Assembly: GCA_027064425.1 (NCBI GenBank) | Contig: JAMOPO010000052.1 | Coordinates: 62,001-126,000, forward strand | Origin: Methanobacteriota archaeon | GTDB taxonomy: Archaea > JAADCQ01 > Methanopyri > Methanopyrales > Methanopyraceae | Length of the DNA: 64,000 nt | Direction: 5' to 3' | Part shown: piece by piece, positions 1-64,000 of the stretch | How positions within the stretch are numbered: position 1 is the first letter of the stretch | Layout: each line of letters opens with the position of its first letter | Position numbers and translations under genes: made by a program | The notes under the pieces: model-generated | Database searches by the model: none | What the model was told of the DNA's origin: nothing | What the model saw: only the letters and a program-made list of their open reading frames with translations

Positions 1-1
1 C

Positions 2-583
2 TTCGAGGTCTGCGGTGACGCGGAGGAGGTGGCCGTCCTGTGCCCGGGCGACCCGATGGTCGCCACCACGCACTCCGCGCTGGCCGTCGAGGCCGCCAAG
101 CGCGGCTGGAGGGTCGAGATCGTCCACGGGGTCTCGATCCTCACCGCGGGCCCCGCGAGGTCCGGGCTGGAGCTGTACCGGTTCGGCCGCACCGCCACCA
201 TCCCGCTGCGCGTCCGGTCCGTGTACCCGTACGACGTGCTGGAGGAAAACCTGTCCTCCGACCTCCACACCCTGTTCCTGCTGGAGGCGGTCTCCGAGCG
301 CGAGTACGTCTCCGTGGCGGACGCGGCGAGGTACCTGCTGAGGCTGGAAGAGGAGGAGGGTCGCGGGGTAGTCTCACCCAATCACGAGGTGGTCGGGGTG
401 ATCCGCCTGGGCTTCGAGAACGAGCGGCTGGTCCGTGGAACGGTCCAGGAGCTGGCCGACTGGGACCCGCCCGGTCCACCACAAGCTCTTATATACCCCA
501 GTCCCAGGCTGAGGGAGCCGGAGCGAGAGTTCCTGAACCTGCTAGTACCTCACATCCGAGACGTGGCGAAGCGTGGGGAGTGA
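2..583 (+). CDS. dphB: Diphthine synthase, 3' part (5' end outside window)
   Basis: AdoMet-dependent methyltransferase that methylates the modified histidine of elongation factor 2 during diphthamide synthesis. The reading frame is open from base 2, so the start lies upstream; about 193 of the usual 255-265 residues are present. Visible are the family motif [11 protein letters not shown] near the start of the fragment, the GVSILTAG stretch and the C-terminal strand pattern ending in a RxPEREFL-type helix. The stop (581-583) overlaps the GTG of the next gene, suggesting translational coupling. The family call is firm; the symbol follows archaeal usage (also called dph5). Confidence 0.9.
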
Positions 584-942
584 CCTTGGCCGAAGAGGAG
601 GGTGGCGACTACCACGTCGTGCTGGAGGCCGCGTGGATAGTGTACAACGTTGATAGCGAGGATGACGCCATCAACATCGCGATCGCGGAGGCCGGTAAGC
701 GCCTGAACCGTCACGGGCTGGATTACGTGGACATCGATGTCGGGTTCTACGAGTGCCCCGAGTGCGGTGAGGAGGTGGAGGGAGTGTGGATCGTCGCCAA
801 CACCGCGCTGGTTAGGCTCCTCCTGTCCATGCGCGTGTTCAACGCCGAGAGCGAGGAGCACGCGATCCGGATCGCGAAGTACGAGATCGGTCAGGCCCTC
901 GAGGACGTACCGCTGGAGGTCGTGGAGGTTACCCCGCTCTGA
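580..942 (+). CDS. DUF555 / UPF0212 family protein
   Basis: Small archaeal conserved protein of unknown function, about 120 residues. It shows the family pattern: [11 protein letters not shown] near the N-terminus, [11 protein letters not shown], a CPECGEEVE zinc-ribbon-like half site, then [13 protein letters not shown] and [14 protein letters not shown] at 580 overlaps the dphB stop as GTGA; TTG at 586 is an alternative start. Only one CxxC pair is present, so metal binding would need a dimer or be absent. Confidence 0.82.
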
Positions 943-964
943 GCCTGGTTTCTCCGAGGATCCT

Positions 965-2080
965 CTAAAGCCTGGTCCGGATGACCGTGTGGCCCCAGAT
1001 CGCGGCGGACAGGATCGTGAACGTGGCCAGCGCGAACGAGTTCATCGCCCGTGAGAACAGGAAGGCACCGATCAGCGACTGGACGGCGAAGGCGATCAGG
1101 CACCCGAACAGCATAGCCTCCCGGGCCACGATCCGGGAGGAGAACTCACACTGATGCATCTTGATGTATCGGGCCAGGCACCGGGAGCCCACGTACAGCG
1201 TGAGCCCCACCCACAGCGACAGCAGGAGCGAGCCGATGTACCCGAAGTCGAAGGCCCAGACGAAGACGCCGGGGAGCATGTAGTCGAGCAGGTCCTTTCG
1301 CGTGACCAGCGCGCCGTGCAGGGTGGGCACGTCCAGGTTGAACATGACCAGGTATCCCACGGGCAGCGTCACGAACCCGTCACCGAACCCGCGCCAGTGG
1401 TAACCTGCCGGGAGCGGCTTCGTCGAGTGCCCGATCAGGTGCGCGTTCTTCAGGATGAGGTCGAGGCCCGGGACCGTGTACTCGGCGAAGCGCTGGACTC
1501 GGACGACCGGGCTGAGCACGGGCTTGTTCAGCGCGCGGGCCAGTGCCTCCATCATCGCCACGAACCCGACCGCGATCACGGACACCGCGGCGATGGTCCG
1601 ACGGCTCATCCTAGCCGCGCGCATGGCGAGCGCTCCAACCCGCGTCTCCCCCTCCAGGTACCTGGCGATCAGGTACTCCGTGCCGACCCAGCAGAGGAAC
1701 CAGGAGAGCAGGTAGTCACGATGCATTAGCCCGCCAACCATGCCGACGTAAAGCCAGAGCAGGTTCAGCACCGGCCGGGTCCGGCGCGCGGCCGAGATGC
1801 CCCGACTCTCTAGGATTCCCACGAGGTACCGCGCCGAGGCCCAGGCGGCCAGCGTCAGCGGTCCGAAAGGATGGGTGAACTCGTGCCGAGGCATGGGCAG
1901 GAACAGGGACAGCACGTCCACGGAGAACAGCAGGGCCATGACCACCAGGGTGAAGATTGACAGCGAGAGCACGCGCTGGATGGTCACCGTGGAGTAGGCC
2001 AGCGTGAGTGGGATCAGAGTGTGGGTCATGATGACGAAGTCCAGCAGCGCCTCTCCGGTGTTGTGCGGTACCAGGTACAA
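965..2080 (-). CDS. Polytopic membrane protein at the end of the pseudomurein operon
   Basis: 371 residues with about ten hydrophobic segments (roughly residues 13-33, 40-62, 73-92, 105-122, 124-142, 161-182, 245-265, 285-310, 330-350, 353-370) and a larger loop around 185-245. Start is TTG 2080, two bases after the stop of the upstream gene, with GGGTGG as likely ribosome site. No family is recognised with certainty. The topology, the big central loop and the position last in a wall-precursor operon would fit a Wzy-like polymerase or a flippase for lipid-linked pseudomurein subunits; this is inference only. Confidence 0.7.
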   Translation of the reverse strand: MYLVPHNTGEALLDFVIMTHTLIPLTLAYSTVTIQRVLSLSIFTLVVMALLFSVDVLSLFLPMPRHEFTHPFGPLTLAAWASARYLVGILESRGISAARRTRPVLNLLWLYVGMVGGLMHRDYLLSWFLCWVGTEYLIARYLEGETRVGALAMRAARMSRRTIAAVSVIAVGFVAMMEALARALNKPVLSPVVRVQRFAEYTVPGLDLILKNAHLIGHSTKPLPAGYHWRGFGDGFVTLPVGYLVMFNLDVPTLHGALVTRKDLLDYMLPGVFVWAFDFGYIGSLLLSLWVGLTLYVGSRCLARYIKMHQCEFSSRIVAREAMLFGCLIAFAVQSLIGAFLFSRAMNSFALATFTILSAAIWGHTVIRTRL

Positions 2081-2081
2081 G

Positions 2082-3344
2082 TTACCACCCTCTGGTCCGC
2101 CGGTGTAGCAGCTCTCTGACGCATCCGAGCACGATCAGGGTGACGCCCAGGGCCGATCCCAGCAGGCCGAGCGCGTGCAGCACCTCGGACGGAACGGGGG
2201 TCTTCAGCGGGCGCTTCTTGTACCCGGGAGGCAGCGGCCGCATGTACACCGTGACCAGGTTAGCCTTCGGTTCCACCTTGATGTCGCTGGGCAGCACGTA
2301 GTCGTAGCCCAGCAGGGTGTTGTTGTCGATCGCGTTGTCAATGGCCCGGGCGATGTGCGTTGGGTCCCGCTTCCCGCGCTGGATCAGCGACTGCACGATC
2401 TCCACGATGGTCGCCTTGTCGTAGGCGCTCCTGACCCCGTACACGCGCACCACCGGCTGGTTCTTACGCACGGTGATCAGGTCGCGCGCCACCTGCCAGG
2501 CGTACTCCGTCTTCAAGCTGGAACCGCACACCGGGCACCGGGTGTACCTGCCCGCCGCCGGGTACGGCGCGCTCCAGCCGCACTTGGGGCACACCTTCCG
2601 GTAAGGAGCGTCCAGCGGAAACCCGCGCTCGTTGAGCCGAGCGGGCACGAACGTGTCGCCGGTGGAGAGTCCCGCGGTGATGTTCACGGCGCCGCCACCG
2701 TACTTCTCGCCCGACTTCCTGGCCACGTAACCCATGACCCGGGTGAGCACCTCCGTCGCGGGCAGCCCGTCCCGGATCATTCGGCCCGCCATGATCGCCG
2801 CCTCGACGCGAACCTTGGTCGCCGTACCGTACAGCGGGTTACCCGGCGTGTTACGCAGGTGGATGACCGCGCACTTGACGTTGGGCGGGATCTTGACGAT
2901 GTTCGGGCCCGCGCTGCTGTGGTACTGCTTGATGATGATCTTGTTCCCCTTCACGATGACCACGGTGATGTCGTAGCTACCGCCCACCACGATGCCCCGA
3001 CGCGGGCCGCCCACCAGCAGTCGGTCCGTAGGCGACTTCTCGACACCGGCCCGGACGGCCTCCTCCAGCGGCATGCCCAGCTCCAGGCGACGGATGCACG
3101 CCAGGATCGCCTCCAGCCGCGCGGTACCCTTACCTAGACCACCCGCCAGCACGGCCACGTGCAGCTTTTTGGAGACCAGGAACGTGGACTGGAACATGTT
3201 GGGAGCGAACGACATCGAGCCGGCGGCTGCGCCGTTCGGGTCCTTGCCCGTGGGATCCGTGATGACGATCATGTTGAACGTGGCCGAGGAGGCCGAGGGG
3301 AGGAGCAGCAGGGCCAGCGCGAGTATCGCCGCCCACCGGATGAT
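2082..3344 (-). CDS. Exported, C-terminally anchored protein with zinc ribbon; start codon uncertain
   Basis: The first canonical start is ATG 3272, giving 396 residues. The frame stays open upstream and encodes a textbook signal peptide: basic residues, a hydrophobic core AILALALLLLP, then SASSA. No ATG, GTG or TTG exists there; an ATC at 3344, nine bases after AAGGGGG, is the best-placed candidate. The body has a glycine-rich alpha/beta region, a CPKC...CPVC zinc ribbon in the middle and a C-terminal membrane segment (LGLLGSALGVTLIVLG). It thus looks exported and anchored, with its domain outside the membrane. Not recognised as a known family. It sits between other exported or membrane proteins of the wall operon. 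Confidence 0.75.
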   Translation of the reverse strand: MIRWAAILALALLLLPSASSATFNMIVITDPTGKDPNGAAAGSMSFAPNMFQSTFLVSKKLHVAVLAGGLGKGTARLEAILACIRRLELGMPLEEAVRAGVEKSPTDRLLVGGPRRGIVVGGSYDITVVIVKGNKIIIKQYHSSAGPNIVKIPPNVKCAVIHLRNTPGNPLYGTATKVRVEAAIMAGRMIRDGLPATEVLTRVMGYVARKSGEKYGGGAVNITAGLSTGDTFVPARLNERGFPLDAPYRKVCPKCGWSAPYPAAGRYTRCPVCGSSLKTEYAWQVARDLITVRKNQPVVRVYGVRSAYDKATIVEIVQSLIQRGKRDPTHIARAIDNAIDNNTLLGYDYVLPSDIKVEPKANLVTVYMRPLPPGYKKRPLKTPVPSEVLHALGLLGSALGVTLIVLGCVRELLHRRTRGW

Positions 3345-3358
3345 CTTCCGACGCCCCC

Positions 3359-3775
3359 TTACCTCGGCAGCCCGTAGTCCTCCGTCACCCTCACGACCAC
3401 GACGCCTGACCGCTTGATCGTGATCTGGACCGACTTGACGGGCTTAATTTTGGTACCGGGGATAACGCTGCGCATGGCGTAGATGCGCGCCCTCCTGACC
3501 GCCTCCTGCAGCGGGATTCGCTTGCCGTCCGGGGTGATCAGCACCCCGTTCTTGATCGTGGCACCCGGCCTCAGTCCCGCCGCCATCACGTTGCTCCTGA
3601 CCACCTCCTCAGGCAGGAAGTCGCACCCTACCACGTCCACACCCACGATCTTGACCCCTCCCTGCTTGGGCAGCGGGCGGCTCGCCCAGGCCGTGTACTC
3701 GGCCAGCCTCCCCAGGGTGAGCAGCAGCGCTCCCAGCAGCATGATGGCGAGGTTACGCCTCGACACCCGGATCAT
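3359..3775 (-). CDS. Small N-terminally anchored or secreted protein of the pseudomurein operon
   Basis: 138 residues from ATG 3775 (GTG 3766 is possible). The N-terminus is basic and then hydrophobic (NLAIMLLGALLLTLG), a signal anchor or signal peptide, followed by a soluble beta-rich domain of about 105 residues. The start overlaps the end of the Mur-ligase gene by 23 bases. No family recognised. Being exported and translationally coupled to precursor ligases, it may act on or assemble the wall outside the membrane; this is inferred from context only. Confidence 0.75.
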   Translation of the reverse strand: MIRVSRRNLAIMLLGALLLTLGRLAEYTAWASRPLPKQGGVKIVGVDVVGCDFLPEEVVRSNVMAAGLRPGATIKNGVLITPDGKRIPLQEAVRRARIYAMRSVIPGTKIKPVKSVQITIKRSGVVVVRVTEDYGLPR

Positions 3776-5231
3776 CCTCGCCCACCACCCCCATCTCCCG
3801 GAGGATCTTCCGGGCCGGCTCCATGCCCTGCGCCCCGCCCAGCAGCACCACCGTGTCCTCATCACTGAGCTCCAGCGCGCGCTCCAGCGCGTCCTCAAGC
3901 CGGTTGAAGTGCTCCCACTCCACCCCACCGCGCCTCAGCTCCTCCAGGAAGACCTCCCGCTCCTCGTCCCGAACGACGTTCGCCTCGTCCACCAGACCCT
4001 CCGAGTCCGTGGCCAAAATCCGCACCTCCACGCCCTCCCGCTCCAGCTCTCGAGCCCCCTTCACCAACGCCCTCGCGATCTCCCGGTTGATCTCCGTCCC
4101 GCGCGACCCCCGGATGGCGAAGACGATCACGGCCCGATCCTTGCCCAGCCTCCGCAGGGCCCGCACCGTCGCGAGGACACCGTCCGGATTGTGGCAGAAG
4201 TCGTCCACGATCAGCGGATCCTCCGACAGCCGCTCGAACCGGCGCTTGAGCGGGCGGTACGTGCGCAGCCCCTCCGCGATGTCCTCAGCGTCCACGCCCA
4301 GGGCGTGAGCGGCCGCGGTCGCGGCGAGCGCGTTGTACAGGAAATGGTCCACCGGGAGCGGGAACTCGCGGACGGGGATCAACGGTTCCCCTTCCAGCAG
4401 AATCCACTCCTCCCCGTCCACCTCACCGATCCGGGCGACGCCCTCCTCCCACCCGTACCACACTACCTCCGGCGCGAGCGACTCCATCTCCGCCACGCGC
4501 TCGTCGTCCGCGTTCAGCACCGCGACCCCGTCCTCCAGCGCCCTGACAACCCCCGAAACCGCCTCCGCCATCTCGTCCAGCGAGGAGACCAGGTTCGTGT
4601 GATCCACTCCCACGTTCGTTACCACGGCAACCTCACAGTCCAGGGCACGAGCCATCCGGTACGCGTGGTCCTCCATAACCCGGCCGGTCGGCAGGCCCTG
4701 AACCTCCGAGACCTCTACGCACAGGAAATCCTCCGGCCGGGCCTCCCGGATCTCCATAGCCACGACGGGGTCAATCAGCGTGTTCTTCTCGGACCGGAAG
4801 TCAGTGTTGCAGTACACGTCCCGGCCCGCCGACCTCAGGATGTGAGCGAGCAGGTGGTTGGTGGTGGACTTGCCGTTGGTGCCCGTGACGCACGCGGTGA
4901 CGGCGTCGGGCGCGTACTCCCTTTTCGCCAGCTTCAGCGCGTACTCGTTGGCCCGGTCCACCTCCGTCAGGATGAGGGGGAGACCGCGGCGCTCGCACTC
5001 TTCCTCCAGCCTGCCCCGCGGCTCCTCCGTGATCAGGCACGCCACACCGCGCTCATCCGCCAGCTCGGCCCCACGCTCATCGAGCCACCACCTGACCACC
5101 ACGTCCCCCTCGCTCGCCCGCCCGAGCGTGGAGAACCAGCCCCGAACTCTTCCGTCGGGGTCCCCGACGACCAGCTCCCCGTCCACCCTTTCAGCCAGCT
5201 CGCCCACGGTGGTTCTCAGCAGCGCGATCAC
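3753..5231 (-). CDS. Mur ligase family protein, pseudomurein peptide ligase (pMurE-like)
   Basis: 492 residues from GTG 5231, overlapping the MraY-like stop as GTGA. The three-domain Mur architecture is visible: N-terminal substrate domain (about 1-110), central ATPase with P-loop TGTNGKST (116-123), the TNVGVDH region near 205, and a C-terminal ligase domain introduced by VDDFCHNPDG. Such enzymes add an amino acid to a growing nucleotide-linked peptide by acyl-phosphate chemistry. Next to a MraY homologue and a second Mur ligase in a methanogen this fits pseudomurein peptide synthesis. Which residue it adds cannot be read from the sequence. Confidence 0.85.
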   Translation of the reverse strand: MIALLRTTVGELAERVDGELVVGDPDGRVRGWFSTLGRASEGDVVVRWWLDERGAELADERGVACLITEEPRGRLEEECERRGLPLILTEVDRANEYALKLAKREYAPDAVTACVTGTNGKSTTNHLLAHILRSAGRDVYCNTDFRSEKNTLIDPVVAMEIREARPEDFLCVEVSEVQGLPTGRVMEDHAYRMARALDCEVAVVTNVGVDHTNLVSSLDEMAEAVSGVVRALEDGVAVLNADDERVAEMESLAPEVVWYGWEEGVARIGEVDGEEWILLEGEPLIPVREFPLPVDHFLYNALAATAAAHALGVDAEDIAEGLRTYRPLKRRFERLSEDPLIVDDFCHNPDGVLATVRALRRLGKDRAVIVFAIRGSRGTEINREIARALVKGARELEREGVEVRILATDSEGLVDEANVVRDEEREVFLEELRRGGVEWEHFNRLEDALERALELSDEDTVVLLGGAQGMEPARKILREMGVVGEDDPGVEA

Positions 5232-6304
5232 CCCGCGAGCCAGAGGGCGATGCCTGCGAGGAAGGCGCCGGCCATCCAGTGCAGGGCCACCACGATCGGC
5301 TCGGGCAAATCGTACTTGTACTGGAGGTGATGATGCAGGGGCTCGACCGCGAGCCGGATCACGCCGGCGCGGTGGAGCAGGCTGATGATCGTGGACCCCA
5401 CGGGCACGCCGAGGGCGATGACGGCGGGCACCTCGATCTTGTAGTACAGCGCGCCGGCGGCGTACGCGGCCCCCAGGAAGCAGCTCCCGGTGTCGCCCAT
5501 GAAGATCTTGGCCGGGTACCTGTTGTGGAACAGGAAGCCGAGCGAGGCTCCGGCGAGCGAGGCGAAGAACGCGGCGCCCGGGAGCTGATTGTGGGCCAGG
5601 CACACGCCCGAGCACGCCAGAGAGGCCAGAAACAGGAGGCCCGCGGCCAGCCCGTCCATGCCGTCGATAAGGTTCACCGCGTTGGTCGCGCCCACGACGC
5701 CGAAGAGAGCCAGCGGGTAGAACAGCCAGGAAAGGTCGATCGTCCCTAAGTGCGGGAACCACAGCCAGGTGGCGGGCACGATAGGGAGAACGAAGAGCGC
5801 GGCTCCGGCCTGAAGCAGCAGCTTCTCCCGCTCGCTCAGCTCCTTCTTGATCGGCACCTCGCCCACGATCTCGATCTTGTCCGGCTCCTCCCTGAGCAGG
5901 CGCTTCAGGTCCCGCTTGGCCTTCTTCGTCGCCACCCGGGCCTCCTCACCGGGCTGGAGCACGAGCCGGCCGATCCTGATCGGCTCGTTGGAGACGTTCT
6001 TAACCACCTTCTGGTACTCCTCCACCTGCAGCCCGAGCAGGTCGTCCACCACTCCCAGCACCATCATGGGGAGTGCTGAGGCCAGGGGTGGCAGGGCCTG
6101 GATCGACACGAGGAGCGGTCCGGCGGCCGTGCCCAGGACGATCCCGAAACCGCCCATGATCGGTGTACCGGCCTTGTGAGAGTGCTCCGTGACGATCGGC
6201 CTGTCCACCACCCGGGCCTCCTTCATGTACCGCCGGAGGAGCCTGACGACAGCCCACGACGTCATCGTTGAGACGGCGAACGTCTCAACGATCAACCCGG
6301 TCAT
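5228..6304 (-). CDS. MraY-like phospho-GlcNAc/peptide polyprenyl transferase
   Basis: 358-residue integral membrane protein of the polyprenyl-phosphate sugar-1-phosphate transferase family. Catalytic signatures are intact: VVDDLLG (86-91), NAVNLIDGMDGLAAG (208-222), FMGDTGS (268-274) and the HHH loop EPLHHHLQ (321-328). It should transfer the nucleotide-linked pseudomurein precursor to undecaprenyl phosphate at the cytoplasmic face. The first cytoplasmic loop is enlarged: residues about 92-155 form a charged, soluble-looking insert between the DD motif and the conserved LSxRxKLLLQ stretch. ATG start; the stop is coupled to the next gene. A UppS gene lies at 19526-20323. Confidence 0.85.
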   Translation of the reverse strand: MTGLIVETFAVSTMTSWAVVRLLRRYMKEARVVDRPIVTEHSHKAGTPIMGGFGIVLGTAAGPLLVSIQALPPLASALPMMVLGVVDDLLGLQVEEYQKVVKNVSNEPIRIGRLVLQPGEEARVATKKAKRDLKRLLREEPDKIEIVGEVPIKKELSEREKLLLQAGAALFVLPIVPATWLWFPHLGTIDLSWLFYPLALFGVVGATNAVNLIDGMDGLAAGLLFLASLACSGVCLAHNQLPGAAFFASLAGASLGFLFHNRYPAKIFMGDTGSCFLGAAYAAGALYYKIEVPAVIALGVPVGSTIISLLHRAGVIRLAVEPLHHHLQYKYDLPEPIVVALHWMAGAFLAGIALWLAG

Positions 6305-6310
6305 CCCCGC

Positions 6311-7450
6311 TCAGAGGAACCTGCTAGCCTCCCTGAGCCGCAGCTCGAACTCCTTCTCGGCCAGCTTCAGGTTGGCTCCTGCCGCCTTGAACGCCGACCG
6401 CAGCCTCTCGAACGCTTCTTTAAACGATTCCCCTCTCACCGCGATCCGGCCGGCCACGTCCACTCTACCGTAGTACTCGTAAAACACGTGGTACACTCCT
6501 CCGTCGAACATCTCCCGCAGGGGCTCCCGCCGGGAGGCGTTCCACACCGGGCACTCGATCGCGTGCCAGACCTTCCTGACCCGGGGCGGCCTCCAGCGAT
6601 CCACGACCATGTCTACGAGCTCCCGCAGCGGCCAGATCCCGGAGCACCCGGAGGTCATGTACCGCGTACCGCTGGGCCGCGGGTTGAACTCCAGGAACCA
6701 GAACTCGTCCTCCCGGACCACCACGTCGAAGTCGATCGTGCCCTCCAGCCCCAGCCGCTTGACGAGCTTGACCGCGCAGCGCTTGATGCCACGCTCCACC
6801 GACTCGTCCAGCGGGGCGGGGGCCATCCTCATTCGATCGATGGGGTGGTCGTCGTCCAGCGTCGACCCCTTGAACACGGGAACGAGCGGGACGACCTCCC
6901 CGTTCCAGGATAGGACCTCGATCGACACCTCCGCCCCCTCGATGAACTCCTCCACCAGCCGCCTACCGTGAACCCTGGGCGCCGACCGCTCGTAAACGTC
7001 CACGTTAATACCGGCCTGCGACCGCGGGTCCTTCACGACGAGGGGCGGGCGCATCCGGGGCCGGTCGTCCTCCACCACCTCCCACTCGGGCGTCGGGATG
7101 TTCAGCTCCTCGAACGCCCGCTTCGCCTCGATCTTGTTCACACCGGTCTGAACGCCTCTCGGCCCCGAGGCCGCGACGGGGATTCCCTCCTCCTCCAACA
7201 TCTCCTTCATCTCCGCCACCTCGGGGAGCGGATCGTCCACGCCGATGAGCGGGACCACCCCGTCCACGCCCCGCTCGAGCGCGATCCGCGCCGGGTGAGC
7301 CATCCCGCGGGGCACGAAGTGAACCTCGTCCGCCAGGTCCCAGTCCCTGCTCTCCGGGTTCGACTCGGTCAGGATCCGGTAGATCCCGGTGGAGGCCGCG
7401 TACTCCGCCACGTCCCGGAACAGCCGGGCGCCGACGAACAGGACCTTCAA
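6311..7450 (-). CDS. CarB-like ATP-grasp ligase of the pseudomurein cluster
   Basis: 379 residues from TTG 7450, overlapping the upstream stop (TTGA). N-terminal Rossmann-like preATP-grasp domain (KVLFVGARLFRD), a central ATP-grasp with lysine in VVKDPRSQAG, LVEEFIEGAEVSIEV, and the metal-binding signature FLEFNPRPSGTRYM. It resembles the carbamoyl-phosphate synthetase large-subunit type of ATP-grasp fold. Placed between two Mur-type ligases, the likely role is forming an amide or similar bond in the wall peptide, for example an isopeptide linkage; the substrate is unknown. Confidence 0.8.
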   Translation of the reverse strand: MKVLFVGARLFRDVAEYAASTGIYRILTESNPESRDWDLADEVHFVPRGMAHPARIALERGVDGVVPLIGVDDPLPEVAEMKEMLEEEGIPVAASGPRGVQTGVNKIEAKRAFEELNIPTPEWEVVEDDRPRMRPPLVVKDPRSQAGINVDVYERSAPRVHGRRLVEEFIEGAEVSIEVLSWNGEVVPLVPVFKGSTLDDDHPIDRMRMAPAPLDESVERGIKRCAVKLVKRLGLEGTIDFDVVVREDEFWFLEFNPRPSGTRYMTSGCSGIWPLRELVDMVVDRWRPPRVRKVWHAIECPVWNASRREPLREMFDGGVYHVFYEYYGRVDVAGRIAVRGESFKEAFERLRSAFKAAGANLKLAEKEFELRLREASRFL

Positions 7451-8979
7451 CCCTCCTCCCCCAGCGTCTCTTCCAGCTCCCTCAGAATGTCCTCCTTGAA
7501 CTTCAGCGCCGCCTCGCCGAACAGCACGATCACCTCACACTCCGACTCCAGCGCCGACCTGAGACCGTCCAGAACCTGCTCCCTGGAGGCCCCCAGCGTC
7601 CCCCGCTTCTCGAAGCGCTCCGAGGCGCTCTCGGCCGCCACCACGTTGTCCGCCTCAACGTCATCGAGCACGCGGTAGCACGCGTACGAGGCCGCGATGA
7701 CCCGGTCCGAGAGCTTCGCCGCCCGCTCGAGGATCTCCCGGTCGCCCTCCGGCCCCAGCTCCGAGGCCACGGCGATGACCGCGCAGACGCGCCGGTCCTT
7801 GAACAGCTGCCGCAGGCAGCGCAGGGTCGCCTCCACTCCCGCCGGGTTGTGGCCGTAGTCGATGATCACCACGCGCTCGCCGTCGTCCCACACGGTCTCC
7901 AGCCGCCCTTCCACCCCCTCGAACGAGGAGAGCGCGTGCGCCACCTCCCCCGGGTCCAGGTCCAGGAACTCGATGCAGACGGCCGCGGCCGCCACGGCGT
8001 TGTACACGTTGTGAAGGCCCATCACGGGCAGGCTGACCTCGAACTCGCCCCCCGGGCAGGCCAGCGTGAACCCGTCCAGGGAGACGTCGGTGGCCAGGTA
8101 GTCCGGCGTCGGCGTCCTCAACCCGCACTCGCACCGGAAGTCGCCCACCCACGGGAGGATCTCCTCCACCTCCGCCCGCTCGCCGCACCAGCACTCCTTC
8201 TCCACGGTACCCACGGGCTCCGCCTCCACCCCGAAGTAGACGATGTCGCCGTCGAACCCGACCACGTCCGGCGCGCCCACGACCAGCGGGTCCTGAGCGT
8301 TCAGGACGGCCAGCTCCACCGAGTCGGGCTCAAGCAGCTCGATCTCGCACCGCGCGTACGTCTTGAAGTCGCCCGCCTTGTTCAGGTGATCGGGCGTGAT
8401 GTTCGTCAGGCAGACGCACTCCACCTCGGACCACTCGGCCGCCTCGAGGATCTCCCCGCGCTCACCGAACGTCGCGATCTCCAGCACGCTCACGTCGCCC
8501 GGCAGCCGAGCCTGCAGCGGAGGCAGGTACCCGACGTTCCCCTGCATGCCCGGCAGTCCGGGGCCCCGGGCCTCCAGCCCCAGCTCCCGGCACACGTGCC
8601 GGATCATCGCCACGGTCGTCGTCTTCCCGTTCGTGCCGCCCACGCCCACCACCGGCCGCGTGGGTGGGATCTTCTTGAGCACGTCCTCCACCTCACAGAC
8701 CCGGCACCCGTGCCGCTCGGCCATCCGGTACGGGGGAGCGCCCTCGTCCAGGCTGGGCGGGAGGACCACCGCGTCGGCCCGCTGGAACAGCTCCGGCGGG
8801 TGCCCGCCCAGAACGATCTCGATGTTCGCGTAGTCCAGCAGGGGCTCCAGCAGCTCGCACTCCTCCTCGTCCTTCACGTCCGAGGCGATCACGTGGTAGT
8901 CCCGCTCCGCGAGCACCCGGGCGACCAGGTTGCACACGGGCCCGCACACGCCGATGACCAGCACGGTGAACCCCTTCAC
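7447..8979 (-). CDS. Mur ligase with MurC/D-type N-domain and MurT-like zinc ribbon (pMurC-like)
   Basis: 510 residues from GTG 8979. An N-terminal Rossmann domain (about 1-100, TVLVIGVCGPVCNLVA) as in MurC/MurD, then a Mur ATPase with GGTNGKTTT (114-122) and NITPDHLNKAGD, and a C-terminal ligase domain with VIIDYGHNPAG. Between them are paired cysteines C263/C265 and C283/C285 followed by LRTPTPDYLATDV, matching the four-cysteine zinc ribbon of MurT-type ligases. The combination suggests an early precursor ligase acting on the nucleotide-linked substrate. It is the first Mur enzyme of the operon, followed by a coupled ATP-grasp gene. Confidence 0.83.
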   Translation of the reverse strand: MKGFTVLVIGVCGPVCNLVARVLAERDYHVIASDVKDEEECELLEPLLDYANIEIVLGGHPPELFQRADAVVLPPSLDEGAPPYRMAERHGCRVCEVEDVLKKIPPTRPVVGVGGTNGKTTTVAMIRHVCRELGLEARGPGLPGMQGNVGYLPPLQARLPGDVSVLEIATFGERGEILEAAEWSEVECVCLTNITPDHLNKAGDFKTYARCEIELLEPDSVELAVLNAQDPLVVGAPDVVGFDGDIVYFGVEAEPVGTVEKECWCGERAEVEEILPWVGDFRCECGLRTPTPDYLATDVSLDGFTLACPGGEFEVSLPVMGLHNVYNAVAAAAVCIEFLDLDPGEVAHALSSFEGVEGRLETVWDDGERVVIIDYGHNPAGVEATLRCLRQLFKDRRVCAVIAVASELGPEGDREILERAAKLSDRVIAASYACYRVLDDVEADNVVAAESASERFEKRGTLGASREQVLDGLRSALESECEVIVLFGEAALKFKEDILRELEETLGEEG

Positions 8980-8990
8980 GCGTATCCCCC

Positions 8991-10010
8991 TCAGACGCGC
9001 GTCCCCGGGATCTCCCGACCGTACTCGCGCAGCAGCTCGCGCATCAGCGAGCGCACGTCCTCCAGGAGCCTCCTGGCCGCCTCCTCATCCCTCTCGACGG
9101 CTAGGCGGGGTAGGACGTCGTACCCTAAATCGTCGACTCGGTCGTCGATCTCGGAGTACTCGGACAGGACCGCGTGCAACTGCGCGAGCCGTTCCGTCCG
9201 CTCAACCCGGTTCAGCGTCCCGTGGACGTACGATCTCAGCGCGCTCTCAAGGTACATGAGCAGCCGGTACGTGAGGTCGCGGACGACGTCGCCCTCGTCC
9301 CGCGGTCCCTCCGGCACCCCGCCCCGGAACACCCGGCTCAGCTCCAGCCCCAGCCTCTCCTCCACCTCCCCCGCGTCCCACCTCGGGGTCTCCGTCTCGA
9401 CCAGGTACTCCAGGCACTCCCGTGGAGACGCCACCCGCTCCACCATGAGCGAGCAGGCCCGGCCCGTGAGCGGGTTGTATCCCACCCGCTCGATGAACCG
9501 GTGCACTCCGTAGGGCCGGATGGGGCACGTGTAGTCCTCGTCGAACCATCCGCATTCCGAGACGATCCGCCGCACGTCCTCCCACGTCCACCGGCGCAGC
9601 GCCGGGTACCGGACCATCGTCACGCCGGGGGGGTATGGGTGGGTCACCCGCCGCCCGTACTTGCCTCGCAGCTCGTGGCCCGTGAGGACCGTGAGCAGCC
9701 CCAGCTGCTTGGCGCGTAGGCAGGCGGCGGTCAGGACCGTCCTCGCGCACTTGGTGCAGATGGGTAGACCGCGCCGGAGGGCTCGGCGGAACCACTCTCG
9801 AAGCCGAACGCGGACGACCTCGTGGCGGAGGCCCAGCCGCTCCGCGCACCTCCTGGCGTTCTCCAGGCACACCTCGTCCAGGAACTCGTGAACGACCGTG
9901 ACCGCCGCCTCCAGACGCCATCGTTCGGAGGCGTGGAGGGCGGTCGCCACGCTGTCCCGGCCGCCGGAGAGCGCCACGCAGGCGGGGTTGCTGGGGCTAG
10001 TCGTGCGCAT
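8991..10010 (-). CDS. PP-loop (N-type ATP pyrophosphatase) protein
   Basis: 339 residues, ATG 10010, overlapping the end of gltX by 14 bases. The PP-loop SGGRDS lies near residue 16, followed by the alternating Rossmann-like fold; cysteines in ICTKCAR and DYTCPIRPYG suggest metal or thiol chemistry. This fold adenylates a carbonyl before nucleophilic attack, as in TtcA, CTU1, ThiI or TilS. It looks like a TtcA/CTU1-type enzyme by motif, but the long C-terminal helical half is unlike those. Its position between gltX and the wall ligases hints at a role in precursor activation or glutamate chemistry; unproven. Confidence 0.72.
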   Translation of the reverse strand: MRTTSPSNPACVALSGGRDSVATALHASERWRLEAAVTVVHEFLDEVCLENARRCAERLGLRHEVVRVRLREWFRRALRRGLPICTKCARTVLTAACLRAKQLGLLTVLTGHELRGKYGRRVTHPYPPGVTMVRYPALRRWTWEDVRRIVSECGWFDEDYTCPIRPYGVHRFIERVGYNPLTGRACSLMVERVASPRECLEYLVETETPRWDAGEVEERLGLELSRVFRGGVPEGPRDEGDVVRDLTYRLLMYLESALRSYVHGTLNRVERTERLAQLHAVLSEYSEIDDRVDDLGYDVLPRLAVERDEEAARRLLEDVRSLMRELLREYGREIPGTRV

Positions 10011-11715
10011 ACACGGCCCTCACACCGCTCGGCCCACACTCCTCGATCCGGGCGAAGTACAGCCGCTCGAACTGCACCGTGCGCCCCGGCTCCTCCCGCT
10101 CCACGTTGGCCTCGACGTAGCCCCTATCCACCGACCCGTCCGGCCGCAGCACCTCGCACGGGATCGCCTGATCCACCGGCACCCAGTGCACGATCCGCGC
10201 CCCCTCCCGTCGCGCGGTCCGGTAGTCCTCACTGTGGTACCGCCCCTGAACGACGCCGTCCCCCACCTCGACGATCTCCACGTTCACCGCGTTCATCAGC
10301 CGGATCAGGTCGCCCTCCTCCAGCTCCTCACCGTCCTCCCGGTCCAGCCAAACGCGACACTCACCGTCCTCCGGATGCAGCACGAGCGCGCGCTCGCCCC
10401 GATCCTTGTCCGGGTGCAACGGGACCGTGGCCGCGTGGGGCTCCTCTAGCCCCTCGATCCGGAGCTCCACCGGGTCCCGGACGAAGAAGTACCGGTTGGA
10501 CTTCGGGTCGATCAGGCGCCGGTTGCGCGAGTACAGCTGCTTCCAGCTGAAGGTCGCGTCCACGTCCGTCAGCCCGATCTCGAGGATCGTCTCACGGAGC
10601 GCCTCGGGCTCGATGCCCCGGCGCCGCAGCGCGCGCAACGTCGCCGTCCGCACGTCGTCCCAGCCCGTGAACTCACCCGACTTAATGCCCTCCTTGATCT
10701 TGGACGTGCTCAGGACGGAACCCTCAACCTTCAGGATCCCGTAGTGCACGTACTCCGGTGTCTCCCACCCCAGGTGCTCGAAGATGAACTCCTGCCGCCG
10801 CGTGTTCGACTCGTGGTCCTTGCCTCGCAGTACGTGAGTAACCTCCATGAAGTGGTCGTCCACGGCGACGGCGAAGTTCATCGTCGGCCAGACGAGGTAC
10901 CGGTCTCCCACCATCGGGTGCTCCTCCTCCACCACGCGGAACGCGACCCACTCGCGCACGGCCGGGTCGGGGTGGTCGACCTTCGTCTTGACCCGCACGA
11001 CCGCCTCGCCCTCCGAGAACGCCCCGTCCAGCATCTCCTCCCACAGCTCGAGGTTCTCCTCGGGCTCCCGAGACCGGCACGGACAGGCCTGTCCCCGGTC
11101 CCGGAGCCGGCGGAACTCGTCGGCGTCGCACGTGCAGACGTAGGCCCCGCCCCGCTCCAGCAGCTCCTCGGCCACCCGGTAGTAGAGCTCCATCCGGTTC
11201 GACTGCACGTACCGCTCGTCCACGCGCACGCCCAGCCACTCCAGGTCCTCCTCGATCATGTCGTACGCCTCCGGGTCCACCCGCCGCGGGTCCGTGTCCT
11301 CGAACCGCAGGATCAGCGTGCCGCCGTACCGCCGGGCGTACTCGTCGTTGAGCACCGCCGCCCGAGCGTGACCCAGGTGCAGCGGCCCGGACGGGTTGGG
11401 GGCGAACCGGAGCCGAACCTCGCCCTCCTTCGCCCCCGGGAGCGGCTTCAGCCCACCCTTCTCCCCCGCCTCCTCTTCCTCCTCCGCGCCGAGCTCCTCC
11501 AGCTCGCGCTTGATCTCCTCCAGGGACATCTTGTTGACTTCCTCGACCACCTCCCGGACGAGCTTGAGCACCTCCTTCGCCCGGTCCCGGTACTCCTCGT
11601 GCTCTCGCATGACCTTCTTCATGACCGCGTTGGGGTTGGCCTTGCCGTCGTACTTGGCCGCGTTCTCCAGCGCGTACCGCCGGATCACGTCCCGAAGCTC
11701 CTCCAGCTCGCTCAC
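9997..11715 (-). CDS. gltX: Glutamyl-tRNA synthetase (archaeal GluRS)
   Basis: 572-residue class I aminoacyl-tRNA synthetase charging tRNA-Glu (and tRNA-Gln for later amidation in archaea). The N-terminal extension of about 100 residues is archaeal-type; the HIGH motif is FAPNPSGPLHLGHAR and the KMSKS equivalent is LSTSK. The C-terminus is the beta-barrel GlnRS-like anticodon domain. GTG 11715 (SELEELRD...) is chosen because the frame upstream is unlike a protein. It heads the minus-strand operon that continues into pseudomurein synthesis, a wall polymer whose peptide contains glutamate. Confidence 0.92.
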   Translation of the reverse strand: MSELEELRDVIRRYALENAAKYDGKANPNAVMKKVMREHEEYRDRAKEVLKLVREVVEEVNKMSLEEIKRELEELGAEEEEEAGEKGGLKPLPGAKEGEVRLRFAPNPSGPLHLGHARAAVLNDEYARRYGGTLILRFEDTDPRRVDPEAYDMIEEDLEWLGVRVDERYVQSNRMELYYRVAEELLERGGAYVCTCDADEFRRLRDRGQACPCRSREPEENLELWEEMLDGAFSEGEAVVRVKTKVDHPDPAVREWVAFRVVEEEHPMVGDRYLVWPTMNFAVAVDDHFMEVTHVLRGKDHESNTRRQEFIFEHLGWETPEYVHYGILKVEGSVLSTSKIKEGIKSGEFTGWDDVRTATLRALRRRGIEPEALRETILEIGLTDVDATFSWKQLYSRNRRLIDPKSNRYFFVRDPVELRIEGLEEPHAATVPLHPDKDRGERALVLHPEDGECRVWLDREDGEELEEGDLIRLMNAVNVEIVEVGDGVVQGRYHSEDYRTARREGARIVHWVPVDQAIPCEVLRPDGSVDRGYVEANVEREEPGRTVQFERLYFARIEECGPSGVRAVYAHD

Positions 11716-11737
11716 GGGCGCTCCCCCCGCCCGCCCC

Positions 11738-11765
11738 CTTTTCGGTTGACAATAAGCCGTGAGCG
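11738..11765 (-). promoter_or_regulatory. Possible proximal promoter of gltX operon
   Basis: AT-rich island in a GC-rich gap. On the minus strand it reads GGCTTATTGTCAACCG, with a TATA-like centre about 25-30 bases before a purine-rich stretch preceding GTG 11715. Weak match; a second candidate lies further upstream at 11893-11905. Confidence 0.3.
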
Positions 11766-11843
11766 TGAGGGGACGGGGGTGTCCCCCGCCCTCCGGTCCC
11801 GAGATCATCGAGCGGCGACGGCCGCCTCACCCGGGAGACCCAG

Positions 11844-11876
11844 ACGGGGGTCATCCTTTGAGGATCTGACCCCCGT
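11844..11876. repeat. Strong hairpin in the gltX leader
   Basis: Inverted repeat: ten-base arms ACGGGGGTCA (11844-11853) and TGACCCCCGT (11867-11876) enclose a further TCCT/AGGA stem and a TTG loop. It sits about 130 bases upstream of gltX and close to the start expected from a TATA-like TAATTAAA at about 11893-11905 on the minus strand. Could be a 5'-end mRNA structure, an attenuator or a regulator site. Confidence 0.6.
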
Positions 11877-11937
11877 GCGCCCGCCCCCGATTCGGTTTAA
11901 TTAGTTCCCCGGCGCCCGCCCCACGCGCGGGGAAAGC

Positions 11938-11945
11938 TTTTTATA
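11938..11945 (+). promoter_or_regulatory. TATA box of the tRNA-Lys gene
   Basis: TTTTTATA preceded by a purine-rich GGAAAG that could serve as BRE. Its centre is about 34 bases before the mature tRNA 5' end, as expected for an archaeal promoter with a short 5' leader. Confidence 0.65.
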
Positions 11946-11975
11946 GGACGGGCCCGCTGGCCGGGCCTGGACGCC

Positions 11976-12053
11976 GGGCCGGCAGCTCAGTCTGGTCAGA
12001 GCGCGGGACTTTTAATCCCGTGGTCCCGGGTTCAAATCCCGGCCGGCCCACCA
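11976..12053 (+). tRNA. tRNA-Lys (anticodon TTT), encoded CCA, C at position 8
   Basis: Complete cloverleaf: acceptor GGGCCGG/CCGGCCC, D stem GCTC/GAGC, anticodon stem CGGGA/TCCCG with loop CTTTTAA, five-base variable region, T stem CCGGG/CCCGG with loop TTCAAAT, discriminator A and encoded CCA (12051-12053). Position 8, almost universally T in tRNA genes, is C (base 11983). In Methanopyrus this is corrected in the transcript by the CDAT8 deaminase (established knowledge). No intron. Confidence 0.97.
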
Positions 12054-12119
12054 GCCCGGATCGTTACGAGTCCCAAAACGTTTCGTGTGTAATAACGACC
12101 GCCCGGGGCGTGGGGGCGT

Positions 12120-13904
12120 CTACATCCGCTCGAGCGCCGGGATGCCGAGCAGGTTCATGACGTTCTCCATGACGATGGTGAACGCCTCGACCAGCTTCAG
12201 CCGCGCCTTTCGGACCTCCTCGTCCTCCGCGTGCAGCACCGGCACCTCCTCGTAGAACGTGTGGAACGCCCGGGCGAGCTCGTAGGCGTACTCCGCCAGG
12301 ATGTCCGGGCGCCGCTTCCGCACGCACTGAGCCACCTGCCGCGGGAACATGGACATCTTGAACACCAGCTCGAACGAGTGATCGTCGTCCAGGTAGGCCG
12401 CGTCAAACCGCTGCACCTCCTCGTCAGCCTGCCGCAGGATCGACTTAGCGCGCGTGTAGGCGTACTGGATGAACGGGCCGCCCCGGCGGAAGTCCAGGGC
12501 CTCGTCCCAGTCGAACTCTATGGGCTTGTTCGGGCTGACGCGGGCGATGGCGAACCGGACGGCCCCGATGGCCACGTTCTCCGCGATCTCCTCCCGCTCC
12601 TCCTCGTCCAGGTCCTCGGCGACGCCCGCCTCCTTCATCTTCTCCAGCGCGCGCTTCTTGGCCTCGTCCAGGAACTCGTCCAGGGTCACGTACCGGCCCT
12701 TCCGGGTCGACATCGAGCCCTCGGGCAGGTGGATGAACTCGTAGAAGATCACGTCCACGCGGTCCGGGTCCGCGTCCAGGATGTCGAGCACCGCCTTCAG
12801 CTGCTGCACGGCGAGCTTGTGGTCGGCCCCGAGCACGTCGATGACGAACGCGGCCCGCTTGAGCTTCCACAGGTGGTACGCGATGTCTCGCGTCGTGTAG
12901 AGGGTCGTACCGTCGCTCCGGGTGAGCACGAGCTCCTTGTCGATCCCGTAGTCCTCCAGGTCGAGGATCACGGCCCCGTCGTCGCGCTTCTCCGCCGCGC
13001 CCATGTCCACGAGCTTCTCGACGATCTCGACCGCATCCTCCACGAACTCGCTCTCGTACACGAACCGATCGTGGGCCACGCGGAGCCGCTCCAGGGTCTC
13101 GATGTGACCCTTTAGGCACTCCTCGACCACGACCTGGAACGCCTCCGCGATGCGCTCGGCCCGGGACTCCTCGTCCAGCAGGTACCGCTCGTAGGAGCGC
13201 AGGAAGCGCTCCACGACCTCCTCCAGCTCGGGGTCCTCCTCGATCTCCTTCGCGGCCTCCGCGTACAGCTCGCCGAAGAACTCGTCCGGCTTCTTGTCCT
13301 CTGGAACCTCCGGCCGCCCCTCCTTGATGTACTTCCAGGCGAGCATCGCGATCTGCTTGCCCATGTCGTTCACGTAGTACTGCACCTCAACGTCGTAGTT
13401 CGTGAACACCATGCACCGGGCCAGGATGTCGCCGATGATCGCGTTCCTGCCGTGGCCGATGTGGAGCGGGCCGTTCGGGTTCGCGCTGGTGTGCTCCAGG
13501 ATCGCGGGCCGACCCATGCCCAGGTCCAGCGAGCCGTACTCCTCCTCGTAATAGAAGATCGATCGCAGGACGAGGGCGGCGTACTGGGGCCGGTTCAGCC
13601 TGATGTTGATGTAACCCGGCCCGTCCACCCGGGCCTCGTCGACGAGGACGACCTCGTCCAGGTCCGACTCCTCGAGGATCGTCTCCGCGATCTTCCTGGG
13701 CTCCTCGCCCACCTCCTTCGCCAGCGAGAGGGCGACGGGCGTGGCCACGTCCACGTCCTCGACCGGTGGCTCCGGATCCACCGGCACCTCCACGGGCTCG
13801 TCGACGTCGTACGCCGAGGAGATGGCGTCGCGGATCGAGGTCCGGATCGTGCGGACGAGAACCGAGTACGGGTCGTGGGGTGGAGCCTCCTCTTCCTCCG
13901 CCAA
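12120..13904 (-). CDS. argS: Arginyl-tRNA synthetase
   Basis: 594-residue class I synthetase charging tRNA-Arg. N-terminal Add1-type domain, HIGH motif HTSANPNGPLHIGHGRN, KMSKS counterpart SMSTRKGRY, and the C-terminal all-helical DALR anticodon domain ending MNLLGIPALERM, a typical ArgS end. Start is TTG 13904 with GGGGTAGG upstream; the N-terminus is acidic and poorly constrained. It follows aRF1 by 14 bases in the same direction, so the two may be cotranscribed. Confidence 0.93.
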   Translation of the reverse strand: MAEEEEAPPHDPYSVLVRTIRTSIRDAISSAYDVDEPVEVPVDPEPPVEDVDVATPVALSLAKEVGEEPRKIAETILEESDLDEVVLVDEARVDGPGYINIRLNRPQYAALVLRSIFYYEEEYGSLDLGMGRPAILEHTSANPNGPLHIGHGRNAIIGDILARCMVFTNYDVEVQYYVNDMGKQIAMLAWKYIKEGRPEVPEDKKPDEFFGELYAEAAKEIEEDPELEEVVERFLRSYERYLLDEESRAERIAEAFQVVVEECLKGHIETLERLRVAHDRFVYESEFVEDAVEIVEKLVDMGAAEKRDDGAVILDLEDYGIDKELVLTRSDGTTLYTTRDIAYHLWKLKRAAFVIDVLGADHKLAVQQLKAVLDILDADPDRVDVIFYEFIHLPEGSMSTRKGRYVTLDEFLDEAKKRALEKMKEAGVAEDLDEEEREEIAENVAIGAVRFAIARVSPNKPIEFDWDEALDFRRGGPFIQYAYTRAKSILRQADEEVQRFDAAYLDDDHSFELVFKMSMFPRQVAQCVRKRRPDILAEYAYELARAFHTFYEEVPVLHAEDEEVRKARLKLVEAFTIVMENVMNLLGIPALERM

Positions 13905-13918
13905 GCGGACCTACCCCT

Positions 13919-15154
13919 CTAACCCGGTCTGAACCTTAGCAACGCTCCGAGCCCGTTAAACGCCTGGTGGAACTGCGCGCCCTCCTCCGTCTCGGTTGAA
14001 ATTATCTCCACCCGAGCACCCATCTGCTCCGCCAGCTCGATGTAGTAATCCACGATCTCCTTAACGTCCTCCACCTCCAGCTCCGCCTCCCCGCACTCCG
14101 GGCACTCGCCGACGCGCTCCTCCACCTCCTCCTTCTCCCGGACCGTGATCACCTCCTCGTGCCCGCACTCCGGGCACCGGAGCACGGCCTTGTAACCCTC
14201 CAGCTCCTCCGAGATCAGCAGCGTCTCAACGGCGCCCATCCGGAGCATCCGCTCGACCTCGTCCTCACCGTACGCCGCCAGCTCCCCGTTGACCGCCTCC
14301 TCCATGAACTTCCGCACCAGCCGCTTCTCCCGGACCAGCTCCGCCTCCTTGAGCGCGTCCTCCGCCTTGTCCAGCGCCTCCCGAATGCCCGACTCGTCGG
14401 TGTTCCCGATGTCGACCACGGCGATGACCTTCTCCTTCAGGTCCTTGGGTAGGTAGTCCCCGTCCAGGAACTCCTCCTTCGTCGGGCCGGGCCCGCCCAC
14501 GATGATGCCCTTCAGGTTGTCCACCTCCTCGAAGACCTCCCGCGCGGCCTCCCCCACCTCCTGGTAGAACTCGTGCGCCGCGTGCTCGATCAGCCGGTCG
14601 AAGCGGCGCTGCGACTGACCTCCGGCCTTGTGCTTGCCCGGCACGTCGGACTTGAGCTGCTTCTTCACCTCGATCCGCTTGCCCTTAACCAGCCCGATGG
14701 TCGCCTCGCGGCGGTCCATGACCAGGACGCCGTAAACGTCCTTCTCCTCGAGACACTCCTTCAGCGGCTCCAGGTAGAACTTCGAGTCGCAGCGGTAGAT
14801 GAACCGGTCCACGGGCTCCGGCGGCTCGATGAGCTCGGCCACCATCTTCTCCTTCGTCCCGTCCTTGACCATACCAACCAGCACGACCAGCCCGTTCTCC
14901 GGCGTCTCACCCACGGTTTTAAGCCTCTGAATGACCACTTCGATGGCGGACTGAACGTTCTTTCGAGTCCTCTTGCTCTTGATATTGCTGGCCTGTGAGT
15001 ACTCCTCCCTCATCATCGCGATCACATCACTAAGTCGCTTCTCCGGCGGGATGTATATCGTGATTAGCTCCGTGCCCTCACCCTCGAGGCTCTCCAACCT
15101 TTCTAGCATTTTTTTGAACTTGTACCGCTCGACGGTCTCGGACGCCGTCCCCAA
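13919..15154 (-). CDS. prf1: Peptide chain release factor aRF1
   Basis: 411 residues. Recognises all three stop codons and triggers peptide release. Stop-codon recognition motif NIKS (SNIKSKRTR), the catalytic GGQ (KAGGQSQRRFDR) and a C-terminal minidomain with CPECGHEE and CPECGEAE zinc-binding pairs are all visible. TTG 15154 is chosen as start: GGGGGG lies seven bases upstream, and the resulting N-terminus aligns with the usual YxFKxxLxxL opening. Divergent from pyrH with 27 bases between. Confidence 0.93.
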   Translation of the reverse strand: MGTASETVERYKFKKMLERLESLEGEGTELITIYIPPEKRLSDVIAMMREEYSQASNIKSKRTRKNVQSAIEVVIQRLKTVGETPENGLVVLVGMVKDGTKEKMVAELIEPPEPVDRFIYRCDSKFYLEPLKECLEEKDVYGVLVMDRREATIGLVKGKRIEVKKQLKSDVPGKHKAGGQSQRRFDRLIEHAAHEFYQEVGEAAREVFEEVDNLKGIIVGGPGPTKEEFLDGDYLPKDLKEKVIAVVDIGNTDESGIREALDKAEDALKEAELVREKRLVRKFMEEAVNGELAAYGEDEVERMLRMGAVETLLISEELEGYKAVLRCPECGHEEVITVREKEEVEERVGECPECGEAELEVEDVKEIVDYYIELAEQMGARVEIISTETEEGAQFHQAFNGLGALLRFRPG

Positions 15155-15181
15155 CGCGGTTCCCCCGGGGGGTGGTCGAGG

Positions 15182-15853
15182 TTGTACGCGGTCGTGGCCC
15201 TCGGTGGGTCCGTGCTCAACGTGGAAAACCCGGACCGGGTCCGGAAGGCCGCTGATCTGATCTCTGAGGCGCTGGAATCCGGGCTGAAAATCTGCGCCGT
15301 CGTCGGTGGAGGGCCCGTCGCCCGTGAGTACATAAACGTAGCGCGAGAGCTCGGAGCGCCCGAGACGGCCCTCGACGAGCTGGGCATCGCCGTCACCCGG
15401 CTGAACGCCGCCCTGCTCAACCTGGCCCTCGGCCGGCCCGAGGCCGACGTCCCGGAAACCCCCGCGGAGGCCGCGGAAACGGTGCGCCGGGAGGGCGTGG
15501 CCGTCTGCGGCGGCACGCACCCGGGCCACACCACCGACGCCGTCGGGGCCATGATCGCCGAGCTCCTCGAGGCGCCGCTGATCATCGTCACCAACGTCGA
15601 TGGCGTCTACGACCGCGATCCGAGCGAGCCCGGGGCCCAAAAGCTCCGGGAGCTGGACGCTGACGAGCTCGAGCGGCTGGCCTTCGAGGCCGACCTGGAG
15701 GCGGGCGGCAGCTTCGTGGTCGACCCAGTCGCCGCCAAGATCATCCGGCGCGGCCGCGTGACCACCCACGTCCTGTCCTGGGATGACTTCAAAAGCGTCG
15801 GGATAGAGGGCGCCCTCAAAGGCAGGCACGGGGGCACGATCATCCGGGGGTAG
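15182..15853 (+). CDS. pyrH: UMP kinase, archaeal type
   Basis: 223-residue amino-acid-kinase-fold enzyme phosphorylating UMP to UDP. VVALGGSVL at the N-terminus, VVGGGPVAREYI, the GGTHPGHTTDAVGAMIAEL active-site helix and TNVDGVYDRDP are hallmark motifs. Start TTG 15182 with GGGGGGTGG upstream. Divergent from aRF1 across a CCCCCGGGGGG palindrome that appears to supply ribosome sites to both. Followed five bases later by a small Zn-ribbon gene. Confidence 0.92.
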   Translation: MYAVVALGGSVLNVENPDRVRKAADLISEALESGLKICAVVGGGPVAREYINVARELGAPETALDELGIAVTRLNAALLNLALGRPEADVPETPAEAAETVRREGVAVCGGTHPGHTTDAVGAMIAELLEAPLIIVTNVDGVYDRDPSEPGAQKLRELDADELERLAFEADLEAGGSFVVDPVAAKIIRRGRVTTHVLSWDDFKSVGIEGALKGRHGGTIIRG

Positions 15854-15858
15854 GCGCG

Positions 15859-16056
15859 GTGACGGAGCGCGACCGCGTCCCACCACACTCTCACTGCGTC
15901 GTGTGCGGCGCCGCGATCCCGGAGGGGGAGCGCTTCTGCAGCGAGAAGTGCCGACGGGAGTACGAACGCCGACGGCGCAGGGTCGTCCTTACCCAGTGGG
16001 CCCTTGCGGGCGGTCTGATCGCCCTGGGCGTCGTGCTCATGCTCCGCGGCGTTTAG
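15859..16056 (+). CDS. DUF2116-type zinc-ribbon membrane peptide
   Basis: 65 residues from GTG 15859. A CVVCGAAIPEG...CSEKCRREY zinc ribbon is followed by a basic stretch and a single C-terminal membrane helix (LAGGLIALGVVLML). This is the layout of archaeal DUF2116 proteins, cytoplasmic zinc ribbons anchored in the membrane with no known function. Cotranscribed with pyrH by spacing. Confidence 0.78.
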   Translation: MTERDRVPPHSHCVVCGAAIPEGERFCSEKCRREYERRRRRVVLTQWALAGGLIALGVVLMLRGV

Positions 16057-16064
16057 ACGCGCTC

Positions 16065-16793
16065 CTAGACGTGTTCCAGCGATGCCAACCCCTCGCCCCG
16101 CTCACCTCGAACGCCGCGTCCCGGCGTCCTCACCCGCAGCCCGGGGCAGAAGACCTCCGAACCGCCCGCCACGCGCCCCTCGTACTCGACCCACGTCAGG
16201 AACTCGTAGCCGGTCCCGGGCGTCTCGTACTCGAACGATTTCGGTATTTTCCGGTCGGTCCGGATCACCTCCAGGCACTCCGCCCCCCGGACCTCGGTGG
16301 GCGCGTACCGCGGCACGCGAGGAGGATCGCTCAGCGGCCTCCGGCCGATCCAGACCCTCGGAGGCAGCACCCGGGGCCTGTACTGCTCCAGGACGGCGTT
16401 AATGACGTCGACGAAGTCCTCTTCCAGCAACAGCGTGTCGATCATCTCGCAGACGACGACGTCAGCGTCGATCTCAACGCTCCGAGCGTCGGCTTTCACG
16501 ACCTCCCAGCTGACCTCCTTGGGCGCGTGCTTCCTGAGGTTCTTCTCCAGCAGCCGCGCCCGCTTAGGGTGCCTCTCCACCGCGACGACGCGCCGGGCGC
16601 CCGCGTTCGCGGCGACGACTGAGAGGGGACCCGTGCCGGCACCCAGGTCCGCGAAGTCGGCGCCGTCGGCCCAGTCGTACACCATCCGGGCGAAAACGCT
16701 CGTCCGGTCCTCGTCCCGGAGCAGGTCGTCCTGGTAGGCGTCCACGAGCAGGCGGAAGGTCCCGGCCGGCGTCTTGAGCGTTCGCACCTGCAT
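16065..16793 (-). CDS. SAM-dependent methyltransferase, PRMT-like
   Basis: 242 residues, ATG 16793. Class I Rossmann methyltransferase: motif I ADLGAGTGPLSVVAA, an acidic motif II AVERHP, and the loop CEMIDTLLLEE that recalls the double-E loop of protein arginine methyltransferases and related archaeal enzymes. The C-terminal half is beta-rich, also as in that group. Substrate unknown; protein or RNA are both possible. Last gene of a six-gene minus-strand run beginning at uppS. Confidence 0.78.
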   Translation of the reverse strand: MQVRTLKTPAGTFRLLVDAYQDDLLRDEDRTSVFARMVYDWADGADFADLGAGTGPLSVVAANAGARRVVAVERHPKRARLLEKNLRKHAPKEVSWEVVKADARSVEIDADVVVCEMIDTLLLEEDFVDVINAVLEQYRPRVLPPRVWIGRRPLSDPPRVPRYAPTEVRGAECLEVIRTDRKIPKSFEYETPGTGYEFLTWVEYEGRVAGGSEVFCPGLRVRTPGRGVRGERGEGLASLEHV

Positions 16794-16796
16794 GCC

Positions 16797-17339
16797 TCAG
16801 CTCTCCGCTGCCTCCCGCTTCTTCTCTCGGCCCTGCTCCTCGGCCTCCCGATCCTCCTCCCTCCCCGTTTTCAGCTTGATCACGTAGTCCGCGGCGTTCT
16901 GGAGCGCCGTGCTGAACCCGGGCTCGGCACCGATCACGATGGTGACCTTGCCCATCTCCTTCGCCTTCGCGATGATCGGGAGGAAGTCCGTGTCGCGCGT
17001 CATCAGGGCCAAGGCGTTCACGCTGTCACTGTACACGATTTCCATCGCCTCGACGGCCAGGTACACGTCCACGTCACCCGGGATGACCCGGGGAACGAAG
17101 CCCTGGTTAGCCACCGCCTCGATGAGCTTGTCGGAGGCGTACTGGTTGAGGAAGGCCAGCCCGATGCGAATCGTCCCGAGCTCCTCGACCAGCTCTCGCA
17201 CCTCCTTCAGGCTGATGTCGAACTCACGCCGGAGCATGTTTGGACCGTCGATCAGCATCGCGATGTCCAGATCGCCCTTCTTGGTCTTCCGCTTGATGAC
17301 GCCGCTCATGTAATCCTTCACGGTATCCAGCAAGCTCAC
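16797..17339 (-). CDS. NYN-domain (DUF88, LabA-like) putative nuclease
   Basis: 180 residues from GTG 17339, overlapping the upstream stop (GTGA). NYN/PIN-like fold: IAMLIDGPNMLRRE carries the first conserved aspartate and asparagine, GDVDVYLAVEAM the central acidic residues, and LMTRDTDFLPIIAKAKE the third acidic site. Such proteins are predicted metal-dependent RNases. The C-terminal 25 residues are highly charged. The PhoH-KH ATPase in the same run is another RNA-related gene. Confidence 0.82.
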   Translation of the reverse strand: MSLLDTVKDYMSGVIKRKTKKGDLDIAMLIDGPNMLRREFDISLKEVRELVEELGTIRIGLAFLNQYASDKLIEAVANQGFVPRVIPGDVDVYLAVEAMEIVYSDSVNALALMTRDTDFLPIIAKAKEMGKVTIVIGAEPGFSTALQNAADYVIKLKTGREEDREAEEQGREKKREAAES

Positions 17340-18055
17340 CCACCCTGATCGGCTGTGAATACGCGTAGTCGAGTCTCACCCGGACAGAAGTGGAATGGGA
17401 AGGATTCAACGATTGCAACGTCCACGACTCCGGCACGGGCGAGCAACGGTGTCAAGTTTGGGCAAGTTTGGGAGTATAGCATTATGGGACCGCGGTGACG
17501 GGCCACGATGCGCTTGAACGAGCCGTTCGCCAGCACCATTCCCGTGGCGACGATTGGGAACTCGCCCAGCTCCGCGCGCCGCGGGACGCTCACCCGGGGG
17601 TCCGCGTCCACCACCCCTCTCAGCAGCCCCCTCCGCTTGAGCTCCCGGTGGATCGCGCTCGAGTACCCAATCAGCAGCGCGCTCTCTCCGAAGCGGTCCT
17701 CCACCGTGTCCGCTATGACCCTGGCTCGCAGCTTTTCAGCCTTCCTATAACTTCGAGGGAGCCTCTCGGAGAACAGCGGCGAGACCTCACCGGACCGGGC
17801 GCTGGCCATAGCGTCCAGGGCTAGGGCGCTCAGGTGCGAGGGAGCCGAGGAGCGCCACACCGACTTAAGCCGCCGACCCAGCAGGCTCGGCCCGGACCCG
17901 AGCCCGCTGGGGTGCAGCACGGCGCCCTCGAGACCTCTTTCCGTTTTGATCATTATAACGATGTCGTCGTGCACGCGCTCCCCGTCCGGGGGCCTGCGAG
18001 CGCCGCTCAAGGTGAGCACCGAGGCGATGCGGTCGTCCGTTCTCCTATCCCTCAC
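17336..18055 (-). CDS. Uncharacterised protein, possibly DUF364-like
   Basis: About 239 residues from GTG 18055, where AAGGAGG lies just upstream and the overlap with the previous gene is 11 bases; GTG 18109 would lengthen it by 18 residues but overlap by 65. The C-terminal half (IGYSSAIHRELKRRG, FPIVATGMVLANGSF, GPIMLYSQTCPNLTPLLARAGV) resembles the putative heavy-metal-chelation domain DUF364. The match is by pattern only and could be wrong. Cysteine in CPNL and FHFCPG may bind metal. Confidence 0.6.
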   Translation of the reverse strand: MRDRRTDDRIASVLTLSGARRPPDGERVHDDIVIMIKTERGLEGAVLHPSGLGSGPSLLGRRLKSVWRSSAPSHLSALALDAMASARSGEVSPLFSERLPRSYRKAEKLRARVIADTVEDRFGESALLIGYSSAIHRELKRRGLLRGVVDADPRVSVPRRAELGEFPIVATGMVLANGSFKRIVARHRGPIMLYSQTCPNLTPLLARAGVVDVAIVESFPFHFCPGETRLRVFTADQGG

Positions 18056-18389
18056 CAGCCTCCTTACCACCCTGGAATAGGTCCGCCAGCGCCCGGTCAT
18101 CGCACTCACCCGACGCGTCCCGCCTGCCGACCTGCACCTCCGGCTCGCCGTAGCGCTCCAGCACGGACCTCACGACCTCGCTCGGGTCTCCCTCCCCCTT
18201 CACGTCCACCAAAATAACGTACTCTCGCGCGGCGCGGTCTCCGGCCAGGACCAGCGCTCCCTCGTTCACCGCCACGCGCTCGACCTCGAACCCCTCCGCC
18301 CGGAGCGCCCTCCCCAGCCGCTCCTCCAGCTCGCGCGGTTTAAGAGATTTGGTGGAGAGGAGGTGGGCGTCGATCATCAGCCGGCTCAT
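18045..18389 (-). CDS. Hypothetical protein, 114 residues
   Basis: ATG 18389 overlaps the PhoH stop (ATGA), so it is translationally coupled. The sequence has an alpha/beta pattern (LMIDAHLLS, helix, VERVAVNEGALVLAGD, EYVILVDVKGEGD, helix, EVQVG) and a disordered charged tail. No family recognised. Coding status rests on the coupling and on protein-like composition. Confidence 0.65.
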   Translation of the reverse strand: MSRLMIDAHLLSTKSLKPRELEERLGRALRAEGFEVERVAVNEGALVLAGDRAAREYVILVDVKGEGDPSEVVRSVLERYGEPEVQVGRRDASGECDDRALADLFQGGKEAGEG

Positions 18390-19516
18390 GCCTGCTCGAC
18401 CTCCAGACCCATGCCGAGGAGCTCCTGCAGCACCTCCTCGACGAACCTGGCGTACCGGCCTCGCTGGCCCATGAACGGGCCGAAGTCCTTCTGGTCGATC
18501 CACACCTTCAGGTTCGGTCCGGCGATGTCCACGTCGACGATGCGCTCGCCGATCCACGGCACCGGGTGGATGTCCGCGATGAAGTCGATGAAGTCCAGCG
18601 TCAGGTGCGTGACCACGATCCGCATGTTCGTCTCTGCCTCGATGTTGTCGATCCGCTCACCGCCGGTGCCGACCACCCGGCCCACGTGACCCTCCTTGGT
18701 CACGATCACGGCCTGCGGCACGTTCTCCGTGTCGATCTCCAGGTCCTCGGCGATGGGCTCAACGTACAGGACCGTGAGCACGTCAGCGTCCGGCGCCTCG
18801 ACCTTGACCACGTCCATGATCTCCTGCTCCACGTCGTTCAGCTCGCGGTTGCGGACGCGGATCTCCAGCTGCAGGTGCACGCCTCGCTCCGCGCCGGGCC
18901 GCACGATGTCCCGGGTGCCTAGGTCGATCACCGCGGCCTTGGGCTCCTCCGCCAGGATCTCTCGCATGACCGTGGCACCGCACCGCTCCACGTCGATGTC
19001 CTTCTGGAAGACCGGGTCACCGGTGATCAGCAGGCGGGAGTTGTGGCCCATCCGTGCCAGGACCTCGCCGGCGTTCTCCGGCAGCATGTTCTGGACCTCG
19101 TCCAGCAGGATCACGGCGTCGTCGAACGTGCGCCCCCGGACGAAGTGCGTGTCGACGATCATGATCTTCTCCTCTTCCATCAGCCGCTTGAGCTCCCGCC
19201 GACCGGTGAACTGCGAGAGCACGTCCATCACCGGCGTGACGACCATCTCCTCGAACTTCTCCGGCACGTCGGCGGAGCTCATCTCCTCCTTCGTCGCCAC
19301 GTCGACGAGCGGCCGCGTGACGATGAACTTCTCGTACTCGCCCTCCATCACCGCCTTCACGCCGTAGGCGGCGCAGAAGAGCGTCTTACCGGTCCCCGTC
19401 GGGCCGAACACGGCCACGATCTCGTTCTCCTCGTCCAGCAGGGCCTCGTACAGCTCCTTCTGACCGTCCGTCTGGGGCTCTACCCCGAGCAGGTCCTCCA
19501 CCATCTCGCCCTCCAC
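18386..19516 (-). CDS. PhoH-like ATPase with C-terminal KH domain
   Basis: 376 residues. PhoH-family P-loop ATPase: Walker A GPTGTGKT near residue 38, FIVTRPLVDV, Walker B VILLDEVQNM and sensor LLITGDP. The C-terminal region carries a KH-type RNA-binding motif, VVGTGGERIDNIE, followed by a basic or aromatic segment. Predicted to be an RNA-dependent ATPase or helicase in RNA metabolism. GTG 19516 is used; ATG 19504, preceded by GGAGGG, is an equally good start. Coupled to the small gene downstream. Confidence 0.85.
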   Translation of the reverse strand: MEGEMVEDLLGVEPQTDGQKELYEALLDEENEIVAVFGPTGTGKTLFCAAYGVKAVMEGEYEKFIVTRPLVDVATKEEMSSADVPEKFEEMVVTPVMDVLSQFTGRRELKRLMEEEKIMIVDTHFVRGRTFDDAVILLDEVQNMLPENAGEVLARMGHNSRLLITGDPVFQKDIDVERCGATVMREILAEEPKAAVIDLGTRDIVRPGAERGVHLQLEIRVRNRELNDVEQEIMDVVKVEAPDADVLTVLYVEPIAEDLEIDTENVPQAVIVTKEGHVGRVVGTGGERIDNIEAETNMRIVVTHLTLDFIDFIADIHPVPWIGERIVDVDIAGPNLKVWIDQKDFGPFMGQRGRYARFVEEVLQELLGMGLEVEQA

Positions 19517-19525
19517 CCCCAGCCG

Positions 19526-20323
19526 TCATCTACCGAACCTTCTCTCCCGCTTCTGGAAGTCTCGGATCGCCCGGAGCAGGTCGATCTTGCGGAACTCAGG
19601 CCAGTACACGTCCACGAAGTACAGCTCGGAGTACGCGGAGTACCACAAGAGGAAGTTACTCAACCGCTCCTCACCGCTCGTCCGGATGATGAGCTCAGGA
19701 TCGGGCAGGTCACCCACGTAGATGTAGTCGCGGAACGTCTCCTCGTCTATGTCGTGCGGGTTCAACCGGCCCGATTTAACGTCTTGGGCTATCTCTCGCA
19801 CCGCATCGATGATTTCCTGTCTGCCCCCGTACGCCACCGCCACGTTCAGGAACCGCTCCGAGTAGTCCCGCGTGGCCTCCTCCGCCGCCTTGATCGCCTC
19901 CCGCACCCGACGAGGCAGGAGGTGCAGTCGACCCACCGCTCGGATGGCCACCTTCCGCCGGTGAATCCGCTCGCTCTTCGCCAGCGCCCGAAACCGCTCC
20001 TCCATCAGGTCGAAGAGGCGCCGCAGCTCCTCCTTAGGACGGTTCAGGTTCTCGGTGGAGAGGGCGTAAACCGTGACGATCCTAACGCCGAGATCGTAGC
20101 ACCACTCCAGCACCTCCTCGAGCTTGTTCGCCCCGTAACGGTGCCCCTCCCACGGCTTCAACCCAAGCTCTCGGGCGAACCTCCGATTACCATCCATTAT
20201 GATGCCGACGTGCTCGGGGATCTTCCCCCGCCGCACCTTCCGCTCCAGCACCCGCTCGTACATCTTATATACCGGCTTGAGGGACGCCCGGACGACCTGC
20301 CTCATTGCGCGGCGTGGGCTCAT
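19526..20323 (-). CDS. uppS: cis-Prenyltransferase (undecaprenyl diphosphate synthase family)
   Basis: About 265 residues. Condenses IPP units in cis onto an allylic diphosphate to make the long polyprenyl lipid carrier. Motif GIIMDGNRRFA with the catalytic aspartate, GHRYGANKLEEVLEWC, ALSTENLNRP and the C-terminal PELIIRTSGEERLSNFLLW are typical. The product is the acceptor for the MraY-like enzyme at 5228-6304, linking it to wall and glycan synthesis. ATG 20323 chosen; ATG 20305 possible. First gene of a six-gene minus-strand run. Confidence 0.92.
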   Translation of the reverse strand: MSPRRAMRQVVRASLKPVYKMYERVLERKVRRGKIPEHVGIIMDGNRRFARELGLKPWEGHRYGANKLEEVLEWCYDLGVRIVTVYALSTENLNRPKEELRRLFDLMEERFRALAKSERIHRRKVAIRAVGRLHLLPRRVREAIKAAEEATRDYSERFLNVAVAYGGRQEIIDAVREIAQDVKSGRLNPHDIDEETFRDYIYVGDLPDPELIIRTSGEERLSNFLLWYSAYSELYFVDVYWPEFRKIDLLRAIRDFQKRERRFGR

Positions 20324-20384
20324 GGACGCGATCCTGTCAAGGACCGGCGGTAACTTCCGCTCACCCCCTCGGGGGGTCGGCACG

Positions 20385-20879
20385 ATGATCGGGCTGATCT
20401 CGGACACGCACGACAACCTGAAGGCCGTGGACGAGCTGGCGGACCGACTTAATGACGTGGGCGTTGAGGTCGTCCTGCACGCCGGCGACTACATCGCGCC
20501 GTTCACGATCCCCGAGCTGGCGAAGGTCGAGTGCGAGGAGTTTATAGGCGTTTTCGGAAACAACGACGGCGAGCGCGACTTCCTCCGGGAGAAGGCCGAA
20601 GAGGTCGGCTTTAACCTCGCTGGAGAGGTCTTCACGGGGGAGGTCCTCGGGCTGAAAGTGGCCATGGTGCACGGCCACGAGGAGGCGGTCGTCGAAGCCC
20701 TCGCCCGCTCCGGCCAGTACGACGTGGTCGTCTACGGGCACACTCACGAGCCCGAGGAGCGTAAAGAGGGAGACACCCTCGTCGTGAACCCGGGCGAGGC
20801 CTGCGGGTACGTGACCGGGCGTCGCACCGTCGCCGTGCTGGACCCGGACGAGCTCACCGTTGAGATGATTGAGTTTTAG
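20385..20879 (+). CDS. YfcE/MJ0936-type phosphodiesterase
   Basis: 164 residues, ATG 20385 preceded by GGGGGG. Calcineurin-like metallophosphoesterase: ISDTHDN, HAGDY, GNNDGE, VHGHEE and YGHTHEP supply the two-metal site in the standard order. Small archaeal members are phosphodiesterases of unknown natural substrate. Divergent from uppS with 61 bases between. Confidence 0.88.
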   Translation: MIGLISDTHDNLKAVDELADRLNDVGVEVVLHAGDYIAPFTIPELAKVECEEFIGVFGNNDGERDFLREKAEEVGFNLAGEVFTGEVLGLKVAMVHGHEEAVVEALARSGQYDVVVYGHTHEPEERKEGDTLVVNPGEACGYVTGRRTVAVLDPDELTVEMIEF

Positions 20880-20885
20880 GAACCG

Positions 20886-22091
20886 ATGACGAGCACGGCC
20901 TTCGCCCGACGGGGTGATGACATCCACCCGAGCCGAGGACTCCCCCCGTTCGCCAGGCCCGACCTGGACGACCCCCGAGTGGTGAACTTCCTCCGCGCCC
21001 GCACTCGGGACTACTCCCGGCTACTCTCCACGCTCACCGCCCCCGTCCGCTGGTACACCCTTCGAGTTAACACGCTGAAAACAGACCGCGACAGCGTCCT
21101 CGAGCTCCTGTCCGAGGAGTTCCCGGATCGGCGCGTCCGCCCCTCCCCCTACTCCGATCACGCCGTGGAGATCGAGGTTAAGGGCCCGTACCGGATCCCG
21201 CGCGAGGAGCGGGTCGTGGTGGTCGACAAGTTCGCGGCGGAGAGCGTGTACGTGGGCGCCGACCTGTACGCTCCCGGCGTGCTCGAGGCCGAGGGTGTGA
21301 GGAAAGGGGACCGAGTGACGGTCGTCTCCGAGCGCGGTCATCCGGTGGCCGTCGGTGTCGCCGAGATGGATGGGGAGGAGATGGAGGAGCGGGACCGGGG
21401 GCTGGCCGTCCGCATCGAGCGCTCCGCGTACAGTGCTCCCAAGGTGCGAGCCACCCGCGCCTACGCCAAGGGATGGATTTACTCCCAGGGGCTCCCCTCC
21501 ATCCTCGCCGTCGAGGCCCTCGACCCTCAGCCGGGTGAGTCCGTCATCGACCTGTGCGCCGCACCGGGCGGCAAGTGCTCGTACGTCGCCCAGCTCACGG
21601 GCCCCGACTCCAAAATCGTCGCCATCGATCGGTCCAGACCTCGCCTGGAGAAGATGGAGCGGAGGCTGAAGCGGCTCGGCATCGACTGGGTCAGGGTGAT
21701 CCACGGGGACGCCCGAGAGGTGGTGCGGCAGCGGTTCCGGGAGCGGTTCGACGTGGCGATCGTGGACCCTCCCTGCACCGCCCTGGGCGTGCGGCCCAAG
21801 CTGTGGATCGAGGCGACCTACGAGGAGTGCGTGGGGCTACCCTCTTACCAGTTCTCCCTGCTCAAGGCCGGCTACGAGGCCCTGGTGGAGGGCGGGCGAC
21901 TGCTCTACGCCACCTGCACGCTGACTCGTGAGGAGAACGAGCTCGTCGTTCGGAGGGCCGTCGAGGAGCTGGGGATGGAGCCCATCACCAGGGTGCTCGA
22001 GCCCGCCAAACCCTGCGGGCACGGCGCGATCTTCCTACCGCACGAGGCGGACACGCCCGGCTTCTTCTACGCCGTGCTCAGGAAGGAGTAG
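20886..22091 (+). CDS. RNA (cytosine-5) methyltransferase, NOL1/NOP2/sun family, with PUA domain
   Basis: 401 residues, ATG 20886. An N-terminal ferredoxin-like segment (WYTLRVNT), then a PUA domain inserted around residues 95-165 (RVVVVDKFAAESVYVGADLYAPGVL and following), then the SAM-binding Rossmann core: DLCAAPGGKCSYVAQL, catalytic motif DPPCTALG and the second cysteine motif YATCTLTREENE. Forms 5-methylcytosine in tRNA or rRNA; the target base is unknown. Six bases downstream of the phosphodiesterase gene. Confidence 0.9.
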   Translation: MTSTAFARRGDDIHPSRGLPPFARPDLDDPRVVNFLRARTRDYSRLLSTLTAPVRWYTLRVNTLKTDRDSVLELLSEEFPDRRVRPSPYSDHAVEIEVKGPYRIPREERVVVVDKFAAESVYVGADLYAPGVLEAEGVRKGDRVTVVSERGHPVAVGVAEMDGEEMEERDRGLAVRIERSAYSAPKVRATRAYAKGWIYSQGLPSILAVEALDPQPGESVIDLCAAPGGKCSYVAQLTGPDSKIVAIDRSRPRLEKMERRLKRLGIDWVRVIHGDAREVVRQRFRERFDVAIVDPPCTALGVRPKLWIEATYEECVGLPSYQFSLLKAGYEALVEGGRLLYATCTLTREENELVVRRAVEELGMEPITRVLEPAKPCGHGAIFLPHEADTPGFFYAVLRKE

Positions 22092-23135
22092 GTGGGAGTC
22101 CCCGTGATCGGCTGGACGCTCGACAGGAAGATGGTGGCGGCGATGGCCGCGGGCGTGGCCATTCTCGCCCTCATGATCTGGTCCTTTAACCCCCGCGAGA
22201 TCGTCTCCGCCCTGTACCGCGTGAACCCCACCTTCCTCGCGCTGGCCGTCATCGTGCAGCTGGTCGACCTAGCCCTGTGGTCCCTCCGCTGGCACACCGT
22301 CCTCGAGCGGGCCGGCGTGAGGGCGCCGTTCGTCCTAACCTTCCTCATCAACAACGTTTCCATGCTGGTCAACAACGTGACCCCGAGCGCCCGGAGCGGC
22401 GGGGAGCCCCTCCGGGTGTACCTCCTGTCCCGGCTCACGGGCCACCGGGTCCGCGACGTGGCCTCCTCGGTGGCGATCGACCGGATCCTCGACTACTTCC
22501 CCCTGATCGTTCTCCTCTTGGTCAGCATGGTGGCGATGCTTCGGACCGGGGGGAAGATAGTCCACCTGCTCGCGGCCGGGGCGCTATTCCTCACGGCCGC
22601 GCTCGTGTTTTCCGTTTGGACCATGGCTAACGAGCGGATAATACTCCGTTTCGGGGCGGGCGTATCCCGACTCCTCTCCCGCCTGCGGCCGGACAAAAAG
22701 ATCGACGCAGAGCGCGTCGAGCGCTGGGCCCGACGCTTCGTCCGCAGCTTCCGGAGCCTGCTCGCCGATCCCGGCACGCTCGTCCGAGGGGTCACCGTGT
22801 CCGTCGCCGTGTGGGCGTGCGAGATCCTGCGCACGTACCTCGTCTTCCTGTCCCTCGGGTGCCCCGTCTCCCTGCCCGTAGTCGTGGTGGGGTTCACGGT
22901 CTCCATGCTGGTAGGAGTGCTGCCGTTGCTCCCCGGCGGGCTGGGGGCGGTGGAGGTCTCCACGGCCTCGACGTACGCGGTGCTGGGGATCGATCGGGGC
23001 ACCAGCGCCGCCGCGGTGATCCTCGACAGGGCAATCTCTTATTGGATGGTCAACGCGATTGGGCTAGTGAGTTTGCTGCACGTTTCTCGCAGGAAAGGCA
23101 GGGGAGAGTCGGAAGATGCCGTACGAGCTGGGTAA
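22092..23135 (+). CDS. UPF0104 / YbhN-type integral membrane protein
   Basis: 347 residues from GTG 22092, directly abutting the previous stop. Six to eight membrane helices with the family signature NNVTPSARSGGEPLRVYLL and the late PLLPGGLGAVEVSTA motif. This superfamily includes the membrane part of lysylphosphatidylglycerol synthase and is thought to translocate lipid-linked substrates. The native substrate here is unknown; uppS and wall genes are nearby but in other operons. Confidence 0.82.
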   Translation: MGVPVIGWTLDRKMVAAMAAGVAILALMIWSFNPREIVSALYRVNPTFLALAVIVQLVDLALWSLRWHTVLERAGVRAPFVLTFLINNVSMLVNNVTPSARSGGEPLRVYLLSRLTGHRVRDVASSVAIDRILDYFPLIVLLLVSMVAMLRTGGKIVHLLAAGALFLTAALVFSVWTMANERIILRFGAGVSRLLSRLRPDKKIDAERVERWARRFVRSFRSLLADPGTLVRGVTVSVAVWACEILRTYLVFLSLGCPVSLPVVVVGFTVSMLVGVLPLLPGGLGAVEVSTASTYAVLGIDRGTSAAAVILDRAISYWMVNAIGLVSLLHVSRRKGRGESEDAVRAG

Positions 23136-23472
23136 AGTTGAGACGGTCATACGACCCACGGACGACGGGGTCGTGTCCGCCGACCAACGGGTCCTCGCCA
23201 CGGTCAGCCTTCACCGCGGCCCCACTATCATCGCGGAGGTCGATCCGCGGCTGGCCGGCGAGCTCGAGGAGGACGATTACGTGATCGTGGACCTACCGCT
23301 GGTCCCGTCCCCCAACGAGGCCCGCCCACAACCAAAGATAGTTAAAATTATTAAGGATGAGAAGCTCGTGAACAGGATGAAGGCCGAGATTGAGAAGGAG
23401 CCGGAGACCGTCATGCCCACGGTTGTGCCCGGGCAGCCCCCGACACCCCCGCCCGAGGACATGTTCGGCTGA
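23116..23472 (+). CDS. Hypothetical protein, 118 residues
   Basis: ATG 23116 overlaps the membrane protein gene by 20 bases. Beta-rich N-terminal half (VETVIRPTDDGVVSADQRV, TIIAEVDPRLA, DDYVIVDLPL), a basic helix in the middle (KIVKIIKDEKLVNRMK) and a proline-rich tail ending PPEDMFG. No family recognised. It precedes the coiled-coil/bactofilin gene by 34 bases and may be cotranscribed. Confidence 0.7.
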   Translation: MPYELGKVETVIRPTDDGVVSADQRVLATVSLHRGPTIIAEVDPRLAGELEEDDYVIVDLPLVPSPNEARPQPKIVKIIKDEKLVNRMKAEIEKEPETVMPTVVPGQPPTPPPEDMFG

Positions 23473-23506
23473 CCTCGCTAATTAACCGGTGAGGGGCTAC
23501 TCCGGA

Positions 23507-25351
23507 ATGATCTTCCGCCGCAGAAAGTCCGAGGAGGAGGGAGAGGAAGAGGAGGCTCCCCGCCTCAAGCTGCCGGCGAGCAAGGGCGAGGAGGAAGAGC
23601 GGGAGGAGGGAGAGAAGGAAGCCCCCAAGCTGAAGCTTCCCAAGCCTGATCGGGAGGAGGAGTCCGAGGAGGAGGAAGAGGAGACGGGCACCGTCAAGCT
23701 CAAGCTTAAACCTCCCAAGCCGGAGGAGGTGGAGGAGGCTGAAGAGGAGGCCGAGGCTGAGGCCGCCGAGGAGGAAGAGGAGGAGAAGGCCGAGGCCGCA
23801 CCGGGCGCGGAGGAGGAGCTGGAGCGGCTCAAGGAGGAGAACGAGCGGCTCCGGCGGGAGCTTGAGGAGTGGAAGAACAAGGCGGAGAGCGTGCTCAGCG
23901 AGCGGGACCGGCTGCGTGAGGAGGTCAAGCGGCTGAAGGAGGAGCTGAAGGAGCGAGAGGAGGAGCTGGACCGGTACGTCAAGGCGACCAAGCGGCTGAA
24001 GGAGAAGGTTGAGGAGCTCAAGTCGAAGTACGATGATATCAAGTCCGAGGCGGAGGAGTACCGCAGCAAGTACGAGGAGGCGGTCCAGAAGCAGAAGGAG
24101 CTCAAGTCGAAGCTGGAGGACCTCTCGGAGCAGAACAAGAAGCTGGTGAAGAGCGTCAAGCGGCTCAAGAGCAAGTACGAGGAGGTCAAGAAGGAGCGGG
24201 AGGAGCTCGAGCGGAAACTGGAGGAGCTGTCCGAGGCGGAGAAGAAGATCGAGGAGCTCAAGAGCAAGCTGAAGGAGCTGGAGGAGGAGCGGAACAAGCT
24301 CAAGAAGCGCGTGGAGGAGCTCGGCTCGGAGAACAAGAAGCTACGCTCGGACCTGAAGGAGGCGGAGAAGCGGGTAGAGGAGCTGTCCTCCAAGCTTAAG
24401 GAGCGGGAGAAGAAGCTCCGGCGGTCCCGGAAGCAGATCGAGAAGCTGCGCCGAGAAGTCAAGCAGAGGGACGAGAAGATTCAGGAGCTCAAGGAGAGGA
24501 TCAGCGAGCTCACCGCGCAGATCAAGCGGTACGAGGAGGGCGAGCAGCTGCTCATCCCGGCCGGTACCGAGATGGCGGTAGCCCGAGTCAGCGGCAGCCT
24601 GGTCGTAGGCAAGGACTCCGCGATCAAGTCGCTGCACGACGAGGAGCCCATCCTCGTCAAGGACAGCGTCACCATCCGCGACAACTCGCGCGTGCACGGT
24701 ACCATCGTGGCCAACGAGGTTGAGATCGGCAAGAACGTCAAGGTAGTGGGCGACGTGATCTCCAAGAACGGCGTCAAGATCCGCGAGAACGCGGAGATCG
24801 AGGGCAACGTGGTCTCCATGGACTCGGTCGAGGTGGGGTCCGGTGCCCGGATCGGCGGATCGATCGTGGCCGGCTCCGACACGGCGCTGGCCAGCAACGT
24901 GAAGGTCTCGGGCGTCATCATCGCCCCGGGCAAGATCAAGGCCTCGGAGGGGCTGAACGCCTCGGCGCTGATCTGCAAGGAGCTGGAGACGACCGGCTCC
25001 GTCGAGTGCGACTACATCCTCTCCGACGAGCGCGTCAAGCTCGGCGACGGCAGCTCCGTGAAGACGGTCATCGTGAAGGAGGGTCCGGTCGAGCAGGGCG
25101 CGAGCTCGTGCATCTACAGCGGCTCGCTGTCCGTCAAGGATGCCGACAGCTTCACCGTGTACGTTGACGGTGACGCGTTCGACACGCCCGAGGCCAACGA
25201 CGTGCTGAAGAAGATCCTATCCAGGACCGAGTTCCTGGGCCCGCTGAGGCTCGTGGACGACCGCAACAACGCCCGCTTCGTCCTGGACAGCTTCACCGAC
25301 ATCGGCGTCGCGGAGCTCGTCCGGGAGATCAGGGAGGAGCTGGGGGTCTAG
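23507..25351 (+). CDS. Long coiled-coil protein with bactofilin-like beta-helix
   Basis: 614 residues from ATG 23507 (GTG 23489 also possible). Three parts: an acidic, disordered N-terminus (1-100) with three spaced [KR]LKLP-like motifs; an unbroken heptad-rich coiled coil (about 101-345, dominated by E, K, L); and a beta-helix (about 350-555) of short repeats such as VKDSVTIRDNSRVHG and VEIGKNVKVVGDVIS, like polymer-forming bactofilins. The final 60 residues are globular. Looks like a cytoskeletal or scaffolding protein; no function is proven. Converges with the next gene, the two TAG stops sharing CTAG. Confidence 0.8.
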   Translation: MIFRRRKSEEEGEEEEAPRLKLPASKGEEEEREEGEKEAPKLKLPKPDREEESEEEEEETGTVKLKLKPPKPEEVEEAEEEAEAEAAEEEEEEKAEAAPGAEEELERLKEENERLRRELEEWKNKAESVLSERDRLREEVKRLKEELKEREEELDRYVKATKRLKEKVEELKSKYDDIKSEAEEYRSKYEEAVQKQKELKSKLEDLSEQNKKLVKSVKRLKSKYEEVKKEREELERKLEELSEAEKKIEELKSKLKELEEERNKLKKRVEELGSENKKLRSDLKEAEKRVEELSSKLKEREKKLRRSRKQIEKLRREVKQRDEKIQELKERISELTAQIKRYEEGEQLLIPAGTEMAVARVSGSLVVGKDSAIKSLHDEEPILVKDSVTIRDNSRVHGTIVANEVEIGKNVKVVGDVISKNGVKIRENAEIEGNVVSMDSVEVGSGARIGGSIVAGSDTALASNVKVSGVIIAPGKIKASEGLNASALICKELETTGSVECDYILSDERVKLGDGSSVKTVIVKEGPVEQGASSCIYSGSLSVKDADSFTVYVDGDAFDTPEANDVLKKILSRTEFLGPLRLVDDRNNARFVLDSFTDIGVAELVREIREELGV

Positions 25352-26367
25352 GTGAGCAGCCCCCACTCCTCACCAACGTACCAGTGAACCGACGTACCCT
25401 CCCGCTCGTAGCCACGCCCCTTAATCCTCCACCCGTTTCCATCTCGCCTTACCACGCACAGTACCCTGCCCACCTCCCTGCGCGACAGGACCAGCTCGTT
25501 CTCCTCCGGCAGGTAGCAGACGCGGAGCTCGCCCCCCTCCGAAACCCTGGCCCGCTCCCTCAGCCTTCCGTTGACCTCCAGCCTCGCGCTCCCTCCCTCC
25601 TTAAGAACCAGCTCGTAGAAGTCCAGCCTGTCGACCACCCTTTCTCCGATCACCAGCGAGCGCTCCGGCACGTCTCCCTCAACCCGTGAGCCGGCCCCCA
25701 CCACCGACCACCGCCCAACCCGCGCGTCTCGCACCGAGGCGCCCATGCCCACGAAGCACCGTTCGCCGATCTCCGACCCTTCGATCCGCGCCCCGTCCCC
25801 GACGAAGGTCAGCGGACCCAGCTCCGAGTCCTGAACTGCACAGTGCGAGGACACACTCACGCGCTTGTGCAGCGTCGAGCGGACGACCCGGCTGAAGTTG
25901 GAGATCATGACGCCCCCGTGGATCGTGGAGTCCACGACCTCCGTGAAGGCCGCCACCCTCGCGTTGCCGCGGATGCGGACGCCCCGCGCCCGCACGTGCT
26001 GCGGGTGCTTGAAGGCCGGGCACTCGAAGACGTCCTCCCCGCACTCCACCCTGAACCACCGGTTCACTGGGGCGCGCTCCGGGTCCACGACCACGGTCAG
26101 ATCCAGGAAGACCCGGCGTCTCCACCGTCTCTCTAGCAGCTTCCTGGCCTCGATTCCAATCCGCTTGATCGTCCGGCCGCCGCGCCCGATCACGGTTCCC
26201 TTCAGCGAGTCCTTGTGGACGACGAGCTCCGCCCGGACGTATAGGACGTCGCGCCGCCGCAGCCCGGGTCGGACCTCCCGGACGTCCACCCCAACCTCTC
26301 GGGGGAGGGAGCCGTGAAGGACGCGCCGGAGGGCCTCCCGAATGGCCCGGCGCGCGTCACTCCTCAA
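25348..26367 (-). CDS. Era-type KH domain fused to hexapeptide beta-helix
   Basis: 339 residues from TTG 26367, overlapping the upstream stop by 11 bases. Residues about 40-95 match the type II KH domain of Era GTPases (VVHKDSLKGTVIGRGG, then GIEARKLLERRW...VFLDLTVVV), without a GTPase. Residues about 127-242 form left-handed beta-helix turns (RGNARVAAFTEVVDSTIHGG, GDGARIEGSEIGERCFVGMG). A beta-rich tail follows. I know of no named family with this order. It suggests RNA binding on an oligomeric beta-helix scaffold, but that is inference. Confidence 0.75.
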   Translation of the reverse strand: MRSDARRAIREALRRVLHGSLPREVGVDVREVRPGLRRRDVLYVRAELVVHKDSLKGTVIGRGGRTIKRIGIEARKLLERRWRRRVFLDLTVVVDPERAPVNRWFRVECGEDVFECPAFKHPQHVRARGVRIRGNARVAAFTEVVDSTIHGGVMISNFSRVVRSTLHKRVSVSSHCAVQDSELGPLTFVGDGARIEGSEIGERCFVGMGASVRDARVGRWSVVGAGSRVEGDVPERSLVIGERVVDRLDFYELVLKEGGSARLEVNGRLRERARVSEGGELRVCYLPEENELVLSRREVGRVLCVVRRDGNGWRIKGRGYEREGTSVHWYVGEEWGLLT

Positions 26368-26869
26368 CCGGGACGATGTAGTACTCGTAGTTCGGCCGGC
26401 GCTGCGCCCGGACCGCCTCCTGCTCACACACGTACACCACCAGGCAGGGGTGGGGGGCCTCCACGTACCGGACGTCTCCCCGCCTCGTCGTGACCGCGGC
26501 CAGTGGGTCTCCCTTCTTCAACCGGTCCCCCACGTCGGCGACCGGGGTCACCACGTACCCTTCCACTGGGAGCTGGTAGACCCGCTCTCCGGGCTTCAGG
26601 AAGACCAGCGAGTGCCGGTCGGGCGGCTCGATGATCACGTGCCGGGTGACGCGAGCCTCGATGGCGTCGAACGCGGCCTTCGCCTCCTCGTAGACCACCT
26701 TGCGGCAGACGATCGGGTTGTCCAGTTCCTCGATCAGCCGGCGGGCCAGCCCGCGGGAGCGCACGACGACGTTGAACTCCTCGTCCGTCAGGATGAAGTC
26801 GTCGTCGGGGAGCTCCCCGTCCTCGAGCTCCTCCTCGTCGACCTCGAGGAAGAACCGGGCGAGCGGCAT
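26357..26869 (-). CDS. DUF2118 family protein
   Basis: 170 residues, ATG 26869. Archaeal (mainly methanogen) protein whose second half resembles a biotinyl/lipoyl-type beta barrel (LPVEGYVVTPVADVGDRLKKGDPLAAV) and ends PNYEYYIVPVE, as in DUF2118. No lipoyl-type lysine context is evident. Function unknown. Spaced one base from the idsA stop and coupled to the KH/beta-helix gene. Confidence 0.78.
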   Translation of the reverse strand: MPLARFFLEVDEEELEDGELPDDDFILTDEEFNVVVRSRGLARRLIEELDNPIVCRKVVYEEAKAAFDAIEARVTRHVIIEPPDRHSLVFLKPGERVYQLPVEGYVVTPVADVGDRLKKGDPLAAVTTRRGDVRYVEAPHPCLVVYVCEQEAVRAQRRPNYEYYIVPVEE

Positions 26870-26870
26870 G

Positions 26871-27845
26871 TTAGAACTCCCTCTCCACCACGAAGTCCGC
26901 GAGCGTCATGAGGAAGTCCCGGTGCTCGTTCTCGGGCAGCCGGTCCAGCGCCTCCTTCGCGGCCTCGGCGTACTCCTGGGCCCGCTCGCGGGCGTAGTCG
27001 ATGGCCCCGAGCTCGTCGAGGATGTCGATGACCTCGCGGACCTCCTCCTCCGAGGCATCCTCGTTGCCGAGCGTGCTTAGGATCCGCTCCCGCTGCTCCT
27101 CGTCCGCGCGCTCCAGCCCCTTGATCACGATCAGTGTCTTCTTGCCCTCGACGATGTCGCTGCCGACCGGTTTACCCAGCTTGGACTCGTCCCCCACCAG
27201 GTCCAGCACGTCGTCCTGGATCTGGAAGGCGATGCCGAGGTTCTCCCCGTACTCCGCGAGCGCGGAGAGCTGGTCCTCCTCGGCCCCGGCCTTAAGACCG
27301 CCGATCACGCAGGAGGCGCGGATGAGGGCGGCCGTCTTCTTGCGGACCATCTCCAGGAACTCCTCCTCCGTGACGTCTTCCCGCCTCTCGAACTCCAGGT
27401 CCATGGCCTGGCCCTCGCAGATCTCCGTGCAGGCGCGGGCCAGCTCCTCCATCGCCCGGACGTCCCCGCCCTCGGCGGCCACTTCGAACGCCTTGGAGAA
27501 GAGCGTGTCGCCCGCGAGGATGGCGACGGGCACGTTCCACTTGACGTGGACGGCGGGAACGCCCCGGCGCTCCTCATCCTCGTCCATAATGTCGTCGTGG
27601 ATCAGCGTGAACGTGTGGATGAGCTCCACGGCGGCCGCCTCCGGGAGCACGTCATCAGGCGACCCTCCCAGGACCTGGCACGACTTGATCGCCAGCAGGG
27701 GGCGGAACCGCTTGCCGCCGGCCTCGATCAGGTGCCAGCAGGCGTCGTAAAGGCCCTCGGCTCCCCCGCGGGGGAGCACCTCCTTGATCTTCTCATCCAC
27801 GAGCTTTCCGGCCCACTTCAGCTCCTCCAACACGTCCTCAGCCAT
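26871..27845 (-). CDS. idsA: Short-chain isoprenyl diphosphate synthase (FPP/GGPP)
   Basis: 324-residue trans-prenyltransferase making farnesyl and geranylgeranyl diphosphate, the side-chain source for archaeal ether lipids. First aspartate-rich motif DDIMDEDEERRG, GGKRFRP near the N-terminus, and second aspartate-rich motif QDDVLD are intact. Lies downstream of rnj, fni and ipk in the same direction, the common archaeal isoprenoid cluster. Confidence 0.93.
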   Translation of the reverse strand: MAEDVLEELKWAGKLVDEKIKEVLPRGGAEGLYDACWHLIEAGGKRFRPLLAIKSCQVLGGSPDDVLPEAAAVELIHTFTLIHDDIMDEDEERRGVPAVHVKWNVPVAILAGDTLFSKAFEVAAEGGDVRAMEELARACTEICEGQAMDLEFERREDVTEEEFLEMVRKKTAALIRASCVIGGLKAGAEEDQLSALAEYGENLGIAFQIQDDVLDLVGDESKLGKPVGSDIVEGKKTLIVIKGLERADEEQRERILSTLGNEDASEEEVREVIDILDELGAIDYARERAQEYAEAAKEALDRLPENEHRDFLMTLADFVVEREF

Positions 27846-27858
27846 CCTCCAGGCCCCT

Positions 27859-29211
27859 TCAAAGCGGTAGCTCGATTCGCGTCCCCTCCAGGGTCAGGAA
27901 CAGATCCCTATTGATTTCGTACCCCTCCTGAGCGGCCAGCTCGGCGTAGGCGGCGAGCATGTCCGGGTCACCGTGAGCCGGCACGATGTACTCGGGCTGC
28001 AGCATGCGAAGGAGCAGGCGATGATCCTCCCGACCGGCGTGCCCCGAGACGTGCACGTCCTTGAACATCTTCACACCCTTCAGCCTGAGCTTCGTCTCGA
28101 GCATGTACCTGTTGGCACGGTTGATGGGGGACGGGATGACGGAGGACGAGAAGATCACCCCGTCCCGGTCGGTCAGCTTGTACGGGAGCTCGTCGTCGGC
28201 CATCCGCGTAAGCACGGCGCCGGGCTCGCCCTGGTGGCCCGTCACGATGAGCACGTACTCCTCCTTCTCCTGACTCGCCCGCTCGAGCCCGCGCCGGATC
28301 GTGTCCGGCTTGTCGTAGATCCGGGCCCCCGCGGGCAGGTTAAGGAGACCCAGCTCCTCGGCCACGCGGCCGTACTTGCCCAGGGAGCGGCCCGCGAGGA
28401 TCACGCGCCTACCCAGCCGGTCCGCGGCGTCCACGATCGCCTGAATGCGCTCTATGTGCGACGAGAACGTGGTCACGATGATCCCTTCGCTTTCCTCGTC
28501 CGCGAAGCGCAGGACCTCGCTCACCATCTCCCTCGCCACGGCCTCGGACGGCGTTTTTATCTCTTCCGCAACTCGAAGCGTCTCTGGTATGAGCAGTAGT
28601 ACACCCTCCTTGCCCAGCTTCCTCAGTCGTTGGTAGTCCGGCTGGTAACCTATCATTTGGTGATCATCGAACTTGAAGTCGCACGCGTAGACGATCGCTC
28701 CGTACGGGGTGTGCAGCACCGGCAGCACGCTGCCCGGAATGCTGTGGCTGATCGGCACGAACTCCAGCCGCAGCTTCGAGGAGATCTGGACCTCGTCCCC
28801 CGGCTCCACCGTGTACAGGTTCACCATCACCTCCTCGGCCTCGTCACCGTAGCGCACCTCGTTCTCCAGGTCGCGCTTCACCAGCTCGATCGTGAACTTG
28901 GTACCGAAGACGGGGCACTTGTACCGGAACAGCATCTTGGGCACGGCGCCGATGTGGTCCAAATGCGCGTGCGAGAGGGCTACGGCCACCGTCTTGGACC
29001 GGTAGCGTCGCAGTATCGAGTCGTCCGGGATGGCCTTAACCTCGCGCAGCTCCCGGGTCGAGGCCTTCGGGAAGTCCTTTTGGAACACGAGGGACTTGTC
29101 CAGGGACATTCCGCAGTCGAACACGACGACCTCGTCGTCCACCCGGACGGCCGTCATGTTCCGACCGCCGGCCTCTCCGTAGCCTCCGATCGCGAAGATC
29201 TCGACGCCCAA
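27859..29211 (-). CDS. rnj: RNase J family ribonuclease (archaeal)
   Basis: 450 residues from TTG 29211, immediately after the fni stop. Metallo-beta-lactamase plus beta-CASP architecture: SHAHLDHIG zinc motif, ISHSIPGSV, VYACDFKFD, VTTFSSHIERIQ, VTGHQGEPGA and the C-terminal HVSGHAGREDH/PAHGD histidines. Archaeal RNase J is a 5'-3' exonuclease in mRNA and rRNA turnover. Its place among isoprenoid genes is conserved in archaea. Confidence 0.92.
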   Translation of the reverse strand: MGVEIFAIGGYGEAGGRNMTAVRVDDEVVVFDCGMSLDKSLVFQKDFPKASTRELREVKAIPDDSILRRYRSKTVAVALSHAHLDHIGAVPKMLFRYKCPVFGTKFTIELVKRDLENEVRYGDEAEEVMVNLYTVEPGDEVQISSKLRLEFVPISHSIPGSVLPVLHTPYGAIVYACDFKFDDHQMIGYQPDYQRLRKLGKEGVLLLIPETLRVAEEIKTPSEAVAREMVSEVLRFADEESEGIIVTTFSSHIERIQAIVDAADRLGRRVILAGRSLGKYGRVAEELGLLNLPAGARIYDKPDTIRRGLERASQEKEEYVLIVTGHQGEPGAVLTRMADDELPYKLTDRDGVIFSSSVIPSPINRANRYMLETKLRLKGVKMFKDVHVSGHAGREDHRLLLRMLQPEYIVPAHGDPDMLAAYAELAAQEGYEINRDLFLTLEGTRIELPL

Positions 29212-30333
29212 CTACTCCCACCCCTGCCGGCGATCGCCCGAGCAGACTCTTCTCGGCTCGATCCCCCGGCACTCCAGCCAGTCCTTGAGCCGTCCGTGGA
29301 TGACGATCGGCACCCTACTCATCTCCTCGACGGACCTGCACCCCGCCATCATCATCGCGATCTTCACCTCCCGCGCCACGGTCTTCAGGAAGCGCACGCA
29401 CCCTGACACGCCCTCCGACAGCAGCTTCCTAAGCACCGGAAGGGCCATGCCCGCGCAGTCGCCGCCCAGCGCCAGCACCTTCGCCACGTCAAGTCCGCCC
29501 CGCACACCCCCCGTCCCGATCACCGGCATGTCAGGACCCACGACCCGCCTCACCTCGAGGATGGACGCGGCGGTCGGGACGCCCCACTCCGAGAACGAGT
29601 GCCCCACAGGCACCTCACCGTGAGCCTTGGAGCGGATGGCCTCCACCACCGCCCAGTTGGTCCCTCCGGCCCCACCCACGTCGATCCCGTCCACGAGGTC
29701 CTTGACGAGCTCCGCGTCCTCGGACGACACGCCCGCCCCCGTCTCCTTCAGCACCACCGGGACGTCGACCGCCTCCCGCACCTCCTCCAGCGTCTCCACG
29801 AACCCCGACGCGTCGGGCTCGCCCTCCAGCTGCACCGCCTCCTGCAGCACGTTCACGTGCACGGCCAGCGCGTCTGCATCCACCATGTCCACGACCTCGA
29901 TCGCCAGGTCCGGCCCGTTCTCCCGCAGCTGCTGCAGCCCTATGTTCGCCAGGATCAAGCCGTCCGGGTACTCCTCACGCACCACCTCGAACGTCCAGCG
30001 GACCTCCGGGTCCTCCACGCCGGCCCGCTGGCTCCCCACCCCGATCCCGATACCCAGCCTGCGCGCGACCACGCCCAGCTTCCGGTTTATCTCGCCCGTC
30101 TTGGGGTGACCGCCGGTCATGCCCGCGATGATGAGGGGGAAGGACAGCTCCTTACCGAACAGCCGCACGCTGGTGTCAACGTCGTCCATGTCCAGCTCCG
30201 GAAGCGCCCGGTGCACGAGCTGAACGCACTCGAAGAGCGGGCTCGTGTCGGCCTCCACGTCCTCCCAGACGCAGGCCAGCACGTGCTCCCACTTCCGCTC
30301 CCTAGTCCCGTTCCCGGACGACTCGCGTTCCAA
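29212..30333 (-). CDS. fni: Isopentenyl-diphosphate delta-isomerase, type II
   Basis: 373 residues. FMN-dependent TIM-barrel enzyme interconverting IPP and DMAPP. RKWEHVLACV at the start, PLIIAGMTGGHPKTGEIN, GVGSQRAGVEDP, VVLKETGAGVS, DVGGAGGTNW and TGGVRGGLDVAKVLALG are family landmarks. Start TTG 30333 overlaps the ipk end by 32 bases; no better start is available. Confidence 0.93.
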   Translation of the reverse strand: MERESSGNGTRERKWEHVLACVWEDVEADTSPLFECVQLVHRALPELDMDDVDTSVRLFGKELSFPLIIAGMTGGHPKTGEINRKLGVVARRLGIGIGVGSQRAGVEDPEVRWTFEVVREEYPDGLILANIGLQQLRENGPDLAIEVVDMVDADALAVHVNVLQEAVQLEGEPDASGFVETLEEVREAVDVPVVLKETGAGVSSEDAELVKDLVDGIDVGGAGGTNWAVVEAIRSKAHGEVPVGHSFSEWGVPTAASILEVRRVVGPDMPVIGTGGVRGGLDVAKVLALGGDCAGMALPVLRKLLSEGVSGCVRFLKTVAREVKIAMMMAGCRSVEEMSRVPIVIHGRLKDWLECRGIEPRRVCSGDRRQGWE

Positions 30334-31021
30334 CCCGCTTCCCCCGGAGGAACCTCTCGACGTTGTCCGGGTCGCTCGCGTCGAAGAGGAACACCTCCGC
30401 GCCCCGCTCCGCGATCCGAGCCGCCCGGAGCAGCTTCTCCGAGATCCCGCCGGTCACGTCCACCCCGGCCGCGCCATCCAGCTCCCGGGCCAGCTCCCGC
30501 GCCTCCTCCGGGGTCAGCTCCTTAAACGGCTCACCGACCCCGGGACGCTCCGGGTAAACACCGTCCACGTCCATCCCGAACCCTACCCGCTCCACCCGCA
30601 GGGTCGAAACGCGCTCCAGTATCTCATCCCCAGACATGATCCTGAACCCATCCTCCGCCGGCACCACGTCCCCGTAGAGCAGAGGGATGCAGTCGCGCTC
30701 GAGCACATCGATCACGACGTTCAGCGAGTGCAGCAGCACCGCGGGAGGTAGCGGGTAGACCCGGACCCCCGCCTCCACCGCCGCCTCCTCGAACACCCGG
30801 ACCAGCTCGTGCATCGCCCATCTAACCTTTGTAACACCCTCCTCCAACGACTCCACCTCGCTGGCCGCGTGGTGGCCGAAGGATCCCCCGCCGTGCACGA
30901 GGATCAGCCGACCCTCCCACCCCGCCAGCCTCTCTACCAGCTCCCTTATCAGCTCCTCCCGCGCGGTCATCGGCCGATTCTTGTCCGTGATCACGCTCCC
31001 ACCGAGCTTCAGGGCCAGCAG
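30302..31021 (-). CDS. ipk: Isopentenyl phosphate kinase, apparent CTG start
   Basis: About 239 residues. Phosphorylates isopentenyl phosphate to IPP in the archaeal mevalonate variant. Amino-acid-kinase fold: LALKLGGSVITDK, LVHGGGSFGHHAA with the catalytic histidine, MDVDGVY and VTGGISEKL. The conserved N-terminus has no ATG/GTG/TTG in frame; CTG 31021 lies seven bases after GGGGGGTG. A GTG at 31031 is out of frame by one and would fit if one G in GGG 31022-31024 were absent. Followed by fni with overlap. Confidence 0.9.
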   Translation of the reverse strand: MLALKLGGSVITDKNRPMTAREELIRELVERLAGWEGRLILVHGGGSFGHHAASEVESLEEGVTKVRWAMHELVRVFEEAAVEAGVRVYPLPPAVLLHSLNVVIDVLERDCIPLLYGDVVPAEDGFRIMSGDEILERVSTLRVERVGFGMDVDGVYPERPGVGEPFKELTPEEARELARELDGAAGVDVTGGISEKLLRAARIAERGAEVFLFDASDPDNVERFLRGKRVGTRVVRERD

Positions 31022-31069
31022 CCCGGAACACCCCCCGGGCGATGAGGATACCCGAGGCCTCGGGGACCG

Positions 31070-32170
31070 ATGACCGAAGCGGTGGGCGACCGAGCCCGCG
31101 GGGGTGGCCCGTTGAAACCCGTCACCCTGGTCCGCCCCTCCGGCGAGACCACGGCCAAGAGCCCCGTCGTCCGCAAGACGCTGCTCGGCGAACTCGCCTC
31201 CCGGCTCGAGCGCCGGACGGGCGAGGTCGTGCGCGTGAAGGGACCCCGGCTGATCGTCCGCGGTCACCACGAGGAGGAGGCCGCGCGGGAGTTCGGGGTT
31301 GCCGGCGCCCTCCCGGGCTACGAGGTCAGGCCCAAGCCCTCGGTCATCTTAAAGGCATTTAGGCGGGTGCTCAAGGACAGCCCGAAGCGCGTGCGGCTCG
31401 ACGTACGGGTTCACCACGAGGGCATCTCCGGGAAGTCCCTCTACAGCTCCGCCAAGGAGGTGGCGGAGGCCTCCGGACACACCGTCACCAAGGGCGGCTC
31501 CCGCGTGCTCATCGAGGTCTACGACGACGTCGCCTACGTGTGCGGCCCGGAGGAGCCCGGTCCCGAGGGGCTCCCCGTCGGCACCCAGGGCAGCGCTCTG
31601 GTGCTCCTGTCCGGCGGCTTCGACAGCCCCGTGGCCGCCTGGATGGCCATGAGGAGGGGGCTCCAGTGCCGCGGCCTTCACTTCTTCGTGACCGAGTCCG
31701 AGCTCGAGGCGGCGGAGGAGAACGAGAAGATCCTCCGGAGATGGGACCCCGGGTTCGAGCTGCACGTCGACGAGTCGCACCGCGAGTTCCTGGAAACGGC
31801 CGAGGAGCGGCTCTCCGGCCGGCTCGAGCGCTACCTGTGCGTCGTCTGCAAGATGCGCATGATCGAGCGCGCCTGCGAGTGGGCCGAGAAGCTGGAGTGC
31901 GAGTGCTTGGTGACCGGCGACTCGTTGGGCCAGGTGGCGAGTCAGACGGTGTGGAACCTCCGGCTCGAGGAGCGAGTGGCGAACCTGCCGGTCTTCCGAC
32001 CACTTATAGGCATGAACAAGCCCGAGATAGTCCGGTACGGGCGCGACATCGGGGTGCCCCAGCGGGACGCGGGTCGATGCCCGTTCGTTCCCGACAAGCC
32101 GGTCGTCAAGCCCCGGGAGCGGGAGGCACTCCGCGCCTACCGCCGGGTGGTCCAGGGGGAAGGTCGGTAG
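31070..32170 (+). CDS. thiI: tRNA 4-thiouridine synthetase ThiI
   Basis: 366 residues. Thiolates U8 of tRNA. N-terminal ferredoxin-like and THUMP domains (about 30-170), then the PP-loop SGGFDSPVA and the archaeal CxxC pair in CVVCKMRM; no rhodanese domain, as in other methanogens. Start ATG 31070, or TTG 31112 after GGGGGTGG. Its target base is C8 in the tRNA-Lys gene here, so editing must precede thiolation. Confidence 0.92.
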   Translation: MTEAVGDRARGGGPLKPVTLVRPSGETTAKSPVVRKTLLGELASRLERRTGEVVRVKGPRLIVRGHHEEEAAREFGVAGALPGYEVRPKPSVILKAFRRVLKDSPKRVRLDVRVHHEGISGKSLYSSAKEVAEASGHTVTKGGSRVLIEVYDDVAYVCGPEEPGPEGLPVGTQGSALVLLSGGFDSPVAAWMAMRRGLQCRGLHFFVTESELEAAEENEKILRRWDPGFELHVDESHREFLETAEERLSGRLERYLCVVCKMRMIERACEWAEKLECECLVTGDSLGQVASQTVWNLRLEERVANLPVFRPLIGMNKPEIVRYGRDIGVPQRDAGRCPFVPDKPVVKPREREALRAYRRVVQGEGR

Positions 32171-32228
32171 GGTTACTAATCCTTCCGGCCCCGGTGGTCT
32201 CGCCCGACCCGAGGGGCCTCGCCTGCCC

Positions 32229-33134
32229 ATGGGCGAGGAGTCTCGAGAGCCCGAGGAGCCCAGGCTCGGTGTCCTGACCCGGCACAAGGTGTCCGATTTC
32301 GTTCGGCACGGAGCCATCTCCGTCAGTCCCGACGAGCCGCTGTGGAACGCCCTCAAGGCGATGGTTACGCACGACATCTGCGGCGTCGCGGTGATGGATG
32401 GGTCGGAGATCGTTGGCGTGTTCGAGGAAGACGACTTGCTCCGCGCGCTTCGAGCGCTCGAGGGCGAGGCGCTTGCGGCCGAGGTAAGGCGGTTCATGAA
32501 GCCCGGCGTGGTGGTCCGGTCGGACGACACGCTGCGAGACGCGATGGTGGAGATGCTGAAGGGTGGGGCCACCCGGGCGTTCGTGCGCTCCTCGGGCCTC
32601 ATCCGCGGTGGTGTGTACGGGGTCATCTCGGCCTCGGATATCGTGCGCGTGCTGACGGGCGACTACCGCGGAACCCGCGTCCCGAAGACCGACCGGCCCG
32701 TGGCGCTGCCCCCGCGCATCAACGCTCTCAGGGCCGCCGGGGACGTGCTGGTTGAGGACATCGTGAAGGCGTCGCCGCTGACGCTCGACGCCTCGAGCTC
32801 CGTGGCTGACGTCGCCCGGCGCATCAGCGAGTCCGGCAGGCGCTACGCGGTCCTGCTCGAGCGCGAGTCTCCGATCGGGCGCATCGGCGACCGGGACGTG
32901 ATGGGTGCAACCTTAGACGCGATTTTAGACCGGCGGAACCTGGACGATCTCGCGGCGAGGGACTACCTGCAAGAGATAGTGACCGCGGCTCCCGACACGC
33001 TACTTTCCGAGGCCTTGTGGGAGGTCGTCGACAGGATGTCGGATCGAATATACGTGATCGAAGGTAAGGCTCTAGTCGGGGTAATACCGCTGATAGATGC
33101 CGTTTACACACTGGCCAAGCTGGCGAGTGAGTGA
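32229..33134 (+). CDS. Four-CBS-domain protein
   Basis: 301 residues, ATG 32229. Two Bateman pairs: CBS 1 and 2 at about 17-145 (VSDFVRHGAISVSPDEPL, VRRFMKPGVVVRSDDT), CBS 3 and 4 at about 170-300 (VEDIVKASPLTLDASSS, LAARDYLQEIVTAAPDT). These usually sense adenine nucleotides or SAM. No catalytic domain is attached. Partner unknown. Confidence 0.85.
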   Translation: MGEESREPEEPRLGVLTRHKVSDFVRHGAISVSPDEPLWNALKAMVTHDICGVAVMDGSEIVGVFEEDDLLRALRALEGEALAAEVRRFMKPGVVVRSDDTLRDAMVEMLKGGATRAFVRSSGLIRGGVYGVISASDIVRVLTGDYRGTRVPKTDRPVALPPRINALRAAGDVLVEDIVKASPLTLDASSSVADVARRISESGRRYAVLLERESPIGRIGDRDVMGATLDAILDRRNLDDLAARDYLQEIVTAAPDTLLSEALWEVVDRMSDRIYVIEGKALVGVIPLIDAVYTLAKLASE

Positions 33135-33189
33135 ACGCTTCGAAGGAGTCGGCCGGGCGGGAGTGAGGCTGGTTGAGGGGGAGTGAGCA

Positions 33190-34392
33190 ATGGCTAACCT
33201 GGACTGCTGCGTGGTGAGCGGTGACGACCCCAGAGGCGTCGCGGAAGAAACCGTCAGCAGGCTCGGTGATAGGGCCGACTTCGGGGTCGTCTTCTTTCAC
33301 GACGTGGATCCCGAGGACGTCGTCTCCGAGCTAAGTCACGGGGTCGAGCGGTTCATCGGCTGCGTGGCCGCGGAGGGGCACTGGCCGGGGTCGGTTAGGG
33401 GACACAGGATCAGCCTACTCGCGCTGAAAACGGGGTGGATGGCGAAGTTCGGCACGGGAGGCTCCACGCACCGTGACCTCGGGAGGGCCTCGCGCAGCGC
33501 GATGGAGGAGGCTCTCCGTGACCTAGAATTCGACCCCTACGACGTCTCCTACTCGGCGCTGAACCTCAGAGACCCCAAGAAGATAGCCACGTATCGGCCC
33601 GTCATCGGGATGGCCCTCGTCGACGGGGTCGCGTTCCATAACTCGGGTGGGACGGGGCTGGAGGTCCTCTCCGGTTTCCAGATCGGGAGCGGGCCGGGCG
33701 CCGAGAACGTCCGCACGTTCGGCGCGCTGTCGAGCGACCCGGAGTTCGAGAGCGCTCCGGTGGTATGCGACAAGGGGGTCTTCGAGCGCGGGATCGTTTA
33801 CGCGGCCATCTCTACGTTCCTGAAGGTAGATTGGTCCTCCGCCTCCTCCCTGAAGCCGGTGGCGGAGCTGGGCACGGTGACCGAGAGCGAGCGGAACGTG
33901 ATCGTGGAGATCGACGGTAGGCCGGCCGGTGAGGTTTACCTGGAGAAGCTGGAGGAGATCATCGGGGATGGAGAGGACGTCCCGTGCGGCGGCGAGCACG
34001 TTTACAAGGACTTTCCGCCCGTCGGGGTGGCCAGGGTCCTGCCCCCGATCGGTCGGCGGATCACCCCCAGAACGCCGCTGGAGGTCACCGAGGATTACAT
34101 ACGAACGGCCGGTTACGTGGTGGAGGGAGAGCGGCTCCTCCTGCTCGAGTTCGAGCGGCGCCCGAACGCGCCGATGGAGGCGTACCGGGAGTCCCTCAGC
34201 TCCGGCGGCGAGCCGCTCGCCTCCGTGCTGGCGACGTGCGCCGGTCGTAAGCCGCTGCGGGAGAAGCTGCCGGATAGGCACTGCGTGGGCATGTACTCGT
34301 TCGGGGAGATCGCTCCGACCGCCGGCTGCAACGAGTTCTACAATCACGCCTCCGTGTGCCTGACGATCTTCCGAGAGCCCGTGTTCGAGTGA
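33190..34392 (+). CDS. FIST-domain sensory protein 1
   Basis: 400 residues, ATG 33190. FIST_N (about 1-190, LGRASRSAMEEAL and a glycine-rich core) and FIST_C (about 200-400, ending SFGEIAPTAGCNEFYNHASV). FIST proteins are thought to bind small ligands in signal transduction. No output domain is fused. A second FIST gene lies at 44089-45337. GGGGGAG-type site upstream. Confidence 0.82.
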   Translation: MANLDCCVVSGDDPRGVAEETVSRLGDRADFGVVFFHDVDPEDVVSELSHGVERFIGCVAAEGHWPGSVRGHRISLLALKTGWMAKFGTGGSTHRDLGRASRSAMEEALRDLEFDPYDVSYSALNLRDPKKIATYRPVIGMALVDGVAFHNSGGTGLEVLSGFQIGSGPGAENVRTFGALSSDPEFESAPVVCDKGVFERGIVYAAISTFLKVDWSSASSLKPVAELGTVTESERNVIVEIDGRPAGEVYLEKLEEIIGDGEDVPCGGEHVYKDFPPVGVARVLPPIGRRITPRTPLEVTEDYIRTAGYVVEGERLLLLEFERRPNAPMEAYRESLSSGGEPLASVLATCAGRKPLREKLPDRHCVGMYSFGEIAPTAGCNEFYNHASVCLTIFREPVFE

Positions 34393-34441
34393 CCGGCAAA
34401 GTGATAATCCCCGCGGTCCGGGCGGCCCGGGGTCGCGGGCG

Positions 34442-34954
34442 TTGAGGGAGGTGATCCGGGGCCGAGTCTGGGTCTTCGGTGACAACATCGACACGGATCA
34501 GATCATCCCGGGCCGGTACCTGACCACGCAGGACCCGGAGGAGCTGGCGAAGCACGTGATGGAGGGCGCGGACCCGGAGTTCCCGGAGAAGGTCCGGGAG
34601 GGTGACATCATCGTCGCGGGCCGGAACTTCGGGTGCGGCTCCTCCCGGGAGCACGCGCCGATCGCGCTCAAGGCGGCGGGGATCGCGTGCGTGGTCGCCG
34701 AGTCCTTCGCCCGAATCTTCTACCGGAACGCCGTGAACCTGGGGCTACCCCTGATTACCTGCCCGGGCGTCGCCGACGCGTTCGAGACGGGGCACGAGGC
34801 GGAGGTCCGACTGACCGAGGGCGTGATTCGGAACCTCACGACCGGAGAGGAGCTGGAGGCGAAGCCGCTCCCGGAGTTCATGATGAGGATCCTCGAGGCG
34901 GGCGGGCTGGTTGAGCTGATCCGTGAGCATGGGCCGGAGGCGCTGGAGGGGTGA
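34442..34954 (+). CDS. leuD: 3-Isopropylmalate / homoaconitate dehydratase small subunit
   Basis: 170 residues from TTG 34442. Swivel-domain subunit that pairs with a large Fe-S subunit (not in this window) for hydro-lyase steps of leucine or of the coenzyme B (homoaconitate) pathway. GDNIDTDQIIPGRYL, GRNFGCGSSREHAP and AVNLGLPL are diagnostic. The specificity loop after GRYL reads TT (YLTT), so the substrate class cannot be assigned with confidence. Followed four bases later by the dehydrogenase. Confidence 0.88.
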   Translation: MREVIRGRVWVFGDNIDTDQIIPGRYLTTQDPEELAKHVMEGADPEFPEKVREGDIIVAGRNFGCGSSREHAPIALKAAGIACVVAESFARIFYRNAVNLGLPLITCPGVADAFETGHEAEVRLTEGVIRNLTTGEELEAKPLPEFMMRILEAGGLVELIREHGPEALEG

Positions 34955-34958
34955 TCCC

Positions 34959-35966
34959 GTGTACGAGATCGCGGTGGTGCCCGGGGACGGGATCGGCCCC
35001 GAGGTCATCGAGGCCGCTCTTCACGTGATCGACCCCCTGATCGACGCCGAGTTCGTGGAGTGCGAGGCGGGTGACGAGTGCGCGGAGAAGCGCGGCGATC
35101 CGCTGCCCGAGGAGACGCTGGAGACCTGCCGCGAGGCCGACGCGGTGCTGTTCGGGGCCGCCGGTGAGACCGCGGCCGACGTCATCGTCCGCCTGCGGCA
35201 GGAGCTGGACCTGTACGCGAACGTTCGGCCCGTCCGCGGCTTTGAGGGCCTGCGGGAGCTCACGGGCGAGCCGTACGTGCGCGACGACGTCGACCTCGTG
35301 ATCGTGCGCGAGAACACGGAGGGCCTGTACTCCGGCGTGGAGGGGCGCTTCCGGGACGCTGCCTACACGCTGAGGATCATCACGGAGGAGGGCGCCAGGC
35401 GGATCGCGGAGATCGCGTGCGACATCGCCGAGGACCGCGGCGCCGACACGGTGACCTGCGTGCACAAGGCGAACGTGATGCGGGAAACGTGCGGCCTATT
35501 CCGGGACGTCTGCAAGGAGGTCGTCGAGGAGCGGGGCCTGAAGTTCGAGGAATACTACGTGGACGCCGCCGCCATGTTCCTGATCACCGAGCCCGAGCGC
35601 TTCGACGTGATGGTCACGCCGAACATGTTCGGCGACATCCTCTCGGACGAGGCCGCGGCACTCGTCGGCGGACTGGGGCTGGCGCCGAGCGCGAACCTGG
35701 GTGAGGAGCACGCGCTGTTCGAGCCGGTGCACGGGTCCGCGCCCGACATCGCCGGCAAGGGCATCGCCAACCCCATCGCCGCCATCCTCTCCGCCGCCAT
35801 GATGCTCGAGTGGCTCGGGGAGAAGGAGGCGGCGGAGGCCGTCTGGGAGGCCGTCGGCGACGCCATCCGGGAGAGGTGCGTGACCCCTGACCTGGGCGGA
35901 GACAAGCGGACGATGGAGGTTGCCGAGTTCATCCGTGAGCGGGCGCTCAGCCGGGTCGAGAGCTAG
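34959..35966 (+). CDS. leuB: 3-Isopropylmalate / homoisocitrate dehydrogenase family
   Basis: 335 residues from GTG 34959, after a near-perfect ribosome site GGAGGGGTGATC. Decarboxylating beta-hydroxyacid dehydrogenase: VVPGDGIGPEV, ENTEGLYSGVEGRF, TCVHKANVMRETCGLF, NMFGDILSDEAA and HGSAPDIAGKGIANP. It could be LeuB or the AksF homoisocitrate enzyme; the neighbouring small subunit has the same ambiguity. NAD-type P-loop region. Confidence 0.88.
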   Translation: MYEIAVVPGDGIGPEVIEAALHVIDPLIDAEFVECEAGDECAEKRGDPLPEETLETCREADAVLFGAAGETAADVIVRLRQELDLYANVRPVRGFEGLRELTGEPYVRDDVDLVIVRENTEGLYSGVEGRFRDAAYTLRIITEEGARRIAEIACDIAEDRGADTVTCVHKANVMRETCGLFRDVCKEVVEERGLKFEEYYVDAAAMFLITEPERFDVMVTPNMFGDILSDEAAALVGGLGLAPSANLGEEHALFEPVHGSAPDIAGKGIANPIAAILSAAMMLEWLGEKEAAEAVWEAVGDAIRERCVTPDLGGDKRTMEVAEFIRERALSRVES

Positions 35967-36252
35967 CCCCGCCGGCTCCCCCGGCCCTCCCTTTCCCACC
36001 CCCGGTCACGCCCTGTGAGGACTCACCGCTTCCCGTCACACCGACGTCCTTCACGTTCGTCCTGCCCGCTATCTGCGAGGGTGAGAGCGGGTGGGGCTTC
36101 CTGTGCTCCAGCTCCGGGGGCAGCTTCACGACCTCCCGCGACCGCTTCTCCTCGATCTCTTTCTTGACGGGTGAAACGCTGATGAACCCGGCCGCGGCAC
36201 CCACCAGGAACCCGAAGGCGGCGACCAGCTTCAGGAGCGTGTGCGTGCTCAT
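35947..36252 (-). CDS. Small membrane-anchored hypothetical protein
   Basis: 101 residues from ATG 36252 (GTG 36264 possible). One N-terminal hydrophobic segment (LLKLVAAFGFLVGAAAGFI) followed by a basic, proline- and glycine-rich, probably disordered outer region. It fills the gap between leuB and the ComB-like gene on the opposite strand and overlaps the leuB end by 20 bases. No homology recognised; coding status is likely but not certain. Confidence 0.5.
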   Translation of the reverse strand: MSTHTLLKLVAAFGFLVGAAAGFISVSPVKKEIEEKRSREVVKLPPELEHRKPHPLSPSQIAGRTNVKDVGVTGSGESSQGVTGGGKGRAGGAGGASSRPG

Positions 36253-36278
36253 CCTCCCGATCACCCGGGGTCCCGCTC

Positions 36279-36989
36279 ATGCCGTCCGTCAAAATGACCA
36301 TCGGGGCCCGCGGGGCCGCGGAGGCCGCGCTCAACGATGACGTCGTGATCATCGTGGACGTCGTCAACACCTCCTCCGCCGCCGAGGTCGCCCTCCGGGG
36401 CGGCGCCGTGGCCGTGATCGGGGCGGCCCCCGACCGCGCCTACGAGGTGCTGGTGAAGAAGCGGGCCACGAAGTACCCGTTCGCGGACACCCCGAAGGGC
36501 GTCGACCCGGTGGAGCGCGGCCGCGAGGCCGGAAAGATCGCGCTGGAAAACGACACCGAGGTCGTCCTGGTCGTGGACGGTGGCGAGGAGAACGCCAGCA
36601 TGGCCGCGCAGGGCGTGGAGGAGGTGGGGGCCGAAATCGCCGAGATCGTCCCCAACGCGGGACCGCGCATCAAGGACGTGGTCGACCTGTCCGACCGAGT
36701 CTTCCTCTTCGCCACCGCGACGGGCGGCACGCTGTACGACGTGGCCCGCACGCACGGGGCGCCCGCCGTCACCTTCGGGACGGTCGTGCGGCGCTCCCTT
36801 ATCCGGGCGTGCGCGGAGCGGGCCATCCGGCTCGCTGAGCGCCACAACGCCGGGATCTCCGTCGTCGTCTCCTCCATCTTCGCCCCCGAGGACCTCGACG
36901 CGGGCGCCAGGATTTTCGAAGAGGTGTGCAAGATCATCACTGAGGGCGTCTGCGAGGAGCGGTTCGAGGAGGTCGTCAGCTCGCTTTAG
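36279..36989 (+). CDS. ComB-like protein (2-phosphosulfolactate phosphatase family?)
   Basis: 236 residues, ATG 36279. The N-terminal [20 protein letters not shown] and following [15 protein letters not shown] parallel the DVLRATST region of ComB, the phosphatase in coenzyme M synthesis. Later [13 protein letters not shown] replaces the TTNGTRA signature of that family, so it may be a paralogue with another substrate. [16 protein letters not shown] and [13 protein letters not shown] also look family-like. Function therefore tentative. Confidence 0.55.
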
Positions 36990-37000
36990 GGGGACTCGGG

Positions 37001-38209
37001 TTGGGTTACATCGACAAGTACCCGGACGAGAACGGCTACTTCGGCGAGTACGGCGGCCGGTTCGTGCCCGAGACGCTCATGCCCGCGCTCGAGGAGCTGG
37101 AGGACGCGTTCAGGGAGGCGCGTGAGGATCCCGGCTTCTGGGAGGAGCTCGAGGAGTTGTGGAGGAAGTACGCGGGCCGGCCGACCCCTCTTTACTACGC
37201 CAGGAACCTGTCCCGCCGGCTCGGGGTGAAGGTGTACCTCAAGCGGGAGGACCTCGTGCACGGGGGCGCGCATAAGCTCAACAACACGCTGGGCCAGGCC
37301 CTGCTGGCCGATCGAATGGGCAAGGATCGGCTCATCGCCGAGACGGGTGCGGGTCAGCACGGTCTCGCCACGGCGATGGCGGGCGCGGCCCTGGGCAAGA
37401 AGGTCGAGATCTACATGGGCGCGGTGGACGTGAAGAGGCAGAGGCACAACGTGTTCAGGATGGAGCTGATGGGGGCCAAGGTTCACCCCGTCAAGTCCGG
37501 AACGCAGACGCTGAAGGATGCCATCAACGAGGCCCTCCGGGACTGGATCACGAACTTGGAGACCACGCACTACCTCCTCGGCTCCGTCGTGGGCCCGCAC
37601 CCGTACCCCTGGATGGTCCGCGAGTTCCAGCGCGTAATCGGCCGGGAGACCAAGCAGCAGATCCAGGAGCTGGAGGGGGGCCTGCCGGACGCGATCGTGG
37701 CCTGCACGGGCGGCGGCAGCAACTCGATCGGGATCTTCTACGACTTCCTGGACGACGAGGAGGTCGCCCTGTACGCCGTCGAGGCCGCGGGTAAAGGGCT
37801 GGACACCGGGGAGCACGCGGCCTCCCTGTGCGCGGGCAAGACCGGCGTCCTGCACGGGTGCCGGACCAAGGTTCTGCAGGACGAGAACGGGCAGATCAAG
37901 ACCACGCACAGCATCGCGCCGGGTCTCGACTACCCCGGGGTCGGCCCCGAGCTGGCGTTCCTGGTCGACGAGGGCCGCGTCATCGCGGACGCGGTCACCG
38001 ATGAGGAGGCGCTCAAAGGCTTCGTGATGCTCAACGAAACCGAGGGCATCCTGCCGGCGCTTGAGTCCGCGCACGCGATTTATTACGTCAAGAAGCTGGT
38101 GGACCGGGGCGAGCTGGACCACGGCGACGTCGTGGTCGTCAACCTGTCTGGCCGCGGGGATAAGGACGTGAAGATCGCGGCGAGGGAGCTGGGCGTGTCC
38201 ATCGACTAG
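37001..38209 (+). CDS. trpB: Tryptophan synthase beta subunit
   Basis: 402 residues from TTG 37001. PLP enzyme joining indole and serine. [17 protein letters not shown], the PLP lysine in [17 protein letters not shown] and [10 protein letters not shown] are all present, as in the TrpB1 class. No trpA or other trp gene is adjacent, so the alpha subunit must be elsewhere. Begins eleven bases after the previous stop. Confidence 0.94.
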
Positions 38210-38212
38210 ACT

Positions 38213-38599
38213 TCACTTGGGCCTGATCCGGAACTCGCAGTGGTCGTCCCCCGCCAGCCGGCAGCGCTCCTCGCTGACCTCCATCTCGGTCTCGTAGTAC
38301 AGCTCCGCGAGCCTGCGGAAGAGCGCCGCCTCAAACCGACACGCCGGGGAACCCTCCACGTCGATGTCCGGGTTCTCCTCGTAGAAGTCCGCCGTGACCG
38401 TGGTCTCCACCCGGACCACGATCTCCTCCACGCTGCCGCCGCTCTTCTTCACCTCGATGTCCACGCCGTCCATTCCGAGGCCCTCGAGCGTTTCAATCAG
38501 CTCGTCAATGGAGTCCCAGCCTTTCCGGAAGATAATCTCGGCGAACTCCTCACCCTTCTCCTCCGACTCCTCCTCCAGCTCGTCAAACGACAGCTTCAA
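38213..38599 (-). CDS. V4R-like (4-vinyl reductase domain) protein
   Basis: 128 residues from TTG 38599. The C-terminal pattern CRFEAALFRRLAELYYETE, EERCRLAGDDHCEFRI is the V4R signature, a small-ligand-binding domain with a cysteine-rich end. The N-terminal 50 residues are acidic and helical. The start is only 13 bases from that of mptD on the other strand. A TATA-like TAATATTC on the minus strand (38634-38627) falls inside mptD. Confidence 0.7.
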   Translation of the reverse strand: MKLSFDELEEESEEKGEEFAEIIFRKGWDSIDELIETLEGLGMDGVDIEVKKSGGSVEEIVVRVETTVTADFYEENPDIDVEGSPACRFEAALFRRLAELYYETEMEVSEERCRLAGDDHCEFRIRPK

Positions 38600-38612
38600 G
38601 GGGGCGCACCCC

Positions 38613-38978
38613 GTGCGGTACTTCGAGAATATTACGGACCGGGAGCGCGCCATCTTCGAGGCCGGCATCACCCTCGGCGCGATCTATCATCAATTCTCCG
38701 GTACGCCGGTATCGCCGGAGACGGCGGACGAGGTGGCGCGGTGCATCGAGCGCGCCGCGGAGCTGCAGCCCTGCGTCGAGCGGGCCGAGGTGGACATCGA
38801 GGTGGAGGAGAACGACACCGACAACTACGGCGGGTACACCGAGGTCTCGGGCCGCAACCTCCGCGTTCGCCTGGTCACCAGGTGCGGGGACTGGGAGGCC
38901 GTGGCCCGGCTGGAGTTCGTCGAGGAGCTCAACTACCCGCTGATGTGGATCGAGGAGGTCAGGAGGGTGCGCGATTGA
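38613..38978 (+). CDS. mptD: Dihydroneopterin aldolase, archaeal MptD
   Basis: 121 residues from GTG 38613, preceded by AAGGGGG. Acts in methanopterin synthesis, cleaving 7,8-dihydroneopterin. The YFENITDRERAIFEAGITLGA start, YHQFSGTPVSP and ELQPCVERAEV match the archaeal family (formerly DUF372). Followed by a TTGA-coupled nucleotidyltransferase. Confidence 0.88.
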   Translation: MRYFENITDRERAIFEAGITLGAIYHQFSGTPVSPETADEVARCIERAAELQPCVERAEVDIEVEENDTDNYGGYTEVSGRNLRVRLVTRCGDWEAVARLEFVEELNYPLMWIEEVRRVRD

Positions 38979-40267
38979 CCGTCGTCGGCATCGCGGCGGA
39001 CTTCGATCCGCCCCACCGCGGGCACGCCTACCTCCTGGAGCGCGCCTCCGAGCTCGGGGACGAGGTGATCGTCTTCCTCAACGCGGACTACACCGCCCAC
39101 CACACCCCGCCGCTGCTGCCCTACGAGCTCCGCGCCGAGATCGCCCTCGAGCTGGGCGCCGACGACGTGCAGCCCGTGCGCGGGTACCACCAGCGCTTCC
39201 CCCTGGCCTACACGGTCCCGGTCCGCGTCGCCACCATGGCCGAGCACGGCGTGGACGTCATCCTGGACGCCGGCCCCAAGCGGAACCTGGAGGAGGTTCG
39301 ACACCACGCCGAGCGGGTCCTGAAGCGGGGTGACCTCTTCTCCATCCCCAAGCACGTGCCCGCACGGAACCTCGTCAGGTGGCTGGCCGCCGTCGAGATG
39401 GTCAACGAGCTGCTGGGCACGGAGGTGAGCCTGCGGATCGTCCCGGAGCTCCCCGGCCACTCCGGCCGGAAGATCCGCGCCACGCTCCGCCGCGCCGGGT
39501 ACTCACCGGACGCCCTGGACGACGTCAGGCGCCAGCTCCCGGACGAAACGTTCAGGAGACTGAAACGTTACCTGGCCGAGGAGCGGCCCCCGATCGCCCG
39601 CAGGGATCGGCTCCTCCGCGGCGTCAACGAGGCCCGCCCGGACCACATTTGTAGCATCGCCCACGTGAACACGCTGGCCGCCCGCGAGCTGCTGCGCGGT
39701 CGCCCCTTCCGCAGCGAGCGACAGCTCTGGGGAGCCCTGAGACGGGCGGGGTACGGGTCAGTCCTCACCCGACTCGCCCTCGCCAACCTGGAGTGCCGGG
39801 TGACCTCCGCGGAGCTCGCCCGAATCTCGCTGGAGTGGGTCGAGCAGGGCCTCGTCCCACCCGGTCAGAGCCCCGACCGCATGTACGAACGGGATTGGTT
39901 CGTCGCGCGCCTCTCCACCGCCGGCGTGCGGGCCCGGAAGGCCGACGAGCTGTTCCGGAGCACCGGCTCCTACGAGGAGGCCGCGGCCAAGGCCCGCGAG
40001 CGGTACGGCGTCGACCCGGGCCGCCCCAGAACCCTCGTCCGCATCGGCGCAGCCGACGCCCCGGACGGGACGTACCGCCCGGCCGTGGACGCCCGGGGCA
40101 CCTTCGGAGTGCTCCCGGACGACCGGTTCGTTCGGCTGGAGCTCACCGCCTTCGGGGCCACCCTGCTGCGCTACGTCATCGACGACCCGTTCGTCGAGGC
40201 CTGGGTCCGCGTGGAGGACACGGAGGCCTGGCTCGAGGTCTTCCCCGGGGGTCGCCTCAAAGGTTGA
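38975..40267 (+). CDS. HIGH-type nucleotidyltransferase, TmcAL-like
   Basis: 430 residues from TTG 38975 (TTGA overlap with mptD). The N-terminal half is a cytidylyltransferase-type fold: GIAADFDPPHRGHAYLLERA with the HxGH site, and a later PGHSGRKIRATLRR segment. It recalls the tRNA-Met cytidine acetate ligase family (TmcAL), but the C-terminal 200 residues, mostly helical, are not recognised. Substrate unknown. First of three genes downstream of mptD joined by TTGA overlaps. Confidence 0.68.
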   Translation: MTVVGIAADFDPPHRGHAYLLERASELGDEVIVFLNADYTAHHTPPLLPYELRAEIALELGADDVQPVRGYHQRFPLAYTVPVRVATMAEHGVDVILDAGPKRNLEEVRHHAERVLKRGDLFSIPKHVPARNLVRWLAAVEMVNELLGTEVSLRIVPELPGHSGRKIRATLRRAGYSPDALDDVRRQLPDETFRRLKRYLAEERPPIARRDRLLRGVNEARPDHICSIAHVNTLAARELLRGRPFRSERQLWGALRRAGYGSVLTRLALANLECRVTSAELARISLEWVEQGLVPPGQSPDRMYERDWFVARLSTAGVRARKADELFRSTGSYEEAAAKARERYGVDPGRPRTLVRIGAADAPDGTYRPAVDARGTFGVLPDDRFVRLELTAFGATLLRYVIDDPFVEAWVRVEDTEAWLEVFPGGRLKG

Positions 40268-41472
40268 GGACCGTGTGGTTCCACCTCCACTCCAAGAATC
40301 GGTACAGCCTCGCTCACGTGCTCGGGGCCATCGAGGCCGAGGCCCCCGAGCTGCTCCCGAACGTCCGGGTGTCCAAGCGCCCCGAGCCGGAGGAGGGCGA
40401 CGTGGTCGTCTTCTCCTTCAACACCTTCATGGCCCCGGAAGTGTTCGAGCAGGTGGAGAAGCTGCCGGAGGGCGTGATCAAAGTCGCCGGCGGTCCCCAC
40501 CCCTCCGCGCGGCCCGATCAGTGCCTCGAGCACGGGTTCGACGTCGTCCTGATCGGGGAGGGGGAGGAGGTCGTCCCGGAGGTGCTCCGGGAGCTCGTCC
40601 GGGGCGAGCTGCCCGAAGAGCGGCCGGGAGTGTACCTCGGGGAGGGGAAGCCCGAGCCCGCCCCGCCCGTCGAGCGGCTGGAGCGGTACCCGCCCTACTC
40701 CGAGGAGTTCCGCGTCTTCTGCCCCATCGAGATCACCCGGGGCTGCCCCTGGGGCTGCGCCTACTGTCAGGTTAGCCGGCTCTTCGGCCGTAAGCCGAGG
40801 CATCGGCCCGTGGAGGACATCGTCCGGTGGGTCCGCCGCGGGGTGGAGCGCGGGCACACGTTCGCCCGCTTCGTCGCCCCGGACGCCCTGGCCTACGGCT
40901 CACCCGACGGTCGCCGGCTGAGGCCGGAGAAGGTGGAGCGGCTGCTCCGCGAGCTCCGGTCCGTGGACGGGCTAGAGAAGGTCTACTTCGGCAGCTTCCC
41001 GGCCGAGGTGCGCCCGGACTCGCTGGTCCGCTCCGGGGGCGCCGAGCTCATCGCTCACTACGCCGACAACGAGCGGGTGAACATGGGGGCGCAGTCCGGC
41101 AGCGAGCGCGTGCTCCGTAGGATCGCCCGGGGACACACGGTGGAGGACGTGCGGCGGGCCGTAGAGGAGTGCCTGGAGCAGGGGCTTAAGCCGGTCGTCG
41201 ACTTCATCTTCGGGCTGCCGGGGGAGACGAAGGAGGACCAGTGGAGGTCCGTCGAGCTGGCGGAGTGGATCATCCGGCGGGGCGGGGAGGTACGTCTCCA
41301 CTACTTCATGCCGCTGCCGGGAACGCCCCTGGAGGACGAGGAGCCCGCACCGCTGGACCCGGAGATCCGCAGGGTGCTGGGCCGGTGGACGCAGAGGGGG
41401 AAGGCGGAGGGAGCCTGGGGTCACCAGATGAGACTGTCCGAGACAGCGAGGAAGGTGTTGGCGGAGTCTTGA
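40264..41472 (+). CDS. B12-binding/radical SAM protein
   Basis: 402 residues from TTG 40264 (TTGA overlap). N-terminal cobalamin-binding-like domain with VVFSFNTFM and AGGPHPSARPDQ, then a radical SAM core with the CxxxCxxC cluster site in TRGCPWGCAYCQ. HTVEDVRRAVEE and DFIFGLPGET belong to the TIM barrel. Similar to the archaeal MJ_1487-type group; reaction unknown, possibly a methyl transfer or a modification of RNA or a cofactor. Confidence 0.83.
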   Translation: MRTVWFHLHSKNRYSLAHVLGAIEAEAPELLPNVRVSKRPEPEEGDVVVFSFNTFMAPEVFEQVEKLPEGVIKVAGGPHPSARPDQCLEHGFDVVLIGEGEEVVPEVLRELVRGELPEERPGVYLGEGKPEPAPPVERLERYPPYSEEFRVFCPIEITRGCPWGCAYCQVSRLFGRKPRHRPVEDIVRWVRRGVERGHTFARFVAPDALAYGSPDGRRLRPEKVERLLRELRSVDGLEKVYFGSFPAEVRPDSLVRSGGAELIAHYADNERVNMGAQSGSERVLRRIARGHTVEDVRRAVEECLEQGLKPVVDFIFGLPGETKEDQWRSVELAEWIIRRGGEVRLHYFMPLPGTPLEDEEPAPLDPEIRRVLGRWTQRGKAEGAWGHQMRLSETARKVLAES

Positions 41473-42245
41473 CGGAGCGCGACGTGCACGTGACGATCCT
41501 GTTCCCGGAACCCCTCGAGCGTCGCGTGCTCTCCGCCCTACGCGACCTAACCGCGTTCCTGCGAAACACCGTCGGTGTCAGGGAGGTGGGGGTCGGGACC
41601 GTCGAGAACCCTCCCGAGTACGTCAAGTGGCTGGAGGAGCGGGTCGGGGGTCACGTCGCCGAGGAGGCCTTCCAGGCCCTCACCGGGCGTTCGGGCGCCC
41701 TGGCCGTTCGAATCAGCGAGAGCGAGTACCACGTGATCGTGGGGCCCGCGTACGAGTCCCGGAGGTTCCTGCGCGCCGGCCTAGCGCACGAGTTCGCCCA
41801 CATCCTGCAGCACCGGTTGGGGCTGTTCCCGCGCGGGATCAGGGCCCCGGCCGGCGCCGCCCGGTCGGTCCTGCTGCCGCTCGAGGTTGGGGCCGAGGAG
41901 CTGGTGCTTCGGGATCTGCCGGACGTCGGCGAGGCGAGGATCGAGCTGGCCCGGCGCGAGGGGCGGGAGTGGCACCGGACGGGGGATCCGCTCCTGGATC
42001 TCGAGAACTCGCTCGTCGCCGCGCCGGTGAACCTGGCCCTGAAGCGGTTGGGTGAGGAGGTCCGGGTCCCGGAGCCGGAGGTGGACGACGAGGAGATCTC
42101 GAAGGTTCGGGACCGGCTGGTGCGGGCCGCCGCCGAGACCGACCCCTGGGACCGGGACCAGGTGCGCGAGTACGTGGAGTGGGCCACCGGGGTCCTCCTC
42201 CGCTGGCTCGCGGATCAGCGCCGGCACCAGTCCACCATCGACTGA
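41469..42245 (+). CDS. Putative zinc metalloprotease (HEFAH motif)
   Basis: 258 residues from TTG 41469 (TTGA overlap). The HExxH signature occurs in LAHEFAHILQH; a downstream glutamate in LLPLEVGAEELV may be the third ligand. No signal peptide, so probably cytoplasmic. Family not recognised. Its end overlaps purQ on the other strand by 31 bases. Confidence 0.7.
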   Translation: MTERDVHVTILFPEPLERRVLSALRDLTAFLRNTVGVREVGVGTVENPPEYVKWLEERVGGHVAEEAFQALTGRSGALAVRISESEYHVIVGPAYESRRFLRAGLAHEFAHILQHRLGLFPRGIRAPAGAARSVLLPLEVGAEELVLRDLPDVGEARIELARREGREWHRTGDPLLDLENSLVAAPVNLALKRLGEEVRVPEPEVDDEEISKVRDRLVRAAAETDPWDRDQVREYVEWATGVLLRWLADQRRHQSTID

Positions 42246-42895
42246 AACAGCCGCAGCCCGTCGTCAGAGCCCTGAAGCCGGTGCGCGGCCCGCTCCGGGT
42301 GCGGCATCATCCCCAGCACGTTGCCCTCCTCGTTGACCACCCCGGTGATGCCTCGGACCGAGCCGTTCGGGTTGTACCGGTCGTCAACCTCGCCGTTCGG
42401 GCCGCAGAAGCGGAACACGACCCGGTCCTCCACCTCGTCCGGCTCGTCCACGTAGTACCGACCCTCCGCGTGCGCGATCGGTATCCTGAGCACCTCACCC
42501 TCCTCGTACCGGGTCGTGAACGGCGTGTCCGCCCGCTCCACCCGCAGGTGGACCCAGTCGCAGATGAACCGATTGCAGTCGTTGACGGTCAGCGTCCCCG
42601 GGATCAGCCCGGCCTCGGCCAGGATCTGCATCCCGTTGCACACGCCCAGCACCGGCCGCCCCTCCTCCGCGAACTCCCTCACCTCGTCCATGACCGGAGA
42701 CAGGGCGGCGATGGCACCGGCCCGGACGTAGTCACCGTAGGTGAACCCGCCCGGGATGATGACCGCGTCGTAGTCGGCCAGCTCCCCGTCCTCGTGCCAC
42801 ACGAACTCCGCATCCGCGCCCGCGCGCTCCACGGCCCAGGCCATCTCGAGGTCGCAGTTGGTGCCGGGGAACTGAAGAACCGCGACGCGAACCAA
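42215..42895 (-). CDS. purQ: Phosphoribosylformylglycinamidine synthase, PurQ subunit
   Basis: 226-residue class I glutamine amidotransferase subunit of FGAM synthase. VAVLQFPGTNCDLE at the N-terminus, IIPGGFTYGDYVR, the nucleophile in GVCNGMQIL and the MMPHPERA histidine/glutamate are intact. TTG 42895 chosen so the protein opens with the usual VRVAVLQFPG. PurL is not in the window. Confidence 0.94.
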   Translation of the reverse strand: MVRVAVLQFPGTNCDLEMAWAVERAGADAEFVWHEDGELADYDAVIIPGGFTYGDYVRAGAIAALSPVMDEVREFAEEGRPVLGVCNGMQILAEAGLIPGTLTVNDCNRFICDWVHLRVERADTPFTTRYEEGEVLRIPIAHAEGRYYVDEPDEVEDRVVFRFCGPNGEVDDRYNPNGSVRGITGVVNEEGNVLGMMPHPERAAHRLQGSDDGLRLFQSMVDWCRR

Positions 42896-42967
42896 CCGGA
42901 GGGCCCCCCGATGACGACGACCCACGGGGCCGAGCGGGATGACGACTCCCAAGTACGCCGAGGGGCG

Positions 42968-43222
42968 TCACTCCACCACCTCGATCTCGTAATCCTCGAC
43001 CACGGGGTTGGCCAGCAACCGTCGGCACATCTCCTCCACCAGCTCCACGGCCTCGTCCTCGTCGTCCACGTCCAGCTCGATCCGATAGACCTTCGCCGTC
43101 CGCACGTCGCTAACCTCCTCGTACCCCAACCGGTGCAGGGCCCGCTTCACCGTCTCCCCCTCCGGGTCCAGCGCCTTGGGCTTCAGGCTCACCCGAACTT
43201 CGACCGTGACCACGCGCCTCAC
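42968..43222 (-). CDS. purS: FGAM synthase, PurS subunit
   Basis: 84 residues from GTG 43222, overlapping the purC stop (GTGA). Small structural subunit bridging PurL and PurQ. VRVSLKPKALDPEGETVKRAL and the regularly placed KVYRIELDV strand are typical. Second gene of purC-purS-purQ; 72 bases separate it from purQ. Confidence 0.92.
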   Translation of the reverse strand: MRRVVTVEVRVSLKPKALDPEGETVKRALHRLGYEEVSDVRTAKVYRIELDVDDEDEAVELVEEMCRRLLANPVVEDYEIEVVE

Positions 43223-43968
43223 CCCGGCAGCATCGAGAGCTTCTCCTCATCGTCCTCCAGGATACGCCTCGCCGCCTCCAGGTAGCCCGCCAGGACGTCC
43301 CCCTTGTCCTCTCGGAAGATGTCCTTGTCCAGGCTCTCCCTCGTCTCCGCGTCCCAGAACCGGCACGTGTCCGGGCTGATCTCGTCACCCACGACGACCT
43401 CGCCGTCCGGATTCACGCCGAACTCCAGCTTGAAATCGACCAGAATGATCCCCCTATCCTCCAGGAACTCCGAGAGCACTTCGTTCACCTTCAGCGTCAG
43501 CTCCCGCATCCGCTCGACCTCGTCCTCGGAGGCCAGCCCGAGCGCCCGGATGTGATCCATGTTCACCATCGGGTCACCGTACTCATCGCTCTTGTAATCG
43601 AACTCCACGATCGGCGGATCCAGCTCCTCCCCCTCCTCGAACGGCAGCCGCTCCACGAGACTCCCCGTCGCGATGTTCCGGCAGATGACCTCCAGCTTGA
43701 ACATGTCCAGCCGCTCCACGATCATGCGGCGCTCGTCGGCCAGCTCCACGTAGTGCGTCGGGATACCAGCATCCTCCAGCACCTCAAACAGCCGGGCCGA
43801 AATGAGGCAGTTGCAGACCCCCTTACCCTCCACCTTGTCCACCTTCTCCATGTTGAAAGCCGTGATATCGTCCCGGAACTCCATCACCAGCAGATCATCC
43901 TCCTCCGGGTGCTCGTAGAGGCTCTTTGCCTTACCCTCGTACACCAGCTGGCCCACCTCCAAGCCCAC
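43219..43968 (-). CDS. purC: SAICAR synthase
   Basis: 249 residues from GTG 43968. Joins CAIR and aspartate in purine synthesis. VYEGKAKSLYE, FRDDITAFN, ICRNIATGSLV, LVDFKLEFG and DEISPDTCRFW are all characteristic. First gene of the pur operon. A TATA box on the minus strand (GTTTATAC, 44003-43996) sits about 30 bases before the start, implying a very short leader. Confidence 0.94.
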   Translation of the reverse strand: MGLEVGQLVYEGKAKSLYEHPEEDDLLVMEFRDDITAFNMEKVDKVEGKGVCNCLISARLFEVLEDAGIPTHYVELADERRMIVERLDMFKLEVICRNIATGSLVERLPFEEGEELDPPIVEFDYKSDEYGDPMVNMDHIRALGLASEDEVERMRELTLKVNEVLSEFLEDRGIILVDFKLEFGVNPDGEVVVGDEISPDTCRFWDAETRESLDKDIFREDKGDVLAGYLEAARRILEDDEEKLSMLPG

Positions 43969-43995
43969 CGACCCCCGGCGGGGGGCGAGGCCCGT

Positions 43996-44003
43996 GTATA
44001 AAC
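43996..44003 (-). promoter_or_regulatory. TATA box of purC operon
   Basis: GTTTATAC on the minus strand in an otherwise GC-rich gap. Its spacing to GTG 43968 predicts a transcription start only a few bases upstream of the start codon. A plus-strand CTATAG at 44032-44037 may serve the FIST gene on the other side. Confidence 0.55.
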
Positions 44004-44088
44004 GCTAAACGCGCCCCCATCGGCAGCGCCGCTATAGCTCTCCGTGGGTTAACTCCCACCGGCACGGCCGGCGGGGGGTGAGCTCCCG

Positions 44089-45337
44089 GTGTCCACCGGG
44101 ACCATCGAGGTGGGCGTCAGCCACGGGAGGGACCCGCACACCGCGGTCGAGGACGCCCTCGACCAGCTCTCGGAGGACCCGAACCTGGCGCTCGTGTTCT
44201 TCTCACCGCGCCACGCGGACGAGATCGAAGCGGCGCTCGAGCAGCTCCCCGACGAGTGCCACAGCCTGGGCTGCTCCACGGCCGGGGAGCTCACCCCGGA
44301 CGGCTACACCCAGGGCGAGGTCGTGGTTGCGCTCGTCCGCAGCCCGTACCTCGCCCTAGAAACCCACCGGATCACGTTCGAAAGCAACGATCCGAGGAGC
44401 GCCCGGGAGGCCGGCCGCGACTTCGTCCTCGGCGCGATCGAGAAGCTGCGAGACCCGGGCCCCTGCCTGGATATCACCTTCAATGCGATGCTCCGCAGCC
44501 TCCGGGCCGGTCGCCCGACCAGGGTCTTACCCTACTTCATGATCGAGCTCGTGGACGGGCTCTTCCCCGCGATCGATTACTACGTGGACGGAATCAACGA
44601 GGTCATCCACCGCTTCAACTTCCTGGAGGTGTACGGCGGGGCCGCCGGAGATGACCTGCGGCTCGAGCGCACCTACACGCTCGAGAACGGCGAGCTGTGC
44701 CCGGAGCACTCGGCGGTCGTGGTCTTCGGGGGTCACCGCACTGAAGATCGGCGGCTGCTTGGACTGCGGGTTCGACCCCGTGCCCGAGGACCGGTTCCCC
44801 ATCACCGAGGCCGAGCCGAGTGAGCGTCGCGTGCTCGAGTTCGCGGGGGAGCCCGCGGCCGACTACTACGCCGAGGTGGTGGGGGTCTCGGCCGAGAAGC
44901 TGGACGACGAGGTGTTCATGTGGAACCCGCTCGGGTGGGAGATCTTCGGGGGCCAGATCATCGTCCGCGAACCCGCACGGGCCGAGGATGACGGCTCCCT
45001 GAGGTTCCACTCCCGACCCCCCGCCTCCGGCACGCTGATCCGGCTCCAGCCGACCCGCGAGGGAATGGCCGAGACGGCGCGGCAGGTCACCGAGCGGGCG
45101 ATGGCCCGCGCGGGCATCAGCGACCCGGAGGAGGTCGCGCTGGTCCTCGTGTTCGACTGCGCGCACCGAGACTGCGACGAGCAGTACGACGCGATCCGGG
45201 AGGTGGTCGGGGACGAGGTTCCGATCGTAGGGTTCAAGACCTACGGCGAGCACGGCCAGCTTGAGACGGGACCGGTCGGACACTTCAACCAGACCATCGA
45301 GGTCGTGGTCGTCGGGCGCGAGCTCGTCTCGCAGTGA
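44089..45337 (+). CDS. FIST-domain sensory protein 2, frame-shifted
   Basis: Begins at GTG 44089 (STGTIEVGVSHGRDP). FIST_N and the start of FIST_C are encoded in one frame to about residue 213 (SAVVVFGG), then the homology continues one base out of phase (VTALKIGGCLDCGFDP...) to the stop at 45337. The shift falls in a run of five G (44728-44732); four G would restore one frame and a protein of about 415 residues. Both halves look intact, with the usual FIST ending FKTYGEHGQLETGPVGHFNQ. Sequencing error, recent inactivation or recoding are possible. Confidence 0.8.
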
Positions 45338-45406
45338 ACGCCGCGGTGCCCCTCCCCGGCACCAATCGTTTCGAAATGCATAACGAAGGGGGAGGGCGGG
45401 ATCAGG

Positions 45407-46540
45407 GTGGGCCTCGTCCTCCACGGTCCCACGATCATCGACACCGGCTGGGCCGAGCGCCTGCTGGACGCTCTCGAGCGGCTCGGCGAGGTCCGGGCCA
45501 AGCTCGGAGGCACCACCGGGTACATCGCCCTGCTGGACGCCGGACTCCAGGATCGGGTCGAGTTCGACCGCAAGCTCCCGAGCGAGTGCCTGGAGGAGCT
45601 CCGGGAGTGGGCGGACGCGCTCGTCCTCGCCAACCACGGGAAGAGCCGGGAGAGCGGGCTGGCCTTCGCCGAGGGGGTGCTGGCGCGCGCCGAGGGCGTG
45701 GACTCGCTGGTTCAGGTGGAGCGTCCCGGGGAGCCTGACGGTGGCATCGTGCTCTGGAGCCCGGGCGAGTCCGAGCGCCGGGTGGCACGGCACCTGAGTG
45801 ACGAGCTGGGGCTGGAGGTGATCGAGGTCCGGGAGGCGCCGGAGGGCGCCGAGTCTTCCCGCCGCCGACGGATCTCCTGCGTGAAGCCCGGGGACCGGAT
45901 CCTCGTCAACGGGGTCACGGTCGGCGTGGCCGAGTCGGACGACGTGGTGCTGGTCTTTGATGAGGAGGGGAGGCTGGTAAACATCGAAGGGGGTCGGCTA
46001 AAGCGGGAGGGCGTCGAGCGGCTGGGTCGCGTGGACCCCGCGCGTGCGGTCGTGAAGACGGATCGACGCCTCCGGCGCCGCGAGCCGGACAGCAGGAGGG
46101 TGACGCCGCCCCCGGACCGGGTCTCCCGGGCCGTGCTCGTGGATCATGACGCCGAGCGTCGGGTGGAGGACATCCGGTGGGCCGACGCGGTCGTGGCCGT
46201 GGGCGACGACACGACGGCCGTGTGCGCGGAGCTGGGTGACCGGCTGGGAAGCTGGGTGGTCGGGATCGTGGACCTGGATCCCGACGGGTGGGTGGTCGAC
46301 GACACCCGGGAGGCGCTGGAGAGATCCGAGAACCTAATTTGCCTGCTCGTGTGCCGCCGGGACGATGACGCGGGCGAGGTGATCCGGGGGCGCCTCTTCA
46401 GCGACGGTCACCGGCTCGAGCTGGACGAACCGGAGCGTCCGGAGGAGTGGGTCGAGCGCCTGGTCAGCCTGCTCGAGGAGGCCGGAGTGCTGGAGCGTGT
46501 CCTGCGGGCGCCTCGGCGTGAGCTGGGCTCTTCACGCTGA
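45407..46540 (+). CDS. DUF2117 protein (methanogen-specific)
   Basis: 377 residues from GTG 45407; an ATC two codons earlier would give the more usual M-R-V-G-L-V-L-H-G-P opening. GLVLHGPTIIDTGWAERLL and IALLDAGLQDRVEF are family-like. Alpha/beta protein with several Rossmann-like repeats; function unknown. It precedes mmp2 and mmp3, so it may belong to the methanogenesis-linked set. Confidence 0.78.
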   Translation: MGLVLHGPTIIDTGWAERLLDALERLGEVRAKLGGTTGYIALLDAGLQDRVEFDRKLPSECLEELREWADALVLANHGKSRESGLAFAEGVLARAEGVDSLVQVERPGEPDGGIVLWSPGESERRVARHLSDELGLEVIEVREAPEGAESSRRRRISCVKPGDRILVNGVTVGVAESDDVVLVFDEEGRLVNIEGGRLKREGVERLGRVDPARAVVKTDRRLRRREPDSRRVTPPPDRVSRAVLVDHDAERRVEDIRWADAVVAVGDDTTAVCAELGDRLGSWVVGIVDLDPDGWVVDDTREALERSENLICLLVCRRDDDAGEVIRGRLFSDGHRLELDEPERPEEWVERLVSLLEEAGVLERVLRAPRRELGSSR

Positions 46541-46581
46541 CGCATCCGACCCGCGACTTCTCCTCATCGGCGGGTGATACC

Positions 46582-47559
46582 GTGGAGCTGGAGGAGCTGG
46601 CCCGGGAGCTTCGGTCCTTCGAGGGAGTGACCCGGAAGCGGCCCGTCCGGACCGTGCTAAAGGAGTTGCTCTCGGACTGCGGGGTCCCGCTCGAGGGCGA
46701 GGTCATCGCCGACGCGGGAGAGGACGCGGCCGCCGTCGACGTCGGCGATCGGATCATGCTCGTGGCCGCCGACGGGATCTGGGGTAAGCTGATCGAGCGG
46801 GATCCGTGGTGGGCGGGCTACTGCGCCGTCCTCGTGAACGTGAACGACGTGCTGGCCATGGGCGGTCGGCCCGTCGGCCTAGTGAACGTCCTCTCCACGT
46901 CCGACCAGGAGGAGTGCCGGGAGATCCTGCGCGGGATGCGCGAGGCCGCCCGAAAGTTCTCGACCCCGGTGCTCGGCGGCCACACGCACCCGGACACGCC
47001 CTACACCGCGCTCGACGCCGCCATCGTTGGGGTCACGGACGAGGAGCACCTCGTGCTGAGCTCCACCGCGGAGCCGGGGGACCTGGTCGTGTTCGTGATC
47101 GACCTCGACGGCGAGCCCTACCCCAAGTTCCCGCTCAACTGGGACACCACCACGGGTAAGAGTGGGGACGAGATCCGGGAGCAGATGGAGTCCGTGTACC
47201 GGGCCTCCCGGCACGTGAAGGCCGGGAAGGACGTCAGCAACCCCGGCCTGGTGGGCACGCTCGCGATGATGCTCGAGGCGAGCGGCAACCTGGGGGCGGA
47301 GATCCGCCTGCCGGACGTGCCCAAGCCCGAGGACGTCGACCTGGAGACGTGGCTGAAAATGTACCCGGGAATGGGGTTCGTCTACGCGGTGGACGGCGAG
47401 CGGGAGGCCCGGAGGATCGAGCGGGAGGTCTCCGAGGCGGGACTGACCGCGAGCGTGATCGGGGAGGTCACCGGAGACGGCGTCGTGCGCATCACGGACG
47501 GGGAGCGCGAGGCGCGCGTGTTCGATCTGAGCAAGGAGTGGATCGTCGGGGTGCGGTAG
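46582..47559 (+). CDS. mmp2: Methanogenesis marker protein 2 (AIR synthase-related)
   Basis: 325 residues from GTG 46582. PurM/ThiL-type ATP-binding fold: DAGEDAAAVDVGDRIMLVAADG, VLVNVNDVLAMGGRP and GGHTHPDTPYTALDAAIVG. This subfamily occurs only in methanogens and relatives; it is thought to act in cofactor maturation but its substrate is unknown. One base separates it from mmp3. Confidence 0.85.
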   Translation: MELEELARELRSFEGVTRKRPVRTVLKELLSDCGVPLEGEVIADAGEDAAAVDVGDRIMLVAADGIWGKLIERDPWWAGYCAVLVNVNDVLAMGGRPVGLVNVLSTSDQEECREILRGMREAARKFSTPVLGGHTHPDTPYTALDAAIVGVTDEEHLVLSSTAEPGDLVVFVIDLDGEPYPKFPLNWDTTTGKSGDEIREQMESVYRASRHVKAGKDVSNPGLVGTLAMMLEASGNLGAEIRLPDVPKPEDVDLETWLKMYPGMGFVYAVDGEREARRIEREVSEAGLTASVIGEVTGDGVVRITDGEREARVFDLSKEWIVGVR

Positions 47560-47560
47560 C

Positions 47561-49087
47561 TTGCGCGTGTACGTGGACGGTGAGCCGGTCGAGGTGCCGG
47601 ACGGGGCCACCGTGCGGGACGCCCTCGAGGCGGCCGGCGTGGAGGCCCCCGACGACGTCATCATCGCCCTGTTCAAGGGCGAGGAGGAGACCGAGCGCGA
47701 GACGGATCGCGTCCGCGTCAAGCTCCGGGACGTCGGTACCGTCACGCTCTCCGTGGAGGACGATCGGTTCCGCAGCGTGTGCGACCAGCTGCCCGAGGCC
47801 CGGGTGACGTGGACGACCCGGGACGAGGTCGCCCTGGGCCCCATCGACGTGTCCGACCTGGAGTACCGGACCAGGCGCGGCCCCGAGCTGCCGCCCCACA
47901 CGGCCGTCGTCGTGATGCCCACGAACGACCCCGCCGAGGCCTACCTGCTTATCACCAAGCGCCGGATGGCCGTGGAGTACGTGTGCACCGACATCCGCGG
48001 CCGGGTGACCGCCGGCCGGGAGCTGATCAACCGGCTCGAGGGCGGCGAGGAGGTTGAAGAAGTCGAGCCGGTCGTTGAGCGCGTGACCCGCCGGGTTCTC
48101 TCCAAGGCCACCCCCGACACGGAGCTGGGGGAGGGCGACCACCTGTTCACCCGGGTGGTCGTCGAGCTCTCCAAGGACTCACCGCGCAGCGCCGAGCTGC
48201 TTCTGGCGACGCTGGAGGCCAACGACGGGCGGCTCAAGATCAAGCTCAAGACGGACACGTTCGCGGCCGCGGAGACCCGGCCGTTCTACGAGCTCTCGCG
48301 TGAGGAGGTTGGGTCCCGGGACCGGGGCGTGGTCACCGTCCGTAACGAGGGGAAGGAGGAGGGGACCGTCTACTTCTACCGCCGCGATCGGGTGCCCGTG
48401 GAGAGCCACAACGTCGTGGGCAAGGTCAAGCGCGGCCTCGAGCTGATCGACGTCGCCTCGGAGGGAGACAAGATCCTGGTCGAGACCATCCCGAGGCGCG
48501 TGAACCTGGTCGGACTGACCCTCGACGAGGCGCGAGAGCTGGCGGAGGAGTACGGGTTCGAGCTCGAGGTGGAGGGTGAGGGGGAGATCGTGGTCGAGCA
48601 GGAGCCTCAGGAGACCCTGCGCGTGCTGGACGAGGGCCGAGCCCGGGTCAAGGTCGTCCCGCGCGAGCGGGTCATCGATGTCGAGCTTTACGAGGACGAG
48701 GCGCCGAAGTCCGTCGAGTACTTCCGGCGCATCACCGGCATGCTGGACCGCCCGGTAGGCAAGCTCAAGGTCCACTTCGCCTACGCCGACCTGGGGATGG
48801 TCGTCTTCGAGGGCGACGAGAAGGAGGGGAAGGGGCTCCCGCCCGAGAACACTCCGGACGAGGTCGTGCGGCCCGGAGACCTGGGCGTGACCAACCAGGT
48901 GAAGCCGCACGCCGGCCTCATCGGCGTCCGGCTGGAGGAGAGCCGCGAGTACGGACCCACGGGTGAGACCTTCGAGGGCACCAACATCATCGGTCGGGTT
49001 GTGGAGGGCCTCGAGCGGCTGGCGGACCTGGACCAGTCGGACATGGGCAAGGTCGTGTACGTCCGGGAGGTGGAGGCCGATCAATGA
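47561..49087 (+). CDS. mmp3: Methanogenesis marker protein 3
   Basis: 508 residues from TTG 47561. Begins with a small ubiquitin-like domain (RVYVDGEPVEVPDGATVRDAL), followed by UPF0288-type regions and a cyclophilin-like C-terminal half (VIDVELYEDEAPKSVEYFRR, TNQVKPHAGLIGVRL). Mmp3 has been found with McrC and other proteins in the methyl-coenzyme M reductase activation complex (established knowledge). Overlaps the next gene as ATGA. Confidence 0.86.
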   Translation: MRVYVDGEPVEVPDGATVRDALEAAGVEAPDDVIIALFKGEEETERETDRVRVKLRDVGTVTLSVEDDRFRSVCDQLPEARVTWTTRDEVALGPIDVSDLEYRTRRGPELPPHTAVVVMPTNDPAEAYLLITKRRMAVEYVCTDIRGRVTAGRELINRLEGGEEVEEVEPVVERVTRRVLSKATPDTELGEGDHLFTRVVVELSKDSPRSAELLLATLEANDGRLKIKLKTDTFAAAETRPFYELSREEVGSRDRGVVTVRNEGKEEGTVYFYRRDRVPVESHNVVGKVKRGLELIDVASEGDKILVETIPRRVNLVGLTLDEARELAEEYGFELEVEGEGEIVVEQEPQETLRVLDEGRARVKVVPRERVIDVELYEDEAPKSVEYFRRITGMLDRPVGKLKVHFAYADLGMVVFEGDEKEGKGLPPENTPDEVVRPGDLGVTNQVKPHAGLIGVRLEESREYGPTGETFEGTNIIGRVVEGLERLADLDQSDMGKVVYVREVEADQ

Positions 49088-50409
49088 CCCTCCGGATCCT
49101 CGTGGTCTCCCCCGATTACTACACGTACGGGGCGATGGTCGTCGGCGGAGTCTGCGAGCGGTGGGGTGCCCGGGTCCGGCTCCGCCGCGAGCCCGATCCC
49201 GAATCCCTCCGGTCCGCGGACGTCGCCATCTTCTCCCTGCATTCCACGCAGCACCTGCTCCGGAAGGACGTGATCCGGGCGGTACGGAGGGCCGTTGAGG
49301 CGTGCCGATGGGTGATCGTCGGCGGCCCCGTCAGCCAGGTTCCCGAGCTCGTCCTGGAGCGCTTCCCCGAGGTGATCGTGGCCAAGGGCGAGGCGGAGAC
49401 CGTGCTCCCGCCCCTGTTGGACGCGCTCGCGGAGGGTGAGGACCTGGAGGAGGTCGAGGGAGTCTGCCTGCGGTCCGACGGGGACGTCGTTGACACCGGC
49501 TGGCCGCCGCCCGCCGACCTTGAGAGCCCGCGCCCGCTCAAGGTCCCTCGCGGACTGGGTGAGCAGGACATTCGAGGCGCGAACGTGTACATCGAGACGC
49601 ACCGGGGGTGCGCCGGCACCTGCACGTTCTGCCAGGTCCCGTGCTTCTTCGGCCGGGAGATCCGGTGGAAGCCCGTCGACGCGATCCTGGAGGAGGTCCG
49701 CGAGCTGATGCGCGCGGGCGCCCGCCGGTTCGCGATCTCCGGCGGCACGGTCACCATGTACGGTGACGACGAGGAGGACTTCGTCCGGCTGCTCGCCGAG
49801 CTGAGCGATCTCGTGGGCCGCGAGAACCTCTCGGCTCCCGACGTCCGAGCGGACGTGCTGAACGAGCGCGTGCTGGAGGCGATCCGCGACCACACGATCG
49901 GCTGGATCTTCCTCGGGGTGGAGAGCGGCAGCGACCGCATCCTCAAGCGGATGAAGAAGGGTATCACGGTGGACGACGTGCGAGAGGCGGTGGAGCTGGC
50001 CCGAAGCGTGGGCGTGAGGGTCGCCGCCTCGCTCATCGTCGGGTACCCGGGCGAGCGGGACGAGGACGTGGAGGCCACGGAGGAGCTGCTCTCCGAGCTC
50101 ATGTTCGATGACGTGTTCATCAACGTGGCCGAGCCCATCCCCGGAACGGAGCTCGGCAGGCTCGTGGTCGAGCTCCCGGAGGACGAGATCCCGATCCTGC
50201 AGCCGGGAGAGAGGATGGAGACGCTGGCCGGCGATCGGGCGCTGCAGCTCCAGCTAACGGCGTTCACGACGCTCAGCCGACCCGTCCCGCTATCGGACGA
50301 CGTGTACGAGGAGGCCGTTAAGGGCGTGCGCGAGGAGGAGCGCAAGGTCGCCCGAGTGACCCGATTCCTTCGCGAGCACGCGGCCGTGCTGCGGGGCTCC
50401 GCCCGTTGA
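49084..50409 (+). CDS. B12-binding/radical SAM protein, methanogen type
   Basis: 441 residues, ATG 49084 (ATGA overlap with mmp3). N-terminal cobalamin-binding-like domain (ILVVSPDYYTYGAMVVGG, IFSLHSTQHLL, VIVGGPVSQ) lacking the DxHxxG histidine in a clear form, then a radical SAM core with CAGTCTFCQ. FLGVESGSDRILKRMKKG is a typical barrel motif. Resembles the archaeal MJ_0865-type group; the target is unknown but coupling to mmp3 suggests Mcr or its cofactors. Confidence 0.83.
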   Translation: MTLRILVVSPDYYTYGAMVVGGVCERWGARVRLRREPDPESLRSADVAIFSLHSTQHLLRKDVIRAVRRAVEACRWVIVGGPVSQVPELVLERFPEVIVAKGEAETVLPPLLDALAEGEDLEEVEGVCLRSDGDVVDTGWPPPADLESPRPLKVPRGLGEQDIRGANVYIETHRGCAGTCTFCQVPCFFGREIRWKPVDAILEEVRELMRAGARRFAISGGTVTMYGDDEEDFVRLLAELSDLVGRENLSAPDVRADVLNERVLEAIRDHTIGWIFLGVESGSDRILKRMKKGITVDDVREAVELARSVGVRVAASLIVGYPGERDEDVEATEELLSELMFDDVFINVAEPIPGTELGRLVVELPEDEIPILQPGERMETLAGDRALQLQLTAFTTLSRPVPLSDDVYEEAVKGVREEERKVARVTRFLREHAAVLRGSAR

Positions 50410-51665
50410 GGGTGGCCATCCTCGGCGGCACGGGAGCCATGGGGCGCTTCCTGGCCCGGGAGCTGTCCGAGGATGGCCACGAGATTACGATCACCGGCTC
50501 CTCCTACGAGCGAGCCCGGAGGGTGGCTCGCGAGCTGGGCGTGGAGGCCGCACCCGACAACGTGGCCGCGGTTCGCGACGCGGACGTCGTGATCGTCTCA
50601 GTCCCCATCTCCGTGACGGAGCGCGTCATCGAGGAGGTGGGGCCGCACGTCCCGGACGGCGCCCTCCTCACCGACGTAACCTCCGTCAAGGTCCGACCCG
50701 TGCGCGCCATGCTGGAGCACACGTCCGAGGGAGTGTACGTCCTCGGTACTCACCCGCTGTTCGGCCCCACCGTACCCAGCCTGAAGAGCCAGACGGTCAT
50801 CCTGACGCCCACCGAGCGCAGCGGCCCCTGGACGCGTCGCGTGCGCCGCTACCTCGAGCGTAAGGGAGCGAACGTCATCGTCTGCACCCCGGAGGAGCAC
50901 GACCGGGCGATGGCCCTCGTTCAGTGCCTCACCCACTTCGTCCTGCTAGGCGCCGGGATCGCCATCGGGGACCTGCTACCCGAGCTGGAGCTGGACCCCA
51001 CCGAGCTCGCCAGCCCGGTGTACCGGCTGTTCATCGACGTCATCGGCCGCGTGCTGGGCCAGAACCCGCGGCTTTACGCCGAGATACAGGCCTTCAACCC
51101 GTACGCCGAGTGGGCCCGCGAGCGGGTCCTCCGAGCGCTCGAGCGGATCCACGAGCTGGCGGACGACCACGCCCAGCTGACCGAGTTTCTCCGAGAGGGG
51201 CGGGAGCGCCTCTCGCGGCACCTCGACCTCGAGGGCTGCCAGAGCAGGACCGACAAGCTGCTCTCCTACCTGCTGGACGAGCTCGAGGTCGCGGAGAAGT
51301 GCGGCGAGGCCATCGTGATCGACGTTAGGTCCCGCAGGGCCCGGGAAGGGCGGATTCGCGTCACCCGCGGCACGGTGAGCGTGGACGGGGAGGAGCTCCC
51401 CCGAGACCGCGTCAAGATCTTACCCAGGCGCCCCAAGCGGCTGGCGAGGTTCGAGGGCACCGAGCTGGAGCTGCGGGTGAAGACCGAGCTGGATCCGGAG
51501 GAGGTGGCGTGCGTCGTGGAAAGTCTGGGCAGGAACCTCCGGGTCCTGCGGGCCGACGACGCCGGCGATGAGGTCCGGCTCAAGCTGGAGGGGAGCGAGG
51601 AGGCGGCGGATGAGCTGGTCAAGAAGCTGCGCTCCCTGGGCGTCCGAGCCGAGCTTCACCGCTGA
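50406..51665 (+). CDS. tyrA: Prephenate dehydrogenase with C-terminal extension
   Basis: 419 residues from TTG 50406 (TTGA overlap). NAD-binding AILGGTGAMGRFLA, VIVSVPISVTERVI, GTHPLFGPTVPS and the helical domain with CLTHFVLLGAG place it in the TyrA family for tyrosine synthesis. Past residue about 285 a further 130 residues form two strand-rich segments not typical of simple TyrA. Coupled to the radical SAM gene, with no obvious functional link. Confidence 0.88.
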   Translation: MRVAILGGTGAMGRFLARELSEDGHEITITGSSYERARRVARELGVEAAPDNVAAVRDADVVIVSVPISVTERVIEEVGPHVPDGALLTDVTSVKVRPVRAMLEHTSEGVYVLGTHPLFGPTVPSLKSQTVILTPTERSGPWTRRVRRYLERKGANVIVCTPEEHDRAMALVQCLTHFVLLGAGIAIGDLLPELELDPTELASPVYRLFIDVIGRVLGQNPRLYAEIQAFNPYAEWARERVLRALERIHELADDHAQLTEFLREGRERLSRHLDLEGCQSRTDKLLSYLLDELEVAEKCGEAIVIDVRSRRAREGRIRVTRGTVSVDGEELPRDRVKILPRRPKRLARFEGTELELRVKTELDPEEVACVVESLGRNLRVLRADDAGDEVRLKLEGSEEAADELVKKLRSLGVRAELHR

Positions 51666-53626
51666 TCCTTCCGAACCTCCCGGATGACCTCCAGGAACGG
51701 CTCGACGCCGCGCCGCCTGATCGTGTCCGCCAGCCGCTCCTTCTGCGGCTCCTCCGCGAGCTCCCGGTACCGGCGCACGATCTCCCTCGCCACCTTAGGG
51801 ACGTCCTCCGGGTCCAGGAACGCCCTCACCCTGACCCCCTCGACCGGCTCCCGGCCACCCTTCCCGCCGATCCACACGATCACACCCTCCTCCTCGGCGT
51901 ACCGAGCCTCCTCCGGGCACGCGTCGATGCACCTGCCGCAGTACACGCACCGCTTGTAATCGGTCTCCGAGGCCCCCACCTCGCTGCCGTCCACGGTCAC
52001 TATGCGGATGGCGTCCACCTTGCACACGTCCGCGCACTGCCCGCAGCCCGTGCACTTCTCCGGGTCCACCGCGGGCTTCACCGCCCCCGCGAAGCCCAGA
52101 TCGTTGTGCTGAGGCCGCACGCAGCCATTGGTGCAGCCCGAGAGCGCGATCTTGAACTTGTACGGGGTCGGCTCCTCCGCCAGCTCCTCCTCCAACTTCC
52201 CGGCCAGCTCCTCCGTGTTCAGCCTCCCGGACGGGCAGTTCCCCTCGCCCAGACAGGCGAGGATCGTGCGCACCAGCGGGCCCTCGGAACCCGTCGAGAG
52301 CCCCGCCTCCCGCAGCCGCTCCACCACCCGCGGTACCTCCACCGCCGGGATCCCGTGAACCTCCAGCTGCTGTCGGTCGGTGAACTTGACCCGATACCCC
52401 TCCTCGATCAGCCCCGCAATGACCCGGAACACCTCGGCATCGTCCACCCAGCCCCCCGGCCCAACCTTCACCCGCAGCGCGAACGTCCCGTCCGCCCGGG
52501 CCACGACGCCGCCGTAGTCACCGACCCAGAAGGCCGGGACCCTCTCACCCTCCTCCAGCCGCTCCCGAGCCTCCCGCAGCGCCCGGTCGCGCTTCAGCCT
52601 CGCCAACCGGCGCACCTCATCCTCGTCCACCGAGCCCCGGAGCCGCAGATAGCCCGCCTCCACGGCCCCCTCCACCAGCTCCTCGCCGCGCTCGCTCCTG
52701 ATCAGCAGCGTCGTGACGCCGTCCGGCGTACCGACGGAGCCGGCCGACACGTCCGCCAGGCGCGCCACGAAGTCGTGGCACACCCGGCACCCAGCCGGCA
52801 CGGCGTCTCGAAGCTCCTTCACGTCGAACCGCCGCTCCCCGTCGGGCAGCTTAACGACCAGCTCACCCGCCTCCACGTCGAACCGCTCCACCTCCTCGAT
52901 GTCGATGTCTCGCTCCCGCAGGAACGAGCGCAGCGCCTCGTACTCGAAGTTCTCCGTGCAGAACAGGCCTACGACGGCCGCGATCTCCGGCAGCTCCTCC
53001 GCCGGCGCCTCCTCCATCTCCCGCAGCGCGCGGGCGCCCTTGCTCACGATCTCGAAGTGGCGCAGCTTGGCCAGCCCGTTCACCTGGCACGGCAGCCCGA
53101 CGACCAGCGCCCGCTCCAAGCCCCGCTCGGCGGCCTCCGCCAGCGCCTCGACCAGGCTGACCCGTGAGAACTTGGAGCCGGCGAGCTCGCGGACGCGGCC
53201 CGGCTCCTCCACGATCGTCACCGAGGGCTTCCACGCCGAGCCCGCCGTGACCCCGACCACGGCGTCGACCACGCCCTCCTCCAGCGCGTAGCGGGCCAGG
53301 GCCACCACGGCCCCACCGTCCTGGCCCAGCTCGCGCAGCTCCTCGTCGGCCGCCACCGCCCCCACGGCCCGCCGGTAGCCGCCCAGCAGCGGCTCGTACC
53401 TCGACCCAGCCGTCCGCAGGCCCAGGTGGTAGGCCCCGGTGCTCGTCCTGGGGCAGGCGGCGAAGCAGTTGCCCTCGCCCTTCCGAGCGCACTCCTCCCG
53501 GAGCTTGGGGCCGTCCTCGGTCACCTCGATCTTGCCCTGTGGGCACGCGGCGGCGCAGGTCCCGCACTGAGCGCAGGCGCCGGGGTCCACGACCTCCTTC
53601 TGGAGCCTCCACTCGTACTCGGGCAA
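51656..53626 (-). CDS. fsr: F420H2-dependent sulfite reductase (Fsr)
   Basis: 656 residues from TTG 53626, with GGGGGAA seven bases upstream. The N-terminal half is an FrhB/FpoF-like F420H2 dehydrogenase with an Fe-S segment (CAQCGTCAAACPQGK). The C-terminal half is a siroheme sulfite reductase: TDRQQLEVHGIP, CLGEGNCPSG and SGCTNGCVRPQHND ligate the siroheme-coupled cluster, and two ferredoxin sites (CTGCGQCADVCK, CVYCGRCIDACP) are inserted. Reduces sulfite to sulfide for detoxification and assimilation. Converges with tyrA by a 10-base overlap. Confidence 0.9.
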   Translation of the reverse strand: MPEYEWRLQKEVVDPGACAQCGTCAAACPQGKIEVTEDGPKLREECARKGEGNCFAACPRTSTGAYHLGLRTAGSRYEPLLGGYRRAVGAVAADEELRELGQDGGAVVALARYALEEGVVDAVVGVTAGSAWKPSVTIVEEPGRVRELAGSKFSRVSLVEALAEAAERGLERALVVGLPCQVNGLAKLRHFEIVSKGARALREMEEAPAEELPEIAAVVGLFCTENFEYEALRSFLRERDIDIEEVERFDVEAGELVVKLPDGERRFDVKELRDAVPAGCRVCHDFVARLADVSAGSVGTPDGVTTLLIRSERGEELVEGAVEAGYLRLRGSVDEDEVRRLARLKRDRALREARERLEEGERVPAFWVGDYGGVVARADGTFALRVKVGPGGWVDDAEVFRVIAGLIEEGYRVKFTDRQQLEVHGIPAVEVPRVVERLREAGLSTGSEGPLVRTILACLGEGNCPSGRLNTEELAGKLEEELAEEPTPYKFKIALSGCTNGCVRPQHNDLGFAGAVKPAVDPEKCTGCGQCADVCKVDAIRIVTVDGSEVGASETDYKRCVYCGRCIDACPEEARYAEEEGVIVWIGGKGGREPVEGVRVRAFLDPEDVPKVAREIVRRYRELAEEPQKERLADTIRRRGVEPFLEVIREVRKDQR

Positions 53627-53658
53627 CGCAGTTCCCCCGGAAGGCCAGGCGTGCCCTC

Positions 53659-53679
53659 GTGTGCCGATCGTCGTCACAC
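53659..53679. promoter_or_regulatory. Candidate operator between fsr and the TrmB-like regulator
   Basis: 21-base imperfect palindrome with arms GTGTGnCGA and TCGnCACAC around a three-base centre. It covers the predicted fsr transcription start and lies between the shared TATA element and TTG 53626. A regulator bound here would block fsr; the adjacent divergent gene encodes a winged-helix protein. Confidence 0.6.
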
Positions 53680-53693
53680 CGGAGGGAGCACTC

Positions 53694-53701
53694 CATATAA
53701 T
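53694..53701. promoter_or_regulatory. Shared TATA element of fsr and the divergent regulator
   Basis: CATATAAT on the plus strand and ATTATATG on the minus strand. Plus-strand initiation would fall about ten bases before TTG 53732; minus-strand initiation would fall within the palindrome 53659-53679. The only strongly AT-rich patch in the gap. Confidence 0.6.
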
Positions 53702-53731
53702 GCCGTTGCGGCTTCGGGTGGGGGGTCGGGG

Positions 53732-54112
53732 TTGCTGGACACCCCTTTCGTCACGGTTCGGCGGTTCAACGTGACCGTCAGGGACGTGCTGAAGTGCGTC
53801 CTCGGCCTCAGGGACGCTGAGGTGGACGTGTACTTTCGGCTCCTGGAGCTGGGCGAGGCTACCGTGTACGACCTGGCCGAGGACCTGAACCGGGACAGGA
53901 CCACGATCCAGAAGGCGCTCAAGAGCCTCGTGCACGCGGGGCTTGTTAACAGGCGGAAGGAGACGAGGCCGCGTGGCGGATACGTCTACGTTTACGAGCC
54001 AATCCCGTTCGAGGAGGCGAAGGAGATCATCCTCAGGGCGTTGGACGAATGGTACGAGGCCGTGAAGGCTGCGCTGGAGGAGGTGGATGTGGAGAACATA
54101 GGAAAGGAGTGA
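53732..54112 (+). CDS. TrmB-like winged-helix transcriptional regulator
   Basis: 126 residues from TTG 53732. Winged-helix core DVYFRLLELGEATVYDLAED, with NRDRTTIQKALKSLVHAGLV as recognition helix and a wing RPRGGYVYVY, followed by a C-terminal dimer-type helix. Resembles TrmB/MarR-like archaeal repressors without a sugar-binding domain. Divergent from fsr and overlapping the small siroheme gene, so control of sulfite reduction is likely. Confidence 0.78.
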   Translation: MLDTPFVTVRRFNVTVRDVLKCVLGLRDAEVDVYFRLLELGEATVYDLAEDLNRDRTTIQKALKSLVHAGLVNRRKETRPRGGYVYVYEPIPFEEAKEIILRALDEWYEAVKAALEEVDVENIGKE

Positions 54113-54723
54113 TGCGCGCGCCGGACGGCACCTACGTCGTCCGGCTCACCCTGCCGCCCGGGTTCGTCCCGGCGGAAGCGCTGCGGGTCGTGGCGGATCT
54201 GGCGGAGAAGTACGGGGACGGCCGAGTTCACCTGACCGTGCGGCAAACGATCGAGATCCCGGGCGTTCATCCCGACCGGCTGGAGGACCTGCTCGAGGAG
54301 CTGCGGGAGCGGGGGCTGGAGCCCGGGTCGACCGGTCCCAGGGTCCGGCAGGTGACCTGCTGCCCCGGCGCCGACACCTGCCCCAACGCGCTCGCGAGGA
54401 CCGTGCCGCTGGCGCGTCGCCTGCACGAGGAGTTCGTGGACGTGTGGGTGCCGGCTAAGGTCAAGATCGCGGTCTCCGGATGTCCGCGCGGCTGCACGAG
54501 GCCCGAGGACAACGACGTAGGCGTGATCGGGCTGGGCGAGGGCCGCTGGAGGGTGCTCGCGGGCGGGGTTGACCTGGGGGATTACGAGGGAGAGGACGAG
54601 GTGGTCGAGGTCATCGAGGACGTGCTGGCCTGGTACTCAAGCAACGCGCCCCTGGGAACGCGACTCAAGCGCTTCGCCGCCGAGAGGGCCGAGAGGCTGC
54701 AGGAGGCGGTCGGGGTCGACTAG
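54112..54723 (+). CDS. Small dissimilatory sulfite reductase-like protein (siroheme/Fe-S)
   Basis: 203 residues, ATG 54112 within TGATG and with AAAGGAG before it. Single nitrite/sulfite reductase repeat: [24 protein letters not shown] and [14 protein letters not shown] provide the four cysteines for siroheme-[4Fe-4S]; no ferredoxin domain. Such small proteins occur in many methanogens with unknown reaction. Its operon with the regulator and next to fsr suggests a role in sulfite or siroheme metabolism. Confidence 0.82.
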
Positions 54724-54725
54724 CG

Positions 54726-55262
54726 GTGAGCCTGCGACCCCGGGTGGTCGTGCTCCGGCTGGGTCACCGGCGGGGTCGGGATCTCCGGGTGACGACCCAT
54801 GTGTGCCTGACCGCGCGCGCCTTCGGAGCGGAGGGTGTCCTCATCCACGGGGACCGGGAGGACTCGGTCCTGGAGTCCGTGGAGGACGTGGTGGACCGGT
54901 GGGGCGGGCCCTTCTGGGTGCGGTGGGTGGAGAGCTGGAGGAAGGCGGTGAGGGAGTGGAAGGAGGGTGGCGGGGCGGTCGTGCACCTCACCATGTACGG
55001 GCTCCACGTGGACGACGTCATCGAGGACATCCGTGAGGAGGATGAGCTGCTCGTCATCGTCGGGGCGGGCAAGGTTCCGGCCGACGCGTTCGAGCTCGCG
55101 GACTACAACGTGGCGATCGGTCACCAGCCGCACTCCGAGGTCGCGGCCCTGGCCGTGTTCCTGGACCGCCTGTACGAGGGCGAGGAGCTGCACCGCGAGT
55201 TTAAGGACGCGAAGCTCCGGGTGATCCCGCAGGAGAGAGGGAAGAAGGTGGAGAGACTATGA
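54726..55262 (+). CDS. tRNA (cytidine-56-2'-O)-methyltransferase aTrm56
   Basis: 178 residues from GTG 54726. SPOUT-fold enzyme methylating C56 in the T loop. [26 protein letters not shown], the glycine-rich IVGAGKVP and [20 protein letters not shown] knot region match archaeal Trm56. Two bases after the sulfite-reductase-like gene and coupled to a phosphoesterase by ATGA. The function is widespread in archaea. Confidence 0.9.
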
Positions 55263-55957
55263 CCGTGGAGATCGCGGTCATCTCGGACGTGCACTCGAAC
55301 CTGGAGGCCCTGAAGCGCGTCCTCCGCGAGATCAAGTCCGCCGACATGGTCCTGTGCTGCGGCGACGTCGTGGGTTACGGTCCCTGGCCCGAGGAGTGCC
55401 TGGAGCGGATCCGCGAGCTGTGCGACCGGTGCGTGAAGGGGAACCACGACTACGGTGTGGTGACCGGAAACGTCGAGCGGTTCAACCTGGCGGCGCGGAT
55501 CGCCGTGGAGTGGACGCGCCGCCGGCTGAGCGATGAGTGGAAGGAGTTCCTCGAGGAGCTGCCCAAAGTGGAGCGGTTCGAGGTGGAGGACGTAAGGATC
55601 TGCCTCGTACACGGCAGCCCGCGGGACCCGATCTGGGAGTACGTGTTCCCCGACACCCCGAGGCAGGTCCTGCGGGAGCTGGCCAAGCTCGCGGACGCCG
55701 ACGTGCTCCTGATGGGACACACCCACGTTCCCATGCACGAGGAGGTGGACGGCGTCCACGTGGCCAACCCGGGCAGCGTGGGCCAGCCGCGCGACGGCGA
55801 CCCCCGGGCGGCCTACGGCATCCTCGAGGTGTCCAACGGGCGGGTGGTGTCATGGGAGGTGAACCGGGTCGCTTACAACGTTGATAGGACCGCGAGGGAG
55901 ATCGTCAGCAAGGGGCTGCCGGAGGAGCTGGGAGCGCGACTCTACCGCGGCATCTAG
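55259..55957 (+). CDS. Calcineurin-like metallophosphoesterase
   Basis: 232 residues, ATG 55259. [40 protein letters not shown] and MGHTHVPM complete the two-metal site, as in archaeal MJ0912-type enzymes. Substrate unknown. The stop overlaps the convergent gene on the other strand by four bases. Confidence 0.86.
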
Positions 55958-56745
55958 ACGTCCTCCAGCAGCTCCAGCCCGTACTCGATGGCCTTCAGGT
56001 TGTCCTCCGCCACGGACCGTCGCGGCCAGCTCTCCGGTCGCTCGCACCACGAGCGCTGCGTCCTGTACACCCACTCGACGGCGTCCGGGGACGCCAGCCC
56101 CCGCCGGCACAGGGTGTAGAGCACCTCCACGGCCGACTCGGTGAAGACGATCCCGTACCCCCGCGAGGTGAGCTCGACCAGCACGCGCTCCACCTGGTCC
56201 GGCGGGACCTCCAGGTACGGTCGGCAGGTCTTCTCGCCGTCGTCCAGGTACTCAGGCTCCCGATCGACCAGCTCCCCCACGATGTGGGACCCCAGCCCGC
56301 GCGTGACCAGGGTGGGGACCTCGCCCCTACCCAACCCCATCACCGGGCCGAAGAATCGGACGCTCAGCCACTCCGAGCCGAGCACCCGGTGCAGCTCCGG
56401 GTGCACCTTCCGGTACACGACGTCGTCCACTGCCGGCTTGTCCACCTCGATGTTGCACAGGTTCTCCAGCGGTTTGAGGTTCGAGTCAGCCAACACGTCG
56501 TACCCGGCGCGCTCGTACTTCACAGCCAGCGCCGTCTCGATCACGTCCACGCTCTCGTCCCGGAACGCGACCATCTCCACGATCACTCCGTCCTCGCGGC
56601 GGGCAGCGAAGGCCGTTACGACCGGGTACCTCAGGTAGGGGCCGACGGAGTCCACCACCAGCTTACCCTCAGGTTCCGCCAGCCTGGCCCCGTGAGCTCC
56701 CCCCTCCTTGAGCGCGCGCCTCAGGGCCTCGTGCGGATCGTCCAA
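55954..56745 (-). CDS. Conserved-looking hypothetical protein, 263 residues
   Basis: From TTG 56745. Alpha/beta composition with an N-terminal helix, the strand-rich RYPVVTAFAARREDGVIV and a cysteine-containing C-terminal helical part (TLCRRGL, SWCERPESW). No family recognised. Even composition and lack of overlap except at the 3' end support it being coding. No obvious operon partner. Confidence 0.65.
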   Translation of the reverse strand: MDDPHEALRRALKEGGAHGARLAEPEGKLVVDSVGPYLRYPVVTAFAARREDGVIVEMVAFRDESVDVIETALAVKYERAGYDVLADSNLKPLENLCNIEVDKPAVDDVVYRKVHPELHRVLGSEWLSVRFFGPVMGLGRGEVPTLVTRGLGSHIVGELVDREPEYLDDGEKTCRPYLEVPPDQVERVLVELTSRGYGIVFTESAVEVLYTLCRRGLASPDAVEWVYRTQRSWCERPESWPRRSVAEDNLKAIEYGLELLEDV

Positions 56746-56828
56746 GGTCGAGCTCCCCGGTCGGACCGTGGCCCTCTCCTCACCGATCAGTGCCGTGGTA
56801 GCTCCTCATCCCGGTCCGACGTGTTCCG

Positions 56829-56976
56829 AAATAAAAAGGTAGGGAGCTGTGCCCGGCCCGTCGGACGGGCCGCACATCCACGGCGATACCGCCGGTTCAC
56901 GGCCGCCGGGCGACCCTGTGCCGGGCCGCAGCACGCCCGCCCTCATCGAGGTCAGGCGGGCCCGCGCCGCAGGGTC
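56829..56976. other. Gene-free stretch with serial strong hairpins; possible structured RNA
   Basis: Part of a 231-base gap (56746-56976). Contains hairpin CGGCCCG/CGGGCCG (56854-56872), a nested CGGCG...CGCCG stem (about 56881-56907), GGGCG/CGCCC (about 56908-56938) and CCCGCC/GGCGGG (56936-56960). At 56829-56839 lies AAATAAAAAGG: a TATA box if read on the plus strand, or a T-run terminator if read on the minus strand after the membrane protease gene. ORF content is poor in all frames. Confidence 0.45.
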
Positions 56977-58023
56977 CTAGGAGAACCCCAGCAACCCGAG
57001 TAATAGGGATAACGGGAGGCCACCCACCACCAGGAACGCCGCCCCCACGACGGACCCGAGCTCACCCACGAAGCTGCCGATGGACGGGTAAGCCGGGTCC
57101 AGGTCCGAGAGCGCGTCCATCGCCAGGACCAGCCCCAGGAGCCCGCGCCACGGTTGCGGCACGAACGGCAGCACGGCCAGCCAGAAGGCCACGGTCGCCG
57201 GCCCGATCGCCCCCCTGCGCCACGGGGGCCCTACCACGGACAGGTTGATCCCCGCCCCGATCCCGGGGAACACGTAGGGCCACCTCACTCGCACCTCCAG
57301 CCCGAGGACGTGCGCGATGAGCAGCTTAGAAACGTCCACCAGGAGCCGAAACGGCGCGAGCAGCAGCGTGGACCCGACCTCCGTGAGCAGCCTCCTTAGG
57401 GCACCGCGCGGGTTCTCCAGCGCCGCGATCCCGGCCGCGAACAGGGCCAGCCCCACCTCGACCGCGTACCGCTCCGCCGGGTACCTGCCCTGCAGCACCG
57501 CGAAGAACCCCTTCCAACCGTCCAGCAGGGTTCCCATGACCTCCTCCGGCAGCAGGTTCTCCAGGTTGCTCAGCGCCGCACCGAAGGCCGCGTCCGGGTC
57601 CAGCGGTGCCAGCAGCGCGGCCGCCAGCGCGCCCACCACCGGGCCGGCCATCGCCTCGTCCGCCTCCCGGTAGTCCAGCCCGGAGAGCACCTCACTCGGG
57701 TTCACGGCGTACCCCCACTCCGCCGCTCGAACCAGCTCCCGCAGCTCCTCCTCCGCCAGACCGGGAGGGTAAGGGCCCACCGTCACGAACCCGGTCGGGG
57801 GCTCGGCCCGCACCTCCAGCCAGCTCCCGTCCCCGAGCTCCATGACGAGCCGTGGGGTCGGGCCCGCCTCCACCCACCAGGAGCGGATCCCGCCGTGATA
57901 GCTCGCCGTCACCAGGGCGTGGCCCAGCTCGTGCGCCAGGACGGAGGCCGAGGTGACCAGCAGCCCCGTCCCCGGGTTCTTCGCCGCCAGCACAGCCAAT
58001 AAGACCGGCCCGACCGCGTCCAC
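56977..58023 (-). CDS. Polytopic membrane protein with HELGH zinc-protease motif
   Basis: About 348 residues from GTG 58023 (ATG 58047 or GTG 58050 would overlap the divergent gene). HExxH occurs in VLAHELGHALV within the first membrane segment, as in site-2 (M50) proteases; about five further hydrophobic segments follow, and a loop of roughly 100 residues lies after the motif. A second-metal DG motif is not obvious, though SDLDPAYP near the C-terminus could supply an aspartate. Regulated intramembrane proteolysis is possible. Confidence 0.68.
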   Translation of the reverse strand: MDAVGPVLLAVLAAKNPGTGLLVTSASVLAHELGHALVTASYHGGIRSWWVEAGPTPRLVMELGDGSWLEVRAEPPTGFVTVGPYPPGLAEEELRELVRAAEWGYAVNPSEVLSGLDYREADEAMAGPVVGALAAALLAPLDPDAAFGAALSNLENLLPEEVMGTLLDGWKGFFAVLQGRYPAERYAVEVGLALFAAGIAALENPRGALRRLLTEVGSTLLLAPFRLLVDVSKLLIAHVLGLEVRVRWPYVFPGIGAGINLSVVGPPWRRGAIGPATVAFWLAVLPFVPQPWRGLLGLVLAMDALSDLDPAYPSIGSFVGELGSVVGAAFLVVGGLPLSLLLGLLGFS

Positions 58024-58036
58024 GCGGGGATCCCCC

Positions 58037-58831
58037 GTGAGGATCATCACCCTGACGACGGATTTCGGCTGGTCCTCGCCCTACCCCGCCCAAATGAAGG
58101 CCGTGATCTTCCGCCTCTCCCCGCCGGGAGTCGAGGTCGTCGATGTCACGCACGGGGTCCCGCCCCAGGACATCGTCTCGGGCTCTTACGTGATGGCTGT
58201 CGCCTGCCCCTGGTTCCCGGAGGGCACCGTGCACGTGGGCGTGGTGGATCCGGGCGTGGGAACCGAGCGGCGTCCCCTCCTGCTCGAGACCGCCCGCGGG
58301 GACGTGCTCATCGGCCCCGACAACGGGTTGCTCCTGCCCCCGGCCGAGGAGCTGGGCGGGATCGAGCGGGCGTACCGGATCTTGGAGGACGAGGTGAGCG
58401 AGTGGGAGGTATCCGCCACCTTCCATGGCCGAGACGTGTTCGCGCCCGCGGCCGTTCGCGCGGCCGTGGGTGAGGACCCGGAGGAGTTCTGCGAGCCCCT
58501 TGAGCCGGAAGAGCTGGAGGAGCCCCCCATCCCGGAGCCGGAGGTGGAAAAGGACCGTATCAGGGCGCACGTCTGGTACGTGGACGACTTCGGAAACCTC
58601 ATCACGAACCTGGAGTGGGAGCGCGTAGACCTGCCCGACGAGGTCACGGTGAGGACGCCGTCCGGCGAGCGCCGGGCCCGGCGCGTCAGGACCTACGGGG
58701 AGGCCGAGCCCGGCGACCTCGTCGTCCTCAGCTCCTCCTCCGGTCACCTGGAGATCGCGGTGGTCGAGGGGAACGCGTCCGAGGAGCTCGGGCTGAAACC
58801 CGGTGACCCCATCGAACTACTGCCGGAGTAG
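58037..58831 (+). CDS. SAM hydrolase (SAM hydroxide adenosyltransferase, DUF62)
   Basis: 264 residues from GTG 58037. Splits S-adenosylmethionine with water to adenosine and methionine. ITLTTDFGWSSPYPAQMKA, DVTHGVPPQDI, VGVVDPGVGTERRP, GPDNGLL, FHGRDVFAPAA and DDFGNLITN are the full set of fluorinase-superfamily motifs. Head-to-head with the membrane protease gene; overlaps nnr at its 3' end. Confidence 0.92.
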   Translation: MRIITLTTDFGWSSPYPAQMKAVIFRLSPPGVEVVDVTHGVPPQDIVSGSYVMAVACPWFPEGTVHVGVVDPGVGTERRPLLLETARGDVLIGPDNGLLLPPAEELGGIERAYRILEDEVSEWEVSATFHGRDVFAPAAVRAAVGEDPEEFCEPLEPEELEEPPIPEPEVEKDRIRAHVWYVDDFGNLITNLEWERVDLPDEVTVRTPSGERRARRVRTYGEAEPGDLVVLSSSSGHLEIAVVEGNASEELGLKPGDPIELLPE

Positions 58832-60316
58832 CCTCACGCCGCTCGGCTCCACCGACCACGGGTCCCGGAACACGTCCGGCACCCGTTCCACCACGTCCAT
58901 CGCCGTCAGGCACTGGGACCGCTCCTCCTCCGCCAGCTGGCCGGCCGCACCCACCACGAAGGCGCCCACCCGGGCCGCTTCAAACGCGTCCTCGCACACC
59001 GCGGCCAGCGCCCCCACGACGCCCGCCAGCACGTCCCCGGTGCCCCCCACCGTCATCCCCGGCGTCCCCGTCACGTTGAGCCTCACCTCGCCCTCCGGCG
59101 ACCCGATCACGTCCACGGGCCCCTTCAACAGCACCGTGCAGCCCCAATCCTCCGCCACCCGACCGACGGTCTCCTCCCGCTCCTCAACGCCGTCACCCGG
59201 AGACTCCCCGAACACCCGGCGGAACTCGCCGGCGTGCGGCGTCAGCACGAACCGCTCGTCGACCAGGTCCCTCCTCACCCCACGTAGCCCGTCCGCGTCG
59301 ACGACGACGGTCCCGTCGAACTCGTCCGACAACCTCTCGATGAGGCCCTCCGCGTCCGCCTCCGGGCCCAAGCCCGGGCCCACCACCACCGCGTCAACGT
59401 CCTCCAGCGGCGCCTCCTCCAGGTCCTCCGGCCCCGGCACCCGCTCGGAACCCAGGTAGATGAGGTTCGGATCGTCCCGGGGCACCTCGCTCGGCGTGAG
59501 GAGGAAGACCAGGTCGGCCCCCGCCCTCAGCGCTCCCTGGGCCGTCAGCCTCGGCGCCCCGACGTACCGGTCGGAGCCCGCGACGATCAGGATCCTGCCG
59601 TGCTTGCCCTTATACGCCCAGGGGTCCCGCTCTCGAGCGCCGGAGGTGATCAGATCCCCCGGGCCGCAGATCCGCTCCGCCAGCTCCGGGATCCCGGCGT
59701 TCACCCGGCGGAGGAACGCGTCCCGAGCCCTCCTGACCCCGCGCTTGTGCCGGTGGATCGACACGATCACGTCGGCCTCCACGGCCACGTCCGGAACCTC
59801 GCCCGTGTCGGGGTCCATCCCGGTGGGCACGTCCACCGAGACGACGCGGCTGCCCGCCCGGGAGGCCTCGTTGATCCTTACCACCGCCGTCCGCACGGGT
59901 TCCCGGAGCCGGCCCCGGATCCCGAACCCGAGGATCGCGTCCACGATCACCTCGCGCTCGAAGTCCAGATCCTCCAGCTCGCTGGAGTCCCGGACCTCCC
60001 TCACGCCGATCCCGGCCGACTCCAGCCGCTCCAGGTTCCGCTCCGCCGCCGGGTTCCGAATCGCCTCCCTCCGGCCCAGCAGCAGGACGTCCACGTCAAC
60101 GCCCTCCGCGTTCAGGTGCCGGGCGGCCACGAACCCGTCTCCGCCGTTCCCCCCCGTGCCGCAGACGACGAGGACCTCGCCCGGTGAGTACTCCTCCAGG
60201 ACGACCCGGGCCACGCCCGCCCCGGCGTTCTCCATCATGTACTCCTCCTCGAAGCCCAGCCAGCGCGAGTTCAGCTCGATCCTGCGCATCTCACGCGACG
60301 TGATCCACTCCGGCAA
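58817..60316 (-). CDS. nnr: Bifunctional NAD(P)H-hydrate epimerase / dehydratase
   Basis: 499 residues from TTG 60316. The N-terminal half (NnrE, VVCGTGGNGGDGFVAARHL, ATG-independent start) epimerises hydrated NAD(P)H; the C-terminal half (NnrD, GKHGRILIVAGSDRYVGAPR, VVGPGLGP, LTPHAGEFRR, GTGDVLAGVVGAL) dehydrates it with a nucleotide. Both active sites look complete. Converges with the SAM hydrolase by a 15-base overlap. Confidence 0.93.
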   Translation of the reverse strand: MPEWITSREMRRIELNSRWLGFEEEYMMENAGAGVARVVLEEYSPGEVLVVCGTGGNGGDGFVAARHLNAEGVDVDVLLLGRREAIRNPAAERNLERLESAGIGVREVRDSSELEDLDFEREVIVDAILGFGIRGRLREPVRTAVVRINEASRAGSRVVSVDVPTGMDPDTGEVPDVAVEADVIVSIHRHKRGVRRARDAFLRRVNAGIPELAERICGPGDLITSGARERDPWAYKGKHGRILIVAGSDRYVGAPRLTAQGALRAGADLVFLLTPSEVPRDDPNLIYLGSERVPGPEDLEEAPLEDVDAVVVGPGLGPEADAEGLIERLSDEFDGTVVVDADGLRGVRRDLVDERFVLTPHAGEFRRVFGESPGDGVEEREETVGRVAEDWGCTVLLKGPVDVIGSPEGEVRLNVTGTPGMTVGGTGDVLAGVVGALAAVCEDAFEAARVGAFVVGAAGQLAEEERSQCLTAMDVVERVPDVFRDPWSVEPSGVRLLRQ

Positions 60317-60386
60317 CGTGGGTCCCCGGCGGCACTCGGCCCGGCATCGGCGATAAGCCTTCCCACCGTGCCGGGCTGTGATTCGT

Positions 60387-60398
60387 GTGAGCGCTCAC
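60387..60398. repeat. Perfect 12-base palindrome in the nnr/ABC gap
   Basis: GTGAGCGCTCAC in the 171-base divergent gap 60317-60487. A minus-strand TATA-like GGCTTATC near 60351-60358 may drive nnr. The palindrome could be an operator for either gene; no regulator is adjacent. Confidence 0.35.
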
Positions 60399-60487
60399 GC
60401 TGGCCGTGCGTGACTGTGACAGCGCTCGTGTCAACTTTCGGGCAACGCTTGTTAGGGGCGGGCGTCGGGGCCGCGGAGGGCGCTCCC

Positions 60488-61267
60488 ATGGAGGTCGAGG
60501 AGCTGACGATCCTCGGTGGAACGGACAAGGACGGCCGGCCCGAGCCCGTGGAGGAGCTCACGCTGCGGCCCGGCGACGTCGTCGCGATCGTCGGTCCGAC
60601 GGGCTCGGGCAAGTCGGCCCTGCTACGGGACGTGGAGCTCCTGGCTCAGGGCGACACGGTCACGGGTCGCCGGGTCCTGCTCAACGGTGAGCGCCCGCCC
60701 GAGGAGCTTCGGTTCGACCCGGAGCGGCGGCTGGTGGCCCACGTGACGCAGACGATGGGCTTCCTGGCGGACTGCTCGGTCCGCGAGTTCGTCGAGCTGC
60801 ACGCGGAGAGCCGGGGCGTGGACGTGGACCCCGAGGAGGTGATCGAGCTGGCCAACCGGTTCACGGGCGAGCCCATCCACCCGGACATGCACATGACGGA
60901 GCTGAGCGGCGGCCAGTCCCGCTCGCTGATGATCGCCGACGTGCTCCTGATCAGTGACTCGCCCGTGGTGCTGATCGACGAGATCGAGAACGCGGGGATC
61001 AAGAAGCGGGAGGCGCTGGAGGAGCTGACCCGGCACGACCGCATCGTGCTCCTGGTCACGCACGACCCCGCCGTGGCGCTCCGCTCGGACCTGCGCGTGG
61101 TAATGGAGAACGGAGCGATGGTGGAGCTGGTAGAGACGTCGAAGCGGGAGCGCGAGGTGGCGGAGCTGCTGGAGCGGCTCGACGCCTGGTGGCTGGAGCT
61201 GCGGGACCGGGTCCGCCGGGGCGAGCGGCTGGACGACGTGGAGCCACCGGTGGGGGCCCAGGCTTGA
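60488..61267 (+). CDS. ABC-type ATPase subunit, soluble
   Basis: 259 residues, ATG 60488. Complete ABC cassette: Walker A GPTGSGKS, Q-loop HVTQTMGF, signature LSGGQSRSL, Walker B VVLIDEIENAG and the switch histidine in VTHDP. No membrane partner gene is nearby. TTGA-coupled to a GTPase and then an Fe-S protein, so it probably works with those, for example in metal-cofactor insertion, rather than in transport. Confidence 0.85.
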   Translation: MEVEELTILGGTDKDGRPEPVEELTLRPGDVVAIVGPTGSGKSALLRDVELLAQGDTVTGRRVLLNGERPPEELRFDPERRLVAHVTQTMGFLADCSVREFVELHAESRGVDVDPEEVIELANRFTGEPIHPDMHMTELSGGQSRSLMIADVLLISDSPVVLIDEIENAGIKKREALEELTRHDRIVLLVTHDPAVALRSDLRVVMENGAMVELVETSKREREVAELLERLDAWWLELRDRVRRGERLDDVEPPVGAQA

Positions 61268-61974
61268 GGCTCGTGATCGTGTCCGGCACGCCGGGTGCCG
61301 GCAAGACCGCGGTCATCCTCCACGCGCTGAAGCACCTGAGGGACAGCTTCCAACCGGCGGTCGTCAAGGTGGACTGCCTGGACACGGACGATCATCGCGT
61401 GTACGAGGAGCGGCTCGGGATTCCGGCGGTTCGGGCGCTGGCCAAGGACATGTGCCCGGACCACTTCGCGGCCTACAACCTTGAGCACATGTTGCGGTGG
61501 GCGGAGGGCGAGGGCGCTGACCTCCTCGTCGTGGAGACGGCTGGCCTGTGCCTGCGGTGCGCCCCCTACGTGGACGCGTGCCTGGGCGTCTGCGTGGCGG
61601 ACGTGACCCTGGGACCCAACTCGCCCGCGAAGGTGGGTCCGTTCCTCCAGACCGCGGACGTCGTGTGCGTGAACAAGGGTGACCTCGTCTCGCAGGCGGA
61701 GCGGGAGGTGTTCATGCGCCGGGTGGCCGAGGTCAACCCGGACGCGCGCGTGATCGAGACGAACGGGCTCACCGGCGCGGGCTGCGAGCTGCTGGCACAG
61801 CTCATCGAGGAGGAGGCTCCCGAGGTCCCGGACGACCTCAATGAGGTCCGGCTACGCGAGAAGGCACCGCTCGCCGTCTGCACGCTGTGCGCGGGCGAGA
61901 CGCGCGTGGCGGCCGAGCGACACCGGGGCGTCCTCCGGCGGATCGACGGGTCCATGGAGTACCGGGGTGAGTGA
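61264..61974 (+). CDS. HypB/UreG/CooC-like nucleotide-binding protein
   Basis: 236 residues from TTG 61264. P-loop [36 protein letters not shown], base-specificity motif VCVNKGD and a cysteine pair CTLCAG near the C-terminus. Typical of metal-centre maturation GTPases (SIMIBI class). CLRC and CTLC may bind nickel or iron. Middle gene of the ABC/GTPase/Fe-S trio. Confidence 0.82.
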
Positions 61975-61975
61975 C

Positions 61976-62635
61976 GTGGCGGCCGAGCGCATCGCCGACC
62001 TCCTACCCGGCTTCCACTGCGGCGCCTGCGGATACGACCGTTGCGACGACTTCGCCCGCGCACTGGTTCGCGGCGAGGCCGACATCAGCGACTGCCCGTA
62101 CCTACGGACCGAGCGGTTCGAGGAACAGCGCCGTCGGATCCTGGAGCTGCTCGGTGAGCTCGAGGAAGAGGAGGAGAAGGAGGAGATCCGAGGCGTTCTC
62201 GACGACTACGAGGCCGACCTGGTCCTGGCCCCACTCCCCGACGAGCCGGCCTGCCGGGAGACCCTTCACCCGTTCGACCCGGACGCGGACGTCGAGGAGG
62301 GAGAGGTGATCCGGTACCGGCCCTGGGGCTGCCCGATCACCCACTTCGCCCGGGTGCTGCGCGCGGAGAAGGGGTTACTCACGGTGCACGTGGTGGGGCC
62401 CAGGCACCGGCTCGGTGAGGAGGACTTCGAGTTCCGGGACGTCGGCCTGTGCCTGGTGGTCGGGTTCGAGGGCGTGGTCAAGGAGGGCCGGGTGCCGGAC
62501 GTTGGGGAGACCGTGCGGTTCCTCCCCGAGCACTGCATGATGCAGAAGGTGCACTCGGGCGTGGTCGTGGAGGCCGTCGGCGATCGGGTCGTCATCGAGT
62601 GCATCGACCTGAAGGTGTGGGCGCCGCCCCGGTAA
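61976..62635 (+). CDS. Fe-S protein with four-cysteine domain, methanogen type
   Basis: 219 residues from GTG 61976 (GTG 61967 also in frame), after GGGGTGA. The N-terminal [15 protein letters not shown]...DCPYL cluster site resembles the [4Fe-4S] motif of acetyl-CoA synthase/corrinoid subunits and related proteins; a beta-rich domain follows ([15 protein letters not shown]). End of the trio. Role unknown; may receive or carry a metal cluster. Confidence 0.8.
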
Positions 62636-62650
62636 CCGCAAGCGAGTTGA

Positions 62651-62676
62651 ACCCGGGTGTGGCGAGACGCCCGGGT
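62651..62676. repeat. GC-rich hairpin between convergent genes
   Basis: Arms ACCCGGG and CCCGGGT around a 12-base loop, in the 99-base gap between the Fe-S protein stop and the DUF89 stop. No T-run follows on either strand, so a terminator role is uncertain. Confidence 0.4.
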
Positions 62677-62734
62677 GATGGGGAGCGAGGAACCCTGCCG
62701 AGCCGCCGGCGGTGAGGAAGGGTCGACTTGCCGA

Positions 62735-63643
62735 CTACTCCAGCTCCTCCCACCTGCGCACGTTCTCCTCGCCCGGCTTCCACTCGGCGGCGACGTTGTC
62801 TCCCACGCTCACGCCCAGCTCCCTCGCCACCGGCTCGCACTTCGCTCGGAGCAGAAAGTACACGGGAACGTCCGGGAAGGGCTCCTCCGGGATCGACTCG
62901 AAGTTCCCCTGCCCCTTGGACAGTACCAGGTCGGCGCTCTCCAGCGCCTCGCGCAGCTCGGACCCCGCCTCGGTCACCAGCAAACCCAGCATCTCAGCCC
63001 CGGTGTCGATGACCTCGCACACATCCGTCAGCCCGACCTCCCGGGCATCCTCCAGCGTCGCGTCGTTGACGATCGGGGCGCCCCGAACCACCGCGATGAC
63101 CTCCGCCTCCAGGTCCTCCGTGAGCACCTCGATCAGGAGCCGGTCGAAGGCGATCTCGCCGGCGTTGTCGCACAGGTACACGATCCTCTTCCCGCGCAGC
63201 TCGTCCGGGTCCAGGTCGTACACGGCGAACTCGGGCTTCCGCACCTCCTCGCGCAGCTCCTCAACGTCGAACTCGTGCCCGGCCACCGCGAAATCGATCG
63301 TGTTGCCCACGATCGCCGCTGCGGCCGCTCGCCTCAGCCGCTCCTCGGGGTCCAGCCCCTCCAGCACCCGCTCAAGCTTTTCCACGAGCTCCAAGGCGAC
63401 CCGGTTGGCCCGCCTCTTCTCCTCCTCGTAGGGGTCCTCGTCCTCGGCGTACTTCATCACGGCCCGCTGGGCCTCCGTGCCCAGGCGCGGGGGCTGCGGT
63501 GTGGGCTCGCGCTCGTAGAGCTCCAGCACCCGTCGGGTGGCCTCCGCGATCGCCCGCCCCCTGTCCTCCCTCGGAACGGCCCTGTTGATCGTGTTGACCG
63601 CGATCTCCAGCACGCAGGGGATGCACTCCGGGACCGCCCGCAG
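62735..63643 (-). CDS. DUF89 (ARMT1-type) protein, apparent CTG start
   Basis: About 302 residues. Family motifs: N-terminal PECIPCVLE, VGNTIDFAVAG, LCDNAGEIAFDRLLIE, VVRGAPIVNDAT and SKGQGNFES, forming the metal-dependent phosphatase fold of DUF89. No ATG/GTG/TTG lies in frame near the conserved start; CTG 63643 is five bases after GGGGGGAG and gives the opening M-R-A-V-P-E-C. The next canonical in-frame start, GTG 63748, would overlap the upstream gene by 90 bases. Confidence 0.82.
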   Translation of the reverse strand: MRAVPECIPCVLEIAVNTINRAVPREDRGRAIAEATRRVLELYEREPTPQPPRLGTEAQRAVMKYAEDEDPYEEEKRRANRVALELVEKLERVLEGLDPEERLRRAAAAAIVGNTIDFAVAGHEFDVEELREEVRKPEFAVYDLDPDELRGKRIVYLCDNAGEIAFDRLLIEVLTEDLEAEVIAVVRGAPIVNDATLEDAREVGLTDVCEVIDTGAEMLGLLVTEAGSELREALESADLVLSKGQGNFESIPEEPFPDVPVYFLLRAKCEPVARELGVSVGDNVAAEWKPGEENVRRWEELE

Positions 63644-63657
63644 ACCGGCTCCCCCCG

Positions 63658-64000
63658 CTACCTGAGGAACACCCAGGCGTAGGCCTTCGGCACGTTCACG
63701 AGCTTGTCCGTGGGCCACAGCCCGATCGGTGCCGGGGAGGCTAGGCACGCCAGGATGAGGAGCAGCAGGAGCAGCGGACCCCAGTCCTTTCGCTCGTCAT
63801 CATCCAAGAACGAGCGGTCCGAGGGGATTGAGGAGGTGTACCTGAACAGCACGAACGCGGCGATGAACGCGACGTGGTACCATCGCAGGCACGCCTGCGC
63901 CAGGACCGACGCCGCTGAGAACCACTTGACGAGCCGCGTGTTGAGGTAGTAACGCATGACGTAGCCTCCTTCCAGCGGGTAGATCGGCAGGGCGGCCAGC
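63658..64000 (-). CDS. M50-like membrane protease, 3' part (5' end outside window)
   Basis: The frame is open to the window edge (about 113 residues visible). LPIYPLEGGYVMRYYLNTRL matches the second metal-site motif (N/L-P-x-x-P-L-D/E-G-G) of site-2 proteases, so ATG 63957 is internal. Two hydrophobic segments follow (VAFIAAFVLF, LLLLLLILACLAS). Fourteen bases before the DUF89 start, in the same direction. Confidence 0.7.
   Translation of the reverse strand, partial: LAALPIYPLEGGYVMRYYLNTRLVKWFSAASVLAQACLRWYHVAFIAAFVLFRYTSSIPSDRSFLDDDERKDWGPLLLLLLILACLASPAPIGLWPTDKLVNVPKAYAWVFLR

Follow-up and report, generated by a model that had tools for sequence, protein, structure and literature searches.

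A tRNA-Lys gene with C8 in a Methanopyrus species distinct from M. kandleri AV19 and the conservation of base 8 in tRNA genes of five Methanopyrus genomes

The stretch of Methanopyrus DNA analyzed in this study (64,000 nucleotides, referred to as the window) contains a single tRNA gene according to ARAGORN, a tRNA-Lys(ttt) gene (Table 1) that matched the Rfam tRNA family (RF00005) over positions 11976-12050 with a score of 70.2 bits and an E value of 2.7e-13. Its neighbors are encoded on the minus strand and consist of a Glu/Gln-type class I synthetase gene (9997-11808) on one side and the arginyl-tRNA synthetase gene (12120-13904) on the other. The acceptor stem (GGGCCGG/CCGGCCC) forms seven out of seven Watson-Crick pairs and the CCA end is encoded (12051-12053). 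Sequence, ARAGORN, Rfam and acceptor pairing agree with the preliminary description that this otherwise normal cloverleaf carries a C at base 8. A14, the partner with which U8 forms a contact in the tRNA fold (PMC3695527), is present.

Table 1. Features of the tRNA-Lys locus and related genes of the source genome (window positions unless a contig is named)
Feature	Position	Strand	Basis
Probable archaeal promoter, putative BRE/TATA-like GGAAAGCTTTTTATA, ~30 bases upstream of tRNA-Lys	11931-11945	+	by eye
tRNA-Lys(UUU) gene, intron-less, CCA encoded	11976-12053	+	ARAGORN, Rfam RF00005, sequence
Base 8 = C, predicted C8-to-U8 deamination target	11983	+	sequence, acceptor-stem parsing
A14, conserved U8 partner in the tRNA fold	11989	+	sequence
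Anticodon TTT	12011-12013	+	ARAGORN anticodon at position 36
Palindrome ATCGTTACGAGTCCCAAAACGTT, CGTTA-N9-TAACG type, one mismatch; 3' element common to Methanopyrus tRNA genes	12060-12082	+	five-genome scan; PMC5217627
ThiI-like paralogue with a PP-loop domain; possible U8 thiolase	31070-32170	+	Pfam, BLASTP
CDAT8 gene	contig C3, ~38726-39565	-	phmmer vs PDB 3g8q, domain matches
Second ThiI gene, PP-loop + THUMP + ThiI_fer	G000:C3:8756-9778	-	Pfam

The palindrome downstream of the gene is near universal behind tRNA genes in five Methanopyrus genomes. With up to two mismatches allowed it followed 145 of 147 tRNA genes, always with a spacer of 9 and usually beginning 6-11 bases past the CCA, while the upstream control yielded 4/145 at the same tolerance. 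In AV19, the element had been described for about half of the tRNA genes and a function in 3' processing was suggested (PMC5217627); a role in termination is possible. Another copy with one mismatch (ATCGTTTCGAAATGCATAACGAA) is located at 45365-45387 of the window, between two ORFs and with no tRNA call nearby, and may be due to chance.

For comparison within the genus, we analyzed the source genome (G000; 1.54 Mb in 57 contigs) together with four other Methanopyrus genomes, AV19 (1,694,969 bp) among them. tRNA genes were located by a T-arm pattern, the reversed control of which produced no hits, and base 8 was assigned once a script had paired the acceptor stems. The pattern located 34 tRNA genes in G000 and the same number in AV19. 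Among those of G000, 31 carried C8 and three T8; the script list itself contained 30 entries with C, as the two tRNA-Glu genes are identical, and the tRNA-Trp gene, which has a decoy within its intron, was set by eye. The same parser assigned C8 to 30 and T8 to four of the AV19 genes, exactly the published count of 30/34 (PMC3695527), which validates the method. A14 was present in every parsed gene. Base 8 was not C in any of 51 control tRNAs from 30 loci of six non-Methanopyrus archaeal genomes; 12 of these were begun one base early by ARAGORN, and the next base was T in every one. The search for further C8 genes proposed in the preliminary description was thus positive for most other tRNA genes of the genome. 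Methanopyrus has been described as the only known exception to the rule that tRNA genes carry T8 (PMC3695527), and the assignment of the window to this genus was supported by kinship, CDAT8 and the C8 pattern.

Two groups of genes required separate inspection. The initiator tRNA-Met gene (G000:C27) appeared as T8 with ARAGORN and Rfam, both of which start this gene and its orthologues about 5 bases late; the re-paired acceptor stem (AGCGGGG/CCCCGCT), which begins with A1-U72, places a C at base 8. The tRNA-Glu genes, of which G000 and AV19 possess two each, contain an extra D-loop insert in addition to an anticodon-loop intron. Genes with this insert, reported as a D-loop intron in AV19 (PMC3695527), fall below the Rfam threshold, and both G000 copies are C8.

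The preliminary description had also called for a search for the C8 deaminase gene, and CDAT8 was found in this genome (Table 1). A single gene of G000 combined a weak deaminase match with a THUMP match, and its product matched M. kandleri CDAT8 (PDB 3g8q) over the whole chain (phmmer, E 3.7e-134). The C-terminal THUMP domain scored above the Pfam cut-off, whereas the deaminase-like region remained below it (19-21 bits vs 25); the identity of the gene is nevertheless settled because the match to 3g8q is full-length. The domain order described for CDAT8 is deaminase, ferredoxin-like and THUMP (PMC9957541). Each of the five Methanopyrus genomes contains the gene, and its HAE and PCxxC motifs do not vary among these species. 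In a five-way alignment the G000 protein shares 74% (AV19), 72%, 65% and 85% identity with the other four. That the Methanopyrus enzyme converts C8 to U8 in tRNAs, as the preliminary description stated, is published for M. kandleri AV19 (PMC3695527). Outside the genus, a pattern scan of 84,980 species, which may omit records near the window's own, returned only two Methanopyrus-like records, viral contigs contained no CDAT8, and 292 other archaea gave weak partial hits only. The out-of-genus hits that were read lacked a deaminase domain and represented ordinary THUMP or ThiI-like proteins. The collections searched thus give no support to a viral or broader origin of CDAT8.

If CDAT8 makes C8 the equivalent of T8, base 8 should drift. 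Among isoacceptor groups, base 8 was invariant in all 21 that are present in all five genomes and in 28 of the 29 present in four or more. As a yardstick, all-pyrimidine fourfold-degenerate columns from three neighboring protein genes of the same genomes were split between 12 invariant and 13 variable columns. At this rate, invariance of 21/21 groups would be expected by chance with a probability of ~2e-7, a value that derives from a small yardstick (25 columns, three genes) and concerns tRNA genes that are conserved throughout. Among other all-pyrimidine tRNA columns 12/483 vary, and tRNA genes evolve slowly overall. The sole change at base 8 was observed in tRNA-Thr(GGU), which is T8 in AV19 and C8 in G000 and two of the other genomes, G002 and G004. 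Most simply, the branch leading to AV19 lost its C8 here, which shows that such a loss is tolerated at least once.

The alternative to selection treats C8 as a by-product of neutral change, in which CDAT8 would equalize C8 and T8 and a GC-rich mutation bias would have driven most genes toward C (constructive neutral evolution); this concerns the reason for which C8 is kept and leaves the editing itself untouched. Third positions are indeed GC-rich (C 86 : T 19 at fourfold sites in G000), and the AV19 tRNA-Thr gene with T8 where three relatives have C8 is in line with such a process. Against this, the identity of base 8 is maintained gene by gene whereas one in two all-pyrimidine fourfold columns is variable, and the genes for tRNA-Gln and both tRNA-Pro were T8 in every genome where they were found, which is contrary to the bias. 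We consider neutrality unlikely on this evidence and infer from the comparison of sequences that selection maintains C8 and that CDAT8 has not turned base 8 into a neutral site that drifts freely.

The Gln and both Pro tRNAs have G9 plus C51-G63 in common, a combination that occurred in none of the 133 C8 genes. As single determinants of T8, neither G9, a GGGT D-stem nor C51-G63 explained the exceptions, which were set apart only by G9 and C51-G63 together. This combination may identify tRNAs that are not editable by CDAT8 or, as the sequences of Gln and Pro tRNAs are similar, it may reflect their shared ancestry. All 147 parsed genes carry G65. A model of secondary structure only, computed at 37 C and taking no account of tertiary contacts, base modifications or growth near 100 C, gave base 8 a mean pairing of 0.94 when it was C and a lower one of 0.67 when it was U. 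In this model C8 tended to pair with G65, which lengthened the acceptor helix at the expense of the T-stem. One speculative mechanism would be a folding brake, in which C8-G65 acts as an eighth acceptor pair that competes with C49-G65 until CDAT8 removes C8. C8 would then be selected as such, with the unedited C postponing folding or thiolation until end maturation is complete, and the Gln and Pro tRNAs, which would have to bypass this step, barred from C8. We regard this as a doubtful proposition, which the conservation of C8 or T8 per isoacceptor and the pairing prediction fit without proving it.

The tRNA-Lys gene most probably belongs to a Methanopyrus species other than AV19 and is a member of the known C8-to-U8 tRNA editing system, a reading to which we assign a probability of about 95%. 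Directly in hand are the C8 tRNA-Lys gene, 30 further C8 genes and an intact CDAT8 gene, and the same arrangement is present in the four other Methanopyrus genomes. In the proposed sequence of events, tRNA-Lys would be transcribed with C8 and its ends trimmed, after which the THUMP-type deaminase CDAT8 would bind the acceptor/CCA end and deaminate C8 to U8, and the resulting U8 would contact A14 as in a normally folded tRNA and provide a possible substrate for 4-thiolation. In AV19, RNA-Seq reads carry U8, and maturation proceeds from 3' and 5' trimming to modifications and editing and then to intron removal (PMC3695527). Expression, editing, its place in the order of maturation and the mature form of the tRNA are taken for this species from the published AV19 work and would apply here by orthology; likewise, the editing of tRNA-Lys, termed obligatory in the preliminary description, would follow from orthology and the published AV19 RNA-Seq data (PMC3695527).

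It is very improbable that the mature tRNA retains a C8 that is tolerated at this position and needs no editing: while the A14 found in every gene would make a C8-A14 contact possible from sequence, the genome encodes an intact CDAT8 orthologue and the AV19 reads carry U8 (PMC3695527). A sequencing or assembly error or a tRNA-Lys pseudogene has a negligible probability, as the cloverleaf is intact, C8 is shared by 31/34 genes of the same genome, and this explanation is already refuted by the orthologous tRNA-Lys genes, which are C8 in four independent genomes.

Of the claim that the ThiI gene in the window modifies U8, the presence of a PP-loop ThiI domain stood (PF02568, E 4.1e-45). The gene is one of two paralogues, however, and had no Pfam match to THUMP or ThiI_fer, while the THUMP-bearing copy lies elsewhere in the genome (Table 1), which leaves the role in U8 modification unproved. 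BLASTP aligned the two paralogues over most of their length with 34% identity, including the N-terminal half of the window gene, and both score below the equivalog cut-off of NCBIfam TIGR00342 (264.5 bits), with 176.4 bits for the window gene and 239.9 for its paralogue. Each of the five Methanopyrus genomes has retained both paralogues. A TGA considered as a possible selenocysteine codon in the AV19 ThiI paralogue was dismissed, the translation containing no internal stop. From the chemistry of U8 thiolation it follows that editing of C8 tRNAs must come before thiolation, an order that has been noted previously (PMC3695527).

The co-occurrence of C8 and CDAT8 is a known rarity, published for AV19 and found here in another Methanopyrus species. 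The phenomenon and the enzyme are thus already described, and the comparative base 8 pattern across five genomes is what is added here. With base 8 assigned gene by gene, a curiosity of one genome becomes a comparative data set, which argues for selection on C8, reveals one C8 loss (tRNA-Thr of AV19) and names the tRNAs that are never C8.

The closest known system is the C8-to-U8 editing by CDAT8 in M. kandleri AV19 (Randau et al. 2009, as cited in PMC9957541; PMC3695527; PDB 3G8Q). Both systems have ~90% C8 tRNA genes, an enzyme of the deaminase-ferredoxin-like-THUMP type, a C8 tRNA-Lys gene and T8 exceptions for Gln and Pro. They differ in the species, with CDAT8 proteins that are 74% identical, and in tRNA-Thr(GGU), the C8 of which leads to 31 C8 genes here compared to 30; editing was demonstrated experimentally in AV19 (PMC3695527) and is predicted here. 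TrcP of Vibrio cholerae (PMC9553926) likewise represents prokaryotic C-to-U editing of tRNA by a dedicated deaminase, but is a different enzyme and its product is pseudouridine. The tRNA uracil 4-sulfurtransferase ThiI (PMC4041423) acts on base 8 as well and shares the ferredoxin-like/THUMP module with CDAT8; in contrast to the latter it thiolates U8, would therefore follow CDAT8 on C8 tRNAs, and is represented by two paralogues in this genome.
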